From an uncultured Porphyromonadaceae bacterium (lineage in GTDB: Bacteria > Bacteroidota > Bacteroidia > Bacteroidales > Muribaculaceae), in NCBI GenBank assembly GCA_947176755.1, contig CAMWRW010000003.1, positions 1-64,000 on the forward strand: a stretch of DNA of 64,000 nucleotides. The letters run 5' to 3'. The notes under the pieces were generated by a model, which was given only the letters and a program-made list of their open reading frames with translations, had not been told where the DNA came from and searched no databases. Shown here one piece after another: positions 1-64,000 of the stretch (within the stretch, counting starts at the first letter, position 1; each line of letters opens with the position of its first letter). A program made the position numbers and the translations under genes.

Positions 1-598
1 CCCCCGTGGCGATATGTTTTACGGGATGAAACGAGAACACGGAGCAGTCGGCAAACCGTCCGCTACCTGAGAAATGACGTTCGCCGTCGGCTGCCGTAAA
101 CCACGCCCCGGGAGCATGGCAGGCATCCTCGATTATCCAGAGACCGTGGCGGTCGGCAATCTCGCGGAATTGTTCCAGATTGTGGGGATAACCGGCAAAG
201 TCAACGGCCACGACTCCGGCGAAAGTGCCTGCGGGATGAGCGTTGATGATTTCCTCAAGTCGCCCGGCATCCATCAGCCTTGTGTCGGGGTCGATGTCGC
301 AGAAAACAACCTCCCCTCCGCAATATCGGATGCAGTTGGCAGAGGCAGCGAAAGTCAGCGGGGTGACAATAACCTTCTTTCCGGGGGCTACCCCGAGGGC
401 CGCGGCGGCGATATGAAGTCCGGCCGTGGCATTATTTACCGCCACGGCGTATGGAGCGCCGACATAGCGGGCAAAAGCACGCTCGAATTCTGCGATTCGG
501 GGGCCCTGAGTGAGATAAGGACTGCGAAGTGTCTCGACTACGGCCTCGATGTCAGCGTCGGTGATGGTCTGGCGGCCATACGGAATCGGAAGTTCCAT
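1..598 (-). CDS. pseC: DegT/DnrJ/EryC1/StrS aminotransferase, UDP-4-amino-4,6-dideoxy-AltNAc transaminase-like (PseC), 3' truncated by window edge
   Basis: Reverse strand from ATG at 598 reads MELPIPYGRQTITDADIEAVVETLRSPYLTQGPRIAEFERAFARYVGAPYAVAVNNATAGLHIAA..., typical of the PLP sugar aminotransferase family; adjacent to pseB and pseI. Confidence 0.88.
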   Translation of the reverse strand, partial: MELPIPYGRQTITDADIEAVVETLRSPYLTQGPRIAEFERAFARYVGAPYAVAVNNATAGLHIAAAALGVAPGKKVIVTPLTFAASANCIRYCGGEVVFCDIDPDTRLMDAGRLEEIINAHPAGTFAGVVAVDFAGYPHNLEQFREIADRHGLWIIEDACHAPGAWFTAADGERHFSGSGRFADCSVFSFHPVKHIATG

Positions 599-601
599 AG
601 C

Positions 602-1624
602 TCAGCTGGGTTTAAATTCGGGATCAACGAATTTGCGGATTTTCTCACGCATTGTCTCGACAGTCTCCCATTCGGAATTTTTATCGGAGGAATAGTGGAA
701 TCCGTCAGGCACCGGCGTGCCATGATGATGCTCGATATAATCCTCACGCGTATGTTGGAAGGAGACGGAGGGAAGAATAGCGTAGTAGCGGCCTATGTCG
801 ATTGTGTTGAGAGCGTCGGTCGGCGTGATCATCTCCTCGTGCAGTTTCTCTCCGGGGCGGATGCCGACTTCAATCTTAGGAAGGGAGGGAGCGATTGCCT
901 CGGCCACATCCTTGATATGATAGGAAGGAATCTTGGGAATGAATATTTCTCCGCCGAGATGGTTCTCGATAGCCCATAGCACGAGGTCGACACCGGCCTG
1001 AAGGGAGATGTTGAAGCGGGTCATGCGCATATCCGTGATCGGCAACTCCTTTGCTCCCTTGTCGCGCAGACCTATAAAGAAGGGAATCACGGAGCCGCGC
1101 GACCCCATCACGTTGCCGTATCTGACAACGGAGAATTTCACGGGACGCCCGCCGGCGATATTGTTGGCGGCCGTAAAGAGCTTGTCGCTTGTGAGCTTAG
1201 TGGCGCCGTAAAGGTTGATCGGAGCGCAAGCCTTGTCAGTGGAGAGAGCCACGACATGTTTCACTCCCGTCTCCAATGCGGCGTTAATCACATTCTGCGC
1301 CCCATTGACGTTGGTCTTGATGCACTCTTCTGGATTATATTCCGCCGTGTCGACCTGCTTTATGGCCGCGGCATGGATTATGACGTCGATTCCCTGACAG
1401 GCACGGCGAAGGCGTTCGCTGTCGCGGACATCGCCTATGAAGAATCGGAGCATCGGATATTTGTCGTGAGGATACTTCTGCTTGAGTTCGAACTGCTTGA
1501 GCTCGTCGCGGGAGTAAATCACAATGCGCTTCACGTCGGGATAGCGGTCGAGAATGGTCTCGACGAATTTCTTACCGAACGAACCGGTGCCGCCGGTGAT
1601 GAGAACAGACTTGTTGTTAAGCAT
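602..1624 (-). CDS. pseB: UDP-N-acetylglucosamine 4,6-dehydratase (inverting), PseB
   Basis: 340 aa SDR/CapD-type: NKSVLITGGTGSFGKKFV, IHAAAIKQVDTAEYNPEECIKTNVNGAQNVI. Confidence 0.93.
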   Translation of the reverse strand: MLNNKSVLITGGTGSFGKKFVETILDRYPDVKRIVIYSRDELKQFELKQKYPHDKYPMLRFFIGDVRDSERLRRACQGIDVIIHAAAIKQVDTAEYNPEECIKTNVNGAQNVINAALETGVKHVVALSTDKACAPINLYGATKLTSDKLFTAANNIAGGRPVKFSVVRYGNVMGSRGSVIPFFIGLRDKGAKELPITDMRMTRFNISLQAGVDLVLWAIENHLGGEIFIPKIPSYHIKDVAEAIAPSLPKIEVGIRPGEKLHEEMITPTDALNTIDIGRYYAILPSVSFQHTREDYIEHHHGTPVPDGFHYSSDKNSEWETVETMREKIRKFVDPEFKPS

Positions 1625-1813
1625 GATATCCTTTTTATATCTGCGGAATGGAAAGTATGTTTCAGAAATATGATTATTGCTGACCTGTCCGGACGGGATT
1701 CAAAGCCGATTTTAAGGCATGACGGGCGTGCCATTAAAACTGACACCCGGAATCAAATTTCGCCATATACGCCGGTAAGCAACAGATCTGTTAATTGTGA
1801 CACATACTTAACT

Positions 1814-1822
1814 GCAAAGTTA
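1814..1822 (-). promoter_or_regulatory. Bacteroidales -7 box TAACTTTGC ahead of pseB (about 185-nt leader)
   Basis: Reverse complement of gcaaagtta; lies in the 215-bp pseI-pseB gap. Confidence 0.55.
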
Positions 1823-1839
1823 CAATTTTTTTGCGAAAT

Positions 1840-2835
1840 TCATCCTATGTCATCTAGCGACAGGCGCGAGCCGGCGGTGAGGTCACGGCGGGCATGCCCG
1901 GCGAGTACCTCGGAAAGATGACGCGGGTGAAGACTTAGTCCGGGCCGCACGACGCGAACATTGTCGCGAGTAAAAGCCTCGCCGGCCTTGATATCGGCCG
2001 ATACATATATGCTCCTTCCCCACTCGCGGCCTTTCGGCGCCGGAACATCCTCTCCCTGCGGGGAGGATGCAAGAGCCTCCCGGGCTTGCCGAACGTCTCT
2101 CACCATGGCTGCAAATTCAGGCGCAGTCATGGAGAAGGCCGCGTCCGGCCCGCCCAGTTCCCGGTTGAGAATAAAATGTTTCTCAATCATCGTCGCCCCG
2201 AGGGCCGTTGCGAGCACGGGGAGCATCGACCCGGGAGAATGGTCTGACAGACCGACCTTCACGCCATATCTCTCACGCAAACGGGGGATATCGCCCAGAG
2301 CCGCATCCTCAACACGCGCCGGATAGGCAGACGTGCATTTCAGCAGGGTGATATCGTCGTTGCCGGCCTCCCGACAGGCTTCGACCGCCTCCCGCAATTC
2401 TTCAGGAGTGGCAATTCCGGTTGAAATCACCATCGGCTTCCCTTTCGAGGCGGCGTAGCGGATCAGGTCGAGATAGGCAATCTCGAATGAAGCAATCTTA
2501 TATATAGGATTCCCTAATGACTCGAGGAAATCGACCCCTTCAAGGTCAAACGGAGTGGAGAAACAGATAAGTCCGAGGTCGGAGGCAAGCCGGAAAATAG
2601 GTTCATGCCATTCGTAAGGAGTCCGGGCCTCGGCATAAAGATCATGAAGATAACGGCCGTCCCAGAGCCCACCCTTCAGAAGGAAATCATCCCGATGGAC
2701 GGGAAGAGTGAGAGAATCAGGAGTATAAGTCTGGAGTTTAATGGCATCAGCACCTGCATCAGCCATAGCGCGGACCGTGTCGAGCGCCGTCCGGAGCGAA
2801 TTGCCATGATTGGCGGAAAGTTCGGCAATTATCAT
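1840..2835 (-). CDS. pseI: Pseudaminic acid synthase PseI (NeuB family)
   Basis: MIIAELSANHGNSLRTALDTVRAMADAGADAIKLQTYTPDSLTL... and C-terminal SAF-like antifreeze domain; the listed ORF begins at 2862 but MIIAELSANHG is the likely start. Confidence 0.92.
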   Translation of the reverse strand: MIIAELSANHGNSLRTALDTVRAMADAGADAIKLQTYTPDSLTLPVHRDDFLLKGGLWDGRYLHDLYAEARTPYEWHEPIFRLASDLGLICFSTPFDLEGVDFLESLGNPIYKIASFEIAYLDLIRYAASKGKPMVISTGIATPEELREAVEACREAGNDDITLLKCTSAYPARVEDAALGDIPRLRERYGVKVGLSDHSPGSMLPVLATALGATMIEKHFILNRELGGPDAAFSMTAPEFAAMVRDVRQAREALASSPQGEDVPAPKGREWGRSIYVSADIKAGEAFTRDNVRVVRPGLSLHPRHLSEVLAGHARRDLTAGSRLSLDDIG

Positions 2836-2961
2836 GATTATCAGTTTTCGGAGCGACCTCACGCCGACACGTTGGTAGCGGTCGGGCCGGGATGTCGACT
2901 CTCTAAGGGGAATAATAGATTGATTAGTGCAAAAATAATAGATTTGCGGGATTCATCAGCG

Positions 2962-3036
2962 CAAAAAAAAATTGATTGTCATCCCGACAACCAATCTTGC
3001 GTTAACCTTAAAATCTAATACCATGAAAAACTCGAT
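2962..3036 (-). ncRNA. Copy A of a dispersed short RNA transcription unit (conserved core + intrinsic terminator)
   Basis: Minus strand: TATATTTGC-ATCGA-GTTTTTCATGGTATTAGATTTTAAGGTTAACGCAA-GATTGGTTGTC-GGGAT-GACAATCAAT-TTTTTTTT. Nearly identical to copy B, related to C and D. Confidence 0.8.
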
Positions 3037-3045
3037 GCAAATATA
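3037..3045 (-). promoter_or_regulatory. -7 box TATATTTGC of RNA copy A
   Basis: Matches the TAnnTTTG Bacteroidetes -7 consensus; fixed spacing to RNA core. Confidence 0.7.
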
Positions 3046-3231
3046 GAGAATATATTTTAGAACAATGTTGTAAAACATATAAATCCTTTTAAATTTTAAC
3101 TTTTATTATGATTTAAGTTATATTTGACCGACTGCTTTAACATTTATTTTATACCTAAAACAAATTTACGATTCTATTTTGAAAATTCCGTCACGTTAGA
3201 TATTTTTGCAACGAAATAGAGCATTCGCTTT

Positions 3232-3819
3232 ATGAAAGGAGAGAAAAAATTTTCCGCAAGCGGCCGAATCATATCCGGATGCCGGAAGATAGTTAGCCGT
3301 CCGGAGTTAGCAGCGGCGTTACTCATCTGTCTCAGCAGCTGTGGAGGGACCACGCTCCGCAAAGAACCTTCCTCCGAGCCGGATCAATATCACGCCGACC
3401 GCGATATAGCCATGACCGTGGCCAGCATCGCTGATGCAATCCGCGTCGGCGAACCCCTCGACACCGCCGAATATAACTTCGAAGGGGTCATGACCGACGG
3501 AGCGGGGCGTCCGCTATATGCCGATCTGCGCGGCGCACCGGGTATATGGGATGTCGATGTGCTCTCCGACAGTAAAGCCGTGATGAGAAACGTCGACCTC
3601 GGCGATCTTCTTCCCGATGACCTCAAGTCTTATCTCGCATCCTCTCTTGAACTTTCCGACGACGATATCGTCGATGCACTCCGCCTCGAAGAGGGAGACG
3701 AGGAACTTGAGATGATCGAATACGACATGCGAGGCTGCCGCCTCCGAATCGAGACTCGCAAGGGAATGTCGGCATCCGGCATCGAAGCCCCTCTGATGCG
3801 TCTCACAATCTCCGACTAA
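3232..3819 (+). CDS. Hypothetical lipoprotein
   Basis: 195 aa, N-terminal hydrophobic segment with lipobox-like ALLICLSSCGG; TATTTTTGC promoter box at 3201-3209. Confidence 0.7.
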   Translation: MKGEKKFSASGRIISGCRKIVSRPELAAALLICLSSCGGTTLRKEPSSEPDQYHADRDIAMTVASIADAIRVGEPLDTAEYNFEGVMTDGAGRPLYADLRGAPGIWDVDVLSDSKAVMRNVDLGDLLPDDLKSYLASSLELSDDDIVDALRLEEGDEELEMIEYDMRGCRLRIETRKGMSASGIEAPLMRLTISD

Positions 3820-3837
3820 TCCTATATTTAACATACT

Positions 3838-3876
3838 TTCCGCCGGAATCCCGAATGGATTGCGGCGGATTTTTTA
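3838..3876 (+). terminator. Intrinsic terminator
   Basis: CCGCCG...CGGCGG followed by ATTTTTT. Confidence 0.7.
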
Positions 3877-4091
3877 TGCGTTTTTTCAGGTTTTACAACT
3901 TGTTGAAGATAAATTTTAACATATTTTAACAATCTGACAATTTGCAACATTTAATACCAACGGCTTGAAAAAATCCGGAGAACAAATTAAAAAATTCACT
4001 ATATCTACTATGTACTTTATAGCATTTTGCTATTTTATCAAATTAATAATTTTATTTTTTGCAATATTTCATACCGAAAAATTATCAATTT

Positions 4092-4123
4092 TTGTTAATT
4101 CCTACCAAATTACCTAACTTTGC
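4092..4123 (+). promoter_or_regulatory. Bacteroidales -33/-7 promoter for the giant secreted protein
   Basis: TTG-N20-TAACTTTGC. Confidence 0.65.
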
Positions 4124-4218
4124 AAAACATCATTCCACACAACCGCGAGAAAGCCGGTTTCACAGTAAGTTAAAATTAGATTGAACTCAACAATAAGTAT
4201 TAACCAAAAAAGAAGCGT

Positions 4219-7200
4219 ATGAAAAAGATTACAGCTTTAGGTATTGGAACGCTACTGGGTCTCTCAGCCATAGCCGCTCCCGCCGTGTCTGAAAAGATCA
4301 CGCGCACGGATGCAGTCAAGTTGGCTCATGAGGCGAAAGGAAAGAAAGTGAAAGGACTTCCTGCTGTTCGCAACAAAGAGCAGAAGAGGAGTGGGCTCAC
4401 AATTGTCCGCAACCTGAAACGACTTGCGGTAAACGCTAATCCAAAACGGCAGAAATCTCCGGCAAAAATCTCGGCAGAGAACAACAGCCTCTACGGCTTC
4501 CTCGCCTACTATGAAGCAGAGGATTACTCGCAGCTCGGCTACTGCCGGATCAACCCCGAGACCGGAAGTTTCGAAAACATCGTCCCCTGCGACCTGACCG
4601 GAACCGCCGTCGGACAGAAAGATGGCAAACTGTATATGAACGCTTATGAATCCTTCTGGGGATACATCATGGGCGCATACAATCTTGTCTACGATCTGGA
4701 AACAGGAGAGTTGCTTGAGGCCGATGAAATCGATCTCGATTCAAACATCAACCAGCTTTTCTCATCAGCAGGTTTCGATGCTGAAAACGGCATTTTCTAC
4801 GGAGTGACATTCTCCGACACGGAGGACCGTCCCTTCACCACTTACAACGTAGAAACCAAACAATACACCTATTATGCACCGACCACTCTCTGCTCGGCTA
4901 TCACCTACAATCAGGAGACGGGTGATGTTGTCGGCATAGAGACGCTGCAAGACGGCAGTACAAACCTCATTAGCTACGACCCGACCAGCGGAGAAGCATC
5001 CGTGATGGCATCGGTGAACTATTTCACGGACTATCCCGGCGGTCTTTGTTACAGTCCTGAAGACGGGGGTTACCTCTGGAACCCGAACTCCGACGACTGG
5101 TCGAAGCTCGTGCTGATCAGCCCGACAGGCGAAGTGACCGAGCTTTGCGATCTCGACGGATATGCCGAGTTTACAGTTCTCGTCAATACAGAACTCAAGA
5201 AAGTCGATGCCAACGCTCCCGGCAAGCCGTCGATCGATTCTGTAGAGTTCGAAGGCCCCTCTCTTTCGGGAAAAGTGACAGTCACGTTGCCCGAAGTGAC
5301 AGAAGGAGGCAAAGAACTGACCGGCTCGGTCAACTACACTCTCTATGCCAACGACGAGGCAGTTTCCGAGGGTTCCGCCGCCGCGGGGTCAACAGTGACT
5401 CTTGATGTTACGGTTGCGGAAGGAATGAATACCTTCTCGCTTGAATGCACGGTTAACGATCTTACGGGTCGCGCCGCAACAATTCGTCAATATGTCGGCA
5501 ACGACGTGCCCTGCGCTCCGGAATTCGTGCTTCTCACGAGCAGCACCGTATCCTGGGATGCAGTTGCCGACGGTGTTCACGGCGGCTATCTTGACGCTGC
5601 GGCAGTGACTTACACCGTAAGCCTCAACGGAGTGCAGATTGCCAAGGATATAACCGAGACTTCCTGCGCAACTGGTCTCCCCGCAAACACAGACCTCGAC
5701 CTTTATGTCGCTGAGGTTGTCGCATCATGCAAAGGTCTGACTTCCGAACCGGGAGTGTCCAACGACCTCGTTTACGGAGATCCCCTTACGCTTCCCGTCA
5801 GCCTCGAACCGACCGAGAAGGAATCGAAACTCTTCACAATTCTCGACAGCAACGCCGACGGATCTTCCTGGAATTACTATACAGGCGGAGAATTCCCCGT
5901 GTTCCGTTACGAATACAGCGATGATGACGCTGACGACTGGTTGATTCTTCCTCCTGTGAGCATCACTGACGTCAACCCGCTTCACTCGTTCTCAATGGTG
6001 GCGTTCGCACAACAGGCAAGCTATCCCGAACGCTATGAGGTATTTATCGGCAAATCTCCCCGTGCGGCAGCCATGACTCAGCAGATTGCAGGTCCGACCG
6101 TGGTCGATTATTCCACTCCTACCCCCGCTGAATACTACTTCAACGTCAAGGAAGCCGGAACCTACTACATCGGTATTCACGCAATCTCCGATGGCGAAGC
6201 ATATTACCTCAACACGGCAAACTATGCTGTCGACAATACGGGCATTCTCAGCTCAGGCGCAGCGGCAGCAACCGCTATTGAAGCTGTGGCAGCTCCGAAG
6301 GGGGCACTGTCCGCCACTGTCACCGCCAAACTTCCGACGAAAACTATCGCAGGCTCCAACCTCGCCGCCGATACAAAAGTCAAACTGACAGTAACTTCAC
6401 CCGCAGCCACTGCATTTGTTGAAGGAGCTCCCGGAGAGACTGTTTCTGTTGATGTGCAGACCGAACAGGGTACCAATCGCCTCCGTGTACAGACTTCTAC
6501 GAGTGAAGGTCCGGGTATGATTGAATTCGTAAATGTATTCACCGGATCCGATGTTCCGGGCGAACTGACCAACTTCTCCGCTGCGGCTTCCGCCGACAAC
6601 CTCTCGGCAAAAATCACATGGGAAGCACCGACCATCGGCGCTGACGGCGGCTATGTAGCCCCGACCGGCATCACATACTACACTTGCGTAAATACAATCT
6701 TCGGATGGTCGATCGACGAGGAAATAGGCACTGACGTTTATGAAGTTGAAATAAGTGTGCCCGCAGGATCTCCTCAGGCCAACCAGACGGTAGCCATCGT
6801 CGCAGCAAATGACTACGGATATGGTATTATTTCCGGCATCACAGTGCCCCTCGGCGAGCTCTATGAGATGCCTGCGAAAGAGACATTCCGCGATGCAACC
6901 CTCACCTATAGCCCTATTCAAATCTACAACGGCCCAGTGCAGATGAGCTGGAATCTCGGCGATCCGGGTGAAATGTTCGGCATCAACTACATCAACGATT
7001 CCGGCGTGGCATGTGTCGGTTGGGCGGATGAAGCAACCACAGGCATGATAAGCTTCCCGCGTTTCAACGCAACCGGAACCACTAACCTCACGCTTGACTT
7101 CTCGCTCTACTGCGGCGACATCGCCGATGTGATTCTTAATGCGACCGGCTATGGCGTGGAGGATCAGACAATCTTCCGTCTCTCGGATACTAACCACGGC

Positions 7201-8724
7201 ACCGGCTATCAGAACTTCTCTATCAAACTGCCCGAAGCATTCCAGAATATTCCCTGGGTTTCCTTCGAGTTCGAGACAGTTCTCGGCGAGGGTGGCGGCC
7301 ACTTCATCCTGGAGAACTATAACCTCCGCAACGTTGTCGACAATGACCTCGCGGTTATCTCAGTCGAAGCTCAGAAATCCGCATCCATCGGCGAGACAAT
7401 CGACGTGATCGCATCTGTAGAAAACCAGGGTCTCAATCCCATGGAGTTCAAGGGTGGAGAATTTACACTGACCGCTCCCAACGGCAAGGTTGTCGCCACG
7501 AAGTCGGTGACGGCAAGCAAGAACCTCAATTCCGGCACAGTCGCTCAGGCAAACGCTCAGTTTGAACTCACGGCAGAATGTGTAGGCGTTTCCACGATTA
7601 CGTTCACCCTCACGGGCAACGACGACTCCGCACAGAACAACAAGCGCAGCGTAAACATCAATGTGACGCGCGGTGCGGCCGTAGTTGTCACCGACCTTGA
7701 AGGGGAATGGAATTCCAACGGCTCAAGCATCGACCTCAGCTGGTCGCCCGCTGAATATAACCCCGGATTCGCATCCTTCGAGAACGAGACTCCGTTCGTG
7801 ATCAGCTCCGACAAGATCGGCGAGTTTGTCAACGTAGACCGCGATGGGAAAGAAGTATATTCCTGGGAGATAGCCAATAGCATTCCCGAACTTGACAATA
7901 TGGCTTTCAAAGCGGGCGCATTCAATGTGATCAACGCCAATGCACTCGACAGCTATTTCTCCGGCGACCTGACCGCTGCAGACGGCGAACAGTGTCTGAT
8001 AGCATTCTGCCCTGGAGACGGCTCAGCCTCCGACGACTGGTTGATTTCTCCCGAACTCGTGGCCGGCACTTCCTTCTCGTTCATGGCGAAACCGCTCACA
8101 CTCCAGTATGGACCTGAAACTCTTGAAATCCGCTATTCTACAGGCTCTATCGATCCGGCGGACTTCAAGGTTCTCGAATCAATCGAAGTTGACGAAGAGG
8201 GATGGTCTGAATTTGAATTGAAACTCCCTGCAGAGGCTACTCGCTTCGCGATCCACTACACTTCCGTTGATATCTTCGGCGTGATGATCGATGCTATACG
8301 TTACACTCCGAAAGATGCATCCGAGCTCACCGGCTATGATGTTTACCGCTTCGAGGATGGCAAGGATGCAGTGAAACTTGCTCACATTGCCGACTGCAAG
8401 TATGCTGACACGGATGTTGTTTCCACCGGTTCTTACAACTACTATGTGATTCCGACGCTGGCCAACGGCGCAGAAGGTGAGAAGTCGAATGTCGTGGCTG
8501 TTTACCCCTTGGGTGTTGACAATGTCAATGCTACCCGTTCAATCCTTTCGGGACATGGCGAGCTTATCGTCAATGGCTTCGCAGGCGAGAAACTGAATGT
8601 TTCGAACGCTGCCGGACAGAGCTTCACCTTCGAGGCTGCTTCCGATAATGAAAGCATTTCGGTTCCTGCAGGAGTTTACGTTGTGAAGTCAGGCAAAACT
8701 GTTGTGAAAGTTCTCGTGAAATAA
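4219..8724 (+). CDS. Large secreted multidomain protein with choice-of-anchor-J/cleaved-adhesin-like and FnIII-like repeats and T9SS type A-like C-terminal sorting domain
   Basis: 1501 aa; signal peptide MKKITALGIGTLLGLSAIAAPA; two DDWLI(L/S)P modules; C-terminus GELIVNGFAGEKLNVSNAAGQSFTFEAASDNESISVPAGVYVVKSGKTVVKVLVK. Confidence 0.85.
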   Translation: MKKITALGIGTLLGLSAIAAPAVSEKITRTDAVKLAHEAKGKKVKGLPAVRNKEQKRSGLTIVRNLKRLAVNANPKRQKSPAKISAENNSLYGFLAYYEAEDYSQLGYCRINPETGSFENIVPCDLTGTAVGQKDGKLYMNAYESFWGYIMGAYNLVYDLETGELLEADEIDLDSNINQLFSSAGFDAENGIFYGVTFSDTEDRPFTTYNVETKQYTYYAPTTLCSAITYNQETGDVVGIETLQDGSTNLISYDPTSGEASVMASVNYFTDYPGGLCYSPEDGGYLWNPNSDDWSKLVLISPTGEVTELCDLDGYAEFTVLVNTELKKVDANAPGKPSIDSVEFEGPSLSGKVTVTLPEVTEGGKELTGSVNYTLYANDEAVSEGSAAAGSTVTLDVTVAEGMNTFSLECTVNDLTGRAATIRQYVGNDVPCAPEFVLLTSSTVSWDAVADGVHGGYLDAAAVTYTVSLNGVQIAKDITETSCATGLPANTDLDLYVAEVVASCKGLTSEPGVSNDLVYGDPLTLPVSLEPTEKESKLFTILDSNADGSSWNYYTGGEFPVFRYEYSDDDADDWLILPPVSITDVNPLHSFSMVAFAQQASYPERYEVFIGKSPRAAAMTQQIAGPTVVDYSTPTPAEYYFNVKEAGTYYIGIHAISDGEAYYLNTANYAVDNTGILSSGAAAATAIEAVAAPKGALSATVTAKLPTKTIAGSNLAADTKVKLTVTSPAATAFVEGAPGETVSVDVQTEQGTNRLRVQTSTSEGPGMIEFVNVFTGSDVPGELTNFSAAASADNLSAKITWEAPTIGADGGYVAPTGITYYTCVNTIFGWSIDEEIGTDVYEVEISVPAGSPQANQTVAIVAANDYGYGIISGITVPLGELYEMPAKETFRDATLTYSPIQIYNGPVQMSWNLGDPGEMFGINYINDSGVACVGWADEATTGMISFPRFNATGTTNLTLDFSLYCGDIADVILNATGYGVEDQTIFRLSDTNHGTGYQNFSIKLPEAFQNIPWVSFEFETVLGEGGGHFILENYNLRNVVDNDLAVISVEAQKSASIGETIDVIASVENQGLNPMEFKGGEFTLTAPNGKVVATKSVTASKNLNSGTVAQANAQFELTAECVGVSTITFTLTGNDDSAQNNKRSVNINVTRGAAVVVTDLEGEWNSNGSSIDLSWSPAEYNPGFASFENETPFVISSDKIGEFVNVDRDGKEVYSWEIANSIPELDNMAFKAGAFNVINANALDSYFSGDLTAADGEQCLIAFCPGDGSASDDWLISPELVAGTSFSFMAKPLTLQYGPETLEIRYSTGSIDPADFKVLESIEVDEEGWSEFELKLPAEATRFAIHYTSVDIFGVMIDAIRYTPKDASELTGYDVYRFEDGKDAVKLAHIADCKYADTDVVSTGSYNYYVIPTLANGAEGEKSNVVAVYPLGVDNVNATRSILSGHGELIVNGFAGEKLNVSNAAGQSFTFEAASDNESISVPAGVYVVKSGKTVVKVLVK

Positions 8725-8750
8725 TCCCGTCTCAGACGATTCCCAATATT

Positions 8751-8787
8751 AAGGGCTGCACCGGCATCAACCGATGCAGCCCTTATT
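8751..8787 (+). terminator. Intrinsic terminator
   Basis: AAGGGCTGCA-CCGGCATCAACCGA-TGCAGCCCTT-ATT. Confidence 0.7.
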
Positions 8788-8826
8788 CACAATCAACAAT
8801 CAGTCTCATTTAAATATCCGATAGCT

Positions 8827-9531
8827 ATGAAAATGAAATTCTGTCTCGCTGTCCTCTATCTCCTTTCAGCTTGCTTTACTGCGTATGGAGCTCTCCCGGA
8901 CGGACAAGAGGAAACAGCGTCCGGATATGATAACGAGAAGCAAGCCGAATCGAGCGGATGGATGCTCGGGCCTATGATAGGAGGAGAAATGTTTGGCGTC
9001 GGCAAGCATTTCGACAAAGTGAGTAATGACTTCTTTGGATTCTCAGGGGCCGTGGGGGGAAACGTCAGATATAAGTTCGACCGCCATTGGTTTGTTCAGG
9101 GGAGCCTTACGCTCGATTATGGCCGAACACTGATCATGCTCAATGTCCTTGAAAAGGGTATGCCCCCGACAGTCAATTCCCATGTAAACCGCTTTGCTGC
9201 GCATATACCGATTCAGGCAGGCTATTTATTCGGAGAAATGGCCGAGAATCAGGGGATATCGATAAATGCAGGGTTAGGATTCAATCTCGGTCTGGCAGGA
9301 AAGATCGACTCAACCACCTACACTCCCTCCCTTAATCTCTACGGGAACGACGGGGTCATGAACAGGTTCGGGTTGAGTCTCTGCTTCGGAGCAACAATTC
9401 ACATGAAGAAATGCGAGGCTGTCATCCGCGGCGACATCGGATTAACCCCTCAAGGACGCGGAATATACGTCAGACATGGCGTGACGGAATTTAATGTTCT
9501 GATTGGAATGGCATATATGTTCCATCTCTAA
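8827..9531 (+). CDS. Outer membrane beta-barrel family protein (PorT-like fold), hypothetical
   Basis: 234 aa, signal peptide, alternating beta pattern GAVGGNVRYKFDRHWFVQGSLTLDYG. Confidence 0.7.
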   Translation: MKMKFCLAVLYLLSACFTAYGALPDGQEETASGYDNEKQAESSGWMLGPMIGGEMFGVGKHFDKVSNDFFGFSGAVGGNVRYKFDRHWFVQGSLTLDYGRTLIMLNVLEKGMPPTVNSHVNRFAAHIPIQAGYLFGEMAENQGISINAGLGFNLGLAGKIDSTTYTPSLNLYGNDGVMNRFGLSLCFGATIHMKKCEAVIRGDIGLTPQGRGIYVRHGVTEFNVLIGMAYMFHL

Positions 9532-9558
9532 GAGTCCATAATACGAGGCGTACACGCT

Positions 9559-9595
9559 AAAGGCCGGCTTGACAATCGCGTCAAGCCGGCCTTTT
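9559..9595. terminator. Bidirectional intrinsic terminator between convergent genes
   Basis: AAGGCCGGCTTGA-CAATCGCG-TCAAGCCGGCCTTTTT. Confidence 0.8.
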
Positions 9596-9616
9596 TATGT
9601 GATAATCACGTTCAAT

Positions 9617-11140
9617 TTAGCGGGTTACGCGTTCAAGCCAGCGAACCATACCGAACATTACGCTCATCGAAATCAGACAGACGCTGAAGAATACGGTCCA
9701 GGCAACCCAGATGGGGCATGCGTTATAGATCAGCGGACCTACCCACAACATCAGATTACCGATAGCTGTTGCGCCGAGCCAGAGACCCTGGCACAGACCC
9801 TGGAGATGTTTTGGAGCGACTTTCGACACGAACGAAAGGCCAAGCGGCGAGATAAAGAGTTCGGCCACGGTCAGGAAGAAATAAAGCACGAAGAGCACCC
9901 ACGGACCCGTCTTGAGCATTTCAGCCTGATCCGGGGGAAGGGCCTTGAAAGCCTCTGCCGAGGGATAACCTTTGACCCAAGAGAAAATCATAAGGAAGAG
10001 GTAGGCCAGACCGGCGAGCCCCATACCGATTGCAATCTTACGGGGTGTGGAGATTTCCTTTCCGCGACGGGAGAGGCGTGCGAAAACCCACATCACGAGA
10101 GGCGTGAGCACGATCACATAGAAAGGATTGAGTGCTTGCCAGATTTCAGGCTGAACGGAGTCGGTTTTCACAAAGTCGCGAGCGAAGAGAGATAGGGACG
10201 TACCGTTCTGATGGAACGAGAACCAGAAGAAGATTGCGATTCCGAGTACAGCAAAGAGAGCCCCCATGCGCTGGCGGATTTCTCCGGCCATACGTGCTTT
10301 CTCCTCGGGAGTGTAGCTGACGCTTTCCTGAGCTTCCTTCTTTGCAGGCGAGGGAAGGCCCTTCTTGGTGCAGATAAAGATGCAAAGGGAAATGAGCATC
10401 GCGGCCACAGAGGCGATGAATGAATAATGGATTCCGGTGTTGAAGACGTTGAGGTAACGCGTGCAGAACTCCGAGATGTTGGCCGACGCATCGCCTCCGA
10501 CTTCCGTGATAAGAGCATAGAGGTTGTTGAGGTTCTGCGTATCCATGGAGTCGGTCAGCGACAGATACTGATGGCAGAGAGCGGGCAGCGAGGCGTTGTA
10601 ACTCAAACCGTTCTCACCGAGCCACCATGAGCGGAGCATCGGAGCCACGAAGGGAGCGAGCACACCTCCGATGTTGATAAATACGTAGAAAATCTGGAAA
10701 CCGGAGTCGCGCTGGGAAGCGTAACGGGGATCATCATAGAGCTGTCCGACAATAGCCTGGAGATTGCCCTTGAAGAGACCGTTTCCGAACGCAATCAGGA
10801 AAAGGGCGGCGCAGGTGAGCACGAGGAGCCATGTGGCCGTCTCGCGCGAGGCGAAGATGGGGATGGCGAGAATAATGTAACCGATGGTCATCACCACAAG
10901 TCCCCAGATAATGGTCGATTTATAGTTCTGAGTTTTGTCGGCAATCACACCTCCGACGAGAGAAAGGATGTAGATTCCGGCATAAAAGCAGGAATAGATA
11001 ATGGCGGAGGTTTCTTCCGAGAGTCCGAATTTCGAACAAAGGAAGAGAACCAACACCGCGTTCATGATGTAATAGCCAAACCGTTCGCCCATGTTGGAGA
11101 GGGCGGCGGGAATCAGGCCTTTCGGTTGGTTGGCAAACAT
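9617..11140 (-). CDS. Proton-dependent oligopeptide (POT/PTR2) family MFS transporter
   Basis: 507 aa; LSNMGERFGYYIMNAVLVLFL, GLCQGLWLGATAIGN. Confidence 0.9.
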   Translation of the reverse strand: MFANQPKGLIPAALSNMGERFGYYIMNAVLVLFLCSKFGLSEETSAIIYSCFYAGIYILSLVGGVIADKTQNYKSTIIWGLVVMTIGYIILAIPIFASRETATWLLVLTCAALFLIAFGNGLFKGNLQAIVGQLYDDPRYASQRDSGFQIFYVFINIGGVLAPFVAPMLRSWWLGENGLSYNASLPALCHQYLSLTDSMDTQNLNNLYALITEVGGDASANISEFCTRYLNVFNTGIHYSFIASVAAMLISLCIFICTKKGLPSPAKKEAQESVSYTPEEKARMAGEIRQRMGALFAVLGIAIFFWFSFHQNGTSLSLFARDFVKTDSVQPEIWQALNPFYVIVLTPLVMWVFARLSRRGKEISTPRKIAIGMGLAGLAYLFLMIFSWVKGYPSAEAFKALPPDQAEMLKTGPWVLFVLYFFLTVAELFISPLGLSFVSKVAPKHLQGLCQGLWLGATAIGNLMLWVGPLIYNACPIWVAWTVFFSVCLISMSVMFGMVRWLERVTR

Positions 11141-11204
11141 AGCTTTTGGTTGGTTAGTTATTAGGTTTAAGGTTTGTTACATGGAAACCGGCCGGGGCTC
11201 GATC

Positions 11205-11630
11205 TTACTTGTCGAGGAGCGAGAATGCGCGGGCATAGTCGCGGATCTGTTTCACCATCGCCACCAACCCGTTGGAACGCGTGGGGGAAAGATGTTCGGA
11301 AAGGCCGATACGGTCGATGAAATAGAGGTCGGCATCAAGAATCTCACGCGGGGTCCGGTTGTTGAGCACCCGCATCAACAGCGCCACAATTCCCTTTACT
11401 ATCAGTGCATCGGAGTCGGCTCGAAAGTTAATCGTGCCGTCATCGGCACGTCGGGCGTCGATCCATACGCGGCTCTGGCAACCCTCGATAAGGTTTGCCG
11501 GCGTCTTCTCCGATTCGGGAAATTCGGGCAGCGTGTTGCCGAGATCAATGATGTAAGCATATCGGTCCATCCAGTCGGAGAGACCGTCAAACTCCTCGAT
11601 TATTTCATCTTGAGCTTCGTTGATAGTCAT
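11205..11630 (-). CDS. sufE: SufE family Fe-S cluster assembly protein
   Basis: 141 aa; YIIDLGNTLPEFPESEKTPANLIEGCQSRVWI. Confidence 0.9.
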   Translation of the reverse strand: MTINEAQDEIIEEFDGLSDWMDRYAYIIDLGNTLPEFPESEKTPANLIEGCQSRVWIDARRADDGTINFRADSDALIVKGIVALLMRVLNNRTPREILDADLYFIDRIGLSEHLSPTRSNGLVAMVKQIRDYARAFSLLDK

Positions 11631-11733
11631 AAAAAGAGGCCCCCGGGGGCGATTAAAAGTTAATGATTCCTAACGGGGAGAGGATTCAAAAGCCAAAATT
11701 AATAAAATATTTGTGGAAACGAAATAAAAGCGG

Positions 11734-11742
11734 TAACTTTGC
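11734..11742 (+). promoter_or_regulatory. -7 box TAACTTTGC for greA
   Basis: Consensus match about 127 nt upstream of the greA start codon. Confidence 0.6.
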
Positions 11743-11756
11743 GACATGAAAAGAGG

Positions 11757-11779
11757 GCCGCGGGAAATCCCGCGGCTTT
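11757..11779 (+). promoter_or_regulatory. Promoter-proximal GC-rich hairpin in greA leader
   Basis: GCCGCGGGA-AA-TCCCGCGGC-TTT beginning about 10 nt after predicted TSS. Confidence 0.55.
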
Positions 11780-11868
11780 CTGAACATACACGGCGAGCCG
11801 GCATCTGCGTGTCGGGTCGCTGACTTTTACACTATCATAAATCAACTTACTATCTTACATAACTAAGA

Positions 11869-12333
11869 ATGGCAACATATCTTACCCAAGAGGGCTACAA
11901 CAAGAAGATGCAGGAGCTTGCCGAGCTGGAAGCGCAGCGTCCGGCGGTGAAGCAAGCGATAGCCGAGGCTCGCGACAAGGGCGATCTTTCGGAAAACGCC
12001 GAATATGACGCAGCCAAGGAAGCGCAGGGCATGCTTGAGATGAAAATCGCCAAGCTGAAAGAACTCGTGGCCTCAGCCCGCATTATAGATGACAGCAAAC
12101 TGAACACGGAGGAGGTCCAGCTGCTCAATAAAGTGACGATCAAGAATGTGAGCAACGGAATGACCATGACTTACACAATCGTGACTGAGAACGAGGCGAA
12201 CCTTCGGGAACAGAAAATCTCATCGACGACTCCGATTGCAAAGGCTCTTATCGGCCATAAGGTAGGCGACGTGGTGAAAGTGCAGGTGCCGGCCGGCATT
12301 GTGGATTTCGAGATTATCAAGATTGAAATCTGA
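11869..12333 (+). CDS. greA: Transcription elongation factor GreA
   Basis: 154 aa; YLTQEGYNKKMQELAELE, EARDKGDLSENAEYDAAKE. Confidence 0.96.
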   Translation: MATYLTQEGYNKKMQELAELEAQRPAVKQAIAEARDKGDLSENAEYDAAKEAQGMLEMKIAKLKELVASARIIDDSKLNTEEVQLLNKVTIKNVSNGMTMTYTIVTENEANLREQKISSTTPIAKALIGHKVGDVVKVQVPAGIVDFEIIKIEI

Positions 12334-12452
12334 TCCGGTCGCGGGATAAAACCGCGGATAGGCCCGTCCCTGCTCCGATCTCCAAATTTTCATCCTACAC
12401 TCCCCGGAGGAGTGTTCTTGCGCAAAACCAACAGAACTCAATTCATAAAACC

Positions 12453-12842
12453 ATGACCATATTCTCAAAAATTGTAGCAGGAGAGATTCCGAGTTATAAA
12501 ATAGCCGAGGATGACCGTTATTACGCCTTCCTCGACATCAACCCGGTCAGAAGGGGCCACACGCTGGTGATACCCAAAAATGAAACTGATTATATCTTCG
12601 ACCTTTCAGACGCTGAGTTAGGCGGTCTGACAGTGTTCGCGAAGAAAGTGGCCGAAGCGATCCGGAAAGCTATTCCCTGCCGGAAAGTCGGAATGGCCGT
12701 GTTAGGACTGGAAGTGCCCCACGCCCATATCCATCTGATTCCGCTTCAGAATGAAGGAGACATGGATTTCCGCAATAAGCTCGAAGGGGTCACTCCCGAG
12801 GAACTTGCCGCAACGGCAGCCGAGATTCGCGCCGCTTTCTGA
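12453..12842 (+). CDS. HIT family hydrolase
   Basis: MTIFSKIVAGEIPSYKIAEDDRYYAFLDINP; HAHIHLIP. Confidence 0.95.
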   Translation: MTIFSKIVAGEIPSYKIAEDDRYYAFLDINPVRRGHTLVIPKNETDYIFDLSDAELGGLTVFAKKVAEAIRKAIPCRKVGMAVLGLEVPHAHIHLIPLQNEGDMDFRNKLEGVTPEELAATAAEIRAAF

Positions 12843-12862
12843 AAAAAGCTCATCATAAATTC

Positions 12863-12897
12863 GCCGGGTTCGCAACAATTTGCGGACCCGGCATTGT
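12863..12897 (+). terminator. Probable intrinsic terminator
   Basis: GCCGGGTTCGCA-ACAATT-TGCGGACCCGGC followed by a weak T-rich tract. Confidence 0.5.
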
Positions 12898-12993
12898 TAT
12901 TATTATACAGGCTCCGGGACTTCCCGTCTCAAGCCCGGGAATTTGATACTAATGTAAACATAAAGGATATTATTCTAAACATAAAATATACGT

Positions 12994-14181
12994 ATGGAAA
13001 ACTTCACATATTGGTCGCCGACGGAGTTCATTTTCGGGCGCGACACACAAAAAGAGACCGGCTCGGCCCTCGCCCGCTATGGGGCACGCAAGGTTATGAT
13101 TGTCTACGGATCAGACCGCATCGAACACAACGGATTGCTCAAAGAGGTGACCGACTCTCTGCGCGGAGCCGGCCTTGAATATGTCACGTTCAAGGGGGTA
13201 AAACCGAATCCGACCGCTCAGAATGTCTACGACGGAATCCGCGTGGCCCGCGACGAGAAGGTCGATTTTCTGCTTGCAATCGGGGGAGGTTCGCCGATTG
13301 ACGCTGCAAAAGGGATGGCCCTCGGAGCCCTCTACCCCGGCGATTTCTGGGATTTCTACTGCGGCAAGGCCACTCCGGAGGCAGCCCTTCCACTGGGCGT
13401 CGTGCTGACAATCCCGGCCGCCGGCAGCGAAGGAAGCGGAAACTCCGTGATCACCAATGAGGAGACCCATCAGAAGATTTCCGTCCGCTATCCCTTTATC
13501 CTGCGCCCTCGGTTTGCAGTGATGAACCCCGAGCTCACCTACAGCCTCCCTTGGGAGCAGACCGCTTACGGGGTTGTCGACATGATGGCCCATATATACG
13601 AGCGCTATTTCTCCAACACCCCCGGCACGGAACTCGTAGACTCCTATTCGGAAGCTATCCTGCGCGACATCATGGACCGCGCCCTTACACTCCGTCTGCA
13701 ACCTGACGACTACGACGCCCGCGCCGACGTGATGTGGGCCGGAACGCTCGCTCATAACGGACTCTGCGGAGTCGGAAAAACCGAGGACTGGGCTTCCCAT
13801 CGACTCGAACATGAAATTTCAGCCTTCTATGATGTGGCCCACGGCGCCGGACTGGCCGTTATTATTCCGGCATGGATGGAATTCTGCGCCCGCCGCAATC
13901 CCGACAAGCTCTGGAAATTCGCGATCAATGTGATGTCGGTGAACCCCGCCGGGAAAGACACCGATGAAATTATCGACGAGGGAATATCCAATCTGAAGAA
14001 CTTCTATCACGACCTGGGCCTGACCACCAACCTTCGGACCCTGCTCGGCGGAGAGGAACCGGATATCGAGAAAATGGTGAAATCGCTCCATCGCAACATG
14101 GGCGACACTCTCGGAAATTATGTCAAACTCTCGATGGATGACTGCCGGGAAATCTACCGAATCGCCTGCGAGGCGGAATAA
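12994..14181 (+). CDS. Iron-containing alcohol dehydrogenase (butanol dehydrogenase/YqhD-like)
   Basis: 395 aa; LAIGGGSPIDAAKGMA, AHGAGLAVIIPAW. Confidence 0.93.
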   Translation: MENFTYWSPTEFIFGRDTQKETGSALARYGARKVMIVYGSDRIEHNGLLKEVTDSLRGAGLEYVTFKGVKPNPTAQNVYDGIRVARDEKVDFLLAIGGGSPIDAAKGMALGALYPGDFWDFYCGKATPEAALPLGVVLTIPAAGSEGSGNSVITNEETHQKISVRYPFILRPRFAVMNPELTYSLPWEQTAYGVVDMMAHIYERYFSNTPGTELVDSYSEAILRDIMDRALTLRLQPDDYDARADVMWAGTLAHNGLCGVGKTEDWASHRLEHEISAFYDVAHGAGLAVIIPAWMEFCARRNPDKLWKFAINVMSVNPAGKDTDEIIDEGISNLKNFYHDLGLTTNLRTLLGGEEPDIEKMVKSLHRNMGDTLGNYVKLSMDDCREIYRIACEAE

Positions 14182-14190
14182 TTCTCGGGT

Positions 14191-15858
14191 ATGGAAAAAG
14201 TCGATATCAAAAACTTCATAAAAATCTACGAAAAGAGCTTCATCGAGAACTGGGATCTCCCTGCTCTCACCGACTATGTGTCCGGGAAGACGATGAATTA
14301 CAGCGATGTCGCGACAAGCATAGCGAAAATCCACACGTTCTACGACTCGATAGGTCTTCGGAAGGGGGATAAAGTTGCGTTGTGCGGAAAAGATTCGGTG
14401 AACTGGGTGCTGATCTATATGGCCACCGTGACCTACGGAGCCATTATCGTGCCGATTCTTTCGGAGTTCAACCCTGTCGACGTGACACATATCGTGAACC
14501 ATTGCGACGCTACCCTCTTTTTCATCTCCGAGCACCTCTGGGAACCGATCGAGCCCGAGGCTTTGCTGAAGCCTCGGGGCGTGCTTGAGATCGAGAGTTT
14601 CAAATTGCTCCATGAAAAGGAGGGAGAGGAACTGCGCCGCCATCTCCGGCTTCTGACACGCCGATTCCGCCGTCTATATCCCGGAGGCTTCACATCGGAG
14701 AATATCCACTATGCCGAGCGCGACAACAGCGAGGTGTCAGAAATCAATTACACGTCAGGCACGACAGGCTTCTCGAAGGGAGTGATGCTTACGGGCGAGA
14801 ATCTTGCCGGGAATGTATGCTTCGGCATGGAGACGATGCTTCATTTCCGGAGTTCGCGAGCCTTGGCATTCCTTCCGCTGGCCCACGCCTACGGCTGTGC
14901 ATTCGACATGCTGACCCCGCTGGCCGTCGGATCACACATCACTCTTCTGGGCAAGATACCCTCGCCCCGCGTTCTCCTCAAAGCTATGGCCGAGGTGAAG
15001 CCGAACCTCGTTATATGCGTGCCCCTTATCCTCGAAAAAATCTACAAGAGTCAGATTCTGCCGATGATTTCCAAGGGGACAATGCGCTGGACACTTGCCG
15101 TTCCATTCCTTGACTCCTTCATATATTCTAAAATCCGTAAGAAACTGATTGATGCATTCGGAGGAGAATTCGAGGAGGTGATAGTCGGCGGGGCTCCCCT
15201 CAACCATGAAGTGGAGGATTTCCTTTACAAAATCAAGTTCCCTTTTACCGTCGGCTACGGCATGACCGAATGCGGCCCTCTCATCAGCTATACACCCTGG
15301 AAAGAGTTCATCCCGGGCTCGTCAGGCCGGACGCTTCCCAACATGGAGTCGAAAATCGATTCTCCCGACCCGGAAAACATTCCCGGGGAAATCTGTGTGA
15401 GGGGGGCGAACAGGATGAAGGGATATTACCGCAATCCCAAAGCGACGGAGGCTGTCATAGACAAGGATGGCTGGCTCCACACAGGCGACATGGGCACGCG
15501 CAGCAAGGATGGCACACTCTTTTTACGCGGACGTTCGAAAACGATGCTTCTCTCGGCATCGGGCCAGAATATCTATCCGGAAGAGATCGAGGCGAAGCTC
15601 AACAATATGCCCTTCGTGTCGGAGAGTCTTGTCGTGGACCGCGATGGCCGTCTTACTGCGCTCGTATATCCTGATTATGCCGCTCTTGACCGATTTGAGA
15701 TCGGAGTCAACGACCTTGATTCCACAATGGAGAATATCCGGAAAGAGCTCAACAAGCTTGTTGCTCCCTACGAACAAATCCAAAAGATTGTGTTGATGCC
15801 CAACGAGTTTGAAAAGACTCCGAAACGAAGCATCAAGCGATTCCTCTACACGCATTGA
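14191..15858 (+). CDS. AMP-binding long-chain fatty acid--CoA ligase family
   Basis: 555 aa; INYTSGTTGFSKGVMLT, GYGMTECGPLISY. Confidence 0.93.
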   Translation: MEKVDIKNFIKIYEKSFIENWDLPALTDYVSGKTMNYSDVATSIAKIHTFYDSIGLRKGDKVALCGKDSVNWVLIYMATVTYGAIIVPILSEFNPVDVTHIVNHCDATLFFISEHLWEPIEPEALLKPRGVLEIESFKLLHEKEGEELRRHLRLLTRRFRRLYPGGFTSENIHYAERDNSEVSEINYTSGTTGFSKGVMLTGENLAGNVCFGMETMLHFRSSRALAFLPLAHAYGCAFDMLTPLAVGSHITLLGKIPSPRVLLKAMAEVKPNLVICVPLILEKIYKSQILPMISKGTMRWTLAVPFLDSFIYSKIRKKLIDAFGGEFEEVIVGGAPLNHEVEDFLYKIKFPFTVGYGMTECGPLISYTPWKEFIPGSSGRTLPNMESKIDSPDPENIPGEICVRGANRMKGYYRNPKATEAVIDKDGWLHTGDMGTRSKDGTLFLRGRSKTMLLSASGQNIYPEEIEAKLNNMPFVSESLVVDRDGRLTALVYPDYAALDRFEIGVNDLDSTMENIRKELNKLVAPYEQIQKIVLMPNEFEKTPKRSIKRFLYTH

Positions 15859-15876
15859 CATCGCGCACGAAAAGCT

Positions 15877-15910
15877 AAAAAATCCGTTCCTCGTGAACGG
15901 ATTTTTTATT
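15877..15910 (+). terminator. Intrinsic terminator
   Basis: AAAAAATCCGTTC-CTC-GTGAACGGATTTTTT. Confidence 0.75.
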
Positions 15911-15967
15911 TTCGCGCGCTTTTATTATCTTTGACGTTCGTAAAACGCCATCCGGCGCTGCAAATTC

Positions 15968-16864
15968 ATGGATTTTATGATTCCATCCTTCTCCGACTGG
16001 CTACGCCTCATGCGTCCGGCGCAATGGATAAAAAACCTTTTTGTGTTCTTTCCTGCCATTTTCGGCGGAGGCCTTCTTGATGCCCGGATTTTTATAGGAG
16101 CTTGCGAGAGTTTCATTATCTTTTGCCTGCTCGCCTCGTCCATCTATGTGATTAACGACATCCGCGACCGGGAGGCCGACCGGGCACATCCGGAGAAGTG
16201 CCGGCGCCCTATCGCTTCCGGGCGGATAAGTAAGAAAACGGCCGTCGGGTTTGCCCTGACTCTTGATTTCCTCTGGATTTTCCTGACCTATATATGGTTC
16301 GGGTTTCGCCCGGAGGTCTGGGCAATCGTGGGGGGCTATTTTCTCATGAACCTCGCCTATTCCATGGGTCTGAAACAAGTTGCGATCGTCGACGTGTTTA
16401 TAGTCTCGGCGGGATTCGTGTTGCGCGTCCTGATGGGAGGTGTGGTGTGCCGGATATGGGTTTCGCCGTGGTTGATAATGATGGTGCTCCTCGGGACGCT
16501 TCTGATCGCATTCGGCAAACGGCGAGACGACGTGCTTCTCATGGAGGCGGGCCACAAAGCGACCCGCAAATCAATCACGACCTATAACATACAGTTTATC
16601 AATCAAGTTCTCTCAATGCTGTCGGCGGCCACGATCGTTGCCTACGTCTGCTACACGTTGAGTCCGGCCGTGGAAGAGCGGTTCGGCTCGGAATATATCT
16701 ATCTGACGAGCATATTCGTGATTGCAGCTCTTCTCCGCTATCTTCAGATAGCGGTCGTGTTCGAACGGAGCGGGCGACCGACACAAATTCTATATGGCGA
16801 CCGCTTCATCGTGGCGTGCGCCCTTCTCTGGATGATTTCCTTCCTCATAATAATTTATTGCTGA
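15968..16864 (+). CDS. UbiA family prenyltransferase, decaprenyl-phosphate phosphoribosyltransferase-like
   Basis: 298 aa; MRPAQWIKNLFVFFPAIFGGG, NDIRDREADRAHPEKCRRPIASG. Confidence 0.85.
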   Translation: MDFMIPSFSDWLRLMRPAQWIKNLFVFFPAIFGGGLLDARIFIGACESFIIFCLLASSIYVINDIRDREADRAHPEKCRRPIASGRISKKTAVGFALTLDFLWIFLTYIWFGFRPEVWAIVGGYFLMNLAYSMGLKQVAIVDVFIVSAGFVLRVLMGGVVCRIWVSPWLIMMVLLGTLLIAFGKRRDDVLLMEAGHKATRKSITTYNIQFINQVLSMLSAATIVAYVCYTLSPAVEERFGSEYIYLTSIFVIAALLRYLQIAVVFERSGRPTQILYGDRFIVACALLWMISFLIIIYC

Positions 16865-16866
16865 TC

Positions 16867-17460
16867 ATGCCTTCAGGAAAGATTATAAGTGCATTTGACT
16901 TTGACGGGACAATCACCTGCCGCGACACCTTCTCCGATTTCGCCATCTTCGCGGTCGGGAGAAAGCGATGGCTGGAGAGCTTGTTGCGCTGCACGCCGGT
17001 GCTCGCGGGATGGAAGCTGGGAATGGTGAAGGCGGAAAAGGCAAAGCAACGTCTCTTCTCAGCCCTCTACGCGGGAATGCCGTCGGAGGAGTTTCACGCA
17101 CTTGGCCGGAAATATGCATTCAGAATCAATACGCTGCTGCGGCCGTCGGTCGTGGCCAAGCTACGGGAAGCAGCCGGTCGGGGCGACGAAGTGGCCATAG
17201 TGTCGGCAAGTGTCGGCGACTGGATTCGTCCCTGGGCAGGCTCGATGGGCGTTGACTATGTGCTCGCCACGGAGGCGGAAATCGGTCCTGACGGACGGCT
17301 CACGGGCCGCTTCTCGACACGCAACTGCAACGGCGCGGAGAAAGTGAAACGCCTGCTCGAAACCTTTCCCGACCGGAAGAATGCTATCCTCGTTGCCTAC
17401 GGCGATTCCCGGGGCGACGCGAGGATGCTGAAGGAGGCTGACTATCCCCATTATGTCTGA
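16867..17460 (+). CDS. HAD-IB family phosphatase
   Basis: KIISAFDFDGTITCRDTFSDF motif; start set at ATG 16867. Confidence 0.88.
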   Translation: MPSGKIISAFDFDGTITCRDTFSDFAIFAVGRKRWLESLLRCTPVLAGWKLGMVKAEKAKQRLFSALYAGMPSEEFHALGRKYAFRINTLLRPSVVAKLREAAGRGDEVAIVSASVGDWIRPWAGSMGVDYVLATEAEIGPDGRLTGRFSTRNCNGAEKVKRLLETFPDRKNAILVAYGDSRGDARMLKEADYPHYV

Positions 17461-17479
17461 ATTTCAAAACCTGCATAAC

Positions 17480-19126
17480 ATGAAAAGATTTTTAACAGCG
17501 GCGGCCGTTGCCGCCCTCTGCGCGGCTCCCAATGCGGAGGCCTGCACCAACCTTATCGCTACCAAGGGGGCGACAGCCGACGGTTCGGTCATGATGACCT
17601 ATTCCGCCGATTCCCACACCCTCTATGGATTCCTTCATCACAGCCCCTCCGGCAAGCACTCGGCGGGAGATGTGCGCCGTGTCGTGGAATGGGACACGGG
17701 GAAGCCGCTTGGAGAAATTCCTCAGGTGAAAGAGACCTATAACGTGATTGGAAACATGAACGAACATCAGGTCGTGATCGGCGAATCGACCTGGGGAGGG
17801 CGCAAAGAACTTGCCGACACAACGGGTCAGGCTATCGTCGACTATGGAGAACTTATCTACATAACGCTCGAACGCGCCCGCACGGCCCGCGAGGCACTTG
17901 ACATCATGACGACGCTCGTGGCCGACAACGGCTATGCCTCAGGAGGGGAATCATTCACGATCGCCGACAAGAATGAGGTCTGGGTGATGGAGATGATAGG
18001 CAAGGGAGCCGAGAAGGGAGCTGTCTGGATTGCAGTCCGCATCCCCGACGGCGCAATATGCGGCCATGCCAACGAACCGCGAATCCGACAGGTCAATCTC
18101 AAGGATAAGGAGAACGTAAAATATTCCAAGGATATGATTTCTTTCGCTCGCAAACGGGGATATTTCAACGGCAAGGATGCCGATTTCTCTTTTGCGGATG
18201 TCTACGGCGAACATGACGCGTCGACTCGCCGAGGCTGCGACGGCCGCGTATGGAGCTTCTTCCGCCGTTTCAACAAGGAAGCGGATAAATATTTCGCGTG
18301 GTGTAACGCCGATTCCGACGTTCCGATGCCCCTCTATGTGTTCCCCGACAAGAAACTGACGCTTGAGGATATGCAGAACTCAATGCGCGACCTCTTTCAG
18401 GACACTCCCTATACAATGACTGAAGATCCGGGCGCCGGACCTTACCACTCGCCCTATCGCTGGCGACCGATGGAATATGAGGTCGACGGCAAGAAATATT
18501 GCATGGAACGCGCAATCGCCACTCAGCAGACCGGCTGGAGCTTTGTTTCGCAGAGCCGCGACTGGCTTCCGGATCCTGTCGGCGGACGCCTCTGGTTCGG
18601 CACGGACGACACCAACTTCACGGTCTATATGCCGATTTATTGCTCGGTTACGGAAGTGCCGCTCCAGCTGAAGGAAGGAGATATCCAGACATTCGATAAG
18701 GATGCCAATTTCTGGATGACCAACATCGTGGCCAATCAGGCTTACAACCGCTATTCGCAAATGATTCCCGACATACGCAAAGTGCAGTCGGAGCTTGAAA
18801 CCGAGTTCATTAAAGCCGCCAATGACCTCGACTCCCCTCTCACCCAACTCTACAAAGAGGGGGGCAACGAAGCTGTGAGCCTGCTTACCAACCAGCTGGC
18901 CGCCAGGGCCGCCGAACAAGCCACGAATGCATATCGCGACCTGGCGATCTATCTTTTCGTGAAATATATGGATGGAAATCAGAAAAAGACCGATGAGAAT
19001 GGCAACTTCATAAAGAGTGAATATGGAATGCCTGTTTATCCTGATTTCCCGGGATATCCGGACCCCGCCTATTATGAAAACATCGTGAAGGCAACCGGCG
19101 ACCATTTCCTCATCAAAGAGAAATAA
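17480..19126 (+). CDS. C69 family dipeptidase (secreted)
   Basis: MKRFLTAAAVAALCAAPNAEACTNLIATKGATADGSVMMTYSADSH; Cys follows signal peptide as in C69 enzymes. Confidence 0.93.
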   Translation: MKRFLTAAAVAALCAAPNAEACTNLIATKGATADGSVMMTYSADSHTLYGFLHHSPSGKHSAGDVRRVVEWDTGKPLGEIPQVKETYNVIGNMNEHQVVIGESTWGGRKELADTTGQAIVDYGELIYITLERARTAREALDIMTTLVADNGYASGGESFTIADKNEVWVMEMIGKGAEKGAVWIAVRIPDGAICGHANEPRIRQVNLKDKENVKYSKDMISFARKRGYFNGKDADFSFADVYGEHDASTRRGCDGRVWSFFRRFNKEADKYFAWCNADSDVPMPLYVFPDKKLTLEDMQNSMRDLFQDTPYTMTEDPGAGPYHSPYRWRPMEYEVDGKKYCMERAIATQQTGWSFVSQSRDWLPDPVGGRLWFGTDDTNFTVYMPIYCSVTEVPLQLKEGDIQTFDKDANFWMTNIVANQAYNRYSQMIPDIRKVQSELETEFIKAANDLDSPLTQLYKEGGNEAVSLLTNQLAARAAEQATNAYRDLAIYLFVKYMDGNQKKTDENGNFIKSEYGMPVYPDFPGYPDPAYYENIVKATGDHFLIKEK

Positions 19127-19143
19127 TTTCGCAGACATACTTA

Positions 19144-19195
19144 AAAGCCCGCATCACCGAGGCCCACAGCGGTCCGATGATGCGGGCTTTTTTTA
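19144..19195 (+). terminator. Intrinsic terminator
   Basis: AAAGCCCGCATCA...TGATGCGGGCTTTTTTT. Confidence 0.75.
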
Positions 19196-19246
19196 CAAGT
19201 TGTCGATTGCGACCCTTCCGGTGTGAATCACGCTTTGTAACAGGCA

Positions 19247-19320
19247 TAAAAAAAATTGATTGTCATCCCGACAACCAATCTTGCGTTAACCTTAAAATCT
19301 AATACCATGAAAAACTCAAT
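19247..19320 (-). ncRNA. Copy B of the dispersed short RNA transcription unit
   Basis: Minus strand: TAACTTTGC-ATTGA-GTTTTTCATGGTATTAGATTTTAAGGTTAACGCAA-GATTGGTTGTC-GGGAT-GACAATCAAT-TTTTTTTT. Confidence 0.8.
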
Positions 19321-19329
19321 GCAAAGTTA
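19321..19329 (-). promoter_or_regulatory. -7 box TAACTTTGC of RNA copy B
   Basis: Matches TAnnTTTG. Confidence 0.7.
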
Positions 19330-19564
19330 GTTATATTTTTTAAAACAATGTTATAAAACATATAAAATTCTTCGATTATTAACATTTATTAAACATAAAT
19401 TAGATGATTCGCACAATAATAAATCTATGTTAACAATAATAAGCTGTATTATTAAATTCTGTTAATAATTTGCACAGTAAGAAGAATCAGCATACCTTTG
19501 CACCGTTGCATTCCACTACAACACTACAACAATAACCGAATCACCACTTAAACCTATATTGACA

Positions 19565-20446
19565 ATGAAGAAAATATTCGCTATCGCCGCGATTACGGCT
19601 GCTGCATTCACATCCTCATCCAATGCACAGATACTATACAAAGTCGAGAAAAACGGCTCCGACAAAGTCAGCTATATCCTCGGAACTCACCATTTCGCCC
19701 CGATGTCGTCCGTAGACAAAATCGAAGAACTCCCCTCGATTCTTAGAAGTGTCGAGAAACTTTACGGGGAACTCGATATGGAACAAATGACCAATCCGGC
19801 CGTAATGATGGCCATGCAGCAGTCGCTGGTGGCTCCCGCCGACAGCACACTCGACAAGATTCTCACGCCCGCACAGCTCGACTCGCTAAAAGTTGTCTGG
19901 AATGACTACACCGGCGGACAGGCTCCGATTGAAATGATGTTTGGCGTCAAACCGTCGGTGATCTCCACCCAGCTTGCCGTCTTGATGGGCCAACGCGTGC
20001 TTCCCGAGCTCAATCCGCTTGAGGGAATCGACAACACGATGCAGACGCGGGCCAAAGAGCTTGGCATTCCCGTCGGAGGTCTTGAAACAATGGATTTCCA
20101 GATCGACATGCTTTACAACCGTCCTGTCGCCGAGCAGGCCGAGAGCCTGATGGAAATCGTGCGTGATGCCAAAGGCGAGGAGGAGAAAGCAATCCGGATT
20201 TCCGAGGCTTACCTCAATCACAATATCGACGAAATCCTTAAGGTCATGGCCGAGGAGGAACAAGATGACCCGGAAACACTCGAAAGAATACTATTCTCAC
20301 GCAACGCCAACTGGGTCGGCACGCTCAAGGATGAAATGGCCGACCGATCGCTGATGGTGGTTGTCGGAGCGGGCCATCTGGGAGGCAACCGGGGCGTGCT
20401 CGAACTTCTGCGCAAAGAGGGTTACACCGTGACACCCGTTGAATAA
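19565..20446 (+). CDS. TraB/GumN family protein
   Basis: YILGTHHFAPMSSVD; MVVVGAGHLGGNRGVLELLRKEGYTV. Confidence 0.92.
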   Translation: MKKIFAIAAITAAAFTSSSNAQILYKVEKNGSDKVSYILGTHHFAPMSSVDKIEELPSILRSVEKLYGELDMEQMTNPAVMMAMQQSLVAPADSTLDKILTPAQLDSLKVVWNDYTGGQAPIEMMFGVKPSVISTQLAVLMGQRVLPELNPLEGIDNTMQTRAKELGIPVGGLETMDFQIDMLYNRPVAEQAESLMEIVRDAKGEEEKAIRISEAYLNHNIDEILKVMAEEEQDDPETLERILFSRNANWVGTLKDEMADRSLMVVVGAGHLGGNRGVLELLRKEGYTVTPVE

Positions 20447-20461
20447 TCCGCCCGATTCACA

Positions 20462-21310
20462 ATGGACATTGAGCTTAAAGATATAGAGTTTTCATATACC
20501 GGGAAAGGAGCCCCGGCGCTGCAAGGCGTGACAGCACGGATAGCGCCGGGAATCCACCTCCTCGCCGGGGAAAACGGCGCCGGAAAAACAACCTTGCTTC
20601 ACATTATCGCAGGGCTGCGCCGACCGACCCGGGGCCTCTGCCTTATCGACGGCGCCGATCCCGCAAGCGACCGTCCCGGAGAGATGGGACAACTGTTTCT
20701 GCTGGAGGAGAATCAGGAATTTCCCGGGAAAACGATCATGGATTTTGCCGCACAACATTCCCGGTTTTATCCAAAGTTCTCACAAACCGATTTTCTTTAT
20801 AACCTTGGAGAGTTCGGACTGACAGGGAACGAACCGATGAAAAAACTATCCGTCGGCATGAAAAAGAAAGCACAGCTATCTTACATACTTGCCCTCGGAA
20901 CCCCCTTGCTGCTTCTTGACGAACCCACCAACGCCCTGGATATCGAAGGCCGCGAGACCCTGCGCCGCCTTATCGGGATGCAGATTCAACCCGACAGGAC
21001 TCTCCTCATATCAACCCACTCCATCGAGCAGTTCGAGAGCCTTTTCGACGGGTGTATCGTTCTGGAAAGGTCGAAACTTGTGCTTACGGCCACAGAAGAG
21101 GAAGTATCCTCGCGACTGGCATTCCGCAATCTGCGCGAGTCTGATGCCGAGGCCCTCTACACAGAACCGCAGATAAACGGAACGCTCGCCATCACCCCTT
21201 TGCACAGAGATGACGAACCGACACGCACCGACTGGCGCATGCTGTACAGCGCCCTTCATTCCCCGGCCCAGGCACGAATCTTAGAATCAATAACAACCAA
21301 ACGCCCATGA
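20462..21310 (+). CDS. ABC transporter ATP-binding protein
   Basis: LLAGENGAGKTTLLHIIAGL (Walker A), LLLLDEPTNALD (Walker B). Confidence 0.94.
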   Translation: MDIELKDIEFSYTGKGAPALQGVTARIAPGIHLLAGENGAGKTTLLHIIAGLRRPTRGLCLIDGADPASDRPGEMGQLFLLEENQEFPGKTIMDFAAQHSRFYPKFSQTDFLYNLGEFGLTGNEPMKKLSVGMKKKAQLSYILALGTPLLLLDEPTNALDIEGRETLRRLIGMQIQPDRTLLISTHSIEQFESLFDGCIVLERSKLVLTATEEEVSSRLAFRNLRESDAEALYTEPQINGTLAITPLHRDDEPTRTDWRMLYSALHSPAQARILESITTKRP

Positions 21311-22119
21311 ACCCATCCCTGAACCCCGACCGGTTTTCATGGAACCGCATCGGCGCTCTTTGTCATTATTATGGACCGCGCCTCCGAAAACAAATGATAA
21401 TATATTTTTGTGTGTCGCTGATCGCTTCCATTATCACTCTCATTCCGGCGCCGGGGGCATTTCAAGTGGCGCTGTTTACGATGAGCCAGACGGCATTGCA
21501 GCTGATGTATTACATGGCTCCGGTCGTTCTGGCTAAAAACGGCGACACGCGCATAGTCGATCGGCTGGTTCCCGCCACGTCTCTTGAGAAATTCCTGTTC
21601 CTGACATGTTATTTTATTCCGGTCACGGGAGGCTTGACTCTGCTGCTCCCCCTGATTTCAACGAAGGTCTACATGATGATTCCGGCCGTTCAGACAGCAG
21701 ATCTTGTCGATCTGCTCAATATAAGAGCCAACACGTCATGGCCCATACAGTTGACAAACATCATGGGCGGAATATCATGCGTCCTGACTTGTCTATATGT
21801 CGTTGTTCGCTCGCATAGCAACCGGACGCTGAAAGGAGTTCTCTCCGTGTTCGGCGTAGAGATAGCAATAGGGATTCTGGGGGCAATATGGGGCATGTCT
21901 ACCGCGTTTATGGAAGGGTTTCACGACGGATATTCAGGCGTGTGCCCCAACAACCTGAGCGCCCTCAGCCGGGAAGAAACCAATCAGATTATGCATGACG
22001 CCATAACCGGCATGACTCAATCCGACGGTTTCCTCATCGCTGTCAACATGATCATCGGAGGGTACATGCTGCTGATGTTCATTCTCAACTACAGAGTGCA
22101 AAAGAAGATGTCCGTTTAA
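21307..22119 (+). CDS. ABC transporter permease-like membrane protein
   Basis: Multiple TM segments; start overlaps stop of upstream ATPase and stop overlaps GntR start. Confidence 0.7.
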   Translation: MNPSLNPDRFSWNRIGALCHYYGPRLRKQMIIYFCVSLIASIITLIPAPGAFQVALFTMSQTALQLMYYMAPVVLAKNGDTRIVDRLVPATSLEKFLFLTCYFIPVTGGLTLLLPLISTKVYMMIPAVQTADLVDLLNIRANTSWPIQLTNIMGGISCVLTCLYVVVRSHSNRTLKGVLSVFGVEIAIGILGAIWGMSTAFMEGFHDGYSGVCPNNLSALSREETNQIMHDAITGMTQSDGFLIAVNMIIGGYMLLMFILNYRVQKKMSV

Positions 22120-22472
22120 TGGAATTCAGTTCAGACAAACCGATCTACCGACAGATTGTCGACTATGCCTGCTGCCGCGTGATGGGCGGCGAGTGGAGTC
22201 CCGGAGGAGGCGTTCCTTCGGTCAGGGAGTTGTCGGCGGCTCTTGGAGTCAACAGCCGGACCGTTCTGAAAGCATTCGACGATCTTCAGGAAGAGGGCAT
22301 TATAATTCCCCGTCGCGGCATGGGGTTCATCCTTGCGGAGGATGCTCCGCAACGCATCATGGCCAAACGGAGGCAGGAATTTTTCAACACGACCATTCCG
22401 GCCATCCGTGAAGAGATGGAGCGCCTGGGAATAACTTCCGCCGAACTTATCGAAGCCTTGAAAAAGGGGTAA
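22119..22472 (+). CDS. GntR family transcriptional regulator (YtrA-type)
   Basis: FSSDKPIYRQIVDYACCRVMGGEWSPGGGVPSVRELSAALGVNSRTVLKAFDDLQEEGII. Confidence 0.93.
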   Translation: MEFSSDKPIYRQIVDYACCRVMGGEWSPGGGVPSVRELSAALGVNSRTVLKAFDDLQEEGIIIPRRGMGFILAEDAPQRIMAKRRQEFFNTTIPAIREEMERLGITSAELIEALKKG

Positions 22473-22511
22473 GACCCCGCGCTCACATATATCTTAATGC
22501 CGGAGAACCGA

Positions 22512-23489
22512 TCAGCGGTGGAACACGAAGAACCGCGACGGATCGAAGCGGGGCAAAGCCATAAGCTGGACGTCGGCCTTCCGGTCGAGGAGCGTTTCCT
22601 GAGCAGACCCGACGGTCAACCCGTCGGATTCAAGCGCCTCGCGAACAGCCTTCACGGCCTTCGCGGGCGTATTGTTGTCTTTAGAGAGATGGCATAGAAA
22701 AATGTAACGCAAGTCAGGGTTGACAATCTCTTTGAGAAAACGCGCAGTGTCAGCGTTGTCGAGATGGCCGTTGACATCCCGGATTCTTGCCTTCAGATAT
22801 TCGGGATAGGGGCCGAACCGCAACATTTCGGAATCATAATTCGCCTCGATCACGAGATAATTAGCCCGCGACATATAATGGCGGGCACGGTCGGTGACGG
22901 CCCCGAGGTCGGTGGCGAGCACGAAACGCCTTCCTTCATATTCCAGAGAGAAGCCCATATTGTCGCTGCCATCGTGGGGCACTTCAAAGGCGGTTGCCTC
23001 GAATCCTGCAATCTTGAAAGGAATTTCCTTAAAAATCGGGGTATGGTACTCCTTGATCCGTCGCGAAATGGAGTGGCGGCGGAGAAGACCGTTCAGCACG
23101 CGGTTGGTGCAGAAAAGGGTAATATGCCGGTTGTTTCGCAGCAGATTGTAGGCATATTTGACATGATCGGAATGGTCGTGGGTGAGCAGAAGTCCTCTCA
23201 CAGACGACATCGGGATACCATTTGCGGCCAGAATATCGCGCACCTGCTCGGATCTGATTCCGGCGTCGATTATAACGCCCCCCTCCTCCGTGCCGACATA
23301 ACAGGAATTTCCGCTTGACCCGGAGGCCAGCGAGAGGTAGAATATCCGCCCCGGACGGGGTTCGGCGGAGGCAGGTTCGTCAAGATCCGTCAACCCCCCT
23401 CGCCCCGGATCGAACGCCTTGCCGGCATTCAGATCCAGTTCGTCGAAAGGAAGGCGAGGATGATTATCGAATCTTAATTTTTTACTCAT
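22512..23489 (-). CDS. MBL fold metallo-hydrolase (YycJ-like)
   Basis: LASGSSGNSCYVG, LLTHDHSDHV. Confidence 0.93.
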   Translation of the reverse strand: MSKKLRFDNHPRLPFDELDLNAGKAFDPGRGGLTDLDEPASAEPRPGRIFYLSLASGSSGNSCYVGTEEGGVIIDAGIRSEQVRDILAANGIPMSSVRGLLLTHDHSDHVKYAYNLLRNNRHITLFCTNRVLNGLLRRHSISRRIKEYHTPIFKEIPFKIAGFEATAFEVPHDGSDNMGFSLEYEGRRFVLATDLGAVTDRARHYMSRANYLVIEANYDSEMLRFGPYPEYLKARIRDVNGHLDNADTARFLKEIVNPDLRYIFLCHLSKDNNTPAKAVKAVREALESDGLTVGSAQETLLDRKADVQLMALPRFDPSRFFVFHR

Positions 23490-23503
23490 TTTCAGATTGG
23501 GAA

Positions 23504-24223
23504 TCAGGAGGGAACATGAATTAGAAAGATCGCCGGACGCTTGTCGTAATCAGTCTTCCGCCCCTTCCATCGGGAAGCCGGGAGCGTAACGACCGACTCA
23601 CGGGCGGGATCCGTAATGTCGCAGGCCACACAGAGGAGCGTATCGGGTCGGAGAGAGCCTGCAAGGAATTCCACGAGGCGGTTGTTGCGGTAAGGAGTCT
23701 CGATAAAAATCTGGGTCTGGCCGAGTTTGCGGGCCCGCGATTCAAGCTCGCGCAGCGCGGCGAGTCGCTCCCCCTCTTTGATCGGAAGATATCCATTGAA
23801 AGCAAAACCCTGGCCGTTAAATCCGGAAGCCATAAGGGCCATAAGAATGCTGGAGGGCCCGACGAGCGGAACGACTTTTCTCCCCTCCCGCTGGGCAATC
23901 GCCACCACGGCTGCCCCCGGGTCGGCAACGGCCGGACATCCGGCCTCGCTCATCACTCCCATCGGCAATCCGCGCCTCAGAGGATCGAGAGCTGCCGAAA
24001 TCGATTCGGCCCGCGTGTGGCCGTTAAGCTCGAAAAATGTGCAGTCGTCAATCGGAAAATCCCGGTGCCAGCGTCGAAGAGCCCTTCGGGCTGTCCGGAC
24101 ATTCTCCACGATGAAATGACGGATTTCCTTGACTATTTGCAAATTGCCCATTGGAATCGACATCTCCGACGGAGCTTCCGAAATTTCAACGGGAAGAAGA
24201 TAAAGGGCAGGTAAAAGTTCCAT
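23504..24223 (-). CDS. SAM-dependent methyltransferase, tetrapyrrole methylase/RsmI-like
   Basis: LYLLPVEISE...MGVMSEAGCPAVADPG. Confidence 0.9.
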   Translation of the reverse strand: MELLPALYLLPVEISEAPSEMSIPMGNLQIVKEIRHFIVENVRTARRALRRWHRDFPIDDCTFFELNGHTRAESISAALDPLRRGLPMGVMSEAGCPAVADPGAAVVAIAQREGRKVVPLVGPSSILMALMASGFNGQGFAFNGYLPIKEGERLAALRELESRARKLGQTQIFIETPYRNNRLVEFLAGSLRPDTLLCVACDITDPARESVVTLPASRWKGRKTDYDKRPAIFLIHVPS

Positions 24224-24362
24224 AATTCTGTTTTGCCTTTTATCTAACGCAAAAAAGGGCGTTTTATTGAACTTCCACCGGCAATTTGGGGATTGGGGGG
24301 CATTTTATTATATTTGCAATGGAGTTGCATCAGGCAATCTGTAATTTCACGGTATAAAAATA

Positions 24363-25637
24363 ATGGAAGTGGAGAGAATATTGTCGACAGGAGAACGCGT
24401 TCCGGAAGGGTTCGCAAAAATGATCGAAGAGATGCTCGGGAAAGCGGCCGATACGTTTTTCGACGCTCTATGCGAGTCTCCCTCCGTGGCGATAAAGATC
24501 AATCGGCGCAAAGCGGGAAGTCCGGCAGCGGCCGGATACGGCGAAGGTGAGCCCGTGAGATGGTGCGAATCCGGAATATATCTTGAACAGCGTCCGAAAT
24601 TCACGCTCAATCCCCTGCTTCACGCCGGAGTCTTTTATGTGCAGGATCCCTCCTCTATGGTCTATGAGACATTGGCGTCGCAAGCCATGGAGCTGACAGG
24701 CCATAAAGGTCCGGTTGTGGCGCTTGATCTTTGCGCCGCTCCCGGGGGAAAATCGACCTCTATCCTCAATGCGCTTCCCGACGGGTCGCTGCTTGTGGCC
24801 AACGAAATTGTGCCGGCGCGTGCGAAAGTGCTTCGGGAGAACCTCATCAAATGGGGCTACCCGGAAGTGATAGTGACCCGCGAAGACTCCTCAAGACTTG
24901 CGGCGGGAGGCGAGCAGTTCGACCTTGTAGCCGTCGATGCGCCCTGCTCCGGCGAAGGAATGATGAGAAAGGAGCCGACGGCGGCCACCCAATGGAGTCG
25001 GCGGCTTATCGAACAATGCGCCTCGCTGCAGAGGGAGCTCCTTCGCAATGCGGCCGCGATGCTCAAACCCGGGGGAGTGCTTATATATTCCACTTGCACG
25101 TTCAACACCGTTGAAAATGAAGACAATCTGGCCTTCGCCGTCGAAGAACTCGGGCTGGAATCCTGTCGGGCGCAACTTCCTGACGGAACCGCGATCGGCA
25201 CCGAACTCAAGGGGGATTATCCGGCACTCCGCTTCATGCCCCATCTCACTCGCGGGGAGGGTCTTTTCGCGGCAATCCTCCGCAAACCGGGAGAATACCT
25301 GCCGACGGCCGATCCCGGACGTGTCGGCAAGAATATCGCAGGACTCACCCGGCCCATTCTCGACCGAATCCCGACAACCACAATCAAAGGGCGACTGGAA
25401 GTTCCGGCCCCGGAATGGCCGCTGTCGACAGATTTTCCCGCCGATTTTCCCCGCGTCGGACTCACGGAGGAGGAGGCCCTCTCCTACCTGCGGCATGAAG
25501 CCCTCCGTCTCCCTGCAGAGACCCCTCGCGGATATGTGGCAGTCTGTTTCAACGGCGTCCCGCTCGGCCTGGTGAAAAATATCGGCAATCGGGCCAACAA
25601 CCTCTATCCCTCGGAATGGAGAATACGCCATCTTTAA
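24363..25637 (+). CDS. NOL1/NOP2/sun (RsmF-like) RNA m5C methyltransferase
   Basis: LDLCAAPGGKSTSI, DAPCSGEGMMRKEP. Confidence 0.93.
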   Translation: MEVERILSTGERVPEGFAKMIEEMLGKAADTFFDALCESPSVAIKINRRKAGSPAAAGYGEGEPVRWCESGIYLEQRPKFTLNPLLHAGVFYVQDPSSMVYETLASQAMELTGHKGPVVALDLCAAPGGKSTSILNALPDGSLLVANEIVPARAKVLRENLIKWGYPEVIVTREDSSRLAAGGEQFDLVAVDAPCSGEGMMRKEPTAATQWSRRLIEQCASLQRELLRNAAAMLKPGGVLIYSTCTFNTVENEDNLAFAVEELGLESCRAQLPDGTAIGTELKGDYPALRFMPHLTRGEGLFAAILRKPGEYLPTADPGRVGKNIAGLTRPILDRIPTTTIKGRLEVPAPEWPLSTDFPADFPRVGLTEEEALSYLRHEALRLPAETPRGYVAVCFNGVPLGLVKNIGNRANNLYPSEWRIRHL

Positions 25638-25650
25638 CAGAAAAATCAGA

Positions 25651-27858
25651 ATGAAAAAAGAGAACATAGGGGATTCAGGCAAGGCGAAAAGAGGTTCATT
25701 CCCGGTGACGGGGATGATGTGCGCCGTATGCGCCGGCACGGTCCAATCGACATTGCAGTCGCAGAAGGGGGTGGAGAGTGCGGAAGTGAATTTCGCCACT
25801 CAGGAGGCAACCATTCTGTGGAATCCCGAGCAGACTTCTCCCGAACAGCTTGCCGAGGCCGTCCGCACGGCGGGCTACGACATGATTGTCGCCTCCGACC
25901 TTGCAGAAGCCACGACTCTCAAGGATGAGGAGGAGGCCCGCGCATGGAAGAGAATGAAATGGAAAACTGTTCTTGCATGGACACTGACTATCCCGTTGGC
26001 CACGCTCTGCATGATTCATATCCATTTTCCCGGGGAGGCCTGGGTATATATGGTGATGACTGCAATCGTGATGGGCATCTGCGGACGTGATTTTTACGTT
26101 CGCGGCTGGCAATCATTGCGTCACGGTCGCCCGTCGATGGACACACTCGTGGCCCTCTCTACGGGAGTCAGCTTCCTATTCTCCGCATTCAACACCATCC
26201 GGCCCGTCTATTTCGAACGCCATGGAATTAATGCCGACCTCTACTATGAGGGAGCGGCGATGATTATCGCTTTTGTCCTGACCGGCAAACTGATGGAGAC
26301 CCGCAGCCGCCGAAACACGGGGGCGGCCCTTAGGGCTCTGATGGGACTTCAACCGAGGGAGGCGCTGCTCGTGCTTCCCGACGGGTCGGTCCGCACGGTT
26401 GACATCGATTCGCTCCGTCCGGGCGACGTTGTGGCTGTCAGACCCGGGGAGCGTGTCCCGGTCGACGGTACGGTGGTGAAAGGCTCGACCTCGATCGACG
26501 AGAGCATGCTGACCGGAGAATCCGAGAAAGTGGAGAAAACGCCGGGAGCCCACGTCACGGCCGGCACAGTCAATGGCCTCGGCACAATCGACATCCGCGC
26601 ACGGAAAGTTGGCGCCGACACGGAACTTGCCCGGATTATCCGGTCTGTCCATGAGGCACAGGGATCAAAAGCCCCGGTCCAGCGTCTTGTCGACAAGGTG
26701 AGCGCAGTTTTTGTTCCGACGGTGATTGCGATCTCGATTCTTACATTCTGCATCTGGTATTTTAGCGGACCGGGACATCTTCCCCAAGCATTGGTCACAT
26801 CCATATCCGTGCTTGTTATCGCCTGTCCATGCGCTCTGGGGCTCGCGACCCCGACGGCAATCATGGCCGGAATCGGAGCGGGTGCACGCCGGGGAATCTT
26901 GATAAAGGATGCCACGGCGCTCGAACTGCTGGCCCGCGTTGACACGGTCGTGTTCGACAAAACGGGCACTCTCACCAAGGGGGAACCGCGGGTGACCGGC
27001 GTGGTCGGCGAGGGCTGTGAACGCGAGCTTTACGGGGCCGAACTGAAGTCGACACATCCTTTGGCCGAGGCTCTTTGTTATTATTTCAAAGAGAAGGGCG
27101 TCGAAGCGATCTCTCCCGAGGAATTTCATTACATTCCCGGCAAGGGGATGGAGTTCCGGACGGGGAGAACACTTTACAGGGCAGGCAGCGCGGAACTGGC
27201 TTCCACGGGAAACGAGGAGCTGCGGGAAGCGGTTGCGTCCCGACTGTCGCAGGGCGAAGGCGTTGTGGTGGTCGAACGCGATGGCAGAGCGGTCATGGCC
27301 TTCAGTGTGGCCGACACGCTCCGACCCGATTCGACCGAAACGGTCAAGACCCTTGAAGGAATGGGAATAGAGACCATCCTTCTTACGGGCGACCGACGGG
27401 CTACGGCCGAAGCGATAGCCCGCAAGGCAGGCATCGACAAGGTCGAGGCCGAGACGCTCCCGGCCGACAAATATCACTTTATCCGCCGGCTGCGCGAGGA
27501 GGGACGGAAAGTGGCCATGATTGGAGACGGCATCAACGACGCCGAAGCTCTCGCCGAGGCCGATGTGTCTGTAGCGATGGGTGGCGGCTCGGACATCGCT
27601 ATGGAAGTTGCCCAGCTGACGCTTGTCGGGGCCAGGCCATCGTCGCTCCCTGACGCAATCAGGCTATCGGGGGCGACTCTCAGGATTATCCGCGAGAACC
27701 TCTTCTGGGCCTTCATCTACAACGCGATAGGAATTCCGCTGGCGGCCGGGGCGCTCTACGGTGTCGGATTTCTGCTGACCCCGATGTTCGCATCGGCGGC
27801 AATGGCCCTCTCGTCGGTGTGTGTGGTGACAAATTCTCTTCGTCTTACAAAAAAATAA
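25651..27858 (+). CDS. copA: Heavy-metal (copper) translocating P-type ATPase
   Basis: GMMCAVCAGTVQ metal-binding site, CPC (VIACPCALGLATP), DKTGTLT. Confidence 0.94.
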   Translation: MKKENIGDSGKAKRGSFPVTGMMCAVCAGTVQSTLQSQKGVESAEVNFATQEATILWNPEQTSPEQLAEAVRTAGYDMIVASDLAEATTLKDEEEARAWKRMKWKTVLAWTLTIPLATLCMIHIHFPGEAWVYMVMTAIVMGICGRDFYVRGWQSLRHGRPSMDTLVALSTGVSFLFSAFNTIRPVYFERHGINADLYYEGAAMIIAFVLTGKLMETRSRRNTGAALRALMGLQPREALLVLPDGSVRTVDIDSLRPGDVVAVRPGERVPVDGTVVKGSTSIDESMLTGESEKVEKTPGAHVTAGTVNGLGTIDIRARKVGADTELARIIRSVHEAQGSKAPVQRLVDKVSAVFVPTVIAISILTFCIWYFSGPGHLPQALVTSISVLVIACPCALGLATPTAIMAGIGAGARRGILIKDATALELLARVDTVVFDKTGTLTKGEPRVTGVVGEGCERELYGAELKSTHPLAEALCYYFKEKGVEAISPEEFHYIPGKGMEFRTGRTLYRAGSAELASTGNEELREAVASRLSQGEGVVVVERDGRAVMAFSVADTLRPDSTETVKTLEGMGIETILLTGDRRATAEAIARKAGIDKVEAETLPADKYHFIRRLREEGRKVAMIGDGINDAEALAEADVSVAMGGGSDIAMEVAQLTLVGARPSSLPDAIRLSGATLRIIRENLFWAFIYNAIGIPLAAGALYGVGFLLTPMFASAAMALSSVCVVTNSLRLTKK

Positions 27859-27874
27859 CCTAAAAGATAAGAAT

Positions 27875-28099
27875 ATGAAATTCAAGACAAATGCAAAATG
27901 CGGAGGTTGCAAGACAACCATAATGAACGCCGTGCAGTCAAAGTTCCCTAATGCGGAATGGAGTCTCGACCTTGACTCAGCCGACAAGGTTCTGGAAGTT
28001 CACGGCATTCCCGAGGATGCGGATCATGCCGCGCAGGTAGAGAAAACAATAGAGGAAACCGGCTTCAAAGGCAGTTGGCTTCGCGAAACGGGCTATTGA
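27875..28099 (+). CDS. Heavy-metal-associated domain protein (CopZ-like)
   Basis: MKFKTNAKCGGCKTTIMNAV; immediately downstream of copA. Confidence 0.85.
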   Translation: MKFKTNAKCGGCKTTIMNAVQSKFPNAEWSLDLDSADKVLEVHGIPEDADHAAQVEKTIEETGFKGSWLRETGY

Positions 28100-28839
28100 T
28101 GGACGACGGGAAATGGGATTCCCGGACGGAGTTGCTGCTCGGCCCGGAGGGAGTGCGACATCTCTCGGAGGCTCGCGTCCTTGTTGTCGGCGTCGGCGGC
28201 GTCGGCGGCTATGCGGCTGAGATTCTGGCGCGGACAGGTGTCGGACGGCTCACTCTTGTTGATTCCGACACGGTGTCGGTTTCCAATCTCAACAGGCAGC
28301 TGATCGCCACTCGCTCATCAGTCGGTCGCTCAAAGACCGAGCTCTTCGCCGAAAGATTCCGCGACATCAATCCGGAAATCGAGGTCGAGGCCCTTGAGGA
28401 GTTCATCACCCCGGAGAATGTCGGGGACTTGCTTGACCGGAACTTCGACTATGTACTCGACTGCATCGACACGGTGAAGCCGAAAGTTGCGCTCATCACG
28501 GAGTGTCTTCGCAGAAAAATTCCGGTGATATCTTCCATGGGAGCCGGCGGCCGGACCGACCCGACCAAAGTTGTCTACACCGACATCTGGTCGACCCGCG
28601 ACGACGGACTTGCCCGCGTCGTGCGCGAACGCCTGCGCAAAGCGGGAATGCGGCATGCGAAGCTGTTGTGTGTGGCCAGCACGGAGCCGCCACGCGCCGG
28701 AGCCGTGATCGAGCTTGACATGCAAAACAAACGGAGTTCCTACGGCACGACGGCCACCATCCCCGCCCTATTCGGAATCTTCATGGGGAACCATGTCTGC
28801 ATGAGCCTCACAACCCCTCAAAAACATCCCTCAAGATGA
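28099..28839 (+). CDS. tcdA: tRNA threonylcarbamoyladenosine dehydratase (TcdA/YgdL)
   Basis: VLVVGVGGVGGYAAEILARTGVGRLTLVDSDTV. Confidence 0.92.
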   Translation: MDDGKWDSRTELLLGPEGVRHLSEARVLVVGVGGVGGYAAEILARTGVGRLTLVDSDTVSVSNLNRQLIATRSSVGRSKTELFAERFRDINPEIEVEALEEFITPENVGDLLDRNFDYVLDCIDTVKPKVALITECLRRKIPVISSMGAGGRTDPTKVVYTDIWSTRDDGLARVVRERLRKAGMRHAKLLCVASTEPPRAGAVIELDMQNKRSSYGTTATIPALFGIFMGNHVCMSLTTPQKHPSR

Positions 28840-29546
28840 TCGAACTCATTGATATCAACAAAAGCTACGGCAACCTGCATGTGCTCAAAGACATTACCCT
28901 GACCCTTCCCGAGCATGAGATTATCTCGATCACGGGCGCGAGCGGGGCGGGGAAGACGACACTGCTTCAGATAGCCGGTTCGCTCGACCTTCCGGACTCG
29001 GGACGGATCGTCTACGACGGCGAGCAACTGTCGGATATGAGCGACAAACGCCTGTCGGCGTTCCGCAATCGCCATATAGGGTTCATCTTTCAATTTCATC
29101 AGCTGATCGGAGAATTCACGGCCGAGGAGAATGTGGCTCTGCCGGCGATGATCGGAGGGAGTCGCCGAGGGAAAGCTCTTGCAAGGGCAAAAGAACTCCT
29201 CGACCTGCTTGGCATGGGGGCACGTCTGGGACACAGACCTTCCGAACTTTCGGGAGGAGAACGACAGCGCGTTGCAATAGCGCGCGCCCTGGTGAACGAC
29301 CCTAAAGTCGTGTTCGCCGACGAGCCGACCGGGAGCCTCGATACCCGCAACCGCGACGAAATCCGCGAAGTCATCATGCGGCTCAACCGAGAGCTCGGAC
29401 ATACGTTCGTCATTGTCACCCATGACCCGGAGATGGCAGAGATGGGCCATCGTATCATCCGCATGGCCGACGGACGCATCGTCGAGGATAACTTAAAAAA
29501 CGTAAAAGAGGAGGAATCCCTTGTTGAAACGGAAATTTTTGAGTAA
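28836..29546 (+). CDS. ABC transporter ATP-binding protein (LolD/MacB-like)
   Basis: ITGASGAGKTTLLQIAGSLD, LSGGERQRVAIARALVNDPKVVFADEPTGSLD. Confidence 0.94.
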   Translation: MIELIDINKSYGNLHVLKDITLTLPEHEIISITGASGAGKTTLLQIAGSLDLPDSGRIVYDGEQLSDMSDKRLSAFRNRHIGFIFQFHQLIGEFTAEENVALPAMIGGSRRGKALARAKELLDLLGMGARLGHRPSELSGGERQRVAIARALVNDPKVVFADEPTGSLDTRNRDEIREVIMRLNRELGHTFVIVTHDPEMAEMGHRIIRMADGRIVEDNLKNVKEEESLVETEIFE

Positions 29547-29628
29547 CTTCGCGCATACAAACCCTAAGGCGGAAATGGCCGCCACGCTTCACGAAGCGAA
29601 AACTTCCAACCGAAAAACAAGAAATAAA

Positions 29629-29913
29629 ATGGAAAATAAAGAAAATCAGAATCAGCTTCAGATCCAGCTCCGTCCCGAACTTGCCGATGGCAAATACACG
29701 AACCTCGCCATGATCGGCCATAGCCCCAGCGAATTTCTTATCGACTTCATCTTCGCAGCTCCCGGCATGCCCCAGGCTCCGGTTGTGAGCCGCGTGATCA
29801 TGAGCCCCGAAAATGCAAAGAAACTTCTTTTCGCGCTCACTGATAACATCAAGAAATATGAGGCTCAGTTCGGCGAAATCGCTCCCCGCAACACCAAGGG
29901 AGGCAACAACTGA
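29629..29913 (+). CDS. DUF3467 domain-containing protein
   Basis: MENKENQNQLQIQLRPELADGKYTNLAMIGHSPSEFLIDFIFAAPGMPQAPVVSRVIMSPENAK. Confidence 0.88.
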   Translation: MENKENQNQLQIQLRPELADGKYTNLAMIGHSPSEFLIDFIFAAPGMPQAPVVSRVIMSPENAKKLLFALTDNIKKYEAQFGEIAPRNTKGGNN

Positions 29914-29927
29914 TTCCAAACCGATTT

Positions 29928-29958
29928 AAGAGGCGCCGGCGTGCGCCTCTTTTTTTTT
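29928..29958 (+). terminator. Intrinsic terminator
   Basis: AAGAGGCGC-CGGCGT-GCGCCTCTTTTTTTT. Confidence 0.75.
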
Positions 29959-29986
29959 CACACATCTTTCCGGAATCCACCACGCT

Positions 29987-31462
29987 ATGGACAACAATCT
30001 ACTGATCTACAACACTCTCACCCGCTCGAAAGAACTCTTCCGGCCCGTGCATGAAGGACATGTGGGGATGTATGTCTGCGGACCTACCGTCTACGGGGAC
30101 GCCCATCTGGGTCACGCCCGGCCGGCAATCACGTTCGACATCCTCTTCCGCTATCTCCGCCATCTGGGCTACAAGGTTCGTTACGTCCGCAACATCACCG
30201 ATGTGGGCCATCTCGAGCATGACGCCGACGAGGGTGAAGACAAGGTGGCCAAGAAAGCCCGTCTGGAGCAGCTTGAGCCGATGGAGGTCGTGCAGCACTA
30301 TCTCAACCGCTACCATCGCGACATGGAAGCCCTCAATGTGCTCCCCCCCTCGATCGAACCTCACGCCTCGGGCCATATTATCGAACAGATCGAATATATC
30401 AAGAAAATCATCGAGGCCGGTTATGCTTACGAAAGCTGCGGATCGGTCTATTTCGATGTGACGAAGTTCAACGCCGACCATCATTACGGGAAGCTCTCAG
30501 GCAGAAATATCGACGACCTGCTCAACACGACGCGCTCGCTCGACGGTCAGAGCGAAAAACGCAATCCTCTTGACTTCGCACTCTGGAAAAAGGCCTCCCC
30601 GGAGCATATCATGCACTGGCCCTCTCCCTGGAGCGAAGGTTTTCCCGGCTGGCATCTGGAATGCTCCACGATGGGTCGCAAATATCTCGGAGATACGTTC
30701 GATATTCACGGCGGAGGAATGGACCTGATGTTCCCTCACCATGAATGCGAAATTGCCCAAAGCGTGGCCGCACAGGGCCATGATGCCGTGCGCTACTGGA
30801 TGCACAACAATATGATCACGATCGCCGGAAAGAAAATGGGGAAATCCTACGGCAACTTCATCACGCTTGAGGAATTCTTCAACGGCTCCCATCCGCTCCT
30901 GACCCAGGCCTACGACCCGATGGTGATCCGTTTCTTCATCCTTCAGGCACATTACCGGAGCACGGTCGACTTCAGCAACGAGGCTCTTCAGGCTGCCGAA
31001 AAGGCTCTCCAGAAAATGCTTGACGCCTACCGACGCCTTCAGAATCTCAAGCCATCGGAGAAATCAAGTGTCGAAGTTCCCGATTTCATGGCTCGATGCA
31101 TGGAGGCTATGAACGACGACCTGAACACGCCGGTCGTGATCGCCCATCTTTTCGAGGCGGCAAAAATCATCAATTCCGCATTCGACGGCAATATCACCCT
31201 TTCCGCCGAGGATATCGACCGGCTAAAGGAGACATTCCGCGTTGTGCTCGTCGATCTGCTCGGAATCCGCGCCGGATCAGAAGGTGGGGCTGCCGACACT
31301 TCGGCATACGAAGGGGCGGTCGACCTGCTGATGGAGATCAGAGCCAACGCGAAAGCCTCCAAAGACTGGACAACTTCCGACCTTATCCGCGACAAACTCG
31401 CTGCGCTCGGCTTCAATGTTAAGGACACCAAAAACGGTGTCGAATGGAGTCTGCCGCAATAA
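29987..31462 (+). CDS. cysS: Cysteinyl-tRNA synthetase
   Basis: [32 protein letters not shown]. Confidence 0.97.
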
Positions 31463-31483
31463 ATCTCACTTTAAACCAAAAGT

Positions 31484-31520
31484 AATGGGCCATGTTTCAC
31501 GACACGGCCCATTGCTTTTA
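31484..31520 (+). terminator. Intrinsic terminator
   Basis: AATGGGCC...GGCCCATT followed by GCTTTTATTTT. Confidence 0.65.
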
Positions 31521-31550
31521 TTTTATAATGTCAGTCTGACAGTTTCCGAA

Positions 31551-32744
31551 TCAGAACTTGCTGATCGTACCCATAATCAGGATAACTCCCGAGGAGCGTT
31601 CGCGAATTATGTAAATGAAAGGAGAATCCACTTTAAGTGTCGCAAGATTTGCGATGAGACCGGAAGAGGAAGAGGCTGCAGCTACAGTCGTGCCATCCTC
31701 GTCAACTTCCAACCTCACAGATTGGGTAAAATATTCAAACTCTATCTTTTCATTCGCAACCATCTCGCTTGCATAAATCTCATCCAGCCCTAATTCAGAG
31801 GCAATATTAAACAGAGAGCCGCTGGAATCTACCTTGAATTTGGGCAAAGCCACCGTCACCTTGGCAGATCCGGACCTCAATAGAGCCTCATTGAACTCTT
31901 CGGCATCAAACGACGCTACAAATTCTGCAAAATTCTGATTCGCGAAAGGATGGACGACACACATCTCGAAATTGGAATTACCGTATGGCAGAACTCCCAT
32001 TTCATATTTCTCATTGCTGTAGTAGGGACAGTCTAAGACGTTATTCATAAATGGAACGCTGACTTTGTCGCCGTCGGCGTTTGTAAAAATCGCATCTGCT
32101 GTCCGATCCTTCGGAAATTTCTTTTTCCACTCCGATTTAAAATAGAGTGCATTCACCACAACCGGAGCAAATCGCGGAGCTTCATCAAGATAGTTGGTAA
32201 TCAGACCGGACGTATTGCTGCTGACCCAACTGTTGATCTCCTGAAGCTCTTTATCGTTCTTTTCATAAGAGTTGAACAGATCCGCGCCATACCAATCGGA
32301 GACATTCCGGCTGAACTCGGTCAACACTTTCTGAGAGGGAGTGAACCAGATAGAATTGGCTTCCTTATAAACCGTCTGCTTATCGAGCTTAGGGAGCTGC
32401 GTACGCAAGGCATTGCAAAAGGCGTTGAGTTCCTCGATGCTTTTGCTGCCGTCCGTGAGATATTCGAGGAGAACAGCTCTCTCCTCCTGATTCTGCCCGT
32501 TTGCAATCATGGCAAGGACAGAAAAGAGACTTTGAGGAGAAACAATCACATTAGCCTCATCTTCGATATTTTTTGTCGCCATACGAGTAATTTTGAACGC
32601 AAAATTATTCACGTCGGAAACACAGCCTCTCGTAGTGGTCGGGAGATTGACCGGAGTGTAGGGATTGTTGCTACTATCGTCGTTGTCACAAGCAGCTATA
32701 AGCGGCAATAATGCCAGTCCGATTCCTAAAATTTTCTTTTTCAT
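31551..32744 (-). CDS. Serpin family protein (lipoprotein)
   Basis: 397 aa; lipobox LLPLIAACDND; NVIVSPQSLFSVLAMIANG; hinge/reactive loop EVDEDGTTVAAASSSSGLIANLATLKVDSPFIYIIRE. Confidence 0.93.
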   Translation of the reverse strand: MKKKILGIGLALLPLIAACDNDDSSNNPYTPVNLPTTTRGCVSDVNNFAFKITRMATKNIEDEANVIVSPQSLFSVLAMIANGQNQEERAVLLEYLTDGSKSIEELNAFCNALRTQLPKLDKQTVYKEANSIWFTPSQKVLTEFSRNVSDWYGADLFNSYEKNDKELQEINSWVSSNTSGLITNYLDEAPRFAPVVVNALYFKSEWKKKFPKDRTADAIFTNADGDKVSVPFMNNVLDCPYYSNEKYEMGVLPYGNSNFEMCVVHPFANQNFAEFVASFDAEEFNEALLRSGSAKVTVALPKFKVDSSGSLFNIASELGLDEIYASEMVANEKIEFEYFTQSVRLEVDEDGTTVAAASSSSGLIANLATLKVDSPFIYIIRERSSGVILIMGTISKF

Positions 32745-33132
32745 AATGGTTTGTTTATATTGTTAGTGATGGTATGTTTTGTTATTAGTGTTATTATTTT
32801 TGGGGCCGATATCCGTACCCTATATTCAGGTTTTAGTACTAATAATAAGTTTTATGATGCTATTTGTCTATGCCATACCTGAAGCAAACACAAAAATTAC
32901 CATACTCAAACTTTATCAAAAGCAAATTAACAACAATTTTCAATATTTTGCAAACTTTCTGCAAAAAAATTCCATATTTTTCCCGATAAAAAAATCATGT
33001 AGCATATACAAGGTCATAAATAAGTATCATTTTGAAATCTTTCCTTAAATCTTAGCAAATATTTTTCATTCAAAACAATCACATTTTCCCGATAGCTTCC
33101 CGGCAGAACACACGTTAATATTTGATCAACAA

Positions 33133-33173
33133 GGAAACAGACGTTCGACATGATCGGACGAACGTCCGTTTCC
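33133..33173 (-). terminator. Stem-loop at 3' end of 33199-34035 gene, possible terminator
   Basis: GGAAAC(A)GACGTTCG...CGAACGTC(C)GTTTCC; weak U tract. Confidence 0.45.
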
Positions 33174-33198
33174 GTTACAATTATTGTAGGTAAGATAT

Positions 33199-34035
33199 TC
33201 ATTTTACGATTACATAAGATCGGGAGCCGATCTTAAGTATCACAGAACGACCTGAAGGAAGGTCTATTTCACATTTTTGTCCATTGGCAACTCCGTTAGC
33301 GATTATGAGTCCATCTACTGAATAAAGACCCCATTCAAGCGATCCTATTGGATCTTTAATGACGAGCTTGTCTCCTTTGATCTCAAAATAATCACCATCG
33401 CCTTCGTAAGACTCCTTAAGACCTGTGGGTTCATTCTTATAAACCTGTTTCCCATCAACCAACACCTCCACGAGGCGCGACCCTCCTCCATCCATTTGGA
33501 ATCTACCATTATGTAGAACACCGTCAGCTGAGCCAATCCCTATCAACCATTCTCCGTAACGAGGATAAGAACGATCGGATTCCGATTCGAATTCCTCCAG
33601 CTTCATTATTTTTAACCCGGGATAGTCGGGGCTATCTACAATTTCTTTACATTCTACATAAGTAGTAATCACTCTTGAGCCGGAACCTCCATAGGGATAA
33701 TGATAAATCGTCGTTCCTTCCCCGGGTTGCAAATTAAAATCGTAGATCAGCAACCAATCTTGTGTGCCGTCCTCGGAAACATACACTCTATTATCTTCAG
33801 TTTTGACGTATGCCAGAAACTCAAGATTCGGGTCTTCTATATAATGGCCGTAGAATCCAAGACGATTTTGTCCGGGCACTTCCTGCATAAACACGTCATA
33901 CCTGTGAACAATAAGGATTCCGTCAGGCGTTCCATATCTAATCTCTTTCCAGAGAGTTCCATTTTCAAAAACAGATTCTCCGAATGCAACGATCGGACAT
34001 ACAAAAGATAAAAGTATTACCAAAAATTTCATCAT
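33199..34035 (-). CDS. Secreted hypothetical protein, possible T9SS-type C-terminal domain
   Basis: Signal peptide MMKFLVILLSFVCPIVAFG; C-terminus LEWGLYSVDGLIIANGVANGQKCEIDLPSGRSVILKIGSRSYVIVK; overlaps end of the C10 peptidase gene by 4 bp. Confidence 0.7.
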   Translation of the reverse strand: MMKFLVILLSFVCPIVAFGESVFENGTLWKEIRYGTPDGILIVHRYDVFMQEVPGQNRLGFYGHYIEDPNLEFLAYVKTEDNRVYVSEDGTQDWLLIYDFNLQPGEGTTIYHYPYGGSGSRVITTYVECKEIVDSPDYPGLKIMKLEEFESESDRSYPRYGEWLIGIGSADGVLHNGRFQMDGGGSRLVEVLVDGKQVYKNEPTGLKESYEGDGDYFEIKGDKLVIKDPIGSLEWGLYSVDGLIIANGVANGQKCEIDLPSGRSVILKIGSRSYVIVK

Positions 34036-35243
34036 GATGCAGGTGTAGGCGTTAAACTTGATTCAACTTCTTTTCTTACAGCAAAATATTGCATGCTATC
34101 ATACACATTTCCAACGGACAATGAAAATACAGGGCCAGCATAGTAGCCATTGCACTTACCTCCCCAGCCCCAATCACAGTAAATGAAGGCATCAAGTTTT
34201 TCACCAGGATTGTCGATATTCTTGCAATAATTATATCCATCAGCCACCCAAGCGTGACCACCTGTACTTGGGCCGCTTCCTCTCATATATATAATGCATC
34301 CTGCATCCATGTAATCTATAATTTCATCAATATTGAATCTTTCCATGCTTGAGAGTACAGAGAAATCCAAGTTTTTACACAACGCGTACGCCTTTGAGCT
34401 GGGTGCACTGCTGGAGCCGGAATCATAATACATATCTACATCTTTTCCTATCCAGTAGATTAGTTTCGCAATAGAGTCTACAGCTCTGCCATATGAATAT
34501 GGCAATTCAACTGGAGTCGGATCCGGTGAGAATTTCAGGGGAGAGATAAAATTGTTCTCCCCTTTTAGACCTTTAAGTATCTTAGAAAACTCAAATTTCG
34601 ATCCATGATAATTAAGTTCTTCTTTTGAATGGACCATTACTAATGTTGTAGCAACAGCCACGCAGCCAACGGGACAACCCGGATGTTCGACTTTAACATA
34701 TTTATCCCAAGGGTCCCACTGATGAAGTGAAAACTGAATTTGGGGTATCTTTGCCACGCAACCATCCATCATCTGATCATCAAAGATATATTCCCCATTC
34801 GGATCTGCCGTGTCTATATAACTATCGATTCTATCAATAAAATTTTCTTTCGCAATTTCATTGTCAAACGTAAAATTTCCCGTATAAGAGTATCCCAACA
34901 ATGGTTTAACCTGACGCGATCCCGCTACAATTACAAATCCGCCATCATTCGGATAGTTAATTACATACGCGATCGTGTCGTGATCTATTCCTGAACGCGT
35001 ATTTTTATTCGACATTACACATTTTACTTCCGCAAAACTGTATGTCGAACGTGTTTTCTTAAGAACTTTTTCTGCAATTGACAATGCTTCATCTTCAGAG
35101 ATACGGTTTCCTGCTTGTTTAGGTAGCACATTCCCAAAACCCGCACATTTGGAGAACGGATCATCTTCGTTTTGGCATGCCATAAGACCAACTGCTATAA
35201 AAATAGCGAACAATAGTCTCCAATAAGAAAGGATCCTTTTCAT
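34032..35243 (-). CDS. C10 family (streptopain-like) cysteine peptidase, lipoprotein
   Basis: Lipobox AVGLMACQNED; Spi-like propeptide; active-site Cys region GCPVGCVAVATTLVM; His region GGHAWVADGYNYC; start set at MKRILSYWRL. Confidence 0.9.
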   Translation of the reverse strand: MKRILSYWRLLFAIFIAVGLMACQNEDDPFSKCAGFGNVLPKQAGNRISEDEALSIAEKVLKKTRSTYSFAEVKCVMSNKNTRSGIDHDTIAYVINYPNDGGFVIVAGSRQVKPLLGYSYTGNFTFDNEIAKENFIDRIDSYIDTADPNGEYIFDDQMMDGCVAKIPQIQFSLHQWDPWDKYVKVEHPGCPVGCVAVATTLVMVHSKEELNYHGSKFEFSKILKGLKGENNFISPLKFSPDPTPVELPYSYGRAVDSIAKLIYWIGKDVDMYYDSGSSSAPSSKAYALCKNLDFSVLSSMERFNIDEIIDYMDAGCIIYMRGSGPSTGGHAWVADGYNYCKNIDNPGEKLDAFIYCDWGWGGKCNGYYAGPVFSLSVGNVYDSMQYFAVRKEVESSLTPTPAS

Positions 35244-35472
35244 AATTAATCTTTTTAATTGTTTAACATTTGCAAAAGAAGGCATTATTTTTAATGTCTG
35301 CAAATTTTGTTCAACATTTTTTAAAATATTTTTATTATTGACTATCAAATCTCAAGTTTCCCTATCAAATATACACCAAATTCTGCATAAGAAACTGCCC
35401 TACTTTCTACAGGACTCTTTAAAGTCCTTCGGAAGGCACATCTACTTTTTTAGGTTTCACTGAAAAAGCGGG

Positions 35473-35511
35473 AATAAAAAATGTGCTGCAACCGTCGGTC
35501 GATTGCAGCAC
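35473..35511 (-). terminator. Intrinsic terminator of thioredoxin-like gene
   Basis: GTGCTGCAA...TTGCAGCAC with T-rich tract on minus strand. Confidence 0.65.
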
Positions 35512-35538
35512 TGTTTTTCCTAATATATGTTTCGTGCG

Positions 35539-35835
35539 TCAGAGCGCCCGGTCGATGAGCTGTGCAAGCTCTCCCACGGTCTTTTCGCCACTTTCACGCA
35601 TAAGTTCCTGTCCTTCCTTGAAAAGAATGAAGGTCGGATATTCGTTTAATTTGTAGCGTTCGATCACAGGTCGGTTGTAAGAACTGTCGACGCGGATAAC
35701 GCGGGCGCGTCCGTCATACTGTTTCTTCAGTTCTTCAAGAATATATTTCACATCCACCGCGTTGCTTTCGGCCGCATGAATAAAAGCCACCAATGTAGGT
35801 TCGGATGCACTGAGAGTTTTTTCCAATTTATCCAT
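35539..35835 (-). CDS. Thioredoxin-fold family protein
   Basis: 98 aa; RVIRVDSSYNRPVIERYKLNEYPTFILFKEGQEL; canonical CxxC absent (FIHAAESNA). Confidence 0.85.
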   Translation of the reverse strand: MDKLEKTLSASEPTLVAFIHAAESNAVDVKYILEELKKQYDGRARVIRVDSSYNRPVIERYKLNEYPTFILFKEGQELMRESGEKTVGELAQLIDRAL

Positions 35836-35895
35836 AATTCTTTTTCTTAATTTCTATTATCTAATCTATCTACAATAGAAACACACCGAAGGGAC

Positions 35896-37404
35896 TTATG
35901 GTTTACGGTCAGCCTCTATCAGTTCAAGCATAGCGGGGAGGGCTTCTTCAGTGGGGATATTTTTGCGAATCAATTCCTTTCCGCGGTAAATGCTTACACG
36001 CCCCGGGCCGGCTCCGACATAACCGTAGTCGGCATCGGCCATCTCTCCGGGACCGTTTACGATGCAACCCATCACGCCGATTTTCAGGCCCGTGAGATGG
36101 GATGTGGCGCGTTTCACATCCTGCAACACACTCTGCAAATCGAACAGCGTGCGGCCACAGCTCGGACATGATATATATTCCGTCTTGGAAGTCCGCAGAC
36201 GCGCGGCCTGCAGTATGTCGAGTTCGAGTCGACCAAGGGTTTCCCTATCGAACGAGGGAGAATCAATCCGCAATGCGGCCCCTTTCCCCTGAAGAAGAAG
36301 ATAGCCGGCATCGGCGGCGGCATGAATCCGGAGCGTGTCGAGATCCATTTCAGGGTATGAGAGCACAATCACTCCCTCTCTGTCGCCGACGAGAGTCGCT
36401 GAGGAGTCCACCATTTCGGGGTCTTGTTCCATATCGGCGTGCCAGGCTCCGAATCGTTGAGAACGAAGCGGCTCGGGCATCTCGACAAGGCGATAGTCGA
36501 CAGGACACTCTCTTCCCTCGGCATCTGCACGGCGAAAACTGTCGGCAACGTAGGAGACCAGTTCACGGGCCACCGGAATTTCATTCTCGGGAGCCTCCGA
36601 TAGGGAAACGCGGATTGTATCGCCCAATCCTTCGAGAAGAAGGCTGCCGATTCCGAGCGCGCTCTTGATTCGCCCGTCCTCCGCATCGCCGGCTTCAGTG
36701 ACGCCGAGATGAAGAGGATAGTCCATCCCGGCCTCCTCCATCGCGCGGGCAAGCAACTTGACCGTGCGGGTCATTACCACCGTGTTCGACGACTTGATAG
36801 ATATGATGATATCATTGAAATCTTCCTCCTTTGCAATTCGCAGAAATTCCATCACGGATTCCACCATTCCCTCCGGAGTGTCGCCATATCGGCTCATTAT
36901 TCTGTCGGAGAGGGAACCGTGGTTTACCCCGAGTCGGACGGAAACCGAATTCGCGCGGCATTTTTCAAGAAAAGGGATGAAGGCACGCCGGATTTTCTCT
37001 ATTTCGGCGGCATATTCCTCTTCCGTGAACTCCAGTTTGCGGAAAGTACGCGCCGCGTCAACGAAGTTTCCGGGATTGATCCGAACCTTATCGGCAGTCT
37101 CAGCGGCCTCGAAGGCGGCTTTAGGATTAAAATGGACATCGGCAGAAATCGGCACCCGGCAACCGAGTTCCGCCAGCCTCCGGCGTATCTGACGCAGGGC
37201 CGACGCCTCGCGGACTCCCTGCGTCGTTAGCCTTACGAGTTCTCCGCCGGCATCAGCTATCGCCTTTACCTGCAGCGCGGAAGCCTCGATATCGTTTGTC
37301 GATGTGTTGGTCATCGACTGGATTCTCACCGGGTTATCGCCACCAATGCCAAGGGATCCGACTTTAACTTCCCTTGAGCGGCGACGTCTTGAACATTCGC
37401 TCAT
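35896..37404 (-). CDS. ispG: 4-hydroxy-3-methylbut-2-en-1-yl diphosphate synthase (IspG/GcpE)
   Basis: GGDNPVRIQSMTNTST; CPSCGRTLFDLQ; VMGCIVNGPGEMADADYGYVG. Confidence 0.95.
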   Translation of the reverse strand: MSECSRRRRSREVKVGSLGIGGDNPVRIQSMTNTSTNDIEASALQVKAIADAGGELVRLTTQGVREASALRQIRRRLAELGCRVPISADVHFNPKAAFEAAETADKVRINPGNFVDAARTFRKLEFTEEEYAAEIEKIRRAFIPFLEKCRANSVSVRLGVNHGSLSDRIMSRYGDTPEGMVESVMEFLRIAKEEDFNDIIISIKSSNTVVMTRTVKLLARAMEEAGMDYPLHLGVTEAGDAEDGRIKSALGIGSLLLEGLGDTIRVSLSEAPENEIPVARELVSYVADSFRRADAEGRECPVDYRLVEMPEPLRSQRFGAWHADMEQDPEMVDSSATLVGDREGVIVLSYPEMDLDTLRIHAAADAGYLLLQGKGAALRIDSPSFDRETLGRLELDILQAARLRTSKTEYISCPSCGRTLFDLQSVLQDVKRATSHLTGLKIGVMGCIVNGPGEMADADYGYVGAGPGRVSIYRGKELIRKNIPTEEALPAMLELIEADRKP

Positions 37405-37408
37405 AATC

Positions 37409-38239
37409 TTAAATCATGGTTAGGAAAAACACGGAGCAGAAACCTACGCCCGCCCCGGCAAGCACCTGGCCGAGTGTGTGGCGGCCCAGCCAGAGACGCG
37501 CCGACGCAACCGCCCCGGTAAGGAAAACGGCCACAAGCAGCCACCCGACAACTCCCGGCTCGGCATATCCCGTGTGCATTATCCGCAACAGAAGAGCCAC
37601 AACGCCGGCGGCGCCGGCGGCATGGGCCGAGATTTTCCAACGCAAGTTGATAATCGTGTCTATAATGCCGGCAACTCCCCCGGCTACAAAGAACATCACC
37701 AGCCAGAGCGGAGCCCCCTTGACATAGACGAACCATCCCGTCGACAACATGCAGACCACCGTGATGATGTAGGGAATCAGTCTCTCCCGCCGACCGTTAA
37801 GGCCGAGATCTTGGACGACTCCCAGCCGCTTGAGCAGAAGCACAATCAGAGAGGGCACTAAAATATTCAGCAGCGCGACCACAATAATCACACCCCATTT
37901 CGAACCTGCCCCGACATAACGGAGCAGCGACAGATGGAAAGCGAGCAGCGTGCCATACAGCGGCATAAAGAAGGGCACCATTATCCATGAAAGGAATTGG
38001 GCGAGAGCGTTGACCCAACGAGGACCTGATTCCGGATTTGATTCATAACCGGAATCGGAATCCGATGTTTTATCCGTTGACTTCTCCGGAGTATTTTCGG
38101 TCTCCGAAACTTCAACGGGCTCAACGGCAGTTTCCACCGGATTCCCGGAGTCGGAAGCCCCTGCATCCTGACGCGGGATGTCGTCATCCTCCGGCCCGAG
38201 CGGAGAAGGGGGGTAATATGAAGTTGTGTCTAATTTCAT
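37409..38239 (-). CDS. Membrane protein with PAP2-like C-terminal signature
   Basis: TM segments; ASARLWLGRHTLGQVLAGAGVG resembles PAP2 SRxxxxxH...AG motif. Confidence 0.65.
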   Translation of the reverse strand: MKLDTTSYYPPSPLGPEDDDIPRQDAGASDSGNPVETAVEPVEVSETENTPEKSTDKTSDSDSGYESNPESGPRWVNALAQFLSWIMVPFFMPLYGTLLAFHLSLLRYVGAGSKWGVIIVVALLNILVPSLIVLLLKRLGVVQDLGLNGRRERLIPYIITVVCMLSTGWFVYVKGAPLWLVMFFVAGGVAGIIDTIINLRWKISAHAAGAAGVVALLLRIMHTGYAEPGVVGWLLVAVFLTGAVASARLWLGRHTLGQVLAGAGVGFCSVFFLTMI

Positions 38240-39165
38240 TTTAATTTACGACGAATCGCCGCCTCGAATTTAGTGGGAATCGGGGTCCGGAAATACATAT
38301 CTTTCCTTGTCACGGGATGAGCGAAACGCAACGTCTCGGCATGCAACGCCAGCCTATGGAGCGGACTGGTCCGGGCGCCATACTTTCTGTCGCCGGCAAT
38401 CGGGTGGCCCATCTCGGAGGCATGCACGCGAATCTGATTCTTTCGCCCGGTGTCGAGAGAGAAATGAGCCAGCGTGTAACCGTTGCCCCGGCCGATAACC
38501 TCGTAGTTGGTCACGGCAAGTTTCCCTTCTCCCGGCTCTTCTGTAGAATATACGACAAATCTGGAATTCTCGGCAAGCCGACTTTTTATGAAACCGGAGT
38601 CTTGCTCAACGTTTCCCTCCAACAGGGCAACGTAAAGACGTTCGAGAATCATGTTGTTCCAGTTGTGGCGAAGCGTTTCCTGAGCCGCCTCCGTCTTTGC
38701 AAACATCATCAGGCCGGAAGTCTCGCGGTCGAGTCTATGGACAACATACAGACGGTTGGCGGGATCGACCCGCTTAACGTAATCGCGAAGAATATCAAAG
38801 GCATTCTCTTCTCGCTTGCGTCCCGGGGCGTTCACCGACAACAGACCATATCCCTTATTTATAACTATCACATCGTCATCTTCATAGACGATTTCTATTC
38901 TCGGATGGCGGAACACGGGGAAGGGGCGCGATGCATTAAAGTCGACAATCCCTCCGGGTGGGACGGGAGTGTCGAAACCCGTTGCAATCACACCATCGAC
39001 CATAAGATGGCCATATTTCAACCATTTCTTTATATCTCCTCTCTTCGCGTCGGGCCGTCGGGCCTCGACGAACTTCATCAGAGGAACGGGGTTTTCTTCA
39101 CGGTTGTCCCAACTGAAAATCCTGTCGGGAGCCTGCGGATATTTTTTCTTATCGCTGAATGCCAT
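38236..39165 (-). CDS. RluA family pseudouridine synthase
   Basis: YVVHRLDRETSGLMMFAKTEAAQ; GRKNQIRVHASEMGHPIAGDRKYG. Confidence 0.94.
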   Translation of the reverse strand: MAFSDKKKYPQAPDRIFSWDNREENPVPLMKFVEARRPDAKRGDIKKWLKYGHLMVDGVIATGFDTPVPPGGIVDFNASRPFPVFRHPRIEIVYEDDDVIVINKGYGLLSVNAPGRKREENAFDILRDYVKRVDPANRLYVVHRLDRETSGLMMFAKTEAAQETLRHNWNNMILERLYVALLEGNVEQDSGFIKSRLAENSRFVVYSTEEPGEGKLAVTNYEVIGRGNGYTLAHFSLDTGRKNQIRVHASEMGHPIAGDRKYGARTSPLHRLALHAETLRFAHPVTRKDMYFRTPIPTKFEAAIRRKLK

Positions 39166-39224
39166 AGCAAACCTTTAACTCATTATATAACCTATATCTC
39201 ATTAATCAAGATATATCATTTATA

Positions 39225-40574
39225 TTAACCTTGGGCAGGGGCCGAGGGTTCAAGCGGGATGTCGAAGGGAGAGAGCATGCCGGCGGTTTCGGTCGGAGTA
39301 AGCAGCGAGCGTCTGAGCAACGCATGACCCAGACGGCATTCGAGACAGCGTTCGCGGTCGCAATATTCCTTCCGGAGCTGAAGGAGCGCCTGCGAATCGG
39401 CGGCCGTCCGACAGTCCATTCCTGCCGCAGCCCATTGGGTAATGTAGCGGTTGCGCTCGGGGGCAATCGACTCCCAGAGATTGAAAGCGTGTTCCCCCAT
39501 TTCAAAATCACCGCGGCGCCGGGCCACGGCCGCAATCAGCGGAGCGGCGAAATTTATCATCAGAAGCGACACGGATCCCTGCGACAGCTCGACGGGAAGT
39601 TCCGCTCCGGGTCGGTCGAAATCGAAATGTTCTTTCCAATAGTCGGAAAGACCGAATGCGAAAAGGGAGCGCAGACGGGCCGGATCCTGCCGGGCCTCAA
39701 CAATCCTGCCCATCAGGGAGAATCCCCCTTTAAGGGAGGAGGCGAGCATCGCAATCCTTCGATGAGGGAAATTTCCGGGCCTGGTCCGGGCATATTTCCA
39801 GAGGTCGACCCTGATAGGATGAAGTCCGTATTTCCGGGCGAGGAAATAATATTCGCGACAGAGAAGCTGATAATACTCGTCAAAGATATGACAACTTGAA
39901 TCGAGCATTCCGGCCTGCCCGAAAAGGAGAGCTTCAAGCTGGAGAGGATGGTCGCTGTGTCGGAGGAGGAATTTGAGGGGGACGGAGCGGGCGAGCATTT
40001 CAAGGGGGTCGCCGTTGAGTCCGAAGCCGAGTGCGCGGGCAAGAGTGACGAAGCAAGCCCTCTCCCAATCGCCCCCAAGGGACTCGGCAGTCTGCGAAAT
40101 ACGCTCTGCTTTCGCCTGAAGCCTCTCGACCGCCAAGGTAGAGACCCAGTCAGACTTTATCAGCGGGGGAAGGGCATGGAGATATCCCTCGCAAGGGACG
40201 GCGCGTATGCGTCGCGACAAATCGAGATACATCTTCCCGAACGTGTCGCTATACGGAAGTTCAAGTTGGGGCAGGATTCGCCCGTCGGAGAGCGTGACCT
40301 TCCCGTCGGAGCGCCTCACGACGTGAAGAATCACATTTTCGTATGCCGGATCTGTCTGATGATTATGGCGATACCAGTCGGATGCATTGATATGAATCTC
40401 AACATTTCCTACCCATTCCTGACCATCAATCCGAATCCGGGCTCCCGTGAAATCGGGGCCACTGTCAACATTAAGAACACCCGCCGACAGAATCTCCACT
40501 TTACGACCATCGACTGTAAAGGCCGGTCGCGGGAGCATCTTGTGTTTCCACATATATTGAAAAATCATTTCCAT
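39225..40574 (-). CDS. DUF2851 family protein
   Basis: MEMIFQYMWKHKMLPRPAFTVDGRKVEILSAGVLNVDSGPDFTGARIRIDGQEWVGNVEIHINASDW. Confidence 0.9.
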   Translation of the reverse strand: MEMIFQYMWKHKMLPRPAFTVDGRKVEILSAGVLNVDSGPDFTGARIRIDGQEWVGNVEIHINASDWYRHNHQTDPAYENVILHVVRRSDGKVTLSDGRILPQLELPYSDTFGKMYLDLSRRIRAVPCEGYLHALPPLIKSDWVSTLAVERLQAKAERISQTAESLGGDWERACFVTLARALGFGLNGDPLEMLARSVPLKFLLRHSDHPLQLEALLFGQAGMLDSSCHIFDEYYQLLCREYYFLARKYGLHPIRVDLWKYARTRPGNFPHRRIAMLASSLKGGFSLMGRIVEARQDPARLRSLFAFGLSDYWKEHFDFDRPGAELPVELSQGSVSLLMINFAAPLIAAVARRRGDFEMGEHAFNLWESIAPERNRYITQWAAAGMDCRTAADSQALLQLRKEYCDRERCLECRLGHALLRRSLLTPTETAGMLSPFDIPLEPSAPAQG

Positions 40575-40701
40575 CGACGCCTCCGAAAAAATTGGAATCG
40601 GCAACCACAAAATTACAAATTCAATCTCTTAAATTATGTTAACGATTATTAATAAATACCCGCGACATTAAATTTATACTGAAGATTTGGATAGGATTGA
40701 T

Positions 40702-40710
40702 TAACTTTGC
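40702..40710 (+). promoter_or_regulatory. -7 box TAACTTTGC of RNA copy C
   Basis: Matches TAnnTTTG. Confidence 0.65.
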
Positions 40711-40785
40711 AATGTGTTTTTCATAGAATTAAATTAAGATTAAGGTTTCAGTCTATCTCTTTGGGAAAAGAGATAGACTTTTTTA
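40711..40785 (+). ncRNA. Copy C of the dispersed short RNA transcription unit
   Basis: AATGT-GTTTTTCATAGAATTAAATTAAGATTAAGGTTTC-AGTCTATCTCTTT-GGGA-AAAGAGATAGACT-TTTTT; 13-bp perfect stem with GGGA loop. Confidence 0.75.
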
Positions 40786-40994
40786 TTATCCATATATCAC
40801 AAATTATCAACAGATTGATTAAGGTCCAAGCAAGCACCTCCATCCTTTTCCCGACCTTTGAAAAAGAAATTGACAGGGCAATCAAACCAAAAAAGTTTCA
40901 GCAATGTTATAAGGATAAACCGGCGGGTCGGCCGAGGCTGAGCCGCGGAATTGAATCAAAAATATCAAAACTATAACTATAAAAACACACTATC

Positions 40995-41585
40995 ATGGCA
41001 GATCAGCAGAAAAGTCTCGTAGGCACCCGCACGCAGGTGAACCTCGCTAATGCATATATGGCGGAATCAGCAGCTGTGACCCGTTACACATTCTTCGCTC
41101 AGGCCGCACAGAAAGAGAAATATTTCCAGTATGCAAACATTTTCCAGGAAACAGCCGATAATGAGTTGCATCACGCTAAAATCTTCCTCAAATATCTTAA
41201 TGAAGGCGGATGCACGACCGTTCCATTAGGCGTTGATGCCGGCGTGATCGGTTCGACTGCCGACAATCTGGCAGTTGCCGCTTCCGAAGAGGAACGCGAA
41301 GGTGTCGACCAGTACAAGGCTTCGGCAGCAGTGGCCCGCGAAGAAGGTTTCGATGAGATTGCCGACCGTTTCGAAGCAATCGCTACAATTGAAAACCACC
41401 ACAAAGAGCGTTTCGACAAGATGCGCTGGCGCATTGAGAATGACACTGTATGGAAATCCGACACCCCGATCAAATGGCAGTGTCTGGTCTGCGGTTATAT
41501 CTTCGAAGGCACCGAGCCTCCTCAGAAGTGTCCCGCCTGCTACCACCCCTATCAGCACTTTATGCGCGCTGAGGACAACGTTTAA
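40995..41585 (+). CDS. rbr: Rubrerythrin
   Basis: 196 aa; diiron domain ESAAVTRYTFFAQAAQKEKYFQYANIFQETADNELHHAK plus rubredoxin CLVCGYIFEG...CPACYHPY. Confidence 0.96.
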   Translation: MADQQKSLVGTRTQVNLANAYMAESAAVTRYTFFAQAAQKEKYFQYANIFQETADNELHHAKIFLKYLNEGGCTTVPLGVDAGVIGSTADNLAVAASEEEREGVDQYKASAAVAREEGFDEIADRFEAIATIENHHKERFDKMRWRIENDTVWKSDTPIKWQCLVCGYIFEGTEPPQKCPACYHPYQHFMRAEDNV

Positions 41586-41615
41586 AAATTCTGATACTAT
41601 TATAGACACACACTC

Positions 41616-41648
41616 AAGGCGTCGGGTTCTGTCCCGACGCCTTATTTT
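41616..41648 (+). terminator. Intrinsic terminator
   Basis: AAGGCGTCGGG-TTCTGT-CCCGACGCCTT-ATTTT. Confidence 0.75.
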
Positions 41649-41699
41649 GATATATAGCGAAGATTGCATAATTTTGCAGGCTTGCATAAATAACCAGAT

Positions 41700-42428
41700 A
41701 TGGCTCATGAAAAGATACGCGGCATCGTCACGGATGTAATCAAGCACTCCGACCGGCATGATGTGGTCAGGATTTATACACGCGAATTTGGCAATGTAGC
41801 TTTTCTCTCGGCTTCCGGTCAGGGAAAGAGCGGCCGACTGCGTGCGGCCCGCCTCCGCCCTCTTTCAGCAATAGAGGCCGAGGTTAATTTCCGGCCTAAC
41901 CGTGACCTCCAAATGCTCGGGGCATTCAATACGCTATCCCCATGGCGGGATATTTACTTTAACCCCGTGAAGTCGGCTGTTGCTATTTTCCTGAGCGAAT
42001 TTCTCAATGCGTTCCTGCGCCATTCGGAAGCTGACCCCCTCCAATGGGACTACATCTACCGTTCGCTCACAGTTTTCGATCTCTCGCGCCGGGGCACGGC
42101 GAATTTTCATATCGCTTTCCTCATCGGCTTCCTGCATTTCGCCGGGATTTTTCCCGATTTAACTGATGCCCGACCGGAATCCCTGTTCGATTTGCGCGCC
42201 GGCAGGCTCACTCCCCTCCCGCCGGGGCATGCCGACATTCTTTCTTCAGCCGACACGTCTTTCCTCCCCTTGCTTGGAAGAATGAACATGAGAAATTACC
42301 ATCTCTACCGTTTTTCAAGCTCTCAACGACGAAGGATTCTGGGGACTCTCCTGCGTTATTACTCCATCCATTATCCTGGAACGGGCTCCCTGAAATCGCC
42401 TGAAATACTTTCCGAACTGTTCGCGTGA
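41700..42428 (+). CDS. recO: DNA repair protein RecO
   Basis: EKIRGIVTDVIKHSDRHDVVRIYTREFGNVAFLSASG. Confidence 0.92.
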   Translation: MAHEKIRGIVTDVIKHSDRHDVVRIYTREFGNVAFLSASGQGKSGRLRAARLRPLSAIEAEVNFRPNRDLQMLGAFNTLSPWRDIYFNPVKSAVAIFLSEFLNAFLRHSEADPLQWDYIYRSLTVFDLSRRGTANFHIAFLIGFLHFAGIFPDLTDARPESLFDLRAGRLTPLPPGHADILSSADTSFLPLLGRMNMRNYHLYRFSSSQRRRILGTLLRYYSIHYPGTGSLKSPEILSELFA

Positions 42429-42654
42429 GTAGAGTGTCTGACAAGACAAAAAAATTTTTCAAAAAAATTTCCCCCTCTTAATCTGACATTTTGCTATCGC
42501 GGATATTGAGCAACCTGAGTCCGAACATACTTTTAGCAGCATTTTGTTATAAATAACCCTCAAATTTTGACAAAATGCAAGAATGCGACTATTAAACAAA
42601 TCAAATACTCCCGAAAAATCTTTAAAAAAATTTTTTCGTTACAAAAGTTTTTTA

Positions 42655-42663
42655 TAATTTTGC
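42655..42663 (+). promoter_or_regulatory. -7 box TAATTTTGC of RNA copy D
   Basis: Matches TAnnTTTG. Confidence 0.65.
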
Positions 42664-42737
42664 GACGTGTTTTTCATGGTATTAGATTTAAGGTTAGAGG
42701 ATTAATTGTCGGGAGACAATTAATCTTTTTATTTTTA
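42664..42737 (+). ncRNA. Copy D of the dispersed short RNA transcription unit
   Basis: GACGT-GTTTTTCATGGTATTAGATTTAAGGTTAGAG-GATTAATTGTC-GGGA-GACAATTAATC-TTTTTATTTTT; 11-bp perfect stem with GGGA loop. Confidence 0.8.
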
Positions 42738-42869
42738 GGAACTTTTGCTTGCTCCGAATCAAAAAAAATTTCGTATCTTCGCTTTTGAAACGGCCCGTTC
42801 CTTCAAGCGAAAAGGAGCGTCTTCCGAACAAGGGACGTTTCCTCCATTCACACCTATAAAGAATCATAT

Positions 42870-43103
42870 ATGTCGACAAGCCGCGCATCCCTACCCGTAA
42901 GAATCTGGAGATTTTATTATGAAGGATTTCGGTCAATGACTGTGGGCCGGTATCTTTGGGCCATGATTATCTTCAAACTTATCATATTTTTCTTTGTGAT
43001 CAAGCTTTTCTTTTTCCCCAACGTTCTAAAGACCGACTACGACAACGACGTCGACCGGGCAGAAGCCGTCCGGACTGCTCTTACATCGCCGCGAGGAGAA
43101 TGA
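42870..43103 (+). CDS. DUF4492 domain-containing small membrane protein
   Basis: IWRFYYEGFRSMTVGRYLWAMIIFKLIIFFFVIKLFFFPNVLK. Confidence 0.9.
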   Translation: MSTSRASLPVRIWRFYYEGFRSMTVGRYLWAMIIFKLIIFFFVIKLFFFPNVLKTDYDNDVDRAEAVRTALTSPRGE

Positions 43104-43130
43104 TTCCTGCCGGAAGGAAGCGACATTGCT

Positions 43131-43186
43131 AAATCAAGCCGGGCCTTTGAATCACAGATAGGATTCAAAGGCCCGGCTTGATTTTC
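43131..43186. terminator. Bidirectional intrinsic terminator
   Basis: AAATCAAGCCGGGCCTTTGAATC-ACAGATAG-GATTCAAAGGCCCGGCTTGATTTT. Confidence 0.8.
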
Positions 43187-43195
43187 TCTTCAGTA

Positions 43196-44248
43196 TCAGC
43201 GAAGGATAAGCATAGCGTCGCCGTAAGCACCGAAGTTATATTTCTCCTTCACGGCCACTTCGTATGCCTTCATCACGGTTTCATAACCTCCGAAGGCAGC
43301 GACCATCATCAACATCGTGGAATAAGGGAGATGGAAATTCGACACCATCGCCGTGCACACCGTGAACACGTATGGAGGGAAGATGAATTTATTGGTCCAA
43401 CCCTGGAATTCCATTAGATGACCGTTCATACAGACGGCCTGAGTCATAGCACGGAGCACGGATGTGCCAACCGCACACACCTGTTTGCCGGCATCTTTGG
43501 CATTATTTACTTTCTCGACCAGCTCCGTGTTGACATACATTTCTTCAGAATCCATCCGATGCTTGGTTAGATCCTCGACATCGATTTCCTTGAAGTTTCC
43601 GCGGCCTGCATGAAGCGTCAGGAATCCGCAATCAATTCCCTTTATCTCAAGGCGCTTCATGAGTTCGCGGCTGAAATGCGCTCCGGCGGCAGGCGCCATC
43701 ACGGCTCCTTCATTCTTGGCAAAGATGCATTGGTAGCGTTCTTTGTCCATTTCATTAGGACTCCGCTTGATATATTCGGGGAGGGGGGTCTCGCCAAGAG
43801 CGTAGAGGGCTTCCTTGAACTCATCGTGAGTTCCATCGAAGAGGAAGCGGAGAGTGCGACCGCGCGAAGTCGTGTTATCTATCACCTCCGCCACGAGCGA
43901 GTCGTCGTCGCCGAAATAGAGTTTGTTGCCGATTCTGATTTTGCGTGCAGGTTCGACGAGCACGTCCCAAAGACGGTTTTCCTCGTTAAGTTCACGAAGC
44001 AGGAAGACCTCGATGCATGCGCCGGTTTTTTCCTTATTGCCATAGAGGCGGGCCGGAAAGACACGCGTATCGTTAAACACCATCACATCGCCCTCATCGA
44101 AATATTCGATAATATCCTTGAACATCCGATGGGAGATTTCTCCTGTGCGGGCGTTGACAACCATCAGACGACATTCGTCGCGGTTCTCTGAAGGATATTG
44201 AGCGATTCGTTCTTCAGGCAATTTAAATTTGAATTGCGACAGTTTCAT
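43196..44248 (-). CDS. queA: S-adenosylmethionine:tRNA ribosyltransferase-isomerase
   Basis: [42 protein letters not shown]. Confidence 0.95.
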
Positions 44249-44409
44249 AGTTCTTTGTTACGCCGCATCGCGTGCGGCAGATTGCGGCCCGGAAGAGCCG
44301 GGTAAGTCAATGATTCTGAGGTAACGAGGGTTATGCCTTCCGACAAGATCCATATTAAATGACCTGCGGGCGTACAAAACCTTAAATTATAAACGCGCGA
44401 AGCGCCTAA

Positions 44410-45162
44410 TTATTGCGTATCATTCCCGGAAGACGTCCCCAACGGGTGGCCGTCGGGAAATTTCAGTTCGCAGTTCGCGATTCGGTCCATAGCGGTTTCT
44501 ATCGAGACGCATTTATCGGCGGTCATTTCCCCGACTCGTGTCCGGCGCAGTGCGGTAAGATGCGCTCCCGACCCGAGGGCCGCTCCGATATCGCGGGCCA
44601 GAGCCCGAATATATGTCCCCTTGCTGCAGACGACTCTCACAGTCAGTTTCGGGGGCGCGAAGCTCACAACCTCCAGTTCGGTTATTTCAAGAGGTTTGGC
44701 TTTGAGTTCCACTTCCTGACCTTTACGCGCGAATTTATAAGCCCGCTTGCCGTCGACTTTCACAGCGGAGAACACCGGGGGGACCTGCATCACTCGCCCG
44801 GTGAATCCGGGGAGGGTCTGCTCGACGAGTTCCCGCGTGATGTGTTCCCAGGGATAACGGGCATCGATGTCCGTCTCAAGGTCAAAACTCGGAGTAGTTG
44901 CGCCCAGCGTCAGCTCCGCCACATATTCTTTCATTCCCTCCTGAAGAAAGGGAATTTGCTTGGTTGCGCGGCCGGTGCAGACGATGAGCACGCCTGTGGC
45001 GAGAGGATCAAGAGTGCCGGCATGGCCAACCTTGAATTTTTTCATTCCCGTACGCCGGGCGATAGCGCCACGCAGACGTTTCACGGCATCAAAAGAGGTC
45101 CAGCCGAGAGGCTTATCGATACCGAACACCTCTCCTGAAACAAAGTCCATCACTTCCGCCAT
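44410..45162 (-). CDS. truB: tRNA pseudouridine(55) synthase TruB
   Basis: GIDKPLGWTSFDAVKRLR; KVGHAGTLDPLATGVLIVCTG. Confidence 0.95.
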   Translation of the reverse strand: MAEVMDFVSGEVFGIDKPLGWTSFDAVKRLRGAIARRTGMKKFKVGHAGTLDPLATGVLIVCTGRATKQIPFLQEGMKEYVAELTLGATTPSFDLETDIDARYPWEHITRELVEQTLPGFTGRVMQVPPVFSAVKVDGKRAYKFARKGQEVELKAKPLEITELEVVSFAPPKLTVRVVCSKGTYIRALARDIGAALGSGAHLTALRRTRVGEMTADKCVSIETAMDRIANCELKFPDGHPLGTSSGNDTQ

Positions 45163-45995
45163 TACCAGAGGATGCAAATTATACCCATCACCACGCAGTA
45201 AAGGGCGAACCAAACGAGTTTTCCACGCTTCACAAGATTAATCATCCAGCTGCACGCCGCGCATCCGACAATGAAGGCTGAGAAGAATCCTATGATGAGC
45301 GGCCCGGTTCCGATGGCTGCGGAGACTCCTTCGCCAATAATGTCCTTCACATCGAGAAGGGCTTCGCCAAGGATAGGAATTATCACCATCAGGAAGGAGA
45401 AGGAGGCTATCTGGTCCCGGCGGTCGCCGAGAAGGATTCCGGTGGCGATTGTCGTGCCGGAGCGGCTCAGGCCCGGGAGAACGGCCACGGCCTGAGCGCA
45501 GCCGATGATGAATGCGTCAAGCCAGGTTATGTCATGTCCTGCAGAGGCGGGGACGAGTTTCTCCTTTCCTGTAGCTCCGGAAAGCCGACGGTCGGAAAGA
45601 TGCGCGAAAAGAAGTAATCCGGCCGTGACACATAGACAAATGCCGACCACAAGAAGGCCGTTTCCAAAGAAACTTTCCACAAAATCCTTAAAGCAAAAGC
45701 CGACGATTGCAATCGGAATGCAGCTCAAGAGAATCTTGCAGACGTAATAAAAGTTGGCGTCTCTCTTGAAAGTGAAGAAGCTCTTGCAGAGACCGGAGAA
45801 GCGGGGCCAGAGCACAACGATTGTCGAAAGCACGGTGGCCGCATGGACCATCACCGAGAACTGAAGGTTTTCATCTCCCGGCAGGTCAATTCCGAGTATC
45901 TGTTTGAAAATCTCGATATGTCCGCTGGAGCTGACAGGAAGATATTCCGTGAGTCCCTGAACGATTCCAAGGATAAGGGCGTCTAACCAATCCAT
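45162..45995 (-). CDS. uppP: Undecaprenyl-diphosphate phosphatase
   Basis: IVQGLTEYLPVSSSGHIEI; LPGLSRSGTTIATG. Confidence 0.95.
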   Translation of the reverse strand: MDWLDALILGIVQGLTEYLPVSSSGHIEIFKQILGIDLPGDENLQFSVMVHAATVLSTIVVLWPRFSGLCKSFFTFKRDANFYYVCKILLSCIPIAIVGFCFKDFVESFFGNGLLVVGICLCVTAGLLLFAHLSDRRLSGATGKEKLVPASAGHDITWLDAFIIGCAQAVAVLPGLSRSGTTIATGILLGDRRDQIASFSFLMVIIPILGEALLDVKDIIGEGVSAAIGTGPLIIGFFSAFIVGCAACSWMINLVKRGKLVWFALYCVVMGIICILW

Positions 45996-46007
45996 TTCCG
46001 AAAGGAT

Positions 46008-46280
46008 TTATTTTTTCTTGGGAGAATAAATAATGGCGAAAGCCATGAAAAGAAAGCCGAGGAATGTGAGCAAAGGGCCGACCACAATTCGGCGAGTGCT
46101 GAAAATCTCGGGGTTGAATTCAGTGTCAGAGGCCGAACCGCCGCCGCTCATAAGGATAAACCCGAGGATTATGAGGAAGGCGCAAGCGGCCATCATTATG
46201 AAATTGACCTTGGTGAAGGGACGCTGTGAATCGTCGGTGCGGTCAAGCTCTTTATTTGAGAAGTTGAAGAAATTAGCCAT
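46008..46280 (-). CDS. DUF3098 domain-containing protein
   Basis: 90 aa, two TM segments, NFIMMAACAFLIILGFILMSGGGSASDTEFNPEIFSTRRIVVGPLLTFLGFLFMAFAI. Confidence 0.88.
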   Translation of the reverse strand: MANFFNFSNKELDRTDDSQRPFTKVNFIMMAACAFLIILGFILMSGGGSASDTEFNPEIFSTRRIVVGPLLTFLGFLFMAFAIIYSPKKK

Positions 46281-46294
46281 ATTCAGGATATGAA

Positions 46295-47173
46295 TTAACG
46301 GAAGAGTTCGTCGTAGTCCTTACGCAGGAACCGGGTCGAGGCCACGAGGGCCGCAAGACTGCAGAGGGCCATTCCGGTGAGCACCATCGCGGCGGCGACA
46401 ATTCCGAATGCGCCCCATCCTATGAGGCCGATAAGGTCGGGCAATCCTCCGCTGCGTGCCCCGATGAGAGCCAACGCAAGCAGACCGGCGGCAAGCAGGC
46501 CGGCAAGCAGACCGCTCACGAGATTATTGACCACGATCGGACGGCGGATGAATCCGTTGGTGGCGCCGACGAGCTGCATGGTGTGAATTGTGAAACGACG
46601 GGAATGAATGGTGAGGTGGACCGTGTTGTTGATCAGGACGAAGGAAACAATCACCATCACTCCGGCCATGATGGCCAAAAGGAGGGTTAGACGCCCGATA
46701 TTGGCATTCATCGACTCCACCATCGCAGCGTCCGGCGCCGCCACACTCTCGACTCCGGGGAGCTCCGAAAGCCTGGTCCGGATTTTGGCAATCGACCGGG
46801 CGGAAGCATAATCCGACTTTACGGAAAAACTGACTTCCGGACTCAAAGGATTGACTCCGAAGAGTTCCTCAAGGTCTTCCCCCGTGTCGCGTTTCCAGTC
46901 GGCCAGGGCCTGAGCCTTTGTGATAAGTTTTACGTTGCGGGCGTAGGGCTCGTCAGTAATTCTCGCGGCCATTTTCCCGGCCGTAGCGTCGCTGACTGAA
47001 TCCGCCATCACGACCGAAAGCTCTATCCTTTCCTTCAGACGACGCGTCTCAGCATCGGCTCCAAGCCATACCAGGGCGATAACGCCTAACAGAAGGAGCA
47101 CGAGCGACACGCTCACGACCGTGGTCAGATGGGCCGCCCAGTAGGAGATCTTTACCTCTTTGTTCTGTTTCAT
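46295..47173 (-). CDS. ftsX: FtsX-like permease/cell division protein
   Basis: 292 aa with FtsX topology; upstream of DUF3098-uppP-truB-queA as commonly seen in Bacteroidetes. Confidence 0.9.
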   Translation of the reverse strand: MKQNKEVKISYWAAHLTTVVSVSLVLLLLGVIALVWLGADAETRRLKERIELSVVMADSVSDATAGKMAARITDEPYARNVKLITKAQALADWKRDTGEDLEELFGVNPLSPEVSFSVKSDYASARSIAKIRTRLSELPGVESVAAPDAAMVESMNANIGRLTLLLAIMAGVMVIVSFVLINNTVHLTIHSRRFTIHTMQLVGATNGFIRRPIVVNNLVSGLLAGLLAAGLLALALIGARSGGLPDLIGLIGWGAFGIVAAAMVLTGMALCSLAALVASTRFLRKDYDELFR

Positions 47174-47395
47174 GTCAAATGCGACCGTTATCGGTCAAAG
47201 TGCAAAGTTAATAAATCTTATCCCCGTTTGTCAACATTTCCTCCTTAATTTTACGAAAAATGATTAATTTTGCATTAGGTTATTCTTCGCGACAGCTCTC
47301 CACGGCTCTATTTTGCGCGACGAACAACACTCTTTTACGTCATCATTTTTAATCGGCACACGCTGTGTTTATCCCTCTCCTTTCAATCATCGCCC

Positions 47396-48697
47396 ATGAC
47401 CCCACCGCAATATGATTTGCGCGCCGCCTTCTACACGTTAGGCTGCAAACTGAATTTCTCAGAAACTTCGACCATCGGCAAACAGCTTGCTGAACGGGGA
47501 ATCCGACGTGCGGATCCCGGAGAAGCCCCCGACATTATCGTTGTCAACACTTGTTCGGTGACGGAAATGGCCGACAAGAAGGGGCGTCAGCTTATCCGGC
47601 GTCTGGCGCGCCAATGGCCCGCGGCCACGCTGATCGTCACGGGATGCTATGCCCAGCTCAAGCCGGAAGAAATCTCCTCGACGGAGGGGGTCGATATCGT
47701 GCTCGGCTCAAATGAGAAATTAAAGATTGCTTCTTTCCTCGACGACTGGATGGCGCAACGTCAATCGCGAGTCGAAGTGACGCCGACGAAGGATATCCGC
47801 GAATTTCATATCTCCTGCGAGCGCGGCGACCGCACGCGCTATTTCCTGAAGGTGCAGGATGGATGCGACTATTTCTGCACATACTGTACCATCCCTTATG
47901 CCCGAGGTCGGTCGCGGTCGGGAACCATCAGCGAGATTGTGGCCGAGGCTCGCAAGGTAGCCGCCGAGGGGGGAAAAGAAATTGTGATAACCGGCGTGAA
48001 CACGGGAGACTTCGGACGCAACACTGGCGAGAGTTTCATCGATTTGCTCCGTGCGCTCGACGATGTCGATGGAATCGCCCGTTACAGAATTTCTTCCATA
48101 GAACCCAACCTGCTCACTTCTGAGATAATCAACTGGGTCGCCACGGAGTCGCGGGCTTTCATGCCCCATTTCCATGTGCCTCTTCAGTCAGGGTCGGACC
48201 GGGTCCTTAAGCTGATGAACAGACGCTATGACACGGCCTTGTTCCGCGGCCGGATGGAGGAAATCCGGGAAATGCTTCCTGAGGCTTTCATCGGTGTCGA
48301 TGTTATTGCGGGAGCTCGCGGAGAGACTCCCGAGGAATGGGAACGTTCAAAGGCTTTCATCGCGGATTTGCCGGTCAGCCGGCTCCACGTGTTCCCCTAT
48401 TCGGAGCGTCCCGGCACGGCCGCTCTCCGACTCGCAGACTCCGTCCCCCCGGAGGAACGCCATCGGCGTGTCGCCGAGCTGATGGAAATCTCCGACGCCA
48501 TGCTGCTCCGCACCGTCGAGCGCAATATAGGCCGCGAGGCTCCCGTGCTTTGGGAGCAACCCCCTGCAGGAGCCGACAAGATGCATGGACTGACCGACAA
48601 TTATCTTCGCGTGATGGCACCCGCCGGATCGCAACCCGTCAACGAAATCACGCGCCTTCCGCTCACACCCGAGAACCTGCGCGACCAGAATTTTTAA
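47396..48697 (+). CDS. mtaB: tRNA (N6-L-threonylcarbamoyladenosine-37 C2)-methylthiotransferase MtaB
   Basis: TLGCKLNFSETSTIGKQL; VQDGCDYFCTYCTIPYARGRSRS. Confidence 0.95.
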   Translation: MTPPQYDLRAAFYTLGCKLNFSETSTIGKQLAERGIRRADPGEAPDIIVVNTCSVTEMADKKGRQLIRRLARQWPAATLIVTGCYAQLKPEEISSTEGVDIVLGSNEKLKIASFLDDWMAQRQSRVEVTPTKDIREFHISCERGDRTRYFLKVQDGCDYFCTYCTIPYARGRSRSGTISEIVAEARKVAAEGGKEIVITGVNTGDFGRNTGESFIDLLRALDDVDGIARYRISSIEPNLLTSEIINWVATESRAFMPHFHVPLQSGSDRVLKLMNRRYDTALFRGRMEEIREMLPEAFIGVDVIAGARGETPEEWERSKAFIADLPVSRLHVFPYSERPGTAALRLADSVPPEERHRRVAELMEISDAMLLRTVERNIGREAPVLWEQPPAGADKMHGLTDNYLRVMAPAGSQPVNEITRLPLTPENLRDQNF

Positions 48698-49693
48698 ATG
48701 AAAAAGTTAGGCGTTATCATACTCAACTGGAATGGCCTGGGACTTCTGAAGAAATATCTTCCCGATGCCGTCCGCCATACAATCTCGGAATCAGCCGATC
48801 TCATCGTGGCCGACAACGGTTCGACCGACGGTTCGGTTGAATGGGTAAGGTCGGCTTATCCGGAGGTGAAAATCATACGTTTTGATGAAAACTTCGGCTT
48901 CGCGGAGGGTTACAACCGGGCGATCCGTCAGGCGGATTATCCTTTTGTGACATTGTTGAACTCCGATGTGCGGGTCACGCAGGGATGGTGGCAGCCGATT
49001 GTCAGCTTTATGGAACGCCATCCGGAGGCGGGCGCCGTGCAACCGAAAATACTGAGCGACAGGAATCCGTCGCTTTTCGAATATGCCGGTGCCGCCGGTG
49101 GCTACCTTGACAGGCTGGGCTATCCTTTCTGCCGGGGACGCCTCTTTGACCACTGCGAGGAGGACCGGGGGCAGTACGACACGCCTCCAACGGAAGTTGC
49201 CTGGGCTTCGGGAGCCTGCCTGACCATGCCACGCGACCTCTATCTGAAACTCGGAGGCCTCGATCCCAAATTTTTTGCCCATCAGGAGGAAATTGATCTT
49301 TGCTGGCGAGTGATCCGGAGCGGTAAAAAAGTCTACGCTCTTTCCGACTCGGTCGTCTACCATCTCGGAGGGGGATCGCTCCCGAAGGATAACCCGAAAA
49401 AGACCTACCTTAACTTCCGCAACAATCTCCTGCTTCTACACAAGAATTTGCCACGCGCCCGGGGACGTCGCCTTACATTCGTGCGCCGCCTTGCCGACAC
49501 TCTGGCATGGGGGATGTTTCTGCTCAAGGGGGATTTCAAGAATGCCAACGCCATCGTGAAGGCCCACCGCGACTTTTCCCGTATGGCCCGGGAATATACC
49601 GATCTTCCGGCCGATGACACCCTCTCTTGCATCCCGGGGACGAAGAAATACGCTGTGATTTCCCGCTATTTACTCCGTAAAAAATCAATATAA
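48698..49693 (+). CDS. Glycosyltransferase family 2
   Basis: VIILNWNGLGLLKKYLPDAV; LIVADNGSTDGSVEWV. Confidence 0.94.
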   Translation: MKKLGVIILNWNGLGLLKKYLPDAVRHTISESADLIVADNGSTDGSVEWVRSAYPEVKIIRFDENFGFAEGYNRAIRQADYPFVTLLNSDVRVTQGWWQPIVSFMERHPEAGAVQPKILSDRNPSLFEYAGAAGGYLDRLGYPFCRGRLFDHCEEDRGQYDTPPTEVAWASGACLTMPRDLYLKLGGLDPKFFAHQEEIDLCWRVIRSGKKVYALSDSVVYHLGGGSLPKDNPKKTYLNFRNNLLLLHKNLPRARGRRLTFVRRLADTLAWGMFLLKGDFKNANAIVKAHRDFSRMAREYTDLPADDTLSCIPGTKKYAVISRYLLRKKSI

Positions 49694-49694
49694 A

Positions 49695-50492
49695 ATGAAT
49701 CGACCACTCATATTAGTCTCCAACGACGACAGTCACGCTGCCGTCGGCGTCCACGCTCTGATCGAAATGCTTCTTCCTTTCGGCGACATTGTGGCCGTCT
49801 GTCCTGCCGATCCTCAATCGGGACAGTCGATGGCACTGACAGTCAACTCTCCCCTGCGCATAACGCGTCTTGACGATTATCAGGGAGCGCGGATGTATAA
49901 AGTAAACGGTACGCCGGTTGACTGCGTGAAACTCTCGATGCATTATATCCTCGACCGCCTCCCGGATCTTGTCGTGACCGGCATCAACCACGGATCTAAC
50001 TCCGCTATCAACGTGCTCTACTCCGGCACGATGGGAGCCGCTATGGAGGGATGTGCGTTCGGCGTTCCCTCCGTCGGGTTCTCTCTTACCGACCATAATC
50101 CGAAGGCGAATTTCGGCCATTGCAAGGTTGCCGTGCAGACAATTGTCGACCAGCTGCTGCGCCACGGGATGCCTGACGAACTTTGTCTGAATGTCAACAT
50201 TCCGGTAACGTCGGGATATCCTGCTGAAATGCGCCTCGCAGTTCCTTGCCGGGGAAAGTGGAACGATGAATATAAAGAGTACACCGACCCTCACGGAGGA
50301 AAATTCTATTGGCTTACGGGCACATATATCAACCTTGAACCTGAGAACGACCGGACCGACGAATGGTGTCTCTCTCATGGAATGATTTCGGTTGTTCCGG
50401 TTGCAATCGAAAGAAGTTCAACACCCCCCGCAACACCCAACTGGCTAAGAGATATTTCACGGATATACGCCGAAAATCTCCGCAATAATTAA
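49695..50492 (+). CDS. surE: 5'/3'-nucleotidase SurE
   Basis: LILVSNDDSHAAVGVHALIEML; GINHGSNSAINVLYSGTMGAAMEG. Confidence 0.95.
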   Translation: MNRPLILVSNDDSHAAVGVHALIEMLLPFGDIVAVCPADPQSGQSMALTVNSPLRITRLDDYQGARMYKVNGTPVDCVKLSMHYILDRLPDLVVTGINHGSNSAINVLYSGTMGAAMEGCAFGVPSVGFSLTDHNPKANFGHCKVAVQTIVDQLLRHGMPDELCLNVNIPVTSGYPAEMRLAVPCRGKWNDEYKEYTDPHGGKFYWLTGTYINLEPENDRTDEWCLSHGMISVVPVAIERSSTPPATPNWLRDISRIYAENLRNN

Positions 50493-50552
50493 GAAATTAA
50501 CTATTTTTTAGTTAAAAACTGCCCCTTTTGTTAAAAAAGAGACGGTTTAATA

Positions 50553-50584
50553 TTGTATGAATGAAAATGTCTTAGTAACTTTGC
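50553..50584 (+). promoter_or_regulatory. Near-consensus -33/-7 promoter of element E
   Basis: TTG-N20-TAACTTTGC. Confidence 0.7.
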
Positions 50585-50587
50585 AAA

Positions 50588-50768
50588 GGAAAATAAGACA
50601 GGCTTAGTGTCTGTCGTTCAAGATATCGCATATATCGTTTCATTGACAATTTATTGTTGCATTAGTAAAGTTATGGATTAAATTAAAATATGGATACGGT
50701 TATCCTCCGAAGGATTTCGTAGAATAATCGGGGAAGACGATGCGTAGTGATACGCGTCTGTTTTTTTA
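50588..50768 (+). ncRNA. Element E: about 180-nt promoter-to-terminator RNA upstream of murF-alr (independent sRNA or attenuating leader)
   Basis: Promoter at 50553-50584; hairpins GACAG...CTGTC, GGATA-CGGT-TATCC or ATCCT-CCGA-AGGAT; terminator AGACG(ATG)CGTA-GTGA-TACGCGTCT-GTTTTTTT. Confidence 0.65.
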
Positions 50769-50857
50769 TCCCGATATATGCAATCACGTTGACTGTTGAC
50801 GTTAATTTTATATCCGATGGATTCAACCCGTCAGTTTCGTAATTGAAATTCCACATC

Positions 50858-53410
50858 ATGAAGGCAACCCTCCATCAAATATCAACCCTGTCAGGCTGCC
50901 GGCTTCCTGCCGGAGCAAACCCCGACCTTGAGATTTACAATCTGCTCACGGACTCCCGCTCGCTTGAGGTGCCGGAATCAACACTTTTTTTTGCAATCCC
51001 GACTGAAGGCAACGATGGCCACCGTTATATCGGAGACCTATATCGGAAGGGGGTGAGAGTATTTGTCGTGAACCATCTTCCTGAGGACTCCCGGAATATG
51101 CAGGATGCTGTTTTCTTCGTTGTCGACGACACCGTCCGCGCCCTGCAGAAGATTGCCGCCCGGTCCGACAGATTCCCCTCCCCTATCCTTGCAATCACCG
51201 GAAGTCGGGGAAAAACGACTCTCAAGGAATGGATTTTCCAACTTATCGAACCTCTCGTCGGAGTTTCCCGCTCCCCGCGTAGCTATAATTCCCAGATCGG
51301 TGTCCCCCTCTCCATGTGGGAACTCGATCCGTCGGCTCGTCTCGGAATTATCGAGGCCGGAATCTCGCGCCGAGGAGAGATGGCGGCGCTCGCCGAGTGT
51401 ATTGAGCCCGACATGGTGATAATCACAAATGTTTCCGACCCCCATTCCGAAGGGTTTGAGTCAGACTCGGAGAAAGCTCGGGAGAAAGCAAAACTGATCA
51501 CTTCCACGACATCCTTGGCAATTTATAACAAGGATAACCGACTTCTGGCGGAGGCTGTTGAAAACCGCACCTCTTCCGAGACCCGACTCGGATGGAGTCT
51601 GAAAGATAAGGACGCAGCTCTCTACATTCAAATCTCCGAAAAGGGGGGTGATGAAGCAACCGAAGCGCGAAGTTATGCTGACAATCATTCGGGCACAATT
51701 CCGGGAGAAAGGAGAGTGACTTATTCGTTCGCTGGATTAGCTAACGGAGTGCCTGCCTCGAAAGGGACCTTCTATGCTGACATAGAAACAGAGGCCGATA
51801 TTGAAAATGCGGCCAATGCGCTGGCTTTCATGCTGAGTTTAGGAATTGACGCCGACACTATTCGCGCACGGTTCGGTTCGCTCCACCGGATAGGCACGCG
51901 CCTCAATGTCACGGAGGGGGTCAACGGATGCTCCGTGATTCACGACAGTTATACATCCGACTTCTCGTCGCTGCGCCCGGCGCTCGACTTCCTGCGCCGT
52001 CGCAAGATGCCTTTCCAGACTGCGACTGTGATTCTCAGCGACCTCCACCACGAATCGGGCACAATAAATGAACTCTACGAACGGGTTGCCCGCCTGATGG
52101 AATCAAACGGCATCGATCGATTTATCGGCATCGGCCCGACGCTGAAGGCCCACCGCGACCTTTTCCCCGCAAATTCCACGTTCTTTGACAATACTTCCGA
52201 TTTTATCCGCGCGACGGGGACTTCTGATTTCGCTAACGAGGCCATCCTCCTGAAGGGTTCGCCGGAATATGACTTCGATGTGATTGCCGACCTCCTTGAG
52301 ACGCGCCGCCATGAGACAGTTCTTGAAGTCAATCTGGAGGCCATCGTGAGCAATTACAATTATTTCCGTCGTCATCTTCCGCGTCCGACCGGCATGATAT
52401 GTATGGTGAAGGCTTCCGGATATGGAGCCGGAAGCTATGAAATCGCCAAGACTCTTCAGGACTGTGGAGCCGCATACCTGGCTGTGGCCGTGCTCGATGA
52501 GGGCACGGAACTGCGTCGGCGCGGCATCACGATGCCGATTATGGTGATGAACCCGAAGGTGGAGAATTACGGAGCGATGTTCGCCGACCGTCTCGAACCG
52601 GAGATTTATTCCTTCGCCATGCTTGAGGATGTGATCCGCGAAGCGCGTCGTCACGGAATCAAGAATTATCCTATCCATATTAAGCTCGACACGGGTATGC
52701 ACCGGACCGGCTTTGTGGAGTCGGAACTCTCCGAATTGATGGATATTCTGGAAAACACTTCGGAAATAAAGGCCAAGTCTATATTTTCACATCTCGCGAC
52801 CGCCGACTGCCTCGACATGGATGATTACACTCATCTGCAGCTCGAACGTTTCGAGCGTTACACGTCTTACATGCAGAGCCGATCGTCGCACCGACTGCTA
52901 CGTCATATTCTAAATTCAGCAGGCATCCTGCGTTTTCCGGAATATCATTATGATTTCGCGCGACTCGGAATCGGTCTTTACGGCGCCAACACGCTTCCTC
53001 CTGAAATCGAGGAACCTCTGGCCGTCGTTTCGACCCTGCGGACAATTATCATTTCCATCCGGGAATGGGAGGCGGGTGAGACAATAGGCTACGGACGCAT
53101 GGGGCGCCTGTCGCGCCCCTCGCGAATCGCCACAATCCCTATCGGCTATGCCGACGGGATGAACCGCCACTTCGGTCGCGGAGCGGTGTCAGTGGTGGTG
53201 AACGGTCAGGAGGCGCCGACTGTCGGCAATATCTGTATGGATGCCTGCATGATCGATGTGACCGACATTGATTGCCGCGTTGGCGACCCGGTTGAGATTT
53301 TCGGCAGGCAGGCCCCGATTCAGAGACTTGCCGATTGTCTCGACACGATTCCGTATGAGATCCTGACTTCCGTGTCGCCGCGTGTGAAGCGCGTCTATTT
53401 CCGAGACTGA
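50858..53410 (+). CDS. Bifunctional UDP-N-acetylmuramoyl-tripeptide--D-Ala-D-Ala ligase / alanine racemase
   Basis: MurF half: ITGSRGKTTLKEWIFQL; Alr half: CMVKASGYGAGSYEIAKTLQ, GYADGMNRHFGRGAVSVVVNG. Confidence 0.95.
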   Translation: MKATLHQISTLSGCRLPAGANPDLEIYNLLTDSRSLEVPESTLFFAIPTEGNDGHRYIGDLYRKGVRVFVVNHLPEDSRNMQDAVFFVVDDTVRALQKIAARSDRFPSPILAITGSRGKTTLKEWIFQLIEPLVGVSRSPRSYNSQIGVPLSMWELDPSARLGIIEAGISRRGEMAALAECIEPDMVIITNVSDPHSEGFESDSEKAREKAKLITSTTSLAIYNKDNRLLAEAVENRTSSETRLGWSLKDKDAALYIQISEKGGDEATEARSYADNHSGTIPGERRVTYSFAGLANGVPASKGTFYADIETEADIENAANALAFMLSLGIDADTIRARFGSLHRIGTRLNVTEGVNGCSVIHDSYTSDFSSLRPALDFLRRRKMPFQTATVILSDLHHESGTINELYERVARLMESNGIDRFIGIGPTLKAHRDLFPANSTFFDNTSDFIRATGTSDFANEAILLKGSPEYDFDVIADLLETRRHETVLEVNLEAIVSNYNYFRRHLPRPTGMICMVKASGYGAGSYEIAKTLQDCGAAYLAVAVLDEGTELRRRGITMPIMVMNPKVENYGAMFADRLEPEIYSFAMLEDVIREARRHGIKNYPIHIKLDTGMHRTGFVESELSELMDILENTSEIKAKSIFSHLATADCLDMDDYTHLQLERFERYTSYMQSRSSHRLLRHILNSAGILRFPEYHYDFARLGIGLYGANTLPPEIEEPLAVVSTLRTIIISIREWEAGETIGYGRMGRLSRPSRIATIPIGYADGMNRHFGRGAVSVVVNGQEAPTVGNICMDACMIDVTDIDCRVGDPVEIFGRQAPIQRLADCLDTIPYEILTSVSPRVKRVYFRD

Positions 53411-53432
53411 ACTGACCGCGAACAGAGATTTA

Positions 53433-53645
53433 TCATTCAGACAAGGCCGTGCGAAGCTGTTCGAGACATGCTTCGACGTCCTTGTCTGTTTTCAGCAGGC
53501 GCTCTTTACAGAATTTAAGCAATTCGAGGGCACGCGCCGTGTATTGCGTGAGCAAATCGATGTCGCAGGAGTCTGATTCCATTTTACGCACGATTCCTTC
53601 CAATTCGGCCACAGCCTCTTTGTAACTGAGTTCTTTCGTTTCCAT
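53433..53645 (-). CDS. xseB: Exodeoxyribonuclease VII small subunit
   Basis: YKEAVAELEGIVRKMESDSCDIDLLTQYTARALELLKFCKERL; next to xseA. Confidence 0.93.
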   Translation of the reverse strand: METKELSYKEAVAELEGIVRKMESDSCDIDLLTQYTARALELLKFCKERLLKTDKDVEACLEQLRTALSE

Positions 53646-53680
53646 GTTTATTCGGGAGGCGGACGCGTCGTAACGCGCCG

Positions 53681-54982
53681 TTATTCTATAATTGATTTGA
53701 TTGTTCCGTCGGCAAGACGGGTTTCTATCCTGTCGCCGGGACGGAGTTCGGAGGCGTCGCGGACCGCGCGCCCGTCGCGGAGCGTTATGCTATAGCCCCG
53801 CCGAAGGGTATTGGCCGGGCTCAGCAGACGTAGCATATCGTCAAGACGCGCAATCCTTAATTTCTCTTTTTCCACATTCGATTTCATTCTCTGTCCGAGA
53901 GAAATCGCTAACGTCTGAAGATGCCCACGTTCACGCATCACGGCTCCCCCGGCATCGCGTCCCACACGGGAGGAATATTCGTTGAGGCGCATCCGCTCGC
54001 GCATCACGCGGTTGTGGACGGCGACCGGGAGTGCGGTCTCAAGGTTGTCGAGACGATGGTGTTCTCCACGAAGGGCATCGGAACTATAGCGTGCGATTCT
54101 TTCCACAAGGGAGGCCACATCGGAATATGCCGTGCGGAGACGGTCGAGCAGAAAGGCCGCCACGGCGGTCGGGGTCTTGCAACGCACATTAGCCACTTCA
54201 TCCAGCACTGTCCGGTCGCGCTCATGCCCTATGCCGACTATTACGGGCAGACTAAATTCGGCTATCCGGCGGGCCAGGTCGTAGTTGTCGAAGGAATTGA
54301 GGTCGGTTGTGGCCCCGCCTCCCCGGATAATTACCACGCAGTCCCAGAGATCGATTGTGCTCTCTACTAGATCAAGCGCATTCATCACTGAACTGACAGT
54401 ATGGTCGCCCTGCATCACGGCCCGGAAAAGGAAGGGATAGAGTTTGAAGCCCTCCGGATTCGCATGAAGCTGATTGATAAAATCCCCATACCCGGCGGCC
54501 CCGTCGGCTGATATGACCGCAATCCGCTGCGCTACGGGGGGCAGTTCGACATGCTTGTTCATGTCGATTATTCCCTCCCGCCGGAGTCGATCAAGGATTT
54601 CGCGTCGGATGCGTTCCATATCGCCCAAGGTGTAGGAAGGGTCAATATCGGTGATCGTGACGGAGAGGCCGTAGATTGCGTGATGATTCACAGAGCCGCA
54701 CACCATTACTTTCAATCCGGAAACGATGTCGCGTCCTGTTGCGGCGTAGAATTTCGACCTCAGGGCATGAAACTGACTCGCCCAGATCATCGCCCGGGCC
54801 TTTGCCACGGTTGCGCCCAGGTCATTCTTCTCAATCAGCTCCATATAGCAATGTCCGCCGCTGACCCGGACGTCGCTGAGTTCGGCCATAATCCAAGCTC
54901 TCTGAAGCGACGGAACGCTTCGGAGGGCGGAGCCGACAAGCTGTTGAAACTGAGATAATGTTACAGCGTTATTCGGATTCAT
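53681..54982 (-). CDS. xseA: Exodeoxyribonuclease VII large subunit
   Basis: WIMAELSDVRVSGGHCYMELIEKND; IIRGGGATTDLNSFDNYDLARRIAEF. Confidence 0.95.
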   Translation of the reverse strand: MNPNNAVTLSQFQQLVGSALRSVPSLQRAWIMAELSDVRVSGGHCYMELIEKNDLGATVAKARAMIWASQFHALRSKFYAATGRDIVSGLKVMVCGSVNHHAIYGLSVTITDIDPSYTLGDMERIRREILDRLRREGIIDMNKHVELPPVAQRIAVISADGAAGYGDFINQLHANPEGFKLYPFLFRAVMQGDHTVSSVMNALDLVESTIDLWDCVVIIRGGGATTDLNSFDNYDLARRIAEFSLPVIVGIGHERDRTVLDEVANVRCKTPTAVAAFLLDRLRTAYSDVASLVERIARYSSDALRGEHHRLDNLETALPVAVHNRVMRERMRLNEYSSRVGRDAGGAVMRERGHLQTLAISLGQRMKSNVEKEKLRIARLDDMLRLLSPANTLRRGYSITLRDGRAVRDASELRPGDRIETRLADGTIKSIIE

Positions 54983-56057
54983 CTGCCGGTCCTATTTCAA
55001 GAAGGGCTCCCGTGGCAGGATCGAACGTGGCCATCGAGCGCATTTTTTTGTCACTGAAAAGTGTCGGATTGAGTCCGAAACGAACGCCGAACTGGGAATA
55101 CTCCGAAGAGCGCTGATAAAGCGTGCGGCCGCCGAGGCTGATAGTGACGCGGGCTGTGCCGGGAAGGTTGTAGATAACCGCATCTTTGGGCAGTTTCTTT
55201 TCCTCTCCCTTTGCATCCACCGGAATTTCGCCTCGTTTCTCTATATTGACCGATATATAGACCGGATCCCCGGCGTAATCGTCCGGGCGGCAGAACCCCG
55301 CAAAGTCGCTCATGCGGAAAAGCACTTGTTTTCCATCCTCCTCGGGAGTGAACGTGAATGACCTCACAACCGTTTCGGAATAAGTGAATCCGGTAAAGGC
55401 ACCGGTTATCGCGGCTTCCTGGCGGGCAAGTTCCTGAAGCATGAGTTCAAGCTGACGGCCATCGGTCGGCATGGTCTCGGCCGTGCCTCTTGTGAGCGAT
55501 ATTCGTGAATCGCGGATTTCCATCAGGCTCTCTGCCAGCATCTGGGCCTGCTTGGCTGAAGACTGCGAAGCGAGAAAGTCTTCCCCTACATATTTGAGAT
55601 ATTCCCTCTCGTCGGGGGCGTTTCCTTTTTCATCCCCGGGAGCGTCGGGCAATTCCTGAGCATCGGCCCGCGCATTTATGGCAAGCAGCATTCCGTCGCG
55701 GTCAACACAAATCCAGGTGACGGCTCCCGGCTTGAGTTGCATCAGATAGCGTGCCTCCATATCAGGAACTCCGTATGGTGTCACCCGGACATCGGTGATT
55801 TCCCACTGTTCGGAGTCTGACTGAATCGCACGGTCGTTTCCGAGGAATTTTTTTGCATACTGGAAATATGGCCCGGCTTTGCTTACGGTGCGCTTCGCCG
55901 TCACATCGATTTTCAGAGTAGTGACAGGGAGCGTATACACGAGACCATACTCGTTATGTTTTTCGGCCGTAAGAATTTTGGTCTGCTGCGCGTTAAGGAG
56001 GGAGGGCGCAAGCAACGAGGCCGTCGCGACACAAAGCGCGGGGATGAATCTTCTCAT
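54969..56057 (-). CDS. DUF4831 family protein (secreted)
   Basis: Signal peptide MRRFIPALCVATASLLAPSLLNAQ; EYGLVYTLPVTTLKIDVTAKRTVSKAGPYFQYAKKFLG. Confidence 0.88.
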   Translation of the reverse strand: MRRFIPALCVATASLLAPSLLNAQQTKILTAEKHNEYGLVYTLPVTTLKIDVTAKRTVSKAGPYFQYAKKFLGNDRAIQSDSEQWEITDVRVTPYGVPDMEARYLMQLKPGAVTWICVDRDGMLLAINARADAQELPDAPGDEKGNAPDEREYLKYVGEDFLASQSSAKQAQMLAESLMEIRDSRISLTRGTAETMPTDGRQLELMLQELARQEAAITGAFTGFTYSETVVRSFTFTPEEDGKQVLFRMSDFAGFCRPDDYAGDPVYISVNIEKRGEIPVDAKGEEKKLPKDAVIYNLPGTARVTISLGGRTLYQRSSEYSQFGVRFGLNPTLFSDKKMRSMATFDPATGALLEIGPADESE

Positions 56058-56067
56058 GGGAGGGGGA

Positions 56068-57600
56068 TTAGAAAAGTTTGGGAGAGCGGGTGAATACCTC
56101 ATGAATCGCGCGGCCTGTCCAGGCGGCGATGTCGGAAGCGGTCAGGCCGAATTGGCCGACTTGCTCGGCGGCCATGTCTCCGGCAAGGCCGTGGATGTAG
56201 ACTCCGATTGTGGCGGCATATTCAGGTTCATATCCCTGAGCCACGAAGGAGGCGATGATGCCGGTCAGCACGTCGCCGCTTCCGGCCGTCGCCATTCCGG
56301 GGTTTCCGGTGGTATTGATGCAGACGCGGCCTGTCGGACGGACCACTGCCGTATAGTGTCCTTTGAGAACGATTATTATGTTGTACTGACGGGCCATGGT
56401 CACGGCTGTGGCCAGACGCTCTTCATCAAGCGAGTGTTCGCCGAAAAGACGGTCGAATTCTCCGATGTGGGGCGTGATTATGGTCTTCGGAGGGAGCAGG
56501 GGGATCATGTCCGGATGCTGGGCGATACAGTTCAAGGCGTCGGCGTCAAGCACGAGCGGGGCCTTCGTATTCTTCAACAAAGAGTTGAGTGCTGTCACGG
56601 TCGACTCATGCGTGCCGATGCCGGGACCGACCGCCACCACCTGATGGTTGTGGTGAAGGCGCATATCGGTGATGAAATGTTCGTTACGGTCAGGCTCGAA
56701 CATTGCCTCGGGCACAGCCGTCTGCAGAATCTGAAGGCCGCGGTTGGCGGAATGGACCGTGCAAAGTCCGGCGCCGCTCTGCATAATGGCACGCGCACAC
56801 ATGATAGCGGCACCCATCATTCCGGTCGAACCGGCAAACAGGAGCGCCGACCCGTGGTCGCGTTTTCCCGAGAAGGGGTCGCGTTTCTTGAGCAGCGGGG
56901 CCACGTTGCGGGCGTCTATTACATAATAGTCGCTTTCGGTCTGCTTTATTTTCTCTTCATCAAGATCAATGTCTATCAGTTTCCACTCTCCGAGCGCTTC
57001 GGCATTCTCGCGGAAGAAGAAGGAGCGTCGCGGAAGCTGGAAGGCGAGCGTGAGGTTGGCGTGAACCACATCACGCAAGTTGTTCATCGCATTCGTCTCT
57101 CCCATAAGACCCGAGGGTAGGTCAATGGAAATCACGTATGCCCCGGAATCGTTTATGTAGCGCGCAAGACTTGAGAAGCCTCCACGGAGACCCTCTTTCA
57201 GACCGGCCCCGAACAGACCGTCGATCACCACATCGTTTTTGCTCAGATAGGGAGGAGTGAACTGACGGCGAATTTCCGTGAAGTCGATTCCTTCGAGTGT
57301 GATCAGTTTCTTGCGTTCCTCATCGCAGTCATGGCTGAGGCGGTCGGAGACGTTGAGCAAGAACACTTCCACCTTCTTGTAGCCCTGTTCGTAGAGCATA
57401 CGGGCCACTGCAAGCGCGTCGCCGCCGTTATTGCCCGGGCCGGCAATGACGACAATACGCTGACTGGGGAGGAAGCGGGATATAATCTCGACGCTCACCA
57501 CGGAGGCGATTCGCTCCATAATATCTATCGAGGATATATTCTGGGCTTCGCACGTGGCAGTCTTGATATTCTTTATATCTTTGTTTGTAAGAATTTTCAT
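56068..57600 (-). CDS. nnr: Bifunctional ADP-dependent NAD(P)H-hydrate dehydratase / NAD(P)H-hydrate epimerase
   Basis: VIAGPGNNGGDALAVARML; VLDADALNCIAQHPD; GNPGMATAGSGDVLTGIIAS. Confidence 0.95.
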   Translation of the reverse strand: MKILTNKDIKNIKTATCEAQNISSIDIMERIASVVSVEIISRFLPSQRIVVIAGPGNNGGDALAVARMLYEQGYKKVEVFLLNVSDRLSHDCDEERKKLITLEGIDFTEIRRQFTPPYLSKNDVVIDGLFGAGLKEGLRGGFSSLARYINDSGAYVISIDLPSGLMGETNAMNNLRDVVHANLTLAFQLPRRSFFFRENAEALGEWKLIDIDLDEEKIKQTESDYYVIDARNVAPLLKKRDPFSGKRDHGSALLFAGSTGMMGAAIMCARAIMQSGAGLCTVHSANRGLQILQTAVPEAMFEPDRNEHFITDMRLHHNHQVVAVGPGIGTHESTVTALNSLLKNTKAPLVLDADALNCIAQHPDMIPLLPPKTIITPHIGEFDRLFGEHSLDEERLATAVTMARQYNIIIVLKGHYTAVVRPTGRVCINTTGNPGMATAGSGDVLTGIIASFVAQGYEPEYAATIGVYIHGLAGDMAAEQVGQFGLTASDIAAWTGRAIHEVFTRSPKLF

Positions 57601-57738
57601 TGGCTAAAAAGCGGAAGTTATATCATTAGGGGACAAGAAGTTGAAAAGTCGTAGCAAAGTGCATTCCCTACAACGCGAATGTTTCTTCCCCAATTTATCC
57701 ACAAAAATAACACATCCCGCTGATTAATGCAAACGGAA

Positions 57739-57772
57739 GCCGACCATTTCGGAATCGTCGGCCTTAGTTTTT
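57739..57772 (+). terminator. Orphan terminator-like hairpin (plus strand)
   Basis: GCCGAC-CATTTCGGAATC-GTCGGC-CTTAGTTTTT; no plus-strand gene upstream. Confidence 0.4.
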
Positions 57773-57850
57773 CCGAGGCGAATGCCCGTCAATCTCATTG
57801 ATTGCCGCTATTTTCGCGGCGTCACCGTTGGCAAGGGGCTGATGCTTGCG

Positions 57851-57898
57851 ATGAATATTAATTAAGATGAATATTAATTAAGATGAATATTAATTAAA
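57851..57898. repeat. Perfect tandem repeat, 3 x 16 bp (GATGAATATTAATTAA)
   Basis: Directly visible in sequence. Confidence 0.95.
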
Positions 57899-57901
57899 AA
57901 G

Positions 57902-57937
57902 AAAAAGACTGCATCATTCTGATGACACAGTCTTTTT
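57902..57937. terminator. Intrinsic terminator downstream of fba
   Basis: AAAAAGACTG...CAGTCTTTTT. Confidence 0.75.
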
Positions 57938-57959
57938 CTATTAATTGTTCAGGCTTGAA

Positions 57960-58961
57960 TTACTCTGCCTTGCCTTCAGAGCCGAGAACGGCAATGATTT
58001 TGTGTTTATAGAGTTTCTCCATTTCGTCGCGAGCCGGGCCGAGGTATTTACGGGGGTCGAATTCACCGGGTTTCTCGTTGAATACGCGGCGAACAGCGGC
58101 GGTCATGGCCAGACGGCTGTCGGAGTCGATGTTGATTTTGCAGACATCCATCTTGGCAGCCTTGCGAAGCTCTTCTTCGGGAATACCGATTGCATCGGGG
58201 AGCTTGCCACCATTGGCGTTGATTTCGTCAACGTATTCCTGCGGAACGGAAGAAGAACCGTGGAGCACGATGGGGAATCCGGGAATCTTTGCCTCTACGC
58301 CCTCGAGAACATCGAATGCCAAGGGGGGAGGTACGAGACGGCCGGTCTTGGGGTCGCGGGTGCACTGTTCGGGAGTGAACTTGTAAGCACCGTGAGACGT
58401 GCCGATAGAAATGGCAAGAGAGTCAACACCCGTGCGGGTCACGAAGTCAACAACCTCTTCTGGGTCAGTATAAGTGTGGTGGTCGGAAGAAACCTCATCC
58501 TCAACGCCTGCGAGCACGCCGAGCTCACCTTCAACAGTGACATCATACTGATGAGCGTAGTCGCATACCTTCTTCGTGAGGGCAACATTTTCCTCGTAGG
58601 GAAGATGTGAGCCGTCGATCATCACGGAAGAGAAACCGTGGTCGATGCAGTCCTTGCAGAGTTCGAAGGAATCGCCGTGATCGAGGTGAAGAACAATCTG
58701 GGGATGCTCCCATCCGAGAGATTTAGCATAGTCAACAGCTCCCTGCGCCATGTAACGGAGCAGGATAGGGTTGGCATAGTTGCGCGCACCTTTGGAAACC
58801 TGAAGGATCACAGGGCTCTTCGTCTCGGCAGCTGCTTTGATGATGGCCTGAAGCTGCTCCATATTGTTGAAGTTGAATGCGGGGATGGCATATCCGCCAT
58901 GTACGGCCTTTGCGAACATCTCTTTGGTGTTCACCAGACCCAAGCTTTTATAATCTACCAT
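57960..58961 (-). CDS. fba: Class II fructose-bisphosphate aldolase
   Basis: GGYAIPAFNFNNMEQLQAIIKAA; VLHLDHGDSFELCKDCIDHGFSSVMIDGSHLPYEENV. Confidence 0.96.
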   Translation of the reverse strand: MVDYKSLGLVNTKEMFAKAVHGGYAIPAFNFNNMEQLQAIIKAAAETKSPVILQVSKGARNYANPILLRYMAQGAVDYAKSLGWEHPQIVLHLDHGDSFELCKDCIDHGFSSVMIDGSHLPYEENVALTKKVCDYAHQYDVTVEGELGVLAGVEDEVSSDHHTYTDPEEVVDFVTRTGVDSLAISIGTSHGAYKFTPEQCTRDPKTGRLVPPPLAFDVLEGVEAKIPGFPIVLHGSSSVPQEYVDEINANGGKLPDAIGIPEEELRKAAKMDVCKINIDSDSRLAMTAAVRRVFNEKPGEFDPRKYLGPARDEMEKLYKHKIIAVLGSEGKAE

Positions 58962-59125
58962 GATTATCTTATATTTAGGGTTATTAGTCTAATCTCTGTC
59001 AACGCGCAAGCCGGACGCTTTCCACTTCACTCTTCAAGTCGTGGCGAAAGCATCCGTTTCGGAATGCAAATATAGAAATTTTTCCTCATTCCGACAATAT
59101 ATAATACGTTTTTCCGCCTAAAAAG

Positions 59126-60046
59126 TTACTTGAAACGGGAATAAATATCATATCGATCCCAAACGGCCTTAATCTGGCGGTCGTTGCCCCGGTCGCGAAG
59201 CAGGTTTTCATTAAGCAGACCCATATCAGCGACGGAGTAGTCTTCATCATAATCGACACCCTCCGGACTGTGACTCGGAGCCTTTACAACGGGCGTGCCG
59301 TGATAGAGGGCCATCGCGTGAAACCACACATCATCCGCCGTCGGACTCATGCTCATGAAGGCCTCGCGGTCAAAAGCCTCTTTCCCGAAGGTGCCGGGGG
59401 GAAAAAGCGTGCCGGCCCCGCTGGTCGGGAAGAGCTGTGGGCCGCCGGCTACGGCAGGCGCTCCTTGATGCCATTCCCCGTATGGACGGGGACGTCGATT
59501 TTGATCGAGCATTATTGTATGAACCCGCATGGCGCATATAGCTTCCGGATGCTCAAGATGTGCGTCATAAAGACGCTCGATCAGGTCGGGCTTATAGAGA
59601 AGATCGTCGTCAACGGTGATCACCAGCGCTTCCGGGAAGCGTTCCATGGTCGGAATAAGTTTTTTATAGCTTCTGATCTGTTCTTTCAGTTCATTGATTT
59701 CAAGCCCGCGTGCAATCTGCCGTTGAAGTGCAATCGGAATTCTCAGGGGCTTATCCTGCGGATCGATGTTAAGAATAATTCTGTTCGGAGGCATGGTCTG
59801 GTGCAGCAGCGTCTCTATCGTGAGGGCAACCGAACGGAGACGCCGACCGTAACTTGCAAGCGACACGATGATTTCACGGTCTCCGTACATCTCCGATGTG
59901 ACTCCGGGGGCTGTATCATTGAGAATATGCTCCCACAATCGGTCGGCTCGCAAAGAAAACAATGTCTCTTTGAGTTGTTTGGAGAGCGTTCCTCCAGGAA
60001 ATATTTTCTTGCGCAATCCAACGAGGGAATCTCGAATTTTTTTCAT
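59126..60046 (-). CDS. Glycosyltransferase-like protein (GT-A fold, DDD motif)
   Basis: IIVSLASYGRRLRSVALTIETLLHQTMPPNRIILNI; ALVITVDDDLLYKPDLIERL. Confidence 0.78.
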   Translation of the reverse strand: MKKIRDSLVGLRKKIFPGGTLSKQLKETLFSLRADRLWEHILNDTAPGVTSEMYGDREIIVSLASYGRRLRSVALTIETLLHQTMPPNRIILNIDPQDKPLRIPIALQRQIARGLEINELKEQIRSYKKLIPTMERFPEALVITVDDDLLYKPDLIERLYDAHLEHPEAICAMRVHTIMLDQNRRPRPYGEWHQGAPAVAGGPQLFPTSGAGTLFPPGTFGKEAFDREAFMSMSPTADDVWFHAMALYHGTPVVKAPSHSPEGVDYDEDYSVADMGLLNENLLRDRGNDRQIKAVWDRYDIYSRFK

Positions 60047-60236
60047 TTTGGTCTATGAATCAGCATTGCAAATCTACAAAAAAACTGTCGGCAAATCAAA
60101 TTCGTGTCTGCGTCGACAGATTTTTAACGCTTTACCACCTGCAAGGAGACGACCGCGGTCGGTTGGCGATTTCAAATAAATGATTTAATTTTGCATCCGG
60201 AATTAACCCTTACCCTCTCTGCCTCATTTATACGTT

Positions 60237-61037
60237 ATGAAACTATCAAAAATTTTAGGAAGCGCGGCTCTCGCCTGCCTTCTTCTTGCTCCGGCCGCAC
60301 CGGCCTCAGCTCAGTTCAATCTGAAAAAGGCAATCAACGCCGGCACAAAGACTGTGCAGGCCCTTACAATCACCGATGAACAGATGGCCTCTTACGTTAA
60401 GGAATCGGTCGACTGGATGGATAAGCACAACCCTGTCCTTCCTGAGGATGATCCCTACACGATCCGTCTTCGCAAACTGACGGAGGGAATCACCGAAGCA
60501 GATGGAATTCCTTTGAACTTTAAGGTTTATCATGTGATTGATGTGAACGCGTTCGCCTGTCCGGACGGTTCTGTCAGAGTTTTCTCATCGCTTATGGACA
60601 TTATGAATGACGATGAGCTTATGGGCGTTATCGGCCATGAAATAGGCCATGTCCTGAAACGCCATTCAAAGAACGCGTTCAAGACCGAATTGCTTACCGG
60701 CGCGGCGAAAGACGCCATTTCGTCTACGGGTGGAGTCGCCGGCGCACTGACTGATTCCGCTCTCGGAAGCCTCGGAGAAAGCCTCATCAACGCGAAATAT
60801 TCTCAGAAACAAGAGAAGGAAGCTGACGATTGCGGTTATGATTTCCTCGTGGCCAACGGTCGCAATCCGTGGGGAATGGTGATGAGTTTCGAAAAACTTA
60901 GCAGCATGGAAGGGGATCAGGCCAAGACGAGCTATATCAACAAGATGTTCTCGTCGCATCCTGACACGAAAGACCGTATCAAACGTCTCTCGGCGCGCGC
61001 CACGAAGGATGGCTTCCAGCGTCCGGCGGCTGAATGA
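60237..61037 (+). CDS. M48 family metallopeptidase
   Basis: ELMGVIGHEIGHVLKRHS (HExxH); QEKEADDCGYDFLV. Confidence 0.94.
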   Translation: MKLSKILGSAALACLLLAPAAPASAQFNLKKAINAGTKTVQALTITDEQMASYVKESVDWMDKHNPVLPEDDPYTIRLRKLTEGITEADGIPLNFKVYHVIDVNAFACPDGSVRVFSSLMDIMNDDELMGVIGHEIGHVLKRHSKNAFKTELLTGAAKDAISSTGGVAGALTDSALGSLGESLINAKYSQKQEKEADDCGYDFLVANGRNPWGMVMSFEKLSSMEGDQAKTSYINKMFSSHPDTKDRIKRLSARATKDGFQRPAAE

Positions 61038-61085
61038 GAATCTGAACTAAGACCCCGTTCCCCAGTATTTCTTGTGGGTTGGGGT

Positions 61086-62138
61086 CTAATGCCAAAGGAG
61101 GTAGGCGGCCCGGCCGCCTGCCGAAGTATAGGCTGAAAGGAAACGTAATAACAGGCGACGTCCTCCGCCCAATGACGTGGAGGACAACGCTTTCTCCATC
61201 AGGGCACGCGATAAATCGCCGTGCCCTTCCCTTTTATAGAGGGCTGCCAGAATTGCGCGTCGGTAGGATATCATTCCGTGAAGGCGGCGTTTGGTGTATC
61301 CCCGGAAAGGACCGCTTTCCACTCGCTCGGAAGGCAGGCGGTCGATGATCGTGTCGAAAATATCGAGCGTCGCTTCCCAGGCTCCCGTTTTGGCCGCATA
61401 AGAGGTCCCCGTGATTGACTCTTTCTGAGGATATATCTGAGCCTCAACTTGATCAAGCACCCTAATCCTCGGACCGGCCAAAAGCAGCCGGAAGGCGACT
61501 TCCCAGTCGTTCCAAACGGCTGCCTCTACATTCCACCCTCCTGCCCCTCGGAGAAATTCAGTCCGGACCATGAAGGCCTGCGTGCAGAGCATTCCGTTGA
61601 ATATATGTCGTCGAGCTATGCATCTCTTGGAAAAGGGCTTCACGCGACTTCTTCCGCTTTGGCAGACGCATACTTTCCAATAAACGATATCTGCATCGGA
61701 GGAGGCCTCCATCGCATCGGCGGCAAGGGAGGGAACCATTTCGTCGTCTGAATCAAAGAAATAGACCCAATCCGTAGAAACTTCCGCCAGCCCGCGGTTG
61801 CGCGCAGCAGAAGCTCCGGGGGTCGGTTCTTCAAACAGGTCGAGTCGGAATCGGGGATCATTACCTGGTTGTTCGCAAAGATTGGAGGAAACCTTGTTGA
61901 CCGTCACCCACTCTCGGACGGCCTCGGGAGTAGCGTCACTCGAACCGTTGTCTACAACCACCACCCGGAGAGGCCGGAAGGTCTGTCGCAATGCACTGTC
62001 AAGACATCTGCCGATAAGTCGCGCTCTGTTGCGCACGGGCACCACAATTGTCAGTCCGCCACCTGCAATTTGCGGTCGGCTCTTGACAAGTGGCTTTCGC
62101 CCTCCTTCTTGCTCTCCTCGCTCCTTTTCCGGGTTCAT
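61086..62138 (-). CDS. Glycosyltransferase family 2
   Basis: LTIVVPVRNRARLIGRCLDSALRQTFRPLRVVVVDNGSSDATPEAV. Confidence 0.93.
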   Translation of the reverse strand: MNPEKERGEQEGGRKPLVKSRPQIAGGGLTIVVPVRNRARLIGRCLDSALRQTFRPLRVVVVDNGSSDATPEAVREWVTVNKVSSNLCEQPGNDPRFRLDLFEEPTPGASAARNRGLAEVSTDWVYFFDSDDEMVPSLAADAMEASSDADIVYWKVCVCQSGRSRVKPFSKRCIARRHIFNGMLCTQAFMVRTEFLRGAGGWNVEAAVWNDWEVAFRLLLAGPRIRVLDQVEAQIYPQKESITGTSYAAKTGAWEATLDIFDTIIDRLPSERVESGPFRGYTKRRLHGMISYRRAILAALYKREGHGDLSRALMEKALSSTSLGGGRRLLLRFLSAYTSAGGRAAYLLWH

Positions 62139-62194
62139 AATCCAAATTTAAATCTTTTCTTTAAGGCTGCCAAATTTTTTGTAATTTTGCATAT

Positions 62195-63199
62195 ATGAGT
62201 TCCCGACAAACTGAATTTTCCGTTACTAATGTTTGCGACACGCCCAAGCCTCTCGTGTCGGTGCTTGTCGTGACATATAATCAGGAGGATACTCTCGGTC
62301 GGACCATTGATTCACTGCTTGCCCAGGATCTTGAAGAACCGTGGGAGATCCTGATATGTGACGATGCCTCGACCGACGGCACGGCCCGTGTGGCACGAAG
62401 ATATGCCGACGCCCACCCCGACCGCATCCGTCTGATAGTGCGCGACAGGAATCTGGGAGTTCAGGGGAATTATTTCGACGGAGTCCGCCGCTGTCGGGCG
62501 GATTTGATTGCGGATTGCGCCGGCGATGATTTCTGGTGCGACCCGACTAAACTGAGACGCCAGCTGGAGCTTATGAGGGAACACCCTGAGGTTTCGCTTG
62601 TTCACACGGGATGGAGCTATCTTCGACCTGACGGAACCACGTCGCTCCATACCCAGGCTCCGGAATATTCGGCGCCTATTACGCCGGGACGAAAGATCCT
62701 TCAGGCGCTCGTAAGCCGCGAACGTGCGGTTCTTATCCATCTCTGCACGGCCCTCTACCGTAAATCCCCGGTGATTGAAGCCCTCGATCGCTTCCCTGAG
62801 CTGATGCTCAACCCCTCATTCCTTGTCGAGGATCTGCAGATAATGGCATTTGAGGCAGCCGCCGGAGATATTGCATACATTCCTGACGACACTCTCCGCT
62901 ACTCGGTCGGTCACGATTCGATTTCTACGCCCAAGTCGATGAATAAGGAATTTGACTTCGCGTTTGCCACTTTTTTGCTGCGCGAGGCTCTGGCGCGACA
63001 TTTCTCCCTGCCCGACCGGGCGATGAAGCCTTATCGACGCACGATGCTTCCGTTCATTGCCTCCCGGGCCTTCCGAGGAGGTTCGACTGAAAGAATGTCG
63101 AGGCTTCACATGGAACTGCACCGCCTCGGACTGCGAGCGCCGCTTAAAACAAGACTCTATTCCATGCTGCTTAAGCTCAAGAATCTAAAATCGCGCTAA
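62195..63199 (+). CDS. Glycosyltransferase family 2
   Basis: VSVLVVTYNQEDTLGRTIDSLLAQDLEEPWEILICDDASTDGTARVARRYA. Confidence 0.94.
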   Translation: MSSRQTEFSVTNVCDTPKPLVSVLVVTYNQEDTLGRTIDSLLAQDLEEPWEILICDDASTDGTARVARRYADAHPDRIRLIVRDRNLGVQGNYFDGVRRCRADLIADCAGDDFWCDPTKLRRQLELMREHPEVSLVHTGWSYLRPDGTTSLHTQAPEYSAPITPGRKILQALVSRERAVLIHLCTALYRKSPVIEALDRFPELMLNPSFLVEDLQIMAFEAAAGDIAYIPDDTLRYSVGHDSISTPKSMNKEFDFAFATFLLREALARHFSLPDRAMKPYRRTMLPFIASRAFRGGSTERMSRLHMELHRLGLRAPLKTRLYSMLLKLKNLKSR

Positions 63200-63203
63200 G
63201 CCT

Positions 63204-64000
63204 ATGCAGCAGAACACCCGCAGCTCTCAGGAAGATATGCCTCCGAAAGGGCATGACAATTCCGAAAATTCCTACCGCAGTATTCTCAAGGGGACATCCC
63301 TGTTCGGAGGAGTTCAGATTTTTCAGATTCTGATCAACCTGATCAGAGGCAAGTTTGTAGCCATCCTTCTCGGTCCGGCGGGGATGGGTATCAATTCTCT
63401 TTTCACATCGACAAATAATGCGCTCGTCCAGGCATCGAGTCTTGGATTGAATCTGGCTTATTCCAAGGAGGTCGCCTCGGCACGCAACGAAGATCCCTCG
63501 CGCCTCAACAGCGTGGTGTCGAGCGCTATCCATGCCATGCGCGGAGCCTCTCTTCTGGGGGCTCTTTTCTGCTTTCTCTTTTCAGGGTGGCTCAGCGAAT
63601 TCACTTTCGGTTCGCGCGAATATGCATGGCAATTCATGATGCTTGCAGTCGGCGTGCTTCTCTCAGTGTCGGCCAACGGCAAACTGGCCATTCTGCAGGG
63701 CCTCCACCGGGTGAGAATTCTTTCGAAGGCTTCTCTCGTCGGGGGGCTTACGGGTCTGCTCGGGGGCGTGCCGCTGTATTATTTTTTCGGTCGGCAGGGA
63801 ATCGTGCCGGCAATTGTGCTTCTTGCGCTGACGACGTGGATTTTCTATACTTTCGCGCTCCGGCGGACAATCACCGACAGACGGGAGGCTTTCAGTCGGC
63901 GCTCGCATTGGCCTGCCATACGCAGAATGCTTGCCCTCGGCGTCGTGATGATGGCAACCACTTTGGCCGCTACCGCCGCCATTTTTCTGCTCAATGTGAT
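63204..64000 (+). CDS. Polysaccharide (O-antigen) flippase, Wzx/MATE-type, 3' truncated by window edge
   Basis: MQQNTRSSQEDMPPKGHDNSENSYRSILKGTSLFGGVQIFQILINLIRGKFVAILLGPAGMGINSLFTS...; open to the window end. Confidence 0.85.
   Translation, partial: MQQNTRSSQEDMPPKGHDNSENSYRSILKGTSLFGGVQIFQILINLIRGKFVAILLGPAGMGINSLFTSTNNALVQASSLGLNLAYSKEVASARNEDPSRLNSVVSSAIHAMRGASLLGALFCFLFSGWLSEFTFGSREYAWQFMMLAVGVLLSVSANGKLAILQGLHRVRILSKASLVGGLTGLLGGVPLYYFFGRQGIVPAIVLLALTTWIFYTFALRRTITDRREAFSRRSHWPAIRRMLALGVVMMATTLAATAAIFLLNV

Follow-up and report, generated by a model that had tools for sequence, protein, structure and literature searches.

The inverted repeat ATGTT-N4-AACAT immediately upstream of two FopS small RNA (sRNA) genes, FopS-A and FopS-B, in the window (the 64,000-nucleotide stretch of a Muribaculaceae genome analyzed here) is very probably the operator of a Crp-family global regulator of the BT4338/Cur ortholog group; it has been kept with the A/B-class promoter, and through it Cur would activate both genes on carbon shortage. 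This arrangement suggests that carbon supply directly controls FopS-A and FopS-B. BT4338, later named Cur, is a Crp-family regulator of carbohydrate use with the consensus site wwwTATGTTnTAnAACATAwww (PMC3878776, PMC6989115), while FopS in Bacteroides thetaiotaomicron is a family of 14 sRNAs that prevents SusC-type importers from being translated (PMC11697453). The B. thetaiotaomicron copies have σABfr promoters, and the FopS study considered an additional transcriptional regulator possible, leaving it unidentified (PMC11697453). FopS is not named as a Cur target in that paper or in the searchable Cur papers (most subscription papers and all supplements lay outside the search), and the link thus appears to be unreported in the literature covered.

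FopS copies and promoter architecture in the window

A covariance model found four FopS matches, A to D, and no others in the 2.27-Mb host genome. All four are identified as FopS sRNAs; A, B, and C reach the Rfam RF04319 gathering score of 56, and D falls short of it. The seed is retained in the window copies, and the RNA, seed, terminator, and σABfr-type -7 box are all like those of B. thetaiotaomicron FopS. The features are as follows (positions in the window; distances from the RNA 5' end).

2962–3033, minus strand: FopS-A sRNA (RF04319, 76.7 bits)
3038–3045, minus strand: -7 box of FopS-A, TATATTTG
3062–3064, minus strand: TTG adjoining operator A, separated from the -7 box by 16 nt
3065–3078, minus strand: operator A, perfect dyad ATGTT-TTAC-AACAT, -45 to -32; predicted Cur/BT4338-type Crp site
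3096–3101, minus strand: distal AGTTAA of copy A, at -68, a single repeat copy
19246–19317, minus strand: FopS-B sRNA (RF04319, 76.2 bits)
19322–19329, minus strand: -7 box of FopS-B, TAACTTTG
19345–19347, minus strand: TTG adjoining operator B, -33-like but poorly spaced (separated from the -7 box by 15 nt)
19348–19361, minus strand: operator B, perfect dyad ATGTT-TTAT-AACAT (sRNA strand), -44 to -31; predicted Cur/BT4338-type Crp site
19379–19392, minus strand: tandem repeat TTAA-N6-TTAA of copy B, at -75/-65, conserved in the class
40714–40788, plus strand: FopS-D-like sRNA (41.9 bits, short of the gathering score); operator absent
42667–42733, plus strand: FopS-C sRNA (67.8 bits); operator absent; syntenic across the genus

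The dyad occupies exactly the positions that the initial annotation had assigned to it (3065–3078 and 19348–19361) and, as that annotation also held, is missing from C and D. Exact ATGTT-N4-AACAT occurs twice in the window, compared with a mean of 0.06 in dinucleotide shuffles, of which 0 of 100 reached two. The similarity between A and B does end at the terminator T-tract as described, but its upstream limit had been placed too close (about 3083 and 19365) and the duplicated unit, put at about 120 bp, had been made too small: the BLASTN alignment spans 154 columns at 88% identity (2957–3108 against 19241–19391), extending past 19365 because a further conserved element, the TTAA repeat, lies upstream of the dyad. 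Within this block the RNA parts hardly differ, while the stretch from the dyad to the -7 box has diverged.

A σABfr promoter consists of a TAnnTTTG -7 box and a TTTG -33 element about 19–21 nt upstream. Those FopS promoters that have no site agree with this spacing rule. The promoters of A and B are weak by this measure: their -7 box is a good fit to TAnnTTTG, but TTG lies only 15–16 nt upstream, the dyad occupying the usual place of the -33 element.

Match to the BT4338/Cur site

Copies B (TATGTTTTATAACAT) and A (TATGTTTTACAACAT) fit the BT4338/Cur palindrome, the sole deviation being a T in place of the outermost right-hand A. Copy B, which reads TTTTATATGTTTTATAACATTGTT, is nearly identical, including the TTGTT junction, to the experimentally tested fusA2 site (TATGTTACATAACATTGTT, CCTTATGTTACATAACATTGTT; PMC6989115). 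In other families, the fusA2-like junction AACATTGTT was found at two unrelated genes. Zur, Fur, FNR, and Rex boxes were considered and rejected, as their arm spacing or half-site differs, whereas the BT4338 consensus fits exactly.

The genome-wide motif search proposed in the initial annotation located 13 occurrences of ATGTTNTANARCAT, of which 12 are perfect palindromes and essentially all are intergenic; the reversed-pattern control gave 0. Co-regulation of A and B only, as originally suggested, is true of the four sRNAs as a set but not of the genome, which has about a dozen other intergenic sites. Perfect or one-mismatch palindromes stand upstream of the EF-G2/fusA2 ortholog, malic enzyme, glycogen debranching enzyme, 2-oxoacid oxidoreductase, and a SusC-type receptor, and the alanine dehydrogenase gene is likewise preceded by a site. 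The EF-G2/fusA2 ortholog scores 723 bits to PDB 7uvp (which, though titled TetQ, we take to be Bacteroides EF-G2), against 280 for ordinary EF-G. Both fusA2 and alanine dehydrogenase were named as direct BT4338 targets in a ChIP study (PMC6989115). The palindrome, its central TA, the TTGTT junction of the fusA2 site, and the presence of the site at orthologs of known targets are shared with the Bacteroides system; what differs is that the genes predicted to be controlled here are FopS sRNA genes, in a Muribaculaceae. The distance from site to -7 box is 33–34 nt at the fusA2 and alanine dehydrogenase orthologs, 18–19 nt at FopS-A and FopS-B, and 7–8 nt at bipA and an MscS-type gene; in this respect FopS departs from the two known targets, which counts against the proposed mechanism, above all its sign.

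The Crp-family factor

The window's genome encodes one HTH_Crp_2 protein, of 265 aa, whose best PDB match is 2gau, the CrpPg of Porphyromonas gingivalis, and which we infer to be a member of the BT4338 (Cur) ortholog group. Three further proteins have a cNMP-binding domain, none with an HTH_Crp_2 match. In other Bacteroidales families, 18 of 30 orthologs of the HTH_Crp_2 protein have the dyad, with no more than one mismatch, in the 120 bp upstream of the gene, or 17 of 30 under a slightly different start-codon rule; 19 permuted-arm patterns gave 0.63 on average and never more than 3, and changing the arm spacing gave 0 or 1. For Crp paralogs encoded in those genomes, the dyad was found upstream in 0 of 20. 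Autoregulation of BT4338 had been predicted earlier (PMC3878776); the region upstream of the Crp gene in the window's own genome has no clear site, a point against the proposal.

Conservation among congeners

Aligned on the RNA 5' end, the FopS copies of 60 congeneric genomes form three classes that differ in RNA sequence. The dyad, with one mismatch or none, was present in 53 of 72 distinct A/B-class promoters (RNA 5' GAGUUUUUCAUGG), starting at -46 to -43, and in none of the 18 C-class or nine D-class promoters (0/27). Allowing two mismatches raised the A/B-class count to 64 of 72, all starting at -46 to -43; the other eight have three or more mismatches, which counts against the operator reading. 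Almost no variation is seen within the class in the left arm (ATGTT), the central TA, or the right-arm CA; at one right-arm position both A and G occur. The sequence from the dyad to the -7 box is variable, which points to selection on the site. The initial annotation had named loss of the repeat from orthologous copies as evidence against its proposal; the repeat is kept, and this conservation, together with the exact match to the BT4338/Cur consensus, supports its view of the dyad as an operator.

The gene neighborhood of C- and D-type copies is conserved (rubrerythrin, RecO, queuosine synthesis), and the loci of A/B-type copies differ between species. Among the fetched loci, the genes flanking B are common to one congener only, and those flanking A are shared with no other A/B-class copy. 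Ten neighboring genes sampled at further loci have ordinary metabolic or housekeeping roles, and none is a transposase. In congeners, A/B-class copies also occur in tandem (loci L207, L054, L052, L051, L023, and L026), with up to four in 1.5 kb; at L207 (2527–3982) every such copy has the operator. In a few class-I copies (L031, L059, and L060) there is instead an unrelated upstream region ending ACAGATACAAC or GTGTACAAC, and a G+C-rich inverted repeat replaces the FopS promoter and operator. C-class promoters (L074–L093) show other recurrent upstream motifs, such as TTATCATAATGATAT and AGTGCTATTAATTAATGCATTTTATATC, and may have their own regulators.

FopS promoters in other lineages

A site with at most one mismatch was present in 20 of 46 FopS promoters from several other Bacteroidales families and another genus of the same family (control mean 0.42), perfect sites among them. 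It starts either at -38 to -34, inside the core promoter (center about -28), or at -68/-67 (center about -61), and not at -45. As the site occurs in FopS promoters of other families, the link between regulator and FopS is older than the family. Judged from these positions, the geometry of that link has changed between lineages, and the sign of Cur-FopS control has possibly changed as well. Tentatively, and with more doubt than conviction, we suggest that Crp/Cur has targeted FopS promoters since early in the history of the Bacteroidales. The operator would then have shifted between lineages in steps of about one or two helical turns (centers about -61, -38, and -28), and in the window's genus a self-contained unit, from the distal repeat through operator, promoter, and RNA to the terminator, would keep re-emerging at new loci. 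If this is true, one starvation signal could turn FopS on in one family and off in another.

A scan of 84,980 species for the operator together with FopS returned 105 stretches, titled as MAGs of Muribaculaceae, Porphyromonadaceae, Bacteroidales, or 'Bacteroides sp.'; because the range of gaps that it allowed did not cover the -35 arrangement, it is no proof of lineage restriction. No FopS was found on viral contigs.

In B. thetaiotaomicron FopS has RbpB as an antagonist, whereas an RRM_1 (RbpB-type) protein was found neither in the window's genome nor in 11 congeners nor in another genus of the family, all of which have FopS. Of the ten FopS-bearing genomes from other families that were tested, seven have such a protein. 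If FopS works in the window's genome, no RbpB-type antagonist that the RRM_1 model can detect opposes it.

Proposed mechanism and alternatives

In the mechanism that we infer from sequence for this species, which comprises Cur binding, its sign, the carbon-limitation signal, and the susC targets, a shortage of preferred carbon would lead dimeric Cur to bind TATGTT-nTAn-A(A/G)CAT, centered at about -38. Bound Cur would replace the poorly spaced -33 contact and recruit RNA polymerase in a class II-like activation, and the FopS-A and FopS-B so made would pair, through their shared 5' seed, with the translation starts of susC-type mRNAs and block unneeded importers, as in B. thetaiotaomicron. C and D, having no site, would answer other inputs. 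At class II CRP-dependent promoters of Escherichia coli the site is centered at -41.5; in both systems a Crp dimer site abuts or overlaps a weak upstream promoter element, although here the center is near -38 and the sigma factor is a different one. Unlike E. coli CRP, BT4338 does not use cAMP as its signal (PMC6989115). A precedent is MasB, an sRNA that is directly activated by Cur (PMC10994844); direct Cur control of an sRNA gene is likewise predicted for FopS, but MasB is an unrelated, single-copy RNA with a different target, and FopS is a paralogous family.

We consider activation the probable sign, though with appreciable doubt. Cur might instead bind as a repressor, the dyad at -45 to -31 occluding the -33 contact of RNA polymerase so that A and B are off under carbon limitation. 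This is a possibility of some substance, if the less favored one: the dyad overlaps the -33 region, the site at -38 to -34 in FopS promoters of other families lies within the core promoter in a repressor-like position (as it does upstream of most Crp orthologs), and BT4338 both activates and represses in B. thetaiotaomicron (PMC6989115). Against it, the -33 element is badly spaced, as at activator-dependent promoters, and TTGTT follows the operator directly, as in the strongly activated fusA2 site.

That another dimeric regulator with the same half-site, rather than the Crp ortholog, uses the dyad is improbable. The genome does hold three further cNMP-binding-domain proteins, yet they lack the HTH_Crp_2 match, the Cur consensus is known and orthologs of its targets carry the site, and the dyad precedes genes of the Crp ortholog group and not those of the paralogs. 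Still harder to credit is that the dyad is a functionless by-product of a recent A/B duplication. The near-identity of the two RNAs and the single block of similarity would fit such an origin; the dyad, however, has persisted in scores of copies whose loci in different species are unrelated, even as its spacer to the -7 box diverges, and in other families it stands at other positions. Pure hitch-hiking with the duplication was rejected on this conservation at non-syntenic loci.

A direct Cur input would join a transcriptional master regulator and an sRNA brake on SusC importers in gut Bacteroidales, and paralogs with the same seed would be retained for differing input, not output. It would also address a gap, transcriptional control of these sRNAs having been left open by the FopS study (PMC11697453).

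The distal TTAA repeat

TTAA-N6-TTAA at -75/-65, with a period of 10 bp, is perfect in 88 of 123 A/B-class promoters, and other tested periods gave at most 13; the 123 include loci selected for the Cur site, and the dyad frequencies above were taken from the unbiased 72. The repeat is also enriched in FopS promoters of other families (7/31 versus 0–2). As a lead to its function, it resembles the direct-repeat sites of OmpR/PhoB-type response regulators. In FopS promoters across the Bacteroidales (L001–L093 and L287–L334), a second TTAA pair sometimes occurs about 41 bp further up.

Follow-up and report, generated by a model that had tools for sequence, protein, structure and literature searches.

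Four FopS-type small RNA genes with GNGA-capped terminator hairpins in a Muribaculaceae genome

FopS-type genes and their family

We identified four small RNA genes, copies A to D, in the window, by which we mean the whole 64-kb stretch of Muribaculaceae DNA analysed here (Table 1). With high probability these are FopS-type sRNA genes, each combining a -7 promoter box, a 5′ seed and a GNGA-capped terminator, in which the stem is selected for pairing and the seed for blocking translation. What we did not expect was that FopS is kept in every sampled Muribaculaceae genome, with an RbpB-class protein almost always absent. The genes are of an already known kind, the FopS sRNA family, to which the window copies add; the sequence-only reading of this DNA had missed the family, whose (RF04319) terminators its hairpins are.

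Table 1 Features of the four FopS-type sRNA genes in the window
Feature	Position	Strand	Sequence or evidence
FopS sRNA copy A	2962..3033	(-)	Seed 5′ end at 3033; RF04319 76.7 bits, cut-off 56; fold
FopS sRNA copy B	19246..19317	(-)	RF04319 76.2 bits; fold
FopS-related sRNA copy C, GibS-like seed	40714..40788	(+)	RF04319 41.9 bits, below cut-off of 56
FopS sRNA copy D	42667..42733	(+)	RF04319 67.8 bits
Copy A hairpin	2996-2971	(-)	GATTGGTTGTC / GGGAT / GACAATCAAT, then T8
Copy B hairpin	19280-19255	(-)	GATTGGTTGTC / GGGAT / GACAATCAAT, then T8
Copy C terminator hairpin	40750..40779	(+)	AGTCTATCTCTTT / GGGA / AAAGAGATAGACT, T run after; 13 bp; loop 40763-40766
Copy D terminator hairpin	42700..42725	(+)	GATTAATTGTC / GGGA / GACAATTAATC, T run after; loop 42711-42714
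Copy A -7 promoter box	3038..3045	(-)	TATATTTG; sequence, fits TAnnTTTG
Copy B -7 promoter box	19322..19329	(-)	TAACTTTG; sequence
Copy C -7 promoter box	40702..40709	(+)	TAACTTTG; sequence
Copy D -7 promoter box	42655..42662	(+)	TAATTTTG; sequence
Inverted repeat, candidate operator of A	3065..3078	(-)	ATGTT-TTAC-AACAT; perfect match; ortholog enrichment
Inverted repeat, candidate operator of B	19348..19361	(-)	ATGTT-TTAT-AACAT; perfect match; ortholog enrichment

FopS was published in 2025 from B. thetaiotaomicron, where 14 paralogs, FopS-01 to FopS-14, are bound by the RRM protein RbpB and block translation of SusC through pairing near the start codon (PMC11697453). The seed and the translation block were established there by in-line probing, compensatory mutation and in-vitro translation, expression was observed in Bacteroides, and the consensus structure was optimised with R-scape (PMC11697453). 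In the papers that could be searched, FopS had not been a subject of study in Muribaculaceae.

Copies A, B and D exceed the curated cut-off of the Rfam covariance model RF04319 (BTncRNA_FopS), while C falls under it (E 7.7e-5 in a genome-wide search, 3.2e-4 in a second search) and is a clear relative of FopS and not a member. The genome of 2.27 Mb thus holds several FopS paralogs, three above the cut-off together with C; these are its only convincing copies, and they share one contig, that of the window. Other RNA families of Rfam gave no match above cut-off in the window. The four copies span 40 kb of the one contig (window 2962-42733), and in a related genome (G009) the A, C and D types likewise lie on a single contig. 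Copy C is flanked by a DUF2851 gene on one side and a rubrerythrin gene on the other, and D sits downstream of recO (all by Pfam); in many genomes of the genus C and D are 0.3-3 kb apart, and their relative orientation changes.

The window copies match the 5′ seed of B. thetaiotaomicron FopS nearly letter for letter and share its single-stranded 5′ end, Rho-independent terminator, sigma-ABfr -7 box and multiple paralogs per genome. They differ in that the genome belongs to Muribaculaceae and carries about 4 copies against 12-15, that A and B begin GAG and have a seed with one additional T (GATTTTAAGG), and that RbpB is missing and SusC targeting is not evident. Copy C carries the bases of the GibS sRNA (RF04182) at seed positions 12 and 27 (CAUAG, AAGAUUAA), but assignment to GibS was rejected: C scores 32 bits where the cut-off is 115, stops at its hairpin at 40779, is ~70 nt long in place of ~145 and has no R2 seed region. 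The 5′ core of BTnc231 (RF04180) is also related to the window copies, although these score 28.8-29.2 bits, far under its cut-off of 80.4.

In the explanation that we favour, each gene would be ~65-75 nt long, with a TAnnTTTG box for the main sigma factor of the phylum, a ~30-nt 5′ seed left unpaired and, behind it, an intrinsic terminator. Selection on the terminator would be for pairing, for transcription stop and for a closed 3′ end, which would let the letters of the stem drift while its pairing and its loop stay. The working part would be the constant 5′ end; its complement resembles a translation start (AAATCTAATACC-ATG-AAAAAC), and the seed is therefore predicted to bind mRNAs around their start codons, thereby preventing translation. 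Family membership, architecture, conservation, loop constancy and ortholog covariation are observed here; transcription of the window copies, their pairing with mRNA and repression we infer from the B. thetaiotaomicron work. Against the explanation count the sub-cut-off score of C, SusC starts that are not outstanding and the missing published partner RbpB.

Terminator stems and covariation

The hairpins reported from the letters at 40750-42725 are present at exactly those positions, both on direct reading and in folds. Single-strand folds gave a hairpin and an unpaired 5′ half for every copy (z = -2.1 for A and B, -2.9 for C and -4.4 for D), and a terminator scan of the window picked up both the C and the D hairpin. 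The description of the hairpins as RNA terminators is supported. At window 43131-43184, between a small ORF and a minus-strand queuosine biosynthesis gene, two perfectly inverted 23-bp arms flank a spacer of 8 nt, probably forming a two-way terminator.

Within the window, the proposed compensation of a GG-to-AA change between A/B and D holds for pair 7 of the stem, with the loop end as pair 1, a true double change from G-C to A-U. The remaining changes are one-sided G-U adjustments, at pair 6 (G-U to A-U) and pair 11 (G-U to G-C), and the A-U at pair 6 of the window's D is a lone variant, since most D orthologs carry G-U or G-C there. The stem of C differs in sequence from those of A and D with no traceable substitutions. 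Pairing in stems of differing sequence, as had been described, is indeed kept across relatives, but in the window the A and B stems are identical and that of C is unrelated.

To assess covariation, copies were taken from genomes of the genus and from other genera of Muribaculaceae, aligned with the loop as anchor, and compared with a null model in which columns evolve independently on a FastTree tree with column rates kept, an R-scape-like test and not R-scape itself. In C orthologs (21 distinct) two stem pairs covary (E = 0.01) and nearly all pairs are standard; a rerun with slightly altered columns again gave two stem pairs (E = 0 and 0.01). Under the same tree-aware null no stem pair was significant in A orthologs (27 distinct) or D orthologs (14 distinct), the latter showing one significant non-stem pair. 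Merging A, C and D (62 sequences) yielded no significant stem pair, because each difference between paralogs amounts to about one event, and only three significant pairs, which lie within the 5′ core and mark the paralog split. The whole set of 120 distinct copies gave two significant pairs, both in the stem (E = 0.03). Standard pairs make up 96.5% in these 120 copies against a null mean of 54% and a null maximum of 75%, a figure that is inflated because the search model contains the hairpin and the chosen register favours pairing. Covariation above background is therefore found among many copies, in C orthologs and in the whole set, whereas the comparison of A/B, C and D from which it was first proposed is not significant.

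Members of the genus repeat the same three types, with a seed nearly unchanged and a variable stem. The linear core that had been called constant is not fully so, as the core of C differs and is GibS-like. The suggestion that each paralog gains a sequence of its own from the variable stem finds no support: A equals B, A-type stems hardly differ within the genus and free variation is confined to C.

The GNGA loop and generic terminators

The stems may equally well be generic intrinsic terminators, with covariation and a loop such as any terminator has and nothing specific to this RNA; we give this reading an even chance. Pairing is kept while stems are freely replaced, in C and in the phage copies, as terminators would show, and GNRA caps also occur on other terminators (9/66). 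The loop fits this account less well. A GNGA or GNGAN cap is found in 100 of 112 distinct FopS hairpins, compared with 7 of 66 terminator-like hairpins of other kinds in the sequences examined; of the 12 remaining FopS hairpins, 11 carry this loop too but are read as triloops. Fisher's test, with 99/112 as the input, gave 3e-26, a value that is only indicative because the copies are not independent. The second loop base takes all four values and the third is G in every copy, although GNAA would belong to the GNRA class just as well; in many copies a fifth base follows, usually T or C, and pairing between it and the first G could reduce the loop to three bases. In phage copies GNGA is retained on unrelated stems. 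The generic account is thus largely right for the stem alone and weaker for the loop. The conserved loop of the sequence-only reading belongs to the GNRA class and is far more constant than the stems, but its constant element is GNGA, not GGGA.

Promoter box and candidate operator

The -7 boxes upstream of A, B, C and D alike follow TAnnTTTG, the consensus of sigma-ABfr (PMC7366714). Across the relatives the box lies directly upstream of 50/53 A, 18/25 C, 31/31 D and 95/95 other copies; a sigma-70-type promoter scan carries no information in Bacteroidota.

A perfect ATGTT-N4-AACAT repeat (14 bp) has only two matches in the window, upstream of A and B. With at most one mismatch the repeat accompanies 41 of 53 A-type copies (0.8 in shuffles) and 40 of 105 other copies (1.2 in shuffles), and none of 25 C or 31 D copies. 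Between the repeat and the -7 box lie 18-19 bp in the majority of A-type copies; elsewhere the usual spacing is 8-9 bp, and four copies have 41 bp. These spacings differ by about one and three helical turns. Among named records it is perfect in Bacteroides finegoldii and B. ovatus and has one mismatch in Parabacteroides distasonis. From its sequence and placement we infer a candidate operator for some regulator protein. A literature search with the operator strings gave no match in a relevant paper; the PM2 motif of GibS has been described as near-palindromic, with elements at -10 and -30, and may be the same element. The FopS paper proposes an unknown FopS regulator (PMC11697453), for which the phased inverted repeat is a candidate binding site.

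Candidate targets

Seed complementarity at start regions was compared with a background of 315 starts (mean -12.7 kcal/mol, sd 3.45) that includes imperfect start calls. None of the three full SusC genes of the window genome stands out against it, with D-seed pairing of -17.2, -9.0 and -11.7 kcal/mol, one of them moderate. The strongest seed match found by search is the glyA (SHMT) start at -26.9 kcal/mol (z -6.6), followed by the leader of a transporter with a CitMHS domain (Pfam) at -26.2 kcal/mol, which we would call NhaD-like by its sequence. These matches raise the possibility that FopS has been re-aimed in Muribaculaceae, its main targets being housekeeping starts (glyA and the CitMHS/NhaD-type transporter) and not SusC. 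The glyA starts of 22 genus loci average -17.8 kcal/mol against -12.7 for the background, imperfect start calls included. We consider such re-aiming unlikely: both sites were chosen by search in the window genome, their pairing is not conserved across all species, and AT-rich start regions resemble the seed complement anyway. The glyA pairing is accordingly a lead only, suggested by sequence. The glyA start region at L064:1490-1520 shows strong D-seed complementarity, and related motifs recur in several genus members.

By our count, a search of 41 genomes with a D-seed pattern appeared to give about twice as many non-sRNA matches as a backward-read control, an excess that proves nothing because the pattern includes the start-codon context. 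The C-seed pattern returned mostly the sRNAs themselves.

Distribution and the missing RRM partner

RF04319 matches occur in all 119 sampled Muribaculaceae genomes, from 30 genera, and exceed the cut-off in 113. RRM_1, the domain of RbpB, was found by profile search in two of the 119 and in none of the 92 of high quality, nor in the window genome or 41 genus genomes; Bacteroides controls were positive. With RRM proteins missing, Muribaculaceae must run FopS without RbpB, the partner described in B. thetaiotaomicron (PMC11697453), although an RbpB-type partner too divergent for the Pfam model may be present. The two RRM_1-bearing genomes (G091 and G068, loci L206 and L207) come from two separate genera; their FopS matches number 8 and 10, which places both near the top of the family.

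Earlier work had presented FopS and RbpB as the two halves of a circuit conserved in Bacteroidaceae. That FopS is present in every sampled genome of another major gut family, and nearly always in the absence of RbpB, uncouples the RNA from the protein and makes Muribaculaceae natural hosts for testing RbpB-free action of FopS. We can envisage, tentatively and as a somewhat unlikely extension, an RbpB-independent FopS network in this family, driven in part by a regulator acting on ATGTT-N4-AACAT, with another protein recognising the GNGA cap and with targets away from SusC.

That the copies are mobile or repeat-family DNA (REP/MITE-like) with hairpins formed by chance is highly improbable and is rejected on their promoter-seed-terminator architecture: it would suit the several copies per genome, the changes of position and direction from species to species, with C and D 0.3-3 kb from each other in either tandem or opposed arrangement, and the existence of phage copies, but the order of the parts is fixed, the Rfam model is matched, flanks differ, copy number stays near 4 across the genus and FopS is expressed in Bacteroides (PMC11697453). 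The earlier contention of selection on structure and not a simple DNA repeat stands as to the repeat, while the window copies alone are insufficient for covariation. The exact A/B sequence also occurs in Muribaculaceae MAGs and in 'Candidatus Amulumruptor caecigallinarius'.

Copies in phages

The FopS core is present on eight IMG/VR contigs, where the stems are unrelated and the loops are GTGA or GCGA and, by our reading, GAGA in L339. Phages are known to use SusC-type proteins as receptors; a phage-borne FopS could conceivably shut out rivals, which we offer as an idea only. Two of the viral copies (L338:3818-3922 and L339:1140-1169) have no obvious promoter of their own. Of these two, one comes after an ORF stop codon, and the other begins 3 nt past a tRNA-Arg gene, a distance at which its 5′ end could arise by tRNA processing.
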